A DNA stretch of 22,367 nt, from positions 1 through 22,367 of the IMG/VR virus record IMGVR_UViG_3300025137_000329. The stretch is one strand, 5' to 3'. This DNA comes from a virus. This document shows, piece by piece, positions 1 through 22,367 of this stretch (its first letter is position 1; every line of letters starts with the position of its first letter). The position numbers were made by a program, and so were the translations under genes. The notes under the pieces are model-generated. The model searched no databases. It saw nothing but the letters and a program-made list of their open reading frames with translations, and was not told where the DNA came from.

Positions 1-29
1 TTAATGCCTGGCGATACTTGTAGGGCCAT
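1..29 (-). CDS. 18: Tail sheath protein gp18, N-terminal fragment (partial)
   Basis: Only the first nine codons lie in the window, reading M-A-L-Q-V-S-P-G-I, and the gene runs off the left edge. The start is well supported: a strong AAGGAG Shine-Dalgarno (39-44) sits nine bases before the ATG, and a late promoter octamer lies about 50 bases upstream. An N-terminus of the type MA(L/V)Q-x-S-x-G(I/V) directly after the large terminase gene is what T4-like marine phages show for the contractile tail sheath, and T4 itself has gene 18 next to gene 17. The call rests on these nine residues plus gene order, so it is an inference, though a strong one. The sheath protein polymerises around the tail tube and contracts during infection. 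Confidence 0.75.
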
Positions 30-78
30 CTGTTATTTCTCCTTAATAAAAAAGACAATTATTTATTCTAATTTTTAT

Positions 79-86
79 TATTTATA
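79..86 (-). promoter_or_regulatory. T4-type late promoter (TATAAATA) before gp18
   Basis: An exact TATAAATA octamer on the minus strand lies a few bases after the gp17 stop codon and about 50 bases before the gp18 start. This is the T4 late promoter consensus, recognised by the phage sigma factor gp55 with the gp45 clamp. Separate high expression of the abundant sheath protein fits such a placement. The phage's own gp55 is not in this window, so its use is inferred. Confidence 0.75.
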
Positions 87-89
87 ATA

Positions 90-1691
90 TCACAACTTTA
101 ACCAATCTGCGTCATCCGAAACTGTTTTAACTTCAGACTCTATTCCGTCATCTATAAACCCAAAAGGAAGAACATTGTCCTCAATATACTTATTTTTTTC
201 TGCAAGAAACTGGGTTCTGAAGTCGGTATTGGTTAAGTCTTTAAAATAATCTTGTTTTGCAAGCCAACAGAATAAAACAAGACACATAACAAGATCGTCA
301 TGCCCTCCGTCTGCTTCGAAGGAACTTTTTTTCGATACAAAATTAGAAAGCTCGGTAAGTATATCGAAATCATTGACAATTAACTTGTCTGACTCGATCA
401 TATCCTTGAGATTCGAACAACCTATACTTTTCACTTGTTTTGTTGTTCGTACTCCTTTAACAACATTCGTACCAAATCCACTACCTATCTTCTGTCCAGC
501 TCTACCCTTGATACTTGACATCAAAAGATTGTCATACTCAAGGTCACTATGAAGGATATCTGCGACTTGACCACCGATATCATTTATCTCAACAAGAACA
601 TAAGCTTCATTGTAAGACTTTGCAGTATTATATATAATTTCTGGAAAAAGTAAAGGGGATATTTTGTTATTCTTGTATTTACCAACAACCCTATAAGGAA
701 TCTCTGTAATGTCAAATATTACAAAGGCAGAATAGTCTCCCATATTTCCTCTTGCAACGTCAACAACTATACAATATTCATGTAATTTCTGTGGTTCTTC
801 GTAAATTTGTATATTCTCGTTAGAGTAGATTGGATTTTTAAAAGGTATGTTTCTTAACTTTGTTGGAGATATTAAAGTATCTGAGCTTCCAATAAACTCA
901 CACTCAAACTCTTGACGAAACTGTTCTTCACTTGTATTTGCAATTGTCTGTTCTTTCCAATCCTCATCTCGGCCTGGAATATCTGACCAGTGTACTTCAA
1001 TCGGTATATACTCGTTTTTTCTCTCTGTGGCGTCAGAATACAACTTGTAAAAGTGATTCATTCCCTTTGGTGTGGATACTACAAATATCTTTGTTGATGT
1101 ACCAGAAGATATTGTTGGATATACAGATGCAAAGAACTCTTGTGCAATATTGTCTCCAATAAAGGCAAACTCATCAAGAAAGACTATATTATAAGACCCA
1201 CCACGAATAGCACTTGATGATGTTGCAGCTGCTACAATCTTACTTTGATTCTCAAGAAGAATACTTCCCTTGTTCCACTCAAGTACTCCTTGTTGTAACC
1301 ATTTCGGAAGATACTCGTATGCAAGTCGTATCTTTCCAAGAAGTTCAATAGCAAGTCTTTCTTTATTTGCAAGAATAGCAACACTCTGAGAGTCATTAAA
1401 GAGAACAACCCATAGAAGATACCCTGTAACTGTTACGGATTTACCAGCCTGTCTTGGAAGTTTACAAATAACGAATCGGTTATTATGAAACTGATTGACC
1501 ATCTCTCTCTGATAGTCGTACATATTAAAAGGTACAAGTCCTTTGTCAACATTAATAATCTTAACATATTCTTCTATAAAATGTTCTGGATTTCTAGCAC
1601 ATTTGACATATTCGGCCAATTGTTCCTTTGTATATTCAACAGGAACACTTGCACTTTTCAAATTCTTATTATTTAAATAGTTTTCTGACAT
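90..1691 (-). CDS. 17: Large terminase subunit gp17 (TerL)
   Basis: This is the ATP-driven DNA packaging motor and headful nuclease; it docks on the portal and translocates DNA into the prohead. At 533 aa it is somewhat shorter than T4 gp17. The N-terminal ATPase has Walker A PRQAGKS (79-85), Walker B IVFLDE (169-174, acidic D173/E174) and the coupling motif STP (206-208). The C-terminal RNase H-like nuclease shows its acidic triad in VVDVARG (D311), VEIND (E368) and GGHDD (D465/D466). A start at 1691 gives MSENYLNN with only a weak Shine-Dalgarno. A 71-base gap separates it from the upstream thermonuclease gene, which interrupts the usual gp16-gp17 adjacency. Identification is firm from motifs and gene order. 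Confidence 0.97.
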   Translation of the reverse strand: MSENYLNNKNLKSASVPVEYTKEQLAEYVKCARNPEHFIEEYVKIINVDKGLVPFNMYDYQREMVNQFHNNRFVICKLPRQAGKSVTVTGYLLWVVLFNDSQSVAILANKERLAIELLGKIRLAYEYLPKWLQQGVLEWNKGSILLENQSKIVAAATSSSAIRGGSYNIVFLDEFAFIGDNIAQEFFASVYPTISSGTSTKIFVVSTPKGMNHFYKLYSDATERKNEYIPIEVHWSDIPGRDEDWKEQTIANTSEEQFRQEFECEFIGSSDTLISPTKLRNIPFKNPIYSNENIQIYEEPQKLHEYCIVVDVARGNMGDYSAFVIFDITEIPYRVVGKYKNNKISPLLFPEIIYNTAKSYNEAYVLVEINDIGGQVADILHSDLEYDNLLMSSIKGRAGQKIGSGFGTNVVKGVRTTKQVKSIGCSNLKDMIESDKLIVNDFDILTELSNFVSKKSSFEADGGHDDLVMCLVLFCWLAKQDYFKDLTNTDFRTQFLAEKNKYIEDNVLPFGFIDDGIESEVKTVSDDADWLKL

Positions 1692-1706
1692 TTTTTAAAA
1701 AAACAC

Positions 1707-1735
1707 TTGACAAATATTTTTATATAGTATATAAG
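1707..1735 (+). promoter_or_regulatory. Sigma70-like promoter on the plus strand, antisense to late genes
   Basis: TTGACA (1707-1712), a 17-base spacer and TATAAG (1730-1735) form a near-consensus host-type promoter inside the 71-base gap between gp17 and the thermonuclease gene. It points rightward, against every gene in the window. A transcript starting near 1742 would run antisense across the thermonuclease gene and towards gp16. The gap is very AT-rich, so a chance match is possible, and no plus-strand coding gene follows. Confidence 0.4.
1717..1724 (-). promoter_or_regulatory. Degenerate late-promoter-like site before gp17
   Basis: The minus strand reads TATAAAAA here, one mismatch from TATAAATA, about 26 bases before the gp17 start. 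It could be a weak late promoter giving gp17 its own transcript. It overlaps the opposing sigma70-like site, and A/T runs in this gap make chance matches easy. Confidence 0.25.
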
Positions 1736-1762
1736 TTAGCTTGTACCCTGCAAAGACATATA

Positions 1763-2266
1763 CTAATCACAAAATGATGACTTAGTTCCTCCATCATACC
1801 TTTTAGCTAATCCTGCAGCTAGTATTAAGTCAGAATAGTTTTCTGTTCCCACATACATATCAGCAATAATTCTTCCACCATACTTTCCCCAAGAAACATC
1901 TCCGAAAGTAATTGGAGTATTAGTAGCAGCTGCATCGGCAATTACGTCTGTTACAAATTGAGTGGCAATTTTACCTTGTTCTTTCTCATATGCACATTTT
2001 GCACGATATCCTTTTTCGGGAGTATCAATACCACGAATACGAATACTTAGTTTTCTTAATTCTAAGGGCCCCCATTCAACACGAATACCAACAGTATCCC
2101 CATCAATGACTCTTGTAACTTCCCATTCGAATAGTCTTTCTTCTTCTACAGAAGCATAGATATATGGGTCTTCACTATAAGCATAGACATATTGTGTTGA
2201 CATTACTGCTACAGTAACAGATAGTGCAAAAAAGATTCCGACTAAGTTCTTAAATGGTTCTAACAT
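1763..2266 (-). CDS. Secreted thermonuclease (staphylococcal nuclease-like, SNase)
   Basis: The 167-aa protein has an N-terminal hydrophobic segment (about residues 9-29) that looks like a signal peptide or membrane anchor, followed by an SNase domain (PF00565 type). Residues that fit the catalytic and Ca-binding set are D55 and D57 in VIDGDT, R76, D81-T82 and E84 in IRGIDTPE, and the arginine of KYGGR (R132). C91 and the AGLAKRYDGG tail match the thermonuclease family common in proteobacteria. SNases cut DNA and RNA to 3'-phosphate products with Ca2+. The start has GAGGA just upstream and lies seven bases after the gp16 stop. Its position between the terminase subunits is unusual for T4-like phages. 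With an export signal it would probably act in the periplasm or outside the cell rather than in packaging; that role is inference. Confidence 0.87.
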   Translation of the reverse strand: MLEPFKNLVGIFFALSVTVAVMSTQYVYAYSEDPYIYASVEEERLFEWEVTRVIDGDTVGIRVEWGPLELRKLSIRIRGIDTPEKGYRAKCAYEKEQGKIATQFVTDVIADAAATNTPITFGDVSWGKYGGRIIADMYVGTENYSDLILAAGLAKRYDGGTKSSFCD

Positions 2267-2273
2267 ATGTTCC

Positions 2274-2687
2274 TCACATTTCTTTTAACATTTTTTGAAG
2301 GTCTTTTGTATTTCCTACGAACATTGCATTTGTAACATTCTGAGGAGTTGGTTGTTTTGACTTGTCTTCTTTTATATCTTTAACTTGTTTCTGAAGTGAG
2401 ATAAGGTCTTTGTTTGCATCAATCATTGTTTTCATTAATTGACTGACCACTTCGAAAGCTCTTGGATGTTCACTTACCTGTGCAATATTTATAAGAGATT
2501 GCAATACGTTCTCTCCATTGTCAATGATACTTCTTAGATTACCACGAGCATAATCATAGTCATCTTGTAGTGTATCTGACATTTCTTTCTTTGGCGGTTT
2601 TGATTCATTAATAATTTCGACAAGAGCCTTACTATCAGGAAGGTCAAATATCTTTTCAAATTTATTTTCCATATTTCCTTTAGACAT
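2274..2687 (-). CDS. 16: Small terminase subunit gp16 (TerS)
   Basis: This 137-aa protein has the T4 gp16 layout: a short variable N-terminus, the conserved LQDDYDYARGNLRSII stretch (T4 has LEDDYGVVRRNM), a long helical middle (SEHPRAFEVVSQLMKTM, then NKDLISLQKQVKDI) suited to ring oligomerisation, and a conserved C-terminal NAMFVGNTKDLQKML motif. TerS rings recognise phage DNA and regulate the TerL ATPase and nuclease. The ATG at 2687 overlaps the gp15 stop (TAATG), which implies translational coupling. A second in-frame ATG at 2672 follows AAAGGA very closely and would give MENKF; I kept the upstream start because of the coupling. The next gene is a thermonuclease instead of gp17. Confidence 0.93.
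   Translation of the reverse strand: MSKGNMENKFEKIFDLPDSKALVEIINESKPPKKEMSDTLQDDYDYARGNLRSIIDNGENVLQSLINIAQVSEHPRAFEVVSQLMKTMIDANKDLISLQKQVKDIKEDKSKQPTPQNVTNAMFVGNTKDLQKMLKEM
2486..2493 (-). promoter_or_regulatory. TATAAATA octamer inside gp16 (possible internal late promoter)
   Basis: This is an exact late-promoter octamer within the gp16 coding sequence, about 220 bases before the thermonuclease start. It could drive separate late transcription of the thermonuclease and gp17. It also encodes ordinary gp16 residues, so a chance match is possible. Confidence 0.35.
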
Positions 2688-3535
2688 TAATCTGAGTCAC
2701 TTCCTGTTTTTGGATCGTATGTAAATCCATCTGTAAAGAAGAATAAATTCTGTGCAAACCCAAAGTCACTATTTGAAGAGATAGTATTTCTATGTACTGA
2801 TACAGAACTGTTTGATGTAACATCACCATTTGCCAATTGGCCAGGCACAATAACAAGTCTTGAGTTTCTTGCAGAACCAACAATGTTATTTGCATGAAAG
2901 TCAACTTGTGTTCTCTTGATAACACCTGTAGTAGAAACAGGCCCAAAGAAATATCCCTGTATGGTAAAGTCAAGATTCCATATCAATGCTCTTCTTGTAA
3001 GAAAGTCTCCCTCATAAGTATCTTCTATGTTTATAGAGTTAAGAACAACAGGAGTATCCATAGTAATATTCATACTTGGAACTAGCTTTATATTTGTTGT
3101 GAACTCTGGTCTAAAATAAGGAACGATTTGTTCAAGTATCTGTGTTCCATCATCTGCATTTTTTACAAAGATAGAAAGAAGAATTTGTATGTCATAAGGA
3201 ACTGGAACAAACTGTGTTCTTAAACGATTACTGTCAGATGTATCATAGTTTGCATTTTTTATTGTTGAAGAAAGTTTTCTCTGTCCAGCATATGACATTC
3301 CTGTGATTTCAAATCCCATACGAGGAAGTTGAACCATAACTTCTTTTTCAAGATTAGAGTCTTGTGCAAGGCGAACAAGAAACTTTTCTTTTGGCCCATA
3401 TGCAACAGGAACGGCAATTGATTGAACTCGAGCTCCTGCTGAGTTAAGTCTTTGTACAACAATATCATTGAATAAGTTTCCAAATCCAATAATATATTTA
3501 CGAACTATCTGATTGTAGTATTGAGCTCCAAACAT
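2687..3535 (-). CDS. 15: Tail completion / sheath stabiliser protein gp15
   Basis: The 282-aa product aligns along its length with T4 gp15 (272 aa). Shared landmarks are the MFG(A/Y) N-terminus, the VPVAYGPKEKF motif (T4 has VPITYASKEHF), LPRMGFEITGMSYAG, QILEQIVPYFRPEF (T4 QIVEQILPYFQPHF), the GDFLTRRALIWNLDF block (T4 GDNLSRRRIEWSLTF) and DFHANN. gp15 forms a hexameric ring capping the tail tube and sheath and joins the tail to the head-neck complex. Its ATG shares a base with the gp14 stop (TAATG), and its own stop overlaps the gp16 start in the same way, so gp14-gp15-gp16 form a tightly coupled unit. The C-terminal about 70 residues after DFHANN are divergent. Confidence 0.95.
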   Translation of the reverse strand: MFGAQYYNQIVRKYIIGFGNLFNDIVVQRLNSAGARVQSIAVPVAYGPKEKFLVRLAQDSNLEKEVMVQLPRMGFEITGMSYAGQRKLSSTIKNANYDTSDSNRLRTQFVPVPYDIQILLSIFVKNADDGTQILEQIVPYFRPEFTTNIKLVPSMNITMDTPVVLNSINIEDTYEGDFLTRRALIWNLDFTIQGYFFGPVSTTGVIKRTQVDFHANNIVGSARNSRLVIVPGQLANGDVTSNSSVSVHRNTISSNSDFGFAQNLFFFTDGFTYDPKTGSDSD

Positions 3536-4386
3536 TAATACCTATCCACTTCACTAAACGGATTGACTTCTGAGAAATCTATGATACTATCTGCCTGTGT
3601 AGTAAAGAACTCATTGTTAGCAGCTGCATCTTGAGTTTCGAGTCTATACTCTTGTATAACTGAATCACCATCCTCATAAAGCATATTATCTCCGTCTTCA
3701 AGTTGAACTTGATAAAGAAGAGCATCTCTTGAGAATGCTGACTCGATTGCATCAATCTCTGTATTACCTGTATCAAGTCTTTCATCACTATATTTAAAGA
3801 GCTCACATTTGAGGTCATATGTTGGTAAACGACCTGTCTGATAGAAAAGAGTCTCATGTTCAACGTGTTTAATCTCAAACAACTTACTATTCAATGGAAA
3901 GAAAATAAGATCACCTTCCATCGGTCTTTCACTTGCAATCGTATATGCGTCATATCCTTCAAGAATAATAGAATCAGTATTTGCAGTTCCACTTGATATG
4001 TACTGGCGACTTGCAGCTGTTGTGTTTGCACTTTCTTGAAGAAGGTTATACCCTACCTCTGTAGTAATCTTCTCTGTCTTTATTTGCTCGAATCTTTTCT
4101 TTGCAACTGTAAGAGTAAGCTCATCTCGTATTTCAAGACCGAACTTTGAAAGAAAATCTCCTTCTCCCTCAAACCCTTCTACGTTCTTGACGTACATTTC
4201 AAGTTCGGCTGCATTATCGAAAGTCGAAAGAATATCCTCTCCATAGAGACTATCATTCTTTACGATTGTTCTTGGTAGATACTTACACTCAACACCATGC
4301 ATCTTGATTGACTCAATAGCCAAATCTTCTACGAGGTCTTGTTCTCTACCATAACTGAAATTTTGAAAGTATTTATTTGTAGCCAC
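3535..4386 (-). CDS. 14: Neck protein gp14 (head completion)
   Basis: This is a 283-aa neck protein that with gp13 seals the DNA-filled head and forms the head-tail joining platform. Recognisable family features are the N-terminal SYGREQDLVEDLAIESIKM segment, KYLPRTIV, the YVKNVEGFEGEGDFLSKFG motif, and a central beta-rich part with PMEGDLIFFPLNSKLFEI and a following LFYQTGRLPTYDLKCELFKYS. These are typical of gp14 in T4-like marine phages. The start is a GTG (MATNKY), four bases after the gp13 stop with only a weak AGGT, so translation probably depends on coupling to gp13. The product is somewhat longer than T4 gp14. The acidic C-terminus is poorly conserved. Confidence 0.93.
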   Translation of the reverse strand: MATNKYFQNFSYGREQDLVEDLAIESIKMHGVECKYLPRTIVKNDSLYGEDILSTFDNAAELEMYVKNVEGFEGEGDFLSKFGLEIRDELTLTVAKKRFEQIKTEKITTEVGYNLLQESANTTAASRQYISSGTANTDSIILEGYDAYTIASERPMEGDLIFFPLNSKLFEIKHVEHETLFYQTGRLPTYDLKCELFKYSDERLDTGNTEIDAIESAFSRDALLYQVQLEDGDNMLYEDGDSVIQEYRLETQDAAANNEFFTTQADSIIDFSEVNPFSEVDRY

Positions 4387-4390
4387 ATTA

Positions 4391-5131
4391 TCAACCTGTC
4401 ATATCTGCAACAGGTAAACTATACCCACTTGTCATTTCTTCTTCAAGTTTTAACAACTCAGCTGATGAATCATCATAGATTTTTGCACCATTGAAAGTTA
4501 AACCGCCTGGCAACTGAACCCCCTCAAACTTGGTAAGATTAGAACCCCATTGTTGTTTTATCATGGCCGTTGCATATCTCTGCAACCAACGATCTTTCCA
4601 CACACTTGCATATGTGTCTCCATCAATCTCACGATAACAGTCAATGACGATATATTCACCCAAAGCAACTGTATCGAAGTCGAAATCAATATGAAGTTTA
4701 TCCACATGACGATTCCAACGAATAATAGGATTACCTGTCAGAAGTTCTTGCATGGTTTCAACATGACGCATAGCTGTATAGTACGGAATAAGAGATGTAT
4801 GAGACATATCAAACAACTCATTGAGATGTATTTGATACTTAGCAGAAAACATTGCAGATGAACTATTTGAATCGTGAATTGATAGTACATTGACAACACC
4901 GATAATATTATCATTTGTTGTAATATACTTGTTCGTTTTATCTGTCGAAGTTATCTGATGTTGAATGAGGACACGCTCTGTGCCATCATAGTGATAATCC
5001 CTGTAATATGCAAGGGCATCGTCAATTCTATCTTCAACTTGATCATCATCTACATTGACATCTACGACTGGCTCACCGAGTCGTCTAAGACAATAAGTTT
5101 TAAATGTTTCTCTTGTAGTTGGAACAGCCAT
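4391..5131 (-). CDS. 13: Neck protein gp13 (head completion)
   Basis: The 246-aa product carries the gp13 N-terminal signature TFKTYCLRRLGEPVVDVNV, then DQVEDRIDDALAYYRDYHYDG, and later a basic/aromatic WKDRWLQRYATAMIKQQWG helix and an LPGGLTFNGAKIYDD motif, all hallmarks of gp13 in T4-like phages of marine bacteria. It works with gp14 at the portal vertex after packaging. I place the start at the ATG at 5131 (MAVPTT), seven bases after AAAGGG; upstream in-frame extensions need a TTG. A consensus late promoter lies about 35 bases upstream, so gp13 heads the neck-terminase transcription unit. Confidence 0.94.
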   Translation of the reverse strand: MAVPTTRETFKTYCLRRLGEPVVDVNVDDDQVEDRIDDALAYYRDYHYDGTERVLIQHQITSTDKTNKYITTNDNIIGVVNVLSIHDSNSSSAMFSAKYQIHLNELFDMSHTSLIPYYTAMRHVETMQELLTGNPIIRWNRHVDKLHIDFDFDTVALGEYIVIDCYREIDGDTYASVWKDRWLQRYATAMIKQQWGSNLTKFEGVQLPGGLTFNGAKIYDDSSAELLKLEEEMTSGYSLPVADMTG

Positions 5132-5164
5132 GCACAAACCCTTTATTATGTAGTCGGTTTCTCC

Positions 5165-5172
5165 TATTTATA
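5165..5172 (-). promoter_or_regulatory. T4-type late promoter (TATAAATA) before gp13
   Basis: An exact TATAAATA sits in the 70-base gap between the peroxiredoxin and gp13 genes, on the coding strand and followed by GGAG. It separates the accessory block from the neck-terminase block. The rest of this gap holds no ORF or clear hairpin. Confidence 0.75.
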
Positions 5173-5201
5173 ACAAAGAGTCGTGCAGGCCAAATTAATC
5201 C

Positions 5202-5708
5202 TTAAGCTACGAAACTTTCACCTTCTGTCCACCCACAACCTGTGAGTCCACCAGCCTGAAGTGCTTTGAGTGTTCGTATTGTCTCATCTACATTTCTTCC
5301 TGTATCGAGAGCATTAACTGTGATGGATTGAATTGTATTTTCGGGATCAACAATATATGTTGCCCTGAGACACACTTGTTCATGTTGATCAACAACTCCT
5401 AACTCACCAGAAAGTTCTAAACCAGAATCAGCAGCTAAAGTATGACGAATATTTCTTATAAGATCGTTGTCTTTCTTCCAAGCAAGTTTACAGAACTCAT
5501 TGTCTCCACTAAATCCAATAACATTGACTCCTTCATCAACGAGTCTATCCATCTCTAATATTTCTGTTGGACATATAAAAGTGAAATCTTTTGGATAGAA
5601 GTAGTATATAGTCCATCCTTCATTGAGATCATTGACCTCAATCATTTCATTTTTATCATTCACACCATTACATTTAAACTCTGGAAAAAAGTCTCCAACA
5701 CCAATCAT
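5202..5708 (-). CDS. 2-Cys peroxiredoxin, AhpC/TSA type
   Basis: This 168-aa thioredoxin-fold peroxidase reduces H2O2, organic hydroperoxides or peroxynitrite. The active-site P(x3)T(x2)C motif is intact: P39, T43 and peroxidatic C46 in FTFICPTE, with the conserved arginine at R115 (CLRATYIVDPE). A C-terminal cysteine, C158 in GLTGCGW, is placed as the resolving cysteine of typical AhpC enzymes, so it should cycle through host thioredoxin or AhpD/AhpF-like reductants. The ATG at 5708 is chosen because GAGGAG lies eight bases upstream; the in-frame TTG at 5714 is too close to it. No reductase gene is nearby. It sits among virion genes, between an outer-membrane protein gene and gp13, which suggests acquisition from a bacterium as an auxiliary metabolic gene. 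Confidence 0.93.
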   Translation of the reverse strand: MIGVGDFFPEFKCNGVNDKNEMIEVNDLNEGWTIYYFYPKDFTFICPTEILEMDRLVDEGVNVIGFSGDNEFCKLAWKKDNDLIRNIRHTLAADSGLELSGELGVVDQHEQVCLRATYIVDPENTIQSITVNALDTGRNVDETIRTLKALQAGGLTGCGWTEGESFVA

Positions 5709-5716
5709 CTTCAAAT

Positions 5717-5722
5717 CTCCTC
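5717..5722 (-). promoter_or_regulatory. Ribosome binding site deciding the peroxiredoxin start
   Basis: GAGGAG on the minus strand lies eight bases before the ATG at 5708 but only two bases before an in-frame TTG at 5714, so it fixes the ATG as the start. It falls in the 16-base gap after the outer-membrane protein stop. Confidence 0.7.
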
Positions 5723-5724
5723 AA

Positions 5725-6369
5725 TTAAAATTCATATGTTATATTAATAGCCTGTGCCTTTGTTCCGATGTTACCACCGACTGTAAATTTACCTACTTGT
5801 TTCTCAAGAGTAACTGCTTGATACTCTGACAAATTCCAAGACTTTCCATATTCGATACCGACTACGATATGATCAAGTAGATCAACGATACCATTATGAA
5901 TATGTAACTTATATCCAAACTTATAGAAATCTTCTTCAGTATTATTTATGTTGACTGAATAAGTTCCAAAGAGTCCATATGCACTTACTGTGCCTTCAAC
6001 TTCATCAATGTCTGATAAAACTGTTCCATCATATCCAAAACGAGTAAAGATACCTTCTATAGATATATTGTCTGTGATGTCAATATTTCCACCAGCATAC
6101 AAATCATATTCATACGTTGTATCGTCATCATAGTCCACCTGAGAGGCCCAAATTCCCCCGAACACTTCTACCACTCCGACACGACCTGATGCTTCAGCCC
6201 CTCCATTTACTGCAAGGTGACCCCCATTCTGATTGTATCCACGAAAGATATAATCGGAAGAGACTCCAGCGGTAATATCTAAGTCAGCACCAAAAAAACT
6301 TTTCTTTTCTTCTTCTGCAAATGCAGAAAATGGTAATAAACATAGTAATAGTATAAGTATCTTTTTCAT
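5725..6369 (-). CDS. Secreted outer-membrane beta-barrel protein, TIGR02001/Gcw_chp-like
   Basis: The 214-aa product begins with a clear Sec signal peptide (MKKILILLLCLLPFSAFA, cleavage near residue 18). The mature protein alternates polar and hydrophobic residues like a small outer-membrane barrel, and it ends in aromatic phenylalanine (ITYEF-stop), the usual barrel-insertion signal. The sequence TAGVSSDYIFRGYNQNG followed by GGIWASQVDY and YEYDLYAG matches the bacterial Gcw_chp / TIGR02001 family, whose function is unknown. The ATG at 6369 has AGAGGA five bases upstream; the longer in-frame extension would spoil the signal peptide. A phage copy could remodel the host envelope, for example by masking receptors or altering permeability. 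That role is inference; the family placement is from recognisable motifs. Confidence 0.8.
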   Translation of the reverse strand: MKKILILLLCLLPFSAFAEEEKKSFFGADLDITAGVSSDYIFRGYNQNGGHLAVNGGAEASGRVGVVEVFGGIWASQVDYDDDTTYEYDLYAGGNIDITDNISIEGIFTRFGYDGTVLSDIDEVEGTVSAYGLFGTYSVNINNTEEDFYKFGYKLHIHNGIVDLLDHIVVGIEYGKSWNLSEYQAVTLEKQVGKFTVGGNIGTKAQAINITYEF

Positions 6370-6392
6370 TTTAATCCTCTTTAAATTTAATC

Positions 6393-6785
6393 TTAAGCAC
6401 CTGTCCATTGAGCTTTATCTTCATCCCAAACGTAACTATGCGTTGCATTTGCAGTTGGAGATGGAGTTGGTGCAGTCCATACTAAAGTGTTTGCATGAAG
6501 ATGCCAAGAACTGTGTGGTTTAGGCCAATGAATAAATCCATTAGCAGTATCTCCAGATTCTCCACCGAGATACACCATGCCCAAACCACTATATCTTACT
6601 CTAAAATTATTATTGTAAGAAGTTTGTACCCATGTACCTCCAAGAACCTTTTGACAATAAGCTTGACCTATAGATTCAACTTCATTTCCACCTTCATCCT
6701 CTGTATCACTGTCTTGAACAACCACAACTTGTGTAACTGTGTTTGCAACACCACTTACAGTTTCTAATTTCGCAAAATGTGCCAT
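6393..6785 (-). CDS. Conserved small phage protein, MAHF-type, function unknown
   Basis: This 130-aa protein belongs to a type I recognise from many marine T4-like phages: N-terminal MAHFAKL followed by a short beta region with VTQVVVV, an ESIGQAYCQKVLGGTWVQTS block, then NNNFRVRYSGLGMVYL, and a Trp/Pro-rich end (HWPKPHSSW, VWTAPTPSP, YVWDEDKAQW). No enzymatic motif is visible. The family usually sits near fibre and structural genes, so a virion or tail-associated role is possible but unproven. I set the start at the ATG at 6785, not at the upstream GTG codons that overlap the Shine-Dalgarno. It lies between the 2OG oxygenase and the outer-membrane protein genes. Confidence 0.75.
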   Translation of the reverse strand: MAHFAKLETVSGVANTVTQVVVVQDSDTEDEGGNEVESIGQAYCQKVLGGTWVQTSYNNNFRVRYSGLGMVYLGGESGDTANGFIHWPKPHSSWHLHANTLVWTAPTPSPTANATHSYVWDEDKAQWTGA

Positions 6786-6793
6786 TGGCACCA

Positions 6794-6799
6794 CTCCTT
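6794..6799 (-). promoter_or_regulatory. Ribosome binding site deciding the MAHF-protein start
   Basis: AAGGAG on the minus strand is eight bases before the ATG at 6785 and overlaps both the stop of the oxygenase gene and the first of the alternative in-frame GTG codons. That rules out the GTG starts and gives MAHFAKL as the N-terminus. Confidence 0.7.
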
Positions 6800-7493
6800 A
6801 TTTTACATTATGTATTTTTTCTTCAAGAATACATTCTGTTAACGACTCTCTCGTTCCCAAATTACCCCTTGGAAACGTATTAAATGAAAGACTAATTCTT
6901 TCGTGACCTTCTTTCTCTATCGTTGCAACTCTGTGTGTCAAAGAAGAAGGAAATAAAATAAGTTGTCCTTCCTGTACTTGATACCACCATGAGTCACTAT
7001 TATATACGTTAAACTCACTTACCTCTGGCTTTATTTGTCTATACTCATTTCTATCAAAATATATTTTATCTGTTTCTGCATCAGTTTTAACATAAAACAC
7101 ACCCGATACCATAGAATTAGGATGCTCATGTTTGTGATGATATTCACCTGTCTTTGTAAAATTTGCCCAAGATTGAGTGATATAAAGGTCTGTTCCACTA
7201 CTCATACTCATAATTCTACTTGCATACTCATTCACACATATAGAAAAAAACTCTTTTAACTTTTTTAATTTTTTATCGTTTAAAATATAACTGTATTTAG
7301 TTGAGTGATTTCCTTCATTTAATGATTTATCCAAATTCTCAATAAACTTAAATTCTGATTTTGTAAGCTTTCTTTTTAATCTAAAACTACCAATGGGAAT
7401 TGGAAATAAATTAAAAACCTCAAGAGTTTCTGAAACTTGTATTCCAGAAGATAAAGTACTTACAACATCAACTTTATTGTTTAAGCTTGTCAT
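6798..7493 (-). CDS. 2-oxoglutarate/Fe(II)-dependent oxygenase family protein
   Basis: The 231-aa product matches the putative 2OG-Fe(II) oxygenases frequent in marine T4-like phages (TIGR02466 / PF13759 type). The diagnostic stretch is SWANFTKTGEYHHKHEHPNS followed by MVSGVFYV, which supplies the proximal metal ligands around H120-H124. A second conserved block, LILFPSSLTHRV then ERISLSFN, gives the distal histidine H187 and R199, the likely 2OG carboxylate contact. Such enzymes hydroxylate proteins or small molecules; the substrate here is unknown. Its reading frame overlaps the end of the 93-aa gene by 20 bases, so the two are probably co-translated. Neighbours are fibre genes on one side and secreted or redox proteins on the other. 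Confidence 0.85.
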   Translation of the reverse strand: MTSLNNKVDVVSTLSSGIQVSETLEVFNLFPIPIGSFRLKRKLTKSEFKFIENLDKSLNEGNHSTKYSYILNDKKLKKLKEFFSICVNEYASRIMSMSSGTDLYITQSWANFTKTGEYHHKHEHPNSMVSGVFYVKTDAETDKIYFDRNEYRQIKPEVSEFNVYNSDSWWYQVQEGQLILFPSSLTHRVATIEKEGHERISLSFNTFPRGNLGTRESLTECILEEKIHNVK

Positions 7494-7755
7494 TATTTTT
7501 CACCATTCCAGCATCCTCTAATATTTGATTGTGTTCTAATACTTCTTCGTATTGGGCATCTTTCCATATAGTCTCTATAGTATCTTCGAAGGCTTTTGCT
7601 TTTTTCATAACATCATAAACTTCTTCTATTGTTGGGCAAGGTCTTTCATCTTCCCAACGAGTAAATCTATCGTTTGTAATTTCCCATTTTGCCTTTGGTC
7701 GCAAAAGTTCCATGGCACTATCAATACCATATAATCTATACACTTTTTGTTTCAT
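7474..7755 (-). CDS. Conserved small phage protein, RPCPT-type, function unknown
   Basis: This 93-aa, mostly helical, charged protein has a recognisable pattern seen in marine T4-like phages next to tail-fibre genes: a YGIDSAMELLRPKAKWEI start, a RWEDERPCPT motif (about residues 33-42) and a following helix EEVYDVMKKAKAFEDTI. No catalytic motif or membrane segment is visible. GGAG lies seven bases before the ATG. Its place right after the glycine-rich fibre gene suggests a fibre-associated or assembly role, but the sequence does not prove this. It overlaps the oxygenase gene by 20 bases. Confidence 0.72.
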   Translation of the reverse strand: MKQKVYRLYGIDSAMELLRPKAKWEITNDRFTRWEDERPCPTIEEVYDVMKKAKAFEDTIETIWKDAQYEEVLEHNQILEDAGMVKNNDKLKQ

Positions 7756-7776
7756 TCTATAACTCCAAATATATTT

Positions 7777-8643
7777 TTATGTTGCGGTTCTATATTTTAT
7801 AATTATAACTCCAGAACCACCACTATTTCCTAATGCACCTGATGATTGACCACCACCGCCACCGCCTCCACCGCCTAGGTTGGCTGTTCCTGCAACTGCT
7901 GTATCGTCATCTCCTGTTCCTGCTCCACCACCACCAGAACCTCCAGCAGAATCGGCAGAAGTGAAACCACCACCTCCTCCACCACCAGCGTATGTGACAG
8001 ATGAACCTGTGATTGTAGAGGCTGTTCCGTTACCACCAGCTCCGCCTACTCCATTATTTCCAGGCGAACCTGCTGCACCTCCGGCAGCTGCTCCACCGCC
8101 ACCACCTGCACCACCTATGTTTCCTCCATTTGTTCCACCTGGCCCACCATCACTTCCTTGTGATGGCGAAGTTGAAGGTGTGTTGCCACTTCCACCTGCT
8201 CCGCCTGAACTGGAACTGTGAGCTCCACCGCCACCAGAGCCACCATTTCCTCCTGCTCCAGCATTAGGCCCGCCTTTGCCAAGACCACCGCCAGCAGATG
8301 CAAGAGAAACAGGACTTCCTATGGAAGAATTATTCCCAGCTGCACCAGAAGCTCCACCACGTGGGCCGTTTGCAGCTCCTCCAGCACCAATTGTAAATGT
8401 GTAAGCATCACCGCCAGTTACAGCTTGTCCTGTACCAATTCGGAATCCTCCAGCACCTCCACCGCCTCCACGATTAGAACCGCCTCCTGCTCCGCCGGCA
8501 ACAATGAGATATTCTATCTCATCAACGTCAGCTGGAATAGTGAAGTCTGCTGTAGAATTAAAAGTTCGAATAGTAATAGTGCCGGCAGCTGCAGCTGATT
8601 GAGAGAGAATACCGAACTTTCCGAAACCTGTGACGAGAACCAT
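7777..8643 (-). CDS. Glycine-rich fibre-tip / adhesin-like protein (canonical order)
   Basis: The 288-aa product is dominated by polyglycine runs and is typical of the glycine-rich domains attached to phage tail fibres. Four blocks can be named: A, a beta-strand entry with IRTFNSTADFTIPADV and EYLIVAGGAGGG (22-55); B, YTFTIGAGG to NNSSIGS (80-110); C, TASTITGSSVTYAGGGGGG (208-226); D, the exit strand GSGVIIIKY (276-284). Polyglycine stretches can form polyglycine-II helix bundles, as in the gp38 adhesin of Salmonella phage S16; that fold is an inference here. AGGTGA precedes the ATG, and the gene follows the 401-aa fibre gene by ten bases. It is locally far more GC-rich than its surroundings because of Gly codons. 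It probably contacts the host receptor. Confidence 0.82.
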   Translation of the reverse strand: MVLVTGFGKFGILSQSAAAAGTITIRTFNSTADFTIPADVDEIEYLIVAGGAGGGSNRGGGGGAGGFRIGTGQAVTGGDAYTFTIGAGGAANGPRGGASGAAGNNSSIGSPVSLASAGGGLGKGGPNAGAGGNGGSGGGGAHSSSSGGAGGSGNTPSTSPSQGSDGGPGGTNGGNIGGAGGGGGAAAGGAAGSPGNNGVGGAGGNGTASTITGSSVTYAGGGGGGGFTSADSAGGSGGGGAGTGDDDTAVAGTANLGGGGGGGGGQSSGALGNSGGSGVIIIKYRTAT

Positions 8644-8653
8644 TTTATATCAC

Positions 8654-9859
8654 CTAAGCCAAGTTACCAATAAGAATCCAAGTATTTTCTTCAAGTTTTT
8701 TGAGGGTTGCAGAAGTAAATCTGTCTGCAACTGTATTTGCAAGTTCTTTTGAAAGCAGTGTAACACCAGCTGCATTGGAAAATCCAAGTGTATTTGCAGA
8801 TGCGTGAGTAAGTTCATTAACAAATGATATTTCAGAACCCAAAGGCATACCGACAGTATCGTATGCTGGTATGTGAATATTAACGGCACTTGCAGTATTG
8901 ATACACCGAATAAGTTTACCATTATCAGTCAATGCAAGTGTTATATTGTTTCCACCTGATTTACGAATCGGCATACCTTGAGCTGCAATAAATGTTCCTT
9001 GAACATGAAGATTTGCAGCTGGAGCTGAATTACCAATACCAACCGAACCTGTAAAGACAGGAGCAACTTTTGTAGCTGCATTTGCAACTTGCATACGATC
9101 ATTAACAAGAAGTGTTGTATTCGCAACTTGCATACGATCAGCAATAAGTAATCTTAATGCTGTGTTTGTACCTACGAGATTTGTATTGACAAGAGTTGTT
9201 CTTGCAACTTCTGTCGCAATACGTGCATTTGTATTTCCAAGTGCAGCTAAAGCTGCAACATTTGCAACCTGTGCCCTATCAGCAATAAGTAGTCTCAACG
9301 CAGTGTTAGACCCTACGAGATTTGTATTAACAAGTGTAACTCTTGCAGTCTCTACTGCGATACTAGAATTTGTGTTCGCAAGTGCAGCCAAAGCTGCAAC
9401 ATTTGCAACTTGAGCCCTATCGTTAATCAATAATCTCAATGCAGTATTTGTGCCTATAAGATTTGTATTAACAAGAGTTGTTCTTGCAACTTCTGTCGCA
9501 ATACGAGCATTGGTGTTACCAAGTGCAATCGTTGCTTGAAGGGTTGCACCTCCAATAGAAACTGTACCTCCTGAGAATTTAGTATTTGCTTCAACAAGAA
9601 GATTGTTACCAAGAAATCTGGTGTTTGCACTTGTGTGAGCAGAAACTGCACCACCATAAGTGTTCAATGCACCCGAAACTGTTGCGTTTGCAGTAACATT
9701 AGCTGTTTTCTTGATTGACAAAATACGACTCGTTACGTGATTTACGCCTGTAGTATTTGCAAGAAAACTTAATTCTTCTGCGAGTTCATTATGGTCTGTA
9801 CGAAACTGACCAAGTGTATTCGCAACCGCTAAACTGCCAAATTTTGTACCAACTGCCAT
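8654..9859 (-). CDS. Tail fibre protein with coiled-coil repeats (401 aa)
   Basis: The N-terminal 40 residues (FGSLAVANTLGQFRTDHNEL, ending in LANTTG) resemble those of the 339-aa fibre gene upstream and probably form the attachment end. Residues about 60-110 are short N-T-rich beta repeats. Residues 115-255 are three copies of a 47-aa unit rich in NT, ALRLLI and DRAQVAN, probably a trimeric coiled coil or triple beta-helix shaft. The C-terminal about 100 residues (ITLALTDNGKLIRC, GSEISFVNE, GVTLLSK, TLKKLEENTWILIGNLA) match a head domain widespread in phage tail fibres. AGGAAG five bases before the ATG and a consensus late promoter just upstream support the start. With the glycine-rich protein that follows, it forms the second fibre module. 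Confidence 0.87.
   Translation of the reverse strand: MAVGTKFGSLAVANTLGQFRTDHNELAEELSFLANTTGVNHVTSRILSIKKTANVTANATVSGALNTYGGAVSAHTSANTRFLGNNLLVEANTKFSGGTVSIGGATLQATIALGNTNARIATEVARTTLVNTNLIGTNTALRLLINDRAQVANVAALAALANTNSSIAVETARVTLVNTNLVGSNTALRLLIADRAQVANVAALAALGNTNARIATEVARTTLVNTNLVGTNTALRLLIADRMQVANTTLLVNDRMQVANAATKVAPVFTGSVGIGNSAPAANLHVQGTFIAAQGMPIRKSGGNNITLALTDNGKLIRCINTASAVNIHIPAYDTVGMPLGSEISFVNELTHASANTLGFSNAAGVTLLSKELANTVADRFTSATLKKLEENTWILIGNLA
9095..9517 (-). repeat. Three tandem 141-bp (47-aa) repeats in the 401-aa fibre gene
   Basis: The repeats start at protein residues 115, 162 and 209, exactly 47 residues apart (about 9377-9517, 9236-9376 and 9095-9235). Each reads NTN(A/S)(R/S)IA-x-E-x-AR, then TLVNTNL, (I/V)G(T/S)NTALRLLI and DR-x-QVAN. 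The third copy degenerates after DRMQVAN into a short extra DRMQVAN echo. DNA identity is high, notably between copies 1 and 3, which points to recent duplication or gene conversion. Confidence 0.9.
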
Positions 9860-9884
9860 AAGTTCTTCCTAAAAGTCTTTTATC

Positions 9885-9892
9885 TATTTATA
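9885..9892 (-). promoter_or_regulatory. T4-type late promoter (TATAAATA) before the 401-aa fibre gene
   Basis: An exact TATAAATA on the coding strand sits in the 39-base gap between the two fibre modules, about 25 bases before the fibre start. It would let the second module be transcribed independently of the first. Confidence 0.72.
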
Positions 9893-9898
9893 ACACAT

Positions 9899-10741
9899 TT
9901 ATATTGAGAGTGTACGAGTGGTTGAAGTTACTTGACCACCACCACCTCCACCGCCTCCGCCACCGCCTCCTGCTCCTACAGCAAGAATTGTGACAGCAAT
10001 TTCCGAACCTGTTGTTCCTTGTACATTTAATGCTCCAGAAGAAGTAAATGTATGTATAGTATTGTCACCCGAAGTAGCACTTGAACCACCTGATATAGTC
10101 AATTCAGCATCACTTGCGTCTGAAGTATCATAACTAATTACAATTACACCAGATGCACCATTAGATCGAATACTTGACTCACCTGTTCTTGAACCACTAC
10201 CTCCACCACCACGATTAGCTGTTGGAGCAGTTGGTAAATCTCCCTCATCTGGGCCACCACCACTACCACCATTACCTGTACCACCATTTCCAGCACTACC
10301 AATATTTGTACCACCGCCACCACCAGCACCATATGTAATAGAAGAACCTGTTATCGAAGATGCAGTTCCAGCACCACCAGCTCCAGCATTTGAATCTGTA
10401 CTAGATGCCCCACCAGCTGCTCCGTCACCTCCACCGCCACCACCGACTGAACCAGAACTTATTTTACCAAGACTACCATTCCATTCCGCAGATAGGTTGT
10501 TATTATTTCTACCACCTGATGCACCACCACGATAGACATTGCTTGCGTCATGGAAACCTCCACCACCTCCAATGCCAGTTACAATTGCTATTCCACTACC
10601 CGAAAAAGTTGAACTTCCGCCCGTATACGAATATCCTGTTTCAGCAAAAGGAACTCTAGGCCCTCCTGCTCCAACTTGCACAACCCAATCTGTGCCTGAA
10701 GTACCACCACCACTTGCCATAGTTCTACGAGTGATAAACAT
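9899..10741 (-). CDS. Glycine-rich fibre-tip / adhesin-like protein, circularly permuted block order
   Basis: This 280-aa glycine-rich protein is related to the 288-aa one downstream. It has the same blocks in rotated order: it opens with block B (DWVVQVGAGG to STFSGSG, 18-50), then C (ASSITGSSITYGAGG, 127-141), then D (GASGVIVISY, 195-204), and ends with block A (NTIHTFTSSG to VTILAVGAGG, then 12 consecutive glycines, 227-269). It stops at VTSTTRTLSI, which reads as if it should run on into block B. This suggests a circular permutation, or a unit cut from a tandem array. The start ATG shares a base with the stop of the 339-aa fibre gene (TAATG), so the pair is coupled. A host-binding adhesin role is inferred. 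Confidence 0.78.
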   Translation of the reverse strand: MFITRRTMASGGGTSGTDWVVQVGAGGPRVPFAETGYSYTGGSSTFSGSGIAIVTGIGGGGGFHDASNVYRGGASGGRNNNNLSAEWNGSLGKISSGSVGGGGGGDGAAGGASSTDSNAGAGGAGTASSITGSSITYGAGGGGGTNIGSAGNGGTGNGGSGGGPDEGDLPTAPTANRGGGGSGSRTGESSIRSNGASGVIVISYDTSDASDAELTISGGSSATSGDNTIHTFTSSGALNVQGTTGSEIAVTILAVGAGGGGGGGGGGGGQVTSTTRTLSI

Positions 10742-11760
10742 TAAAAGAAGTCCTGCCCCGCTGTAAATGCATAATAAGTTGTTCCAGCATCTTTAGTGAT
10801 AAAACTGAAAATATCTACTGAGTTATTTCTTGCAGTATGTGTTGGTTTTGAGTTACCAGCCCACTTAACTGCACTTGGCCAAGTAATCTGTCTCTGTGTT
10901 CCGTCATTGGTAAACAGTATGGTAAATCCAAACATATTTGCTCCAGGCGGAGGATTGTTAAGTGTAATACTTGTTACCGAACCAATTAAAGGAATACTGA
11001 AATTCTGTGCAGAACTTAAATCAATACTGATTGCATTACTTGAAATAGCTGATGTTGCATACTGTTCACGAAAGGTTTTGGATTTCATAAATCCTTCGTT
11101 AGTCGTGTTCCCTGCAAGAGTTGTTTTTGCATTGGGGCCATTGACAACCAATTTACTTTTGATGATTGTGTTTGCACCATTAAGTACAGTATTACTTTGG
11201 ATTATAAGTCTCTTTGAGAGTATGTCTGTGTTTGCACTGTTCTTGAGAACTTTGAATCTACCTTTGTTCACAAAGTTTCCTGTTGTATGAACAGAAGATG
11301 TGATGTTTACATTTGCACCCCTAAGAGAAACATTTGATGTATTGTAAAGAAGTCCACCACGAATACTTGTGTTACCACCTTGAAACTCTGCATTAGCTGT
11401 TGCGTAGATTTGTTTTCCTGTAAAGTCTGTGTTTGCACTTGTACTAATAAAACCACCACGAAAGTCATTACTTGCACCAAGGAATCTTGTATTTGATACA
11501 GACAATAAAGTTCCACCCAAGATACTTGTATTTGAACCATCAAGTACAATCGTATTTGAAACTCTTGTATGTATTGCTGTTATAAAGACATTTGCACCAC
11601 TAAGTCGAGTGTTTCCTTCTCCATGAAGATTTAAAGTTCGTAGAGCAGGAACACCTGTCGTATTTGCAGCCTTGTTAATATGGGCTCTTACATTATTGGT
11701 GTTTATCCTCCAAGTGTTAAAGGTATTCGCTAATGAGGTTTCGGTAAATAACTCTGGCAT
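10741..11760 (-). CDS. Tail fibre protein with N-T beta-repeats (339 aa)
   Basis: The N-terminus (SLANTFNTWRINTNNVRAHI, ending in AANTTG) parallels that of the 401-aa fibre. Residues about 48-215 are short imperfect repeats built on N-T with small hydrophobics (for example SNTRFLGAS, SANTDFTG, GGNTSIRGG, GANVNIT), with a period near 8-10 residues, suggesting a beta-helical shaft. The C-terminal 100 residues (ISIDLSSAQNFSI, FTILFTNDG, ITWPSAVKWAGNSKPTHTA, VDIFSFITKDAG, YYAFTAGQDF) match a very common phage tail-fibre C-terminal head domain. The ATG overlaps the stop of the 69-aa gene (TAATG), and its own stop overlaps the next start. It probably forms a fibre capped by the glycine-rich product encoded next. 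Confidence 0.87.
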   Translation of the reverse strand: MPELFTETSLANTFNTWRINTNNVRAHINKAANTTGVPALRTLNLHGEGNTRLSGANVFITAIHTRVSNTIVLDGSNTSILGGTLLSVSNTRFLGASNDFRGGFISTSANTDFTGKQIYATANAEFQGGNTSIRGGLLYNTSNVSLRGANVNITSSVHTTGNFVNKGRFKVLKNSANTDILSKRLIIQSNTVLNGANTIIKSKLVVNGPNAKTTLAGNTTNEGFMKSKTFREQYATSAISSNAISIDLSSAQNFSIPLIGSVTSITLNNPPPGANMFGFTILFTNDGTQRQITWPSAVKWAGNSKPTHTARNNSVDIFSFITKDAGTTYYAFTAGQDFF

Positions 11761-11969
11761 TATTTAAGTCCTTTAACAATTGTTTGTAGCATATCTTTTA
11801 TATCCGACATATCTTTCTCAAGATTTTCTAACCTTGATCCCTGTGTTTGAGTTGCTTGTCTTCTTGCTTTATATGCTTGCAACTCATTTAAGTTATTGTT
11901 CAGAACAGCTTTAGTCTTCGTATCTTTAACTAAAGAATCATTATCCTGTATTTTTGAATACCTACTCAT
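11760..11969 (-). CDS. Small conserved phage protein with C-terminal helix (69 aa)
   Basis: This short, charged protein has a basic N-terminus (MSRYSKIQ), a VKDTKTKAVLNNNLNELQ motif, and an amphipathic helix with heptad-like spacing at the end (LENLEKDMSDIKDMLQTIV), suggesting oligomerisation. I recognise the general pattern from T4-like marine phages, where similar small ORFs accompany fibre genes, but no function is known to me. Its ATG overlaps the stop of the 2234-aa gene (ATGA) and its stop overlaps the next start (TAATG), so it is translationally coupled on both sides. That tight coupling, more than its sequence, argues that it is real. Confidence 0.72.
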   Translation of the reverse strand: MSRYSKIQDNDSLVKDTKTKAVLNNNLNELQAYKARRQATQTQGSRLENLEKDMSDIKDMLQTIVKGLK

Positions 11970-14900
11970 TTCTGTAATGCTATCGCCCTTAGATTTTTTA
12001 CTCTTGGTGGATTTGAAGGATTTGTTGCAGTCATAACAATCTTAATTGCAAACTTTTTAAATCCAGCAAACTGAACTCCACTACTGTTTGTATAGTTAAG
12101 AACACCTGTTGTTGAATTTGCACCATTCTTATATGTATCATCAAAAGCTGCAACATCATATTCTCTTTCACTGAAGTCATTTCTATTTGTACTAGATGAA
12201 ATCACTACGTTTGATGTGACATCATTCATAAGAACGTATCCACGATCACCAAAGGATTCGTTATCTTCACGATTCAGAACCTTGTAGTATACATTTACAT
12301 TACTATTTGGTGGAGAATATGCATCAAGGAATACCTTTAAATCTTCAGCATCTTGTCCGTCTTTAAGGTCAACCACTTTTGTAATGTATCTTGCCTTTGC
12401 AGAACCACCAGCAGTATTTGATGATATTCGGCCAGGAATATAAACAGTTGCTTCGTTTGTTTGATCCGAATTAATCTCGTTCTCAACACTCACCATATAA
12501 GTACGTTGAATATCAATGGCAGGAGAGACTCTTGAGTTTGTAGAGAACAATCTTACTTCAGCTTCTAGTGTCGGAGTAAGAGAAGATGCTCTTTCCTGAG
12601 ACTTACTCAAGATAAACTTACGATTAGTATTGTATTGTGTTTGATTAAACTGAAACTCTTTTGAATTACTTTCGAAAGTTGTAGTTGTTGGAGCAAACTT
12701 AGTTTTCAACTCTGTTGCAGTCTCACTCAAGTCTGGACTATCTGTATGCATATAGAACACATCTTGATTCAATTCTTTTCTCTGTACAAGATTTGCAGTG
12801 AATCCTTCATCCCTCGAAGTAAGAATACTGTTTGGAATAAACTGATGAGCTGCATTTGCAACCGAACCAGCCTGTTTCGTTGTAATACCTGTTGTATTTG
12901 CAATATACAAATAACTGTTTGCATACGTCACTCTATTATAGTAATCAAGTTTACCATATGCAAAGTTCTTTGAGTGAATAACAGCAGTCTGACCTGTTGC
13001 AACTCCTGTTGCTGCAAACTTCAGAGTCAATGTTTCTCCGACTTGAAACTCTGTGCCGGGCTTAGTACTATCAATCACAACATCATTTGCAGTTGCTGTA
13101 CCTGTACCTGTATTTGCATAGATTCCAACGTGTCTTATAATACCGATTGCACCTGATGTGCCACCTGTAACAGTTTCAACACCATTGTTATTTGCACGAC
13201 CTTTTATAGTTGAGGTCATTGTCAGTCTCATTGGGCCGTGAACAACCTCACCTCTTTTTTCCCAGAAGCCAGAGTTAGTTGCACCAAGAGCATTATTACC
13301 AACATTATCAACAACAAAGAAGTCTGTGTTTGGTTTCTTGAGGACAGCAACTCCAGTTGTATTTGCTTGGAAGTTTGCAATATAAAGATTAAACTTCATA
13401 TCTTCTTCTTGAATCGGAGTATACTGACGATCATTAGAACTTGCATGAAGCATACCAACAGCTGGTTGTTTCGTCACTCTGTTTCTTGTGCCGACATTTC
13501 CCTTTTGAGTACGAGTTGCTGTTAAGTCTTGTTCACCAAGTCTTGAACACCAAAGGTTATAGTTTGGACTACCACCATCAGGTCTTACAACAATTGCATA
13601 CTCTTTTTGAGCTGCAATATAAACCGGCGTAACAAATCTGACTGTTGTTGGAACATCAGAAGTACCTCGACTATCAATATTAACATCAGCAGCTGGAATA
13701 TTCTGTTGAGAGAAAGGAACTATTGTTGGTGTAATTGCACCTGTTCTTTTATCAACTTCACGTATCTCTACTGAAACTCCAAGAGAGGTATCTTTTGCTT
13801 GGAAGTAAAGATCAACTTTTGTAAGGTATCCACCCGAAGCAGACTGAGAACCAATATTAGAATCCATGAGTGAGAAAGTTTGTGCAAGAGGATCAATGAA
13901 ACATCCTCCACCAAACATTCCAAAGTCGGCTGCAAGACCTTCATAAACTGCTTGTGTTGATGCACCTCCAGCAATCGTAGGATTCTTAGGAGCAGAAGGT
14001 TGAGGAGCAAACACACCTTGAGCTGCATTATCACCACCAAATGCATTTATAATTGCTTGGTGTGCAACAGGATCGTGTGGATCAACAGAAAGAGCTGCAC
14101 CAATTTCATCAGCACTCATGGCTTTTTCATCAGCATTTCCGAATCCATTTGGATTTGGTTGATTTCCAGAATCTTCATCATCTCCATTATTTGCATCATC
14201 AGCTGGAGGCGGAGAAACTGTTTCTCCATCACCATCATTATCTGGTGGAGCATTTTCTTCTCTTGGTATTGGTGGAGCATGATCTTCAGTTCTAGTTCCA
14301 GGCGGTCTACTCGACTCAATCGTTCCTGATTGTACTCTCGTACTACCAGCCACAAAGTATGTTGCATCAGCAGAAGTAGTTGTATTGTTCAATCCTTGAA
14401 TATCTCTTGGACTGTCTGTAAAACGAAGAGATTTTTGTCCCACACCAAAAGAAAGGTGATTGTCATTAGGAAGATTAAACAAAGCGTAGAAATTACCTGA
14501 CGCATCACTAGTTAAAACTGTACCCATACCAGCAGAAGGAACAAACGTAGAACTTGTTGGAGTAATATATCCACTTACATTAACTCCATCAAAGAAACCA
14601 TACAGTCTAGTAGTTGGTTTCATTCCAACTATCTTAACTTTAAGTACCTGTTGACGCATCTTCTTTGTTACACTTGAAGAAACTGAGTGTATGTGTCCTG
14701 TATCTTTAGTATTGTCTGGAGTATTTGGAGTTGTAGGTTTGCGAGCAACTGCCCAAGGAGCAATCCCTGCATCTTCCATGCTCTTTTTCATTCTAGCTTT
14801 CTCATCAGCAGACATATTTCCAAATGTAAATAGACTATCCACATCAGAACCAAGAGCATCTTCTTGTGCAGCTAACCATTCTTCAAAAGTTGAAGCACCA

Positions 14901-17900
14901 TGAGAGTCCTGATTCTTGTCATCGTTATTTCCATCAGGATTTGAATTAACCTCTGGTAACGTAATTATACTATGCCAACTATCTGTGTTTGGATCAAGTG
15001 TCATAGTGCCTTTCCACTTATAGTAAAGGCCTGCGAGATTACGAGTATGTGTCGCATGAGGATTTTGAATGATTCTAAAGTGTCTGTAATCAAGAGTAAT
15101 TAGTTTTCCATCATCAGGAATCTGTATACTTTGTATTTTTGAAACCTTACCTGATGTTGCACCTGTAACAATTTCATTCAGATTAAAATCACCAGAAGTA
15201 TCAGAAACATAAAGTCTATTGTTCAACTGATAATCAAGTCTTGCTGTTGTACCACCAGCCCCTGTAACTGTCTCTCCAGAAGTAAATGTATTTCCCGAAG
15301 AATTGGTATTACTATTAATAGAAGTAATATAACAAGCTAATCGTGCATCTCTTGGTTTTATCTGTGTGTTTGTACTGTTTGCACTATGATATACAAAGTT
15401 AAGATGATCTTGTTTTATAGCTGGTCTTAATTCTTGTTTTGTTGAATCAATAGAAGCACGATAGTCGGGATGTGATGGATCACCAACACCATGACCTGTG
15501 AATCCATCTGTGATGATTCCATTTTTAAATCTGTTGTTTCCTGAGCTATCTCCAATGAATCTTCCACTAGTTTCTGATTCAAGAAGTGTAAGTGCAGTAT
15601 AGTATTCAAGACGAGTAATTCTTTCTTCAAGAACACCAATGTCTTTCATCTTAAATCCACGATGGGATATTTTCTGCACACTTGTTGCCAAATCTCTTCT
15701 TGAATGTGGTACAATTTTATTTGCTTCAGAAAGAGGAAGTGATGGAAATGGTGGTATATGTAGTTTTGCAAGAACCATACCATCAGAAGGTGGAGATGGA
15801 GCTTTTGGGTCTGTTGAAGGAGTTCCCCGAATAGCCCTAAACTTACCTTGTCTGTTAATTACAACAAGATCAATACGGCCAAGATAGTATTCATAGTCGA
15901 GTGTGAAATCTGCGTTTGGTGGAGAATAATGTAATCCAGCACCTATTGTTGTAATCACAGTACTATCAGCAGGGTTAGTACTGATATTTGTTAGTGATGT
16001 AACCGAGTTTGCCGTATCCGTAATTCTAGGCCTAATGTCAATGTAGTCTCTGAGATCAAACGCTCTTCCATCTGTCGGAGAGATATAGAGAGGCACTTCT
16101 TGTGTACGAATAGTAGTATTACTTGGATTTACGTCATTGATAGGATAACTATCAACACCAAAGTAACCAATACCAGCACTAGTAACATGAGTAAAGTAAT
16201 CAAGTTTTACAATAAGAAATTCTGTAGAAAGTAAAGTAACCGATTTAAAAGGGTTCTTCTTTAAACGTGCGTGTTCGTAGAGATTGTCTCTCTGTCCACT
16301 ATCAAGAATAAACTTGTCTGTAACATCAACTCCAGCAGTCAATGAAGCAGGAATGGCACTGTACTTACGAACTTCTGTTACCTTATGAACATCTGCAAGT
16401 CCTAATCCCCACGGCCCATCAACACCTGATGCAACATCAGAAAGTTTGATACGAACATAACGATTCTTATTAATTGTTTTACTGATTTTAACAGCATCTG
16501 TACGTTTCTGTTTTGATGCAAATGTTGCGGATACTGTTCCTGTAGTATTAAAGTTTTCTTTCAGATCAATACGAAGTGCAGTTGTAGAAGCTGCACCAAC
16601 AAGACGATCTGAAGCTGCATTAGCACCCATTGCACCTGTTCCTGTCAGATCAATATTGAAACCTGATGGAAGAACTTTATGGTGTTTCTTACCACTGACA
16701 CTGGCGCCAGTAGTGTTTGCAACAATTGCAGCTGTTGCACTTGAAATTACAAGAATACGATTTGTTACATCTCCAAATCTAATATATTCTCCAACATTGT
16801 ATTCGTCATCTAAATCTGTTCCCGAACCTGTAACAACACGACCATTGACGGCAACTGTTCCTGTATGAGCAGATGTATGTGTATTTGCATATTGATTTAT
16901 TGCAAGATAGTAGTTGTCTTTAATGACTGAAGAGGATAAAGTTCCTGTAGAGTGTGTCCAAGACTGACCACCAAATTCTGCACCAGCTGTTACTGTTACA
17001 ATACCACCATTTGATATGGCAATGTTTTCTCTCTTGAGGAAAACGTGGTCAAGGTCAAGAGTACCAGCTGAATCTGTTAATCTTTTGACACCTGTTGATC
17101 CAACTGGGAATAATCCCCTTACGAATCCTGTTTCTTTTAACTGTGCTAAACTGTTTGATAAAACAGCATCAGCAGTTGAATTTGAGAATGAACCCCCTGA
17201 GTTGTCAAGGAAAACACTACGAACATTTGCAAAGTTTTGAGAGGACATTCTAACGTCATACAGATATAGATTATACAATCCAGTATTTGCACCGACTTGT
17301 CCAGACTTATATTCAAGAGCTCTTGCTCTTGCAGTGCCGATTTCAACACCAGCAACTTTACCAAGTCCTGCTGTCCCTGCACCATGAACATAACTGTTGG
17401 CTGCATTACTTCGAAGAGAAACAATACTGTGTTTGTTTAAATCCCATCCACCATTTACACCATAGACTTCAAGATAGTTTCCGTAGTTTGCTGATACAGC
17501 AACATCTTCAAGAGACTCAACTGTGTTTCCTTTTGGAACTTCAATAAATTTCGTTGCAGATGTTGCACGATCATATCCACGAACATATGCCTTGCCGGGC
17601 TCTACACCAATCGCAAGGAGTGCGTTGTTTCCACGAAAAGTTGATGTAAGTATTCCGTTATTGTCACCAGTTCTCAAATGTTCTCTTATACGAAGTCCGA
17701 AACCACGAACAATATAATCTCCTTCATTGTCTTTGGCCCGACTTGCAACGTAGTCTCTTATATAATTATAGTTTGCACTATCATGTTTCTTCTGTAACGC
17801 ACCTCTTTGAATTGAAACGTATTCAATAAAGTCTGTGTTTGCACCAAAAGAACTTCTAAGATTTCTTATCTGTAAAGTTGGAGTAAGTCTTAATCTGTCT

Positions 17901-18670
17901 GCGCCAGGAGCAGTATAATTATATGTACCACTTGCTGGGTCTGTTAAAGTTGTATCTGCGGTAGAAGTTACGACATTTTCGAAAACCTCAAAACCAACAC
18001 GAACACTTGCAAATCGTGATCTTTTACCGACAACCACTCCTTGCGTTGGAACACGAATAAAGTGATCCTTTGCAAAGATGACACCTTCACCGACAGTCAG
18101 TCTTGCACCATATCCTGTTGCGTTTGCTTGGGTAACAACATTACAACTAAGAGATGTGGCTGTGCCGTTTGTGTATGCAGAAGTAATCTTCTCCCCTGCA
18201 TTTGAAGCATCACCACTGAAAAGTTTATGTGTGCCATTAGAACTTGCACTTGTGTATTTTACGAAGAGAGTTTTTGTATCTAGTCCTGATGCTTCTGCAC
18301 CTGTAGCTGCATCAATAACATATGCTTTAATACCAGAAGTTGCACCTGTAAGGTCAAGGCCAACAAAGGCAGCTGCATTGACAGATGAACCAGCATCATT
18401 ATTGTCACGAATACGAATAAATCCAACTTGTTGATCGTAGTTGACTTCACATCCCTTTACTATTGCGCCTTCAGTAAAAGTTTTCTCACCCATTCTATCA
18501 ATTTGATTTTGAAGAATAGTCTGCATTTGAGTAAGCTCACGGCCTTGCACAGCAACGCCTGGCTTATAAAGAATCCTGTGAAAATTCTTTGTCTCATCAA
18601 AATCATCATAATAGGGATCAACATTGAAGTTCGTACTTAATGTGTTTGTATTTGCTACTGAACTACCCAT
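11966..18670 (-). CDS. Giant virion structural protein, DUF4815-like N-terminus (2234 aa)
   Basis: This is one third of the window. Residues about 18-75 (YDDFDETKNFHRILYKPG, VQGRELTQMQTILQNQI, GAIVKG) and KAYVRGYD near 360 match the DUF4815-type proteins of T4-like marine phages. Around 1300-1450 lies a beta-sandwich-like stretch (TTRLYGFFDGVNV, TSDASGNFYALFNLPN, LRFTDSP). About 1600-1800 begins CFIDPLAQTFSL and continues with GGYLTKVDLYFQ, a module shared by large baseplate or fibre proteins. Two linker zones interrupt it: a helical, charged segment (residues about 1245-1325) and an acidic Pro/Asp/Asn-rich stretch (about 1450-1515). It follows gp8 by 13 bases with an AGGAAG site. A baseplate or long-fibre-attachment role is inferred from position; the exact T4 equivalent is unclear. 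Confidence 0.82.
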   Translation of the reverse strand: MGSSVANTNTLSTNFNVDPYYDDFDETKNFHRILYKPGVAVQGRELTQMQTILQNQIDRMGEKTFTEGAIVKGCEVNYDQQVGFIRIRDNNDAGSSVNAAAFVGLDLTGATSGIKAYVIDAATGAEASGLDTKTLFVKYTSASSNGTHKLFSGDASNAGEKITSAYTNGTATSLSCNVVTQANATGYGARLTVGEGVIFAKDHFIRVPTQGVVVGKRSRFASVRVGFEVFENVVTSTADTTLTDPASGTYNYTAPGADRLRLTPTLQIRNLRSSFGANTDFIEYVSIQRGALQKKHDSANYNYIRDYVASRAKDNEGDYIVRGFGLRIREHLRTGDNNGILTSTFRGNNALLAIGVEPGKAYVRGYDRATSATKFIEVPKGNTVESLEDVAVSANYGNYLEVYGVNGGWDLNKHSIVSLRSNAANSYVHGAGTAGLGKVAGVEIGTARARALEYKSGQVGANTGLYNLYLYDVRMSSQNFANVRSVFLDNSGGSFSNSTADAVLSNSLAQLKETGFVRGLFPVGSTGVKRLTDSAGTLDLDHVFLKRENIAISNGGIVTVTAGAEFGGQSWTHSTGTLSSSVIKDNYYLAINQYANTHTSAHTGTVAVNGRVVTGSGTDLDDEYNVGEYIRFGDVTNRILVISSATAAIVANTTGASVSGKKHHKVLPSGFNIDLTGTGAMGANAASDRLVGAASTTALRIDLKENFNTTGTVSATFASKQKRTDAVKISKTINKNRYVRIKLSDVASGVDGPWGLGLADVHKVTEVRKYSAIPASLTAGVDVTDKFILDSGQRDNLYEHARLKKNPFKSVTLLSTEFLIVKLDYFTHVTSAGIGYFGVDSYPINDVNPSNTTIRTQEVPLYISPTDGRAFDLRDYIDIRPRITDTANSVTSLTNISTNPADSTVITTIGAGLHYSPPNADFTLDYEYYLGRIDLVVINRQGKFRAIRGTPSTDPKAPSPPSDGMVLAKLHIPPFPSLPLSEANKIVPHSRRDLATSVQKISHRGFKMKDIGVLEERITRLEYYTALTLLESETSGRFIGDSSGNNRFKNGIITDGFTGHGVGDPSHPDYRASIDSTKQELRPAIKQDHLNFVYHSANSTNTQIKPRDARLACYITSINSNTNSSGNTFTSGETVTGAGGTTARLDYQLNNRLYVSDTSGDFNLNEIVTGATSGKVSKIQSIQIPDDGKLITLDYRHFRIIQNPHATHTRNLAGLYYKWKGTMTLDPNTDSWHSIITLPEVNSNPDGNNDDKNQDSHGASTFEEWLAAQEDALGSDVDSLFTFGNMSADEKARMKKSMEDAGIAPWAVARKPTTPNTPDNTKDTGHIHSVSSSVTKKMRQQVLKVKIVGMKPTTRLYGFFDGVNVSGYITPTSSTFVPSAGMGTVLTSDASGNFYALFNLPNDNHLSFGVGQKSLRFTDSPRDIQGLNNTTTSADATYFVAGSTRVQSGTIESSRPPGTRTEDHAPPIPREENAPPDNDGDGETVSPPPADDANNGDDEDSGNQPNPNGFGNADEKAMSADEIGAALSVDPHDPVAHQAIINAFGGDNAAQGVFAPQPSAPKNPTIAGGASTQAVYEGLAADFGMFGGGCFIDPLAQTFSLMDSNIGSQSASGGYLTKVDLYFQAKDTSLGVSVEIREVDKRTGAITPTIVPFSQQNIPAADVNIDSRGTSDVPTTVRFVTPVYIAAQKEYAIVVRPDGGSPNYNLWCSRLGEQDLTATRTQKGNVGTRNRVTKQPAVGMLHASSNDRQYTPIQEEDMKFNLYIANFQANTTGVAVLKKPNTDFFVVDNVGNNALGATNSGFWEKRGEVVHGPMRLTMTSTIKGRANNNGVETVTGGTSGAIGIIRHVGIYANTGTGTATANDVVIDSTKPGTEFQVGETLTLKFAATGVATGQTAVIHSKNFAYGKLDYYNRVTYANSYLYIANTTGITTKQAGSVANAAHQFIPNSILTSRDEGFTANLVQRKELNQDVFYMHTDSPDLSETATELKTKFAPTTTTFESNSKEFQFNQTQYNTNRKFILSKSQERASSLTPTLEAEVRLFSTNSRVSPAIDIQRTYMVSVENEINSDQTNEATVYIPGRISSNTAGGSAKARYITKVVDLKDGQDAEDLKVFLDAYSPPNSNVNVYYKVLNREDNESFGDRGYVLMNDVTSNVVISSSTNRNDFSEREYDVAAFDDTYKNGANSTTGVLNYTNSSGVQFAGFKKFAIKIVMTATNPSNPPRVKNLRAIALQK

Positions 18671-18683
18671 TTATTCTTTCTTC

Positions 18684-20255
18684 CTAAAACGTAAAGACTA
18701 ATTTAAAGTCTTCATCTTGGTCAAACGACCGAGTTATTGCCTGTCTATTCTCTATGTATAACACTTTACCTGTAAATGGTTTTAGATCAGGTTTTGTGTT
18801 TGCAGATATTACACCATTTGCTCCAGAGGAAGTAACATTTTCTCCGCTTGTAAATAGTGTAGCAGAAGTATTTGTAACGTGTAAGACTCCTAGAGTATTA
18901 CCTGTATTCGTATTTGCGAACCTTACAACAGCTCCTGTTGCACCAGAAGTCGCACCTGTAACAGTTGTATCCTCTGTAAATCTTCCCGAAGCACTTACAC
19001 TTGTCAGTGTTAATCGTGTTGTTTGTGTAAGTCTCAATGCCGTTGCACTTACTCCGTTCTGGTATTTAGGGTCAATAATCAAACCGAATCTTCTATAATC
19101 ATTGACAATCGGTAAGGTATTTGCTTCCGACCTTGTAAGAGTCGTGTTAAAAATTAAGTTCTTTCCGTTCAACTCATTGATAGGGTCAGCACCATGACCA
19201 CCATGAGGAGGTATCATTGCCTTTCCAATTGCACCTGTACCATGTGAACTGTTTGCAGTAATTGATACATCGGCTCTTGAATAATTTGAACCAGCTGCAA
19301 TTATATTAATATATGATATTGCTCCTGCAACGACATTACTATAAGCTGTTGCACCCGAACCATCTCCTGTAATTGTTACCTTCGGAGTAACAACGTAATC
19401 TGAAGTCGTGTTTGGTGTAACAGTAAATGCATTATTAACTGTTGCTTTTCTTGTCGTACCCACATAATCAACAATCTCTCTTACCTGACCAATTCCAAGT
19501 CCGCCAGTAATTCTTATAACACTTCCGTTATAGACATCATCCGTACCACTTGCATTTGGTTTTAACGTAAGAGTATGTGTAGCAGTACCACTAACAATCA
19601 AAGTGTTGTTTGATACAATGGCATCAATTGCTGTGTTACTTGTTGATAGATAACCACTTCCACCTGTTGTTACATCAACGACTTGAATTGCACCATTTAC
19701 GGCTGCCTGTTGTATATCCCATTGTACTGAACTGTCATCAGCACTTAGAGTTTTTACTGGAATATAGTTTGTTGCAACAAAAGCTTCTACATCTGTACTT
19801 GAAATACTATACAGGAACTTCCAACGATATCCATCAGAAGTATTCAGTATTGTTGTTGCTGTTCCTGTGGGTTGAACTACCGAGTTTGCACCATTATTAT
19901 TAAAGAGACACTTATATACGTTATTTGAACTTGATAAAACAAAATAGTTATTTGAATAAAGTAATGTATCGGTATGATCATATTGTGCATAAAGAACATT
20001 GTTTGACCAGTTGTGTCTTTTAGCACCATGACTAACACCGCCTGGCAGTATCTTCTTCAAACCAATCATGTCTCTCCACACATTATAGTCAACATCTCCA
20101 ACAAAATCAGTTTGAGCTGGAACTACAGTTTCATCTGCATAAGGATGAATCCTTGATATAAACAAATACAAAATTGAGGTTGAATCTGCAAGTGCAGCTT
20201 TAAACTTCTTTGCATTGTCGATTGAAAAATTCTGTGTTACTACATTAACGGCCAT
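18684..20255 (-). CDS. 8: Baseplate wedge protein gp8
   Basis: The 523-aa product carries the gp8 N-terminal core: an FKAALADSTSILYLFISRI stretch with HPYADE nearby, then VWRDMIGLKKI, ysnNYFVLSSSNNVYKCLF, and the signature DGYRWKFLYSIS followed by VEAFVATNYIPV. gp8 is a dimeric wedge component that binds gp7 and gp10 in the T4 baseplate. This protein is longer than T4 gp8 (334 aa), as in other marine T4-like phages. The extra length includes a GATSGATGAVV / FTSGENVT module (about residues 425-480) that recurs in the neighbouring structural genes. GGAAG precedes the ATG at 20255 and a consensus late promoter lies about 24 bases before it. Confidence 0.88.
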   Translation of the reverse strand: MAVNVVTQNFSIDNAKKFKAALADSTSILYLFISRIHPYADETVVPAQTDFVGDVDYNVWRDMIGLKKILPGGVSHGAKRHNWSNNVLYAQYDHTDTLLYSNNYFVLSSSNNVYKCLFNNNGANSVVQPTGTATTILNTSDGYRWKFLYSISSTDVEAFVATNYIPVKTLSADDSSVQWDIQQAAVNGAIQVVDVTTGGSGYLSTSNTAIDAIVSNNTLIVSGTATHTLTLKPNASGTDDVYNGSVIRITGGLGIGQVREIVDYVGTTRKATVNNAFTVTPNTTSDYVVTPKVTITGDGSGATAYSNVVAGAISYINIIAAGSNYSRADVSITANSSHGTGAIGKAMIPPHGGHGADPINELNGKNLIFNTTLTRSEANTLPIVNDYRRFGLIIDPKYQNGVSATALRLTQTTRLTLTSVSASGRFTEDTTVTGATSGATGAVVRFANTNTGNTLGVLHVTNTSATLFTSGENVTSSGANGVISANTKPDLKPFTGKVLYIENRQAITRSFDQDEDFKLVFTF

Positions 20256-20278
20256 TTTATTCTTCCAGTATTATCAAC

Positions 20279-20286
20279 TATTTATA
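20279..20286 (-). promoter_or_regulatory. T4-type late promoter (TATAAATA) before gp8
   Basis: An exact TATAAATA on the coding strand in the 36-base gap between the 674-aa gene and gp8, about 24 bases before the gp8 start. Confidence 0.75.
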
Positions 20287-20291
20287 CACCA

Positions 20292-22316
20292 TTACGAATA
20301 GGTTATATCAATCATATGGAAATATTCTGCATTTGCAACTTTAGCAGTAGTCGTATTTCCATTATATACGGGCGTAATCTTCATTGCAGAGTTTCCATAG
20401 ACTGTAACAGCTCTGAAATCTGCATTTCCTTTTGGTGTTGGTGCATAGACGGCATTTGCAGTTGCAACACGAACCCAAGTGTTTCCTGAGACAATATTTG
20501 CAGAATTGAAGAAAGTATTGTTACCATATAATAGATTACGAGTACCAACAACATTAAAAGGTACATTTGCAAATCGAGTAAAGAATTGTGTATCACTTGC
20601 CCAGAAAAGAGCAGACTGAGTATTCGCAACGTAAACTCCACCCTGTCCTCGTATCATGTGGGAAGTTAACGCTTCAATACTTTCAGCTGATGAGACTGCT
20701 GACGCAGTTACCGAAGTGTCAATCATAAATCGACCGAATCGTTTAACTCCAGCTGGATGTGCAGTTTTCTCAACTACCTTTCTATAATCTTTGGTATTTG
20801 TTTTACTCTTAACTACATAAGATAAATCTTGATAATAGTCACTATCTTGAACTACAAAACTTGATGACAAGAAACCTCTTGTGTCAGTATAAGAACCAGA
20901 CTCACTGATAACACCTGTTGTATCGACAATACCAACCGCATTTGCAGTCTTTGCAGACCCAGCAGATGTGCCTCTTGCTGGAGTCTCATTTTCAGCAGAA
21001 AGATTTTGAAGTGTGACAAGACTATCTTTTGAATACGCCGTTCCCTTTTTATTTACAACAATTGTTGAGATTGAGCCTGGAGCGTTCAGAATAGTAACCT
21101 GTGCGTTTCTTCCAAGAATTGTTCCTGTACCACCACCAGCTGCCGTTGCCTCTAAGTTTAACTCCTGTATTGATTGTTGAACAATGGTTGCACTTGTTGG
21201 AAGAGTTTTATACCCATATCCAAACTCACCCTGATAGATACTTGTAATCTTACCAATTGCAAGATTTTCAAACTTGAGAGCTGCTGTTAAATGACTGTGA
21301 ACATTTGCAACTCTTACATTCGAAGAACCTGAGGCTGCATTACCACCTCCCAATCCAAATGCTCTATTTGTACCAACATTTAATGCAACGTGAGAGAAGT
21401 TATTAATCGTATCTGTATTAACTAAAATGTTACCATCATTCGAAACAGCGTTAATGGTGAAATTGGCAAGTTTTCCCGAGCCACCTTTAATTGAAATGGT
21501 TGCTCCAGTTGTATATCCATTTCCACCATTTGCAAGAACAAATCTTACAGCAGAAGTATCGTTTGTTGATTCCACCGAACCATTTGCAAGAGAACCAGTA
21601 ACCTGATCAGTGAAGGCAAGTCTATCACCAACTCTGTGAAATGCACCACCCTGTATAATCGCCACATTTGCAAGTGGGCCTGTTGCAGTATACACCTGTG
21701 CAGTAAAATCATCTATACCAGAAGATACAGTCTCGTCATTTCTAAATGTACCATTGATGTTTGACAAATCATATCTAAAAACACTAACACCATTTTCATT
21801 TGTTTCGGTAATAGATTGAACTCTTGCTTGAGCACCACTTAATGCACCAAGTATTGTCTGACCACCTTGAGCTGCAACATCTCCTGTTCTATGTACAACA
21901 CGAATGTAATCAATAGTTGTAAAACGACCATCACTTACTTTGAGAAGTTGTGTGGAAGGATAAAAGACTTCTGCCTTGTCATTGAACAATGCATGAAAGA
22001 GAAGTTTAATTGAGTTCTCTGTTCCCTTTGCACGATAGAAACTCAGAACATTCTTCATAAAGAGGCGTTCATCACCAGCAATATTCTTTGGTATATCGAC
22101 AAGAACTTCTCTCTTGAACCAATCAAGATACTCTGATGTTGTTCTGTCAATGTCTTGGTAGTTTAGAAGATTCTTAGATTTCTCTGTGACATTACCATCT
22201 TGTTCTGTGTATTCATAATACGCCTTTATGAACTTAACAAGAAGTGGGCCCTCATCTCGTATAAAATCAGGAAACTGATTCTCAACAAGAGTTGAGATTT
22301 TTAATTCGGTACTCAT
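20292..22316 (-). CDS. Virion structural protein, probable baseplate wedge component (gp7 position)
   Basis: This 674-aa protein has a conserved helical N-terminus (VENQFPDFIRDEGPLLVKFI followed by KAYYEY; then YLDWFKREVLVDIPKNI, and FYRAKGTENSIKLLFHALF) that I recognise from large structural proteins of T4-like marine phages. The rest is beta-rich with Gly/Thr/Asn repeats, including GALSGAQARVQSI and GGNGYTTGATISIKGGSG modules. It lies directly before gp8, where T4 has gene 7, so a wedge role is likely, but I see no direct similarity to T4 gp7 and do not assign the symbol. Its ATG shares a base with the stop of the preceding gene (TAATG). The gene ends five bases before the gp8 promoter. Confidence 0.75.
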   Translation of the reverse strand: MSTELKISTLVENQFPDFIRDEGPLLVKFIKAYYEYTEQDGNVTEKSKNLLNYQDIDRTTSEYLDWFKREVLVDIPKNIAGDERLFMKNVLSFYRAKGTENSIKLLFHALFNDKAEVFYPSTQLLKVSDGRFTTIDYIRVVHRTGDVAAQGGQTILGALSGAQARVQSITETNENGVSVFRYDLSNINGTFRNDETVSSGIDDFTAQVYTATGPLANVAIIQGGAFHRVGDRLAFTDQVTGSLANGSVESTNDTSAVRFVLANGGNGYTTGATISIKGGSGKLANFTINAVSNDGNILVNTDTINNFSHVALNVGTNRAFGLGGGNAASGSSNVRVANVHSHLTAALKFENLAIGKITSIYQGEFGYGYKTLPTSATIVQQSIQELNLEATAAGGGTGTILGRNAQVTILNAPGSISTIVVNKKGTAYSKDSLVTLQNLSAENETPARGTSAGSAKTANAVGIVDTTGVISESGSYTDTRGFLSSSFVVQDSDYYQDLSYVVKSKTNTKDYRKVVEKTAHPAGVKRFGRFMIDTSVTASAVSSAESIEALTSHMIRGQGGVYVANTQSALFWASDTQFFTRFANVPFNVVGTRNLLYGNNTFFNSANIVSGNTWVRVATANAVYAPTPKGNADFRAVTVYGNSAMKITPVYNGNTTTAKVANAEYFHMIDITYS

Positions 22317-22367
22317 TAATAGCCACCACCGCCACTACTAGTACTACTTCCAGCACTAGATGTCGAG
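22316..22367 (-). CDS. C-terminal end of an upstream gene (partial; possibly gp6)
   Basis: Only the last 16 codons are present, reading STSSAGSSTSSGGGGY and a TAA stop that overlaps the next ATG. A Ser/Gly-rich flexible tail cannot identify the protein. T4 gene order would put the baseplate wedge gene gp6 here, but that is positional inference only. The open frame to the window edge and the coupled stop support a real gene. Confidence 0.55.
   Translation of the reverse strand, partial: STSSAGSSTSSGGGGY

Follow-up and report, generated by a model that had tools for sequence, protein, structure and literature searches.

Closest described systems

The tail fibre gp24 of cyanophage Pam3 (7YPX, 7YFW) has a TNF-like sandwich with glycine-rich arms (PMC9608196). 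The T-even adhesin gp38 (S16, PP01) is a glycine-rich protein with arms and variable loops (PMC12892980). Natural circular permutants are known from other proteins, such as saposin/swaposin, and permutation by duplication is the standard model for them (PMC3320104). No description of permutation in a Gly_rich_2-type family (Pfam PF21722) was found in the open-licence literature.

The 280-amino acid (aa) protein described here has a probability of about 80% of being a stable natural circular permutant of the TNF-like/glycine-rich adhesin domain (Gly_rich_2), with a proposed role at the fibre tip and a proposed origin in a tandem array. It belongs to the same domain by profile (PF21722, 39.2 bits; cut-off 24.3) and has the same predicted strand set as a 288-aa protein encoded nearby, but the first 49 profile positions are found at its C-terminus rather than its N-terminus. 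Pam3 gp24 provides a solved fold of the ordinary chain order and has the domain fused to its own helical shaft, whereas the 280-aa domain is encoded by a separate gene that follows a fibre gene. The gp38 proteins of S16 and PP01 are also encoded by a separate glycine-rich gene beside a fibre gene. This likeness is a works-like analogy; the 280-aa protein has no Pfam gp38-family match (only Gly_rich_2) and its permuted model lacks a PDB match. The evolutionary change is of the same kind as that in saposin/swaposin and other natural circular permutants but affects a different protein, and within Gly_rich_2 a single viral family contains tandem arrays alongside at least two rotated forms.

Locus organization

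The window (the whole stretch of DNA analysed) is a linear virus record of 22,367 bases from a T4-like, probably marine, myovirus. Its terminase shows ~59% identity to cyanophage terminases. Both glycine-rich genes have the coordinates given in the initial annotation and lie on the minus strand (Table 1), where the gene order is 339-aa fibre, 280-aa protein, 401-aa fibre-like protein and 288-aa protein. The locus thus looks like two pairs, each made up of a fibre gene and a glycine-rich gene. Pfam and PHROG searches found no family match for the 401-aa protein.

Table 1. Features of the fibre locus and parts of the 280-aa protein
Feature	Position	Strand	Basis
280-aa glycine-rich protein, order B-C-D-A, whole gene	9899..10741	- (10741→9899)	ORF
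N-terminal leader, residues 1-13 (MFITRRTMASGGG)	10703..10741	-	clade-conserved in alignment; pLDDT below 50
Blocks B-C-D, residues 14-204	10130..10702	-	profile 57-257, 129.8 bits
Linker, residues 205-225, from former C-terminus (strand D) to former N-terminus (strand A1)	10067..10129	-	between profile matches
Block A (strands A1 and A2, first glycine arm, strand 4), residues 226-280, now C-terminal	9902..10066	-	profile 3-55
339-aa tail fibre, directly upstream of the 280-aa gene	10741..11760	- (11760→10741)	PHROG tail fibre matches at C-terminus
401-aa repetitive fibre-like protein, directly downstream of the 280-aa gene	8654..9859	- (9859→8654)	ORF and repeats
288-aa glycine-rich protein, ordinary order A-B-C-D, rotation reference	7777..8643	- (8643→7777)	Gly_rich_2 profile 3-226

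The ATG of the 280-aa gene overlaps the stop codon of the 339-aa fibre gene (taATG), and 39 bases separate its own stop codon from the start of the next fibre gene. Because of this overlap and short gap, no missing part of the 280-aa protein can be hidden next door, and a remainder in neighbouring genes was rejected as an explanation. An internal methionine in the window (residue 8) is replaced by isoleucine in two relatives (L004 and L005), indicating that the first ATG is the start of the gene.

Rotation of the 280-aa sequence

A tailored profile was built from 29 ordinary-order domains of the loci fetched in this analysis. It matches the 280-aa protein twice, with residues 14-204 aligned to profile positions 57-257 (129.8 bits) and residues 226-277 aligned to positions 3-55 (28.7 bits). 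As in natural circular permutants, the two matches are complementary and in swapped order, with a single break. When the C-terminal block is moved to the front, one continuous match is obtained (profile 3-257, 165.5 bits), while 300 versions with the moved block shuffled score a mean of 131.7 bits (sd 3.3, maximum 143.7). The result is unchanged with a profile made without the window's clade (rotated 164.4 bits, shuffle maximum 144.1). The complementary matches and this shuffle control bear out the order B-C-D-A first read from the sequence. When the 280-aa sequence is doubled, as the initial annotation had proposed, BLAST aligns it to the 288-aa protein continuously with 156 bits (127 bits unrotated).

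The Pfam model gives a similar picture. Gly_rich_2 matches the 288-aa protein over profile positions 3-226, in keeping with the order A-B-C-D assigned to it earlier. The 280-aa protein in its natural order covers only 50-225 of the 226 positions, beginning at residue 8, and the doubled sequence covers positions 15-225 across the joint. The Pfam gain by rotation is only about 3 bits (42.4 vs 39.2), which counts against a permutant, and the tailored profile is therefore the stronger evidence for rotation.

Predicted fold

AlphaFold2 predicts the 280-aa protein as one domain (pLDDT 80.6, pTM 0.83) and models the 288-aa protein with higher scores (pLDDT 90.0, pTM 0.87). The N-terminal leader is unmodelled in both. 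The two models have the same predicted strand set in a rotated order, with a single break that falls between strand 4 (67-74 in the 288-aa protein; 271-279 in the 280-aa protein) and strand 5 (80-84; 14-22). Block A is modelled as strands 227-232, 236-243, 247-255 and 271-279, and the linker as a helix (206-212) and a strand (220-224). The alignment behind the 280-aa model is thin over the A2 segment. As its input took in tandem-array and A1-tailed segments, the model and the sequence argument are not independent of each other.

The initial annotation had held that a C-terminal block predicted as an independent domain would speak against permutation; instead, the block is part of the single predicted domain. 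This bears on whether the gene is an ordinary tandem-array fragment, ending inside an incomplete second domain whose C-terminal stub folds separately or not at all. With the profile phrog_2295, the match (profile 635-936) follows the natural order of the 280-aa protein, as it would at an array domain boundary, and arrays with the same D-linker-A1-A2-B junction exist. Such a fragment is nevertheless unlikely: the first domain would be missing exactly what the stub has, confidence in the modelled stub is high (pLDDT 88-95 in the last three blocks; overall pTM 0.83), and a lineage about 50% diverged has kept it, L064 and L065 being identical in amino acid sequence over the final 82 codons.

S16-type gp38 caps are not known to be trimers, and the 280-aa protein is predicted to form one compact domain as a single chain. 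Both points count against a swap in which block A of one chain completes B-C-D of the next to give an interlocked trimer. This arrangement is quite improbable, even though fibres are trimeric, the distal part of Pam3 gp24 is described as intertwined (PMC9608196) and the linker would be long enough. Closure within one chain is favoured by the model.

In structure searches, the 288-aa model matches the Pam3 fibre (7ypx, E-value: 3.5e-7) and the Bxb1 tail tip (9d93, E-value: 2.8e-6); a weaker match is to the glycine-rich domain of ALK, an animal receptor (E-value: 0.05). Pam3 is also the one match in a PDB sequence search with the 288-aa protein, although weak (E-value: 0.005). The permuted 280-aa model has no PDB match, including 7YPX/7YFW, in a search that keeps chain order, a result expected of a permutant but also of a poor model. 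It does match viral glycine-rich models, the best being from Pelagibacter phage HTVC025P (E-value: 1.6e-9, TM 0.61).

Conservation in relatives

The same gene is found in L001 (100%) and L002 (99%) and in part in L004, L005, L064 and L065. The 280-aa-type start is common to L001, L002, L004/L290 and L005, and the 280-aa-type end to L001, L002, L064 and L065. In L004 and L005 the gene starts as it does in the window (MFIVRRTIAAGGG...; 47-58% protein identity), and in L064 and L065 it ends as it does in the window (...GGGGQVSADTSFTLST; 47-58% identity) and is followed by the next fibre gene. As in a natural permutant, the order is retained in these diverged relatives. A DNA pattern for the overlapping start was found in only four contigs in IMG/VR, all from the window's clade. 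The dN/dS values, rough estimates on short aligned pieces, range from about 0.35 to 0.7, suggesting that the gene is probably maintained.

Homologues with B-C-D-A as an ordinary tandem-domain boundary would also have spoken against the initial annotation, but the genes of this clade stop after block A. The relatives likewise bear on an assembly or sequencing artefact, in which a collapsed glycine-rich repeat mimics rotation. Glycine-rich repeats are hard to assemble, but identical limits occur in contigs of other samples, including lineages about 50% diverged, and neither the 39-base gap nor the upstream sequence contains a remnant of the missing parts. An artefact is extremely improbable, and assembly error was rejected because the relatives agree in order. 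The clean rotation of a glycine-rich adhesin-like domain that was first proposed is backed by sequence, relatives and predicted fold.

Chain orders across phages

Glycine-rich proteins were gathered by searching with a DNA pattern for block C and by other searches, and the sample is biased by the search pattern. Strand A1 is absent from the N-terminus in 77 of the 97 complete single-domain proteins surveyed, and in 75 of these 77 the chain runs on past strand D as a tail of 30-43 residues. Examples of the A1-like strand in these tails are GGYRIYVFNSSGSIAF and TSGSHTIHTFNSTGNLVIA. Placing the tail in front of the protein gives a mean profile gain of 7.0 bits, compared to 2.4 for shuffled tails. 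The real tail beat all 20 shuffles in 44 of 76 proteins, the remaining tails being too divergent in sequence to decide. N- and C-terminal strands were typed automatically and only approximately, and about five "ordinary-order" proteins with 35-39-aa tails are probably of the C-terminal-strand type.

As judged from sequence, A2-B-C-D-A1 is the commonest single-domain order in this biased sample, and A-B-C-D, the A-first order of Pfam, is in the minority. The 288-aa order, initially taken as the norm, does not hold as such, as most sampled single-domain relatives have the first strand at the C-terminus. The layout A2-B-C-D-A1 is present in a cultured phage (HTVC025P gp43) and in L152, L157 and L189, and the proteins of this type are among those with the tail sequences closest to the moved block outside the window's clade. 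They have the same domain with a C-terminal first strand, but strand A1 alone is moved, whereas in the 280-aa protein A1 and A2 are moved together with strand 4 and the first glycine arm. Among the sampled proteins, this deeper break is found in the window's own clade only. At least three chain orders are thus apparent in phages: A-B-C-D, A2-B-C-D-A1 and B-C-D-A. In L146 (4241-6751) and L147 (5245-7743), a protein of 833-837 aa has a first domain of the order A2-B-C-D-A1 followed by two ordinary-order domains, each with its own A1, so that both layouts occur in one chain.

When the 280-aa, 288-aa and L148 proteins were searched against the isolate phage collection, essentially nothing was found; the low-complexity filter probably masks the glycine runs. 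A scan of genome contigs found no relative, and DNA searches gave short glycine-block matches only. One DNA match, in Greip EXVC021P, coincides with a gene whose annotation is DNA stabilization protein, and it gave no further lead.

Origin of the permuted gene

The initial annotation suggested excision of one unit from a tandem array. The sequences outside the clade that the moved block matches best are junctions and C-terminal tails bearing the motif GGT.TTSG...IHTF.SSG (L209, L189, L157, L155, L152). The A blocks of the neighbouring 288/557/575-aa proteins, which have a short linker, are not among these best matches, and the A block of the 288-aa protein belongs to a different sequence class. 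Direct excision from the 288-aa gene was rejected on the basis of this difference, and on sequence grounds the neighbouring gene or array is an unlikely direct source. Permutation by duplication, with truncation of a tandem array, is the best-fitting origin: an array would become a permuted gene if two adjacent units acquired a start and a stop, respectively, at the same turn. Several unrelated arrays in other viruses, with D-linker-A1-A2-B in one stretch (L263, L283, L231, L245, L254), have what these two changes would leave. No tandem precursor was seen at the window's locus. The array part of the earlier suggestion stands as the best-fitting explanation, but the neighbouring array is unlikely as the direct source, since the moved block best matches other proteins.

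Proposed function

The proposed model for the 280-aa protein is as follows. The break is at the turn that separates strand 4 from strand 5; in a Pam3-type fold, this turn is part of the beta-sandwich where the glycine arms have their base. The former ends (strands D and A1) are joined by the linker of ~20 residues. In the virion, the protein would cap the 339-aa fibre encoded directly upstream, attached through its short leader (a candidate docking peptide), and the loops at the glycine-arm tips would be presented to the host receptor. Gene position and fold point by analogy to a fibre-tip adhesin of the Pam3 gp24/S16 gp38 type, and gene order makes the 339-aa fibre its likely partner.

A more tentative idea is that phages may use the base of the domain as a permutable socket, the three orders attaching the same receptor-binding head via different ends. 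If so, head orientation or assembly partner would change while the arms are kept. This widespread phage host-recognition domain does not have fixed boundaries, and part of each permuted member is missed by family models and by structure searches that depend on chain order. Together, the arrays, the single units and the natural rotated forms, at least two in number, make up a series for testing how circular permutants arise.

Neighbouring genes

The 401-aa protein is made of repeats (NTNLVGTNTALRLLIADRxQVAN). A gene of this type comes after the 280-aa gene in L001, L002, L064 and L065, and its product is 401, about 388, 350 or 330 aa long among relatives. From this variation, repeat number seems to set the shaft length of the fibre. 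The second glycine-rich protein (7777-8643) has one domain in the window and L001 and two tandem domains (557-575 aa) in L002 (2949-4619), L064 (1611-3335) and L065 (1540-3264); unit number thus varies among close relatives.

A 2OG-Fe(II) oxygenase gene (Pfam) is present at 6798-7493, and a different version is found in L002 (4891-5610). L002 has this different oxygenase gene and a different glycine-rich gene, yet its 280-aa gene is 99% the same, which suggests mosaic exchange of the oxygenase/glycine-rich segment. A peroxiredoxin (AhpC-like) gene lies amid structural genes (5202-5714), and its matches in isolate phages are distant (31-36% identity among the matches listed). The adjacent 227-aa protein (5725-6408) has a signal-peptide-like start and the look of an outer membrane protein; it has no match in the isolate phage collection. 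Adjoining the terminase gene, positions 1763-2266 encode a nuclease-like protein with a possible signal sequence and staphylococcal-nuclease-type motifs (VIDGDTV and RIRGIDTPE, read by eye).
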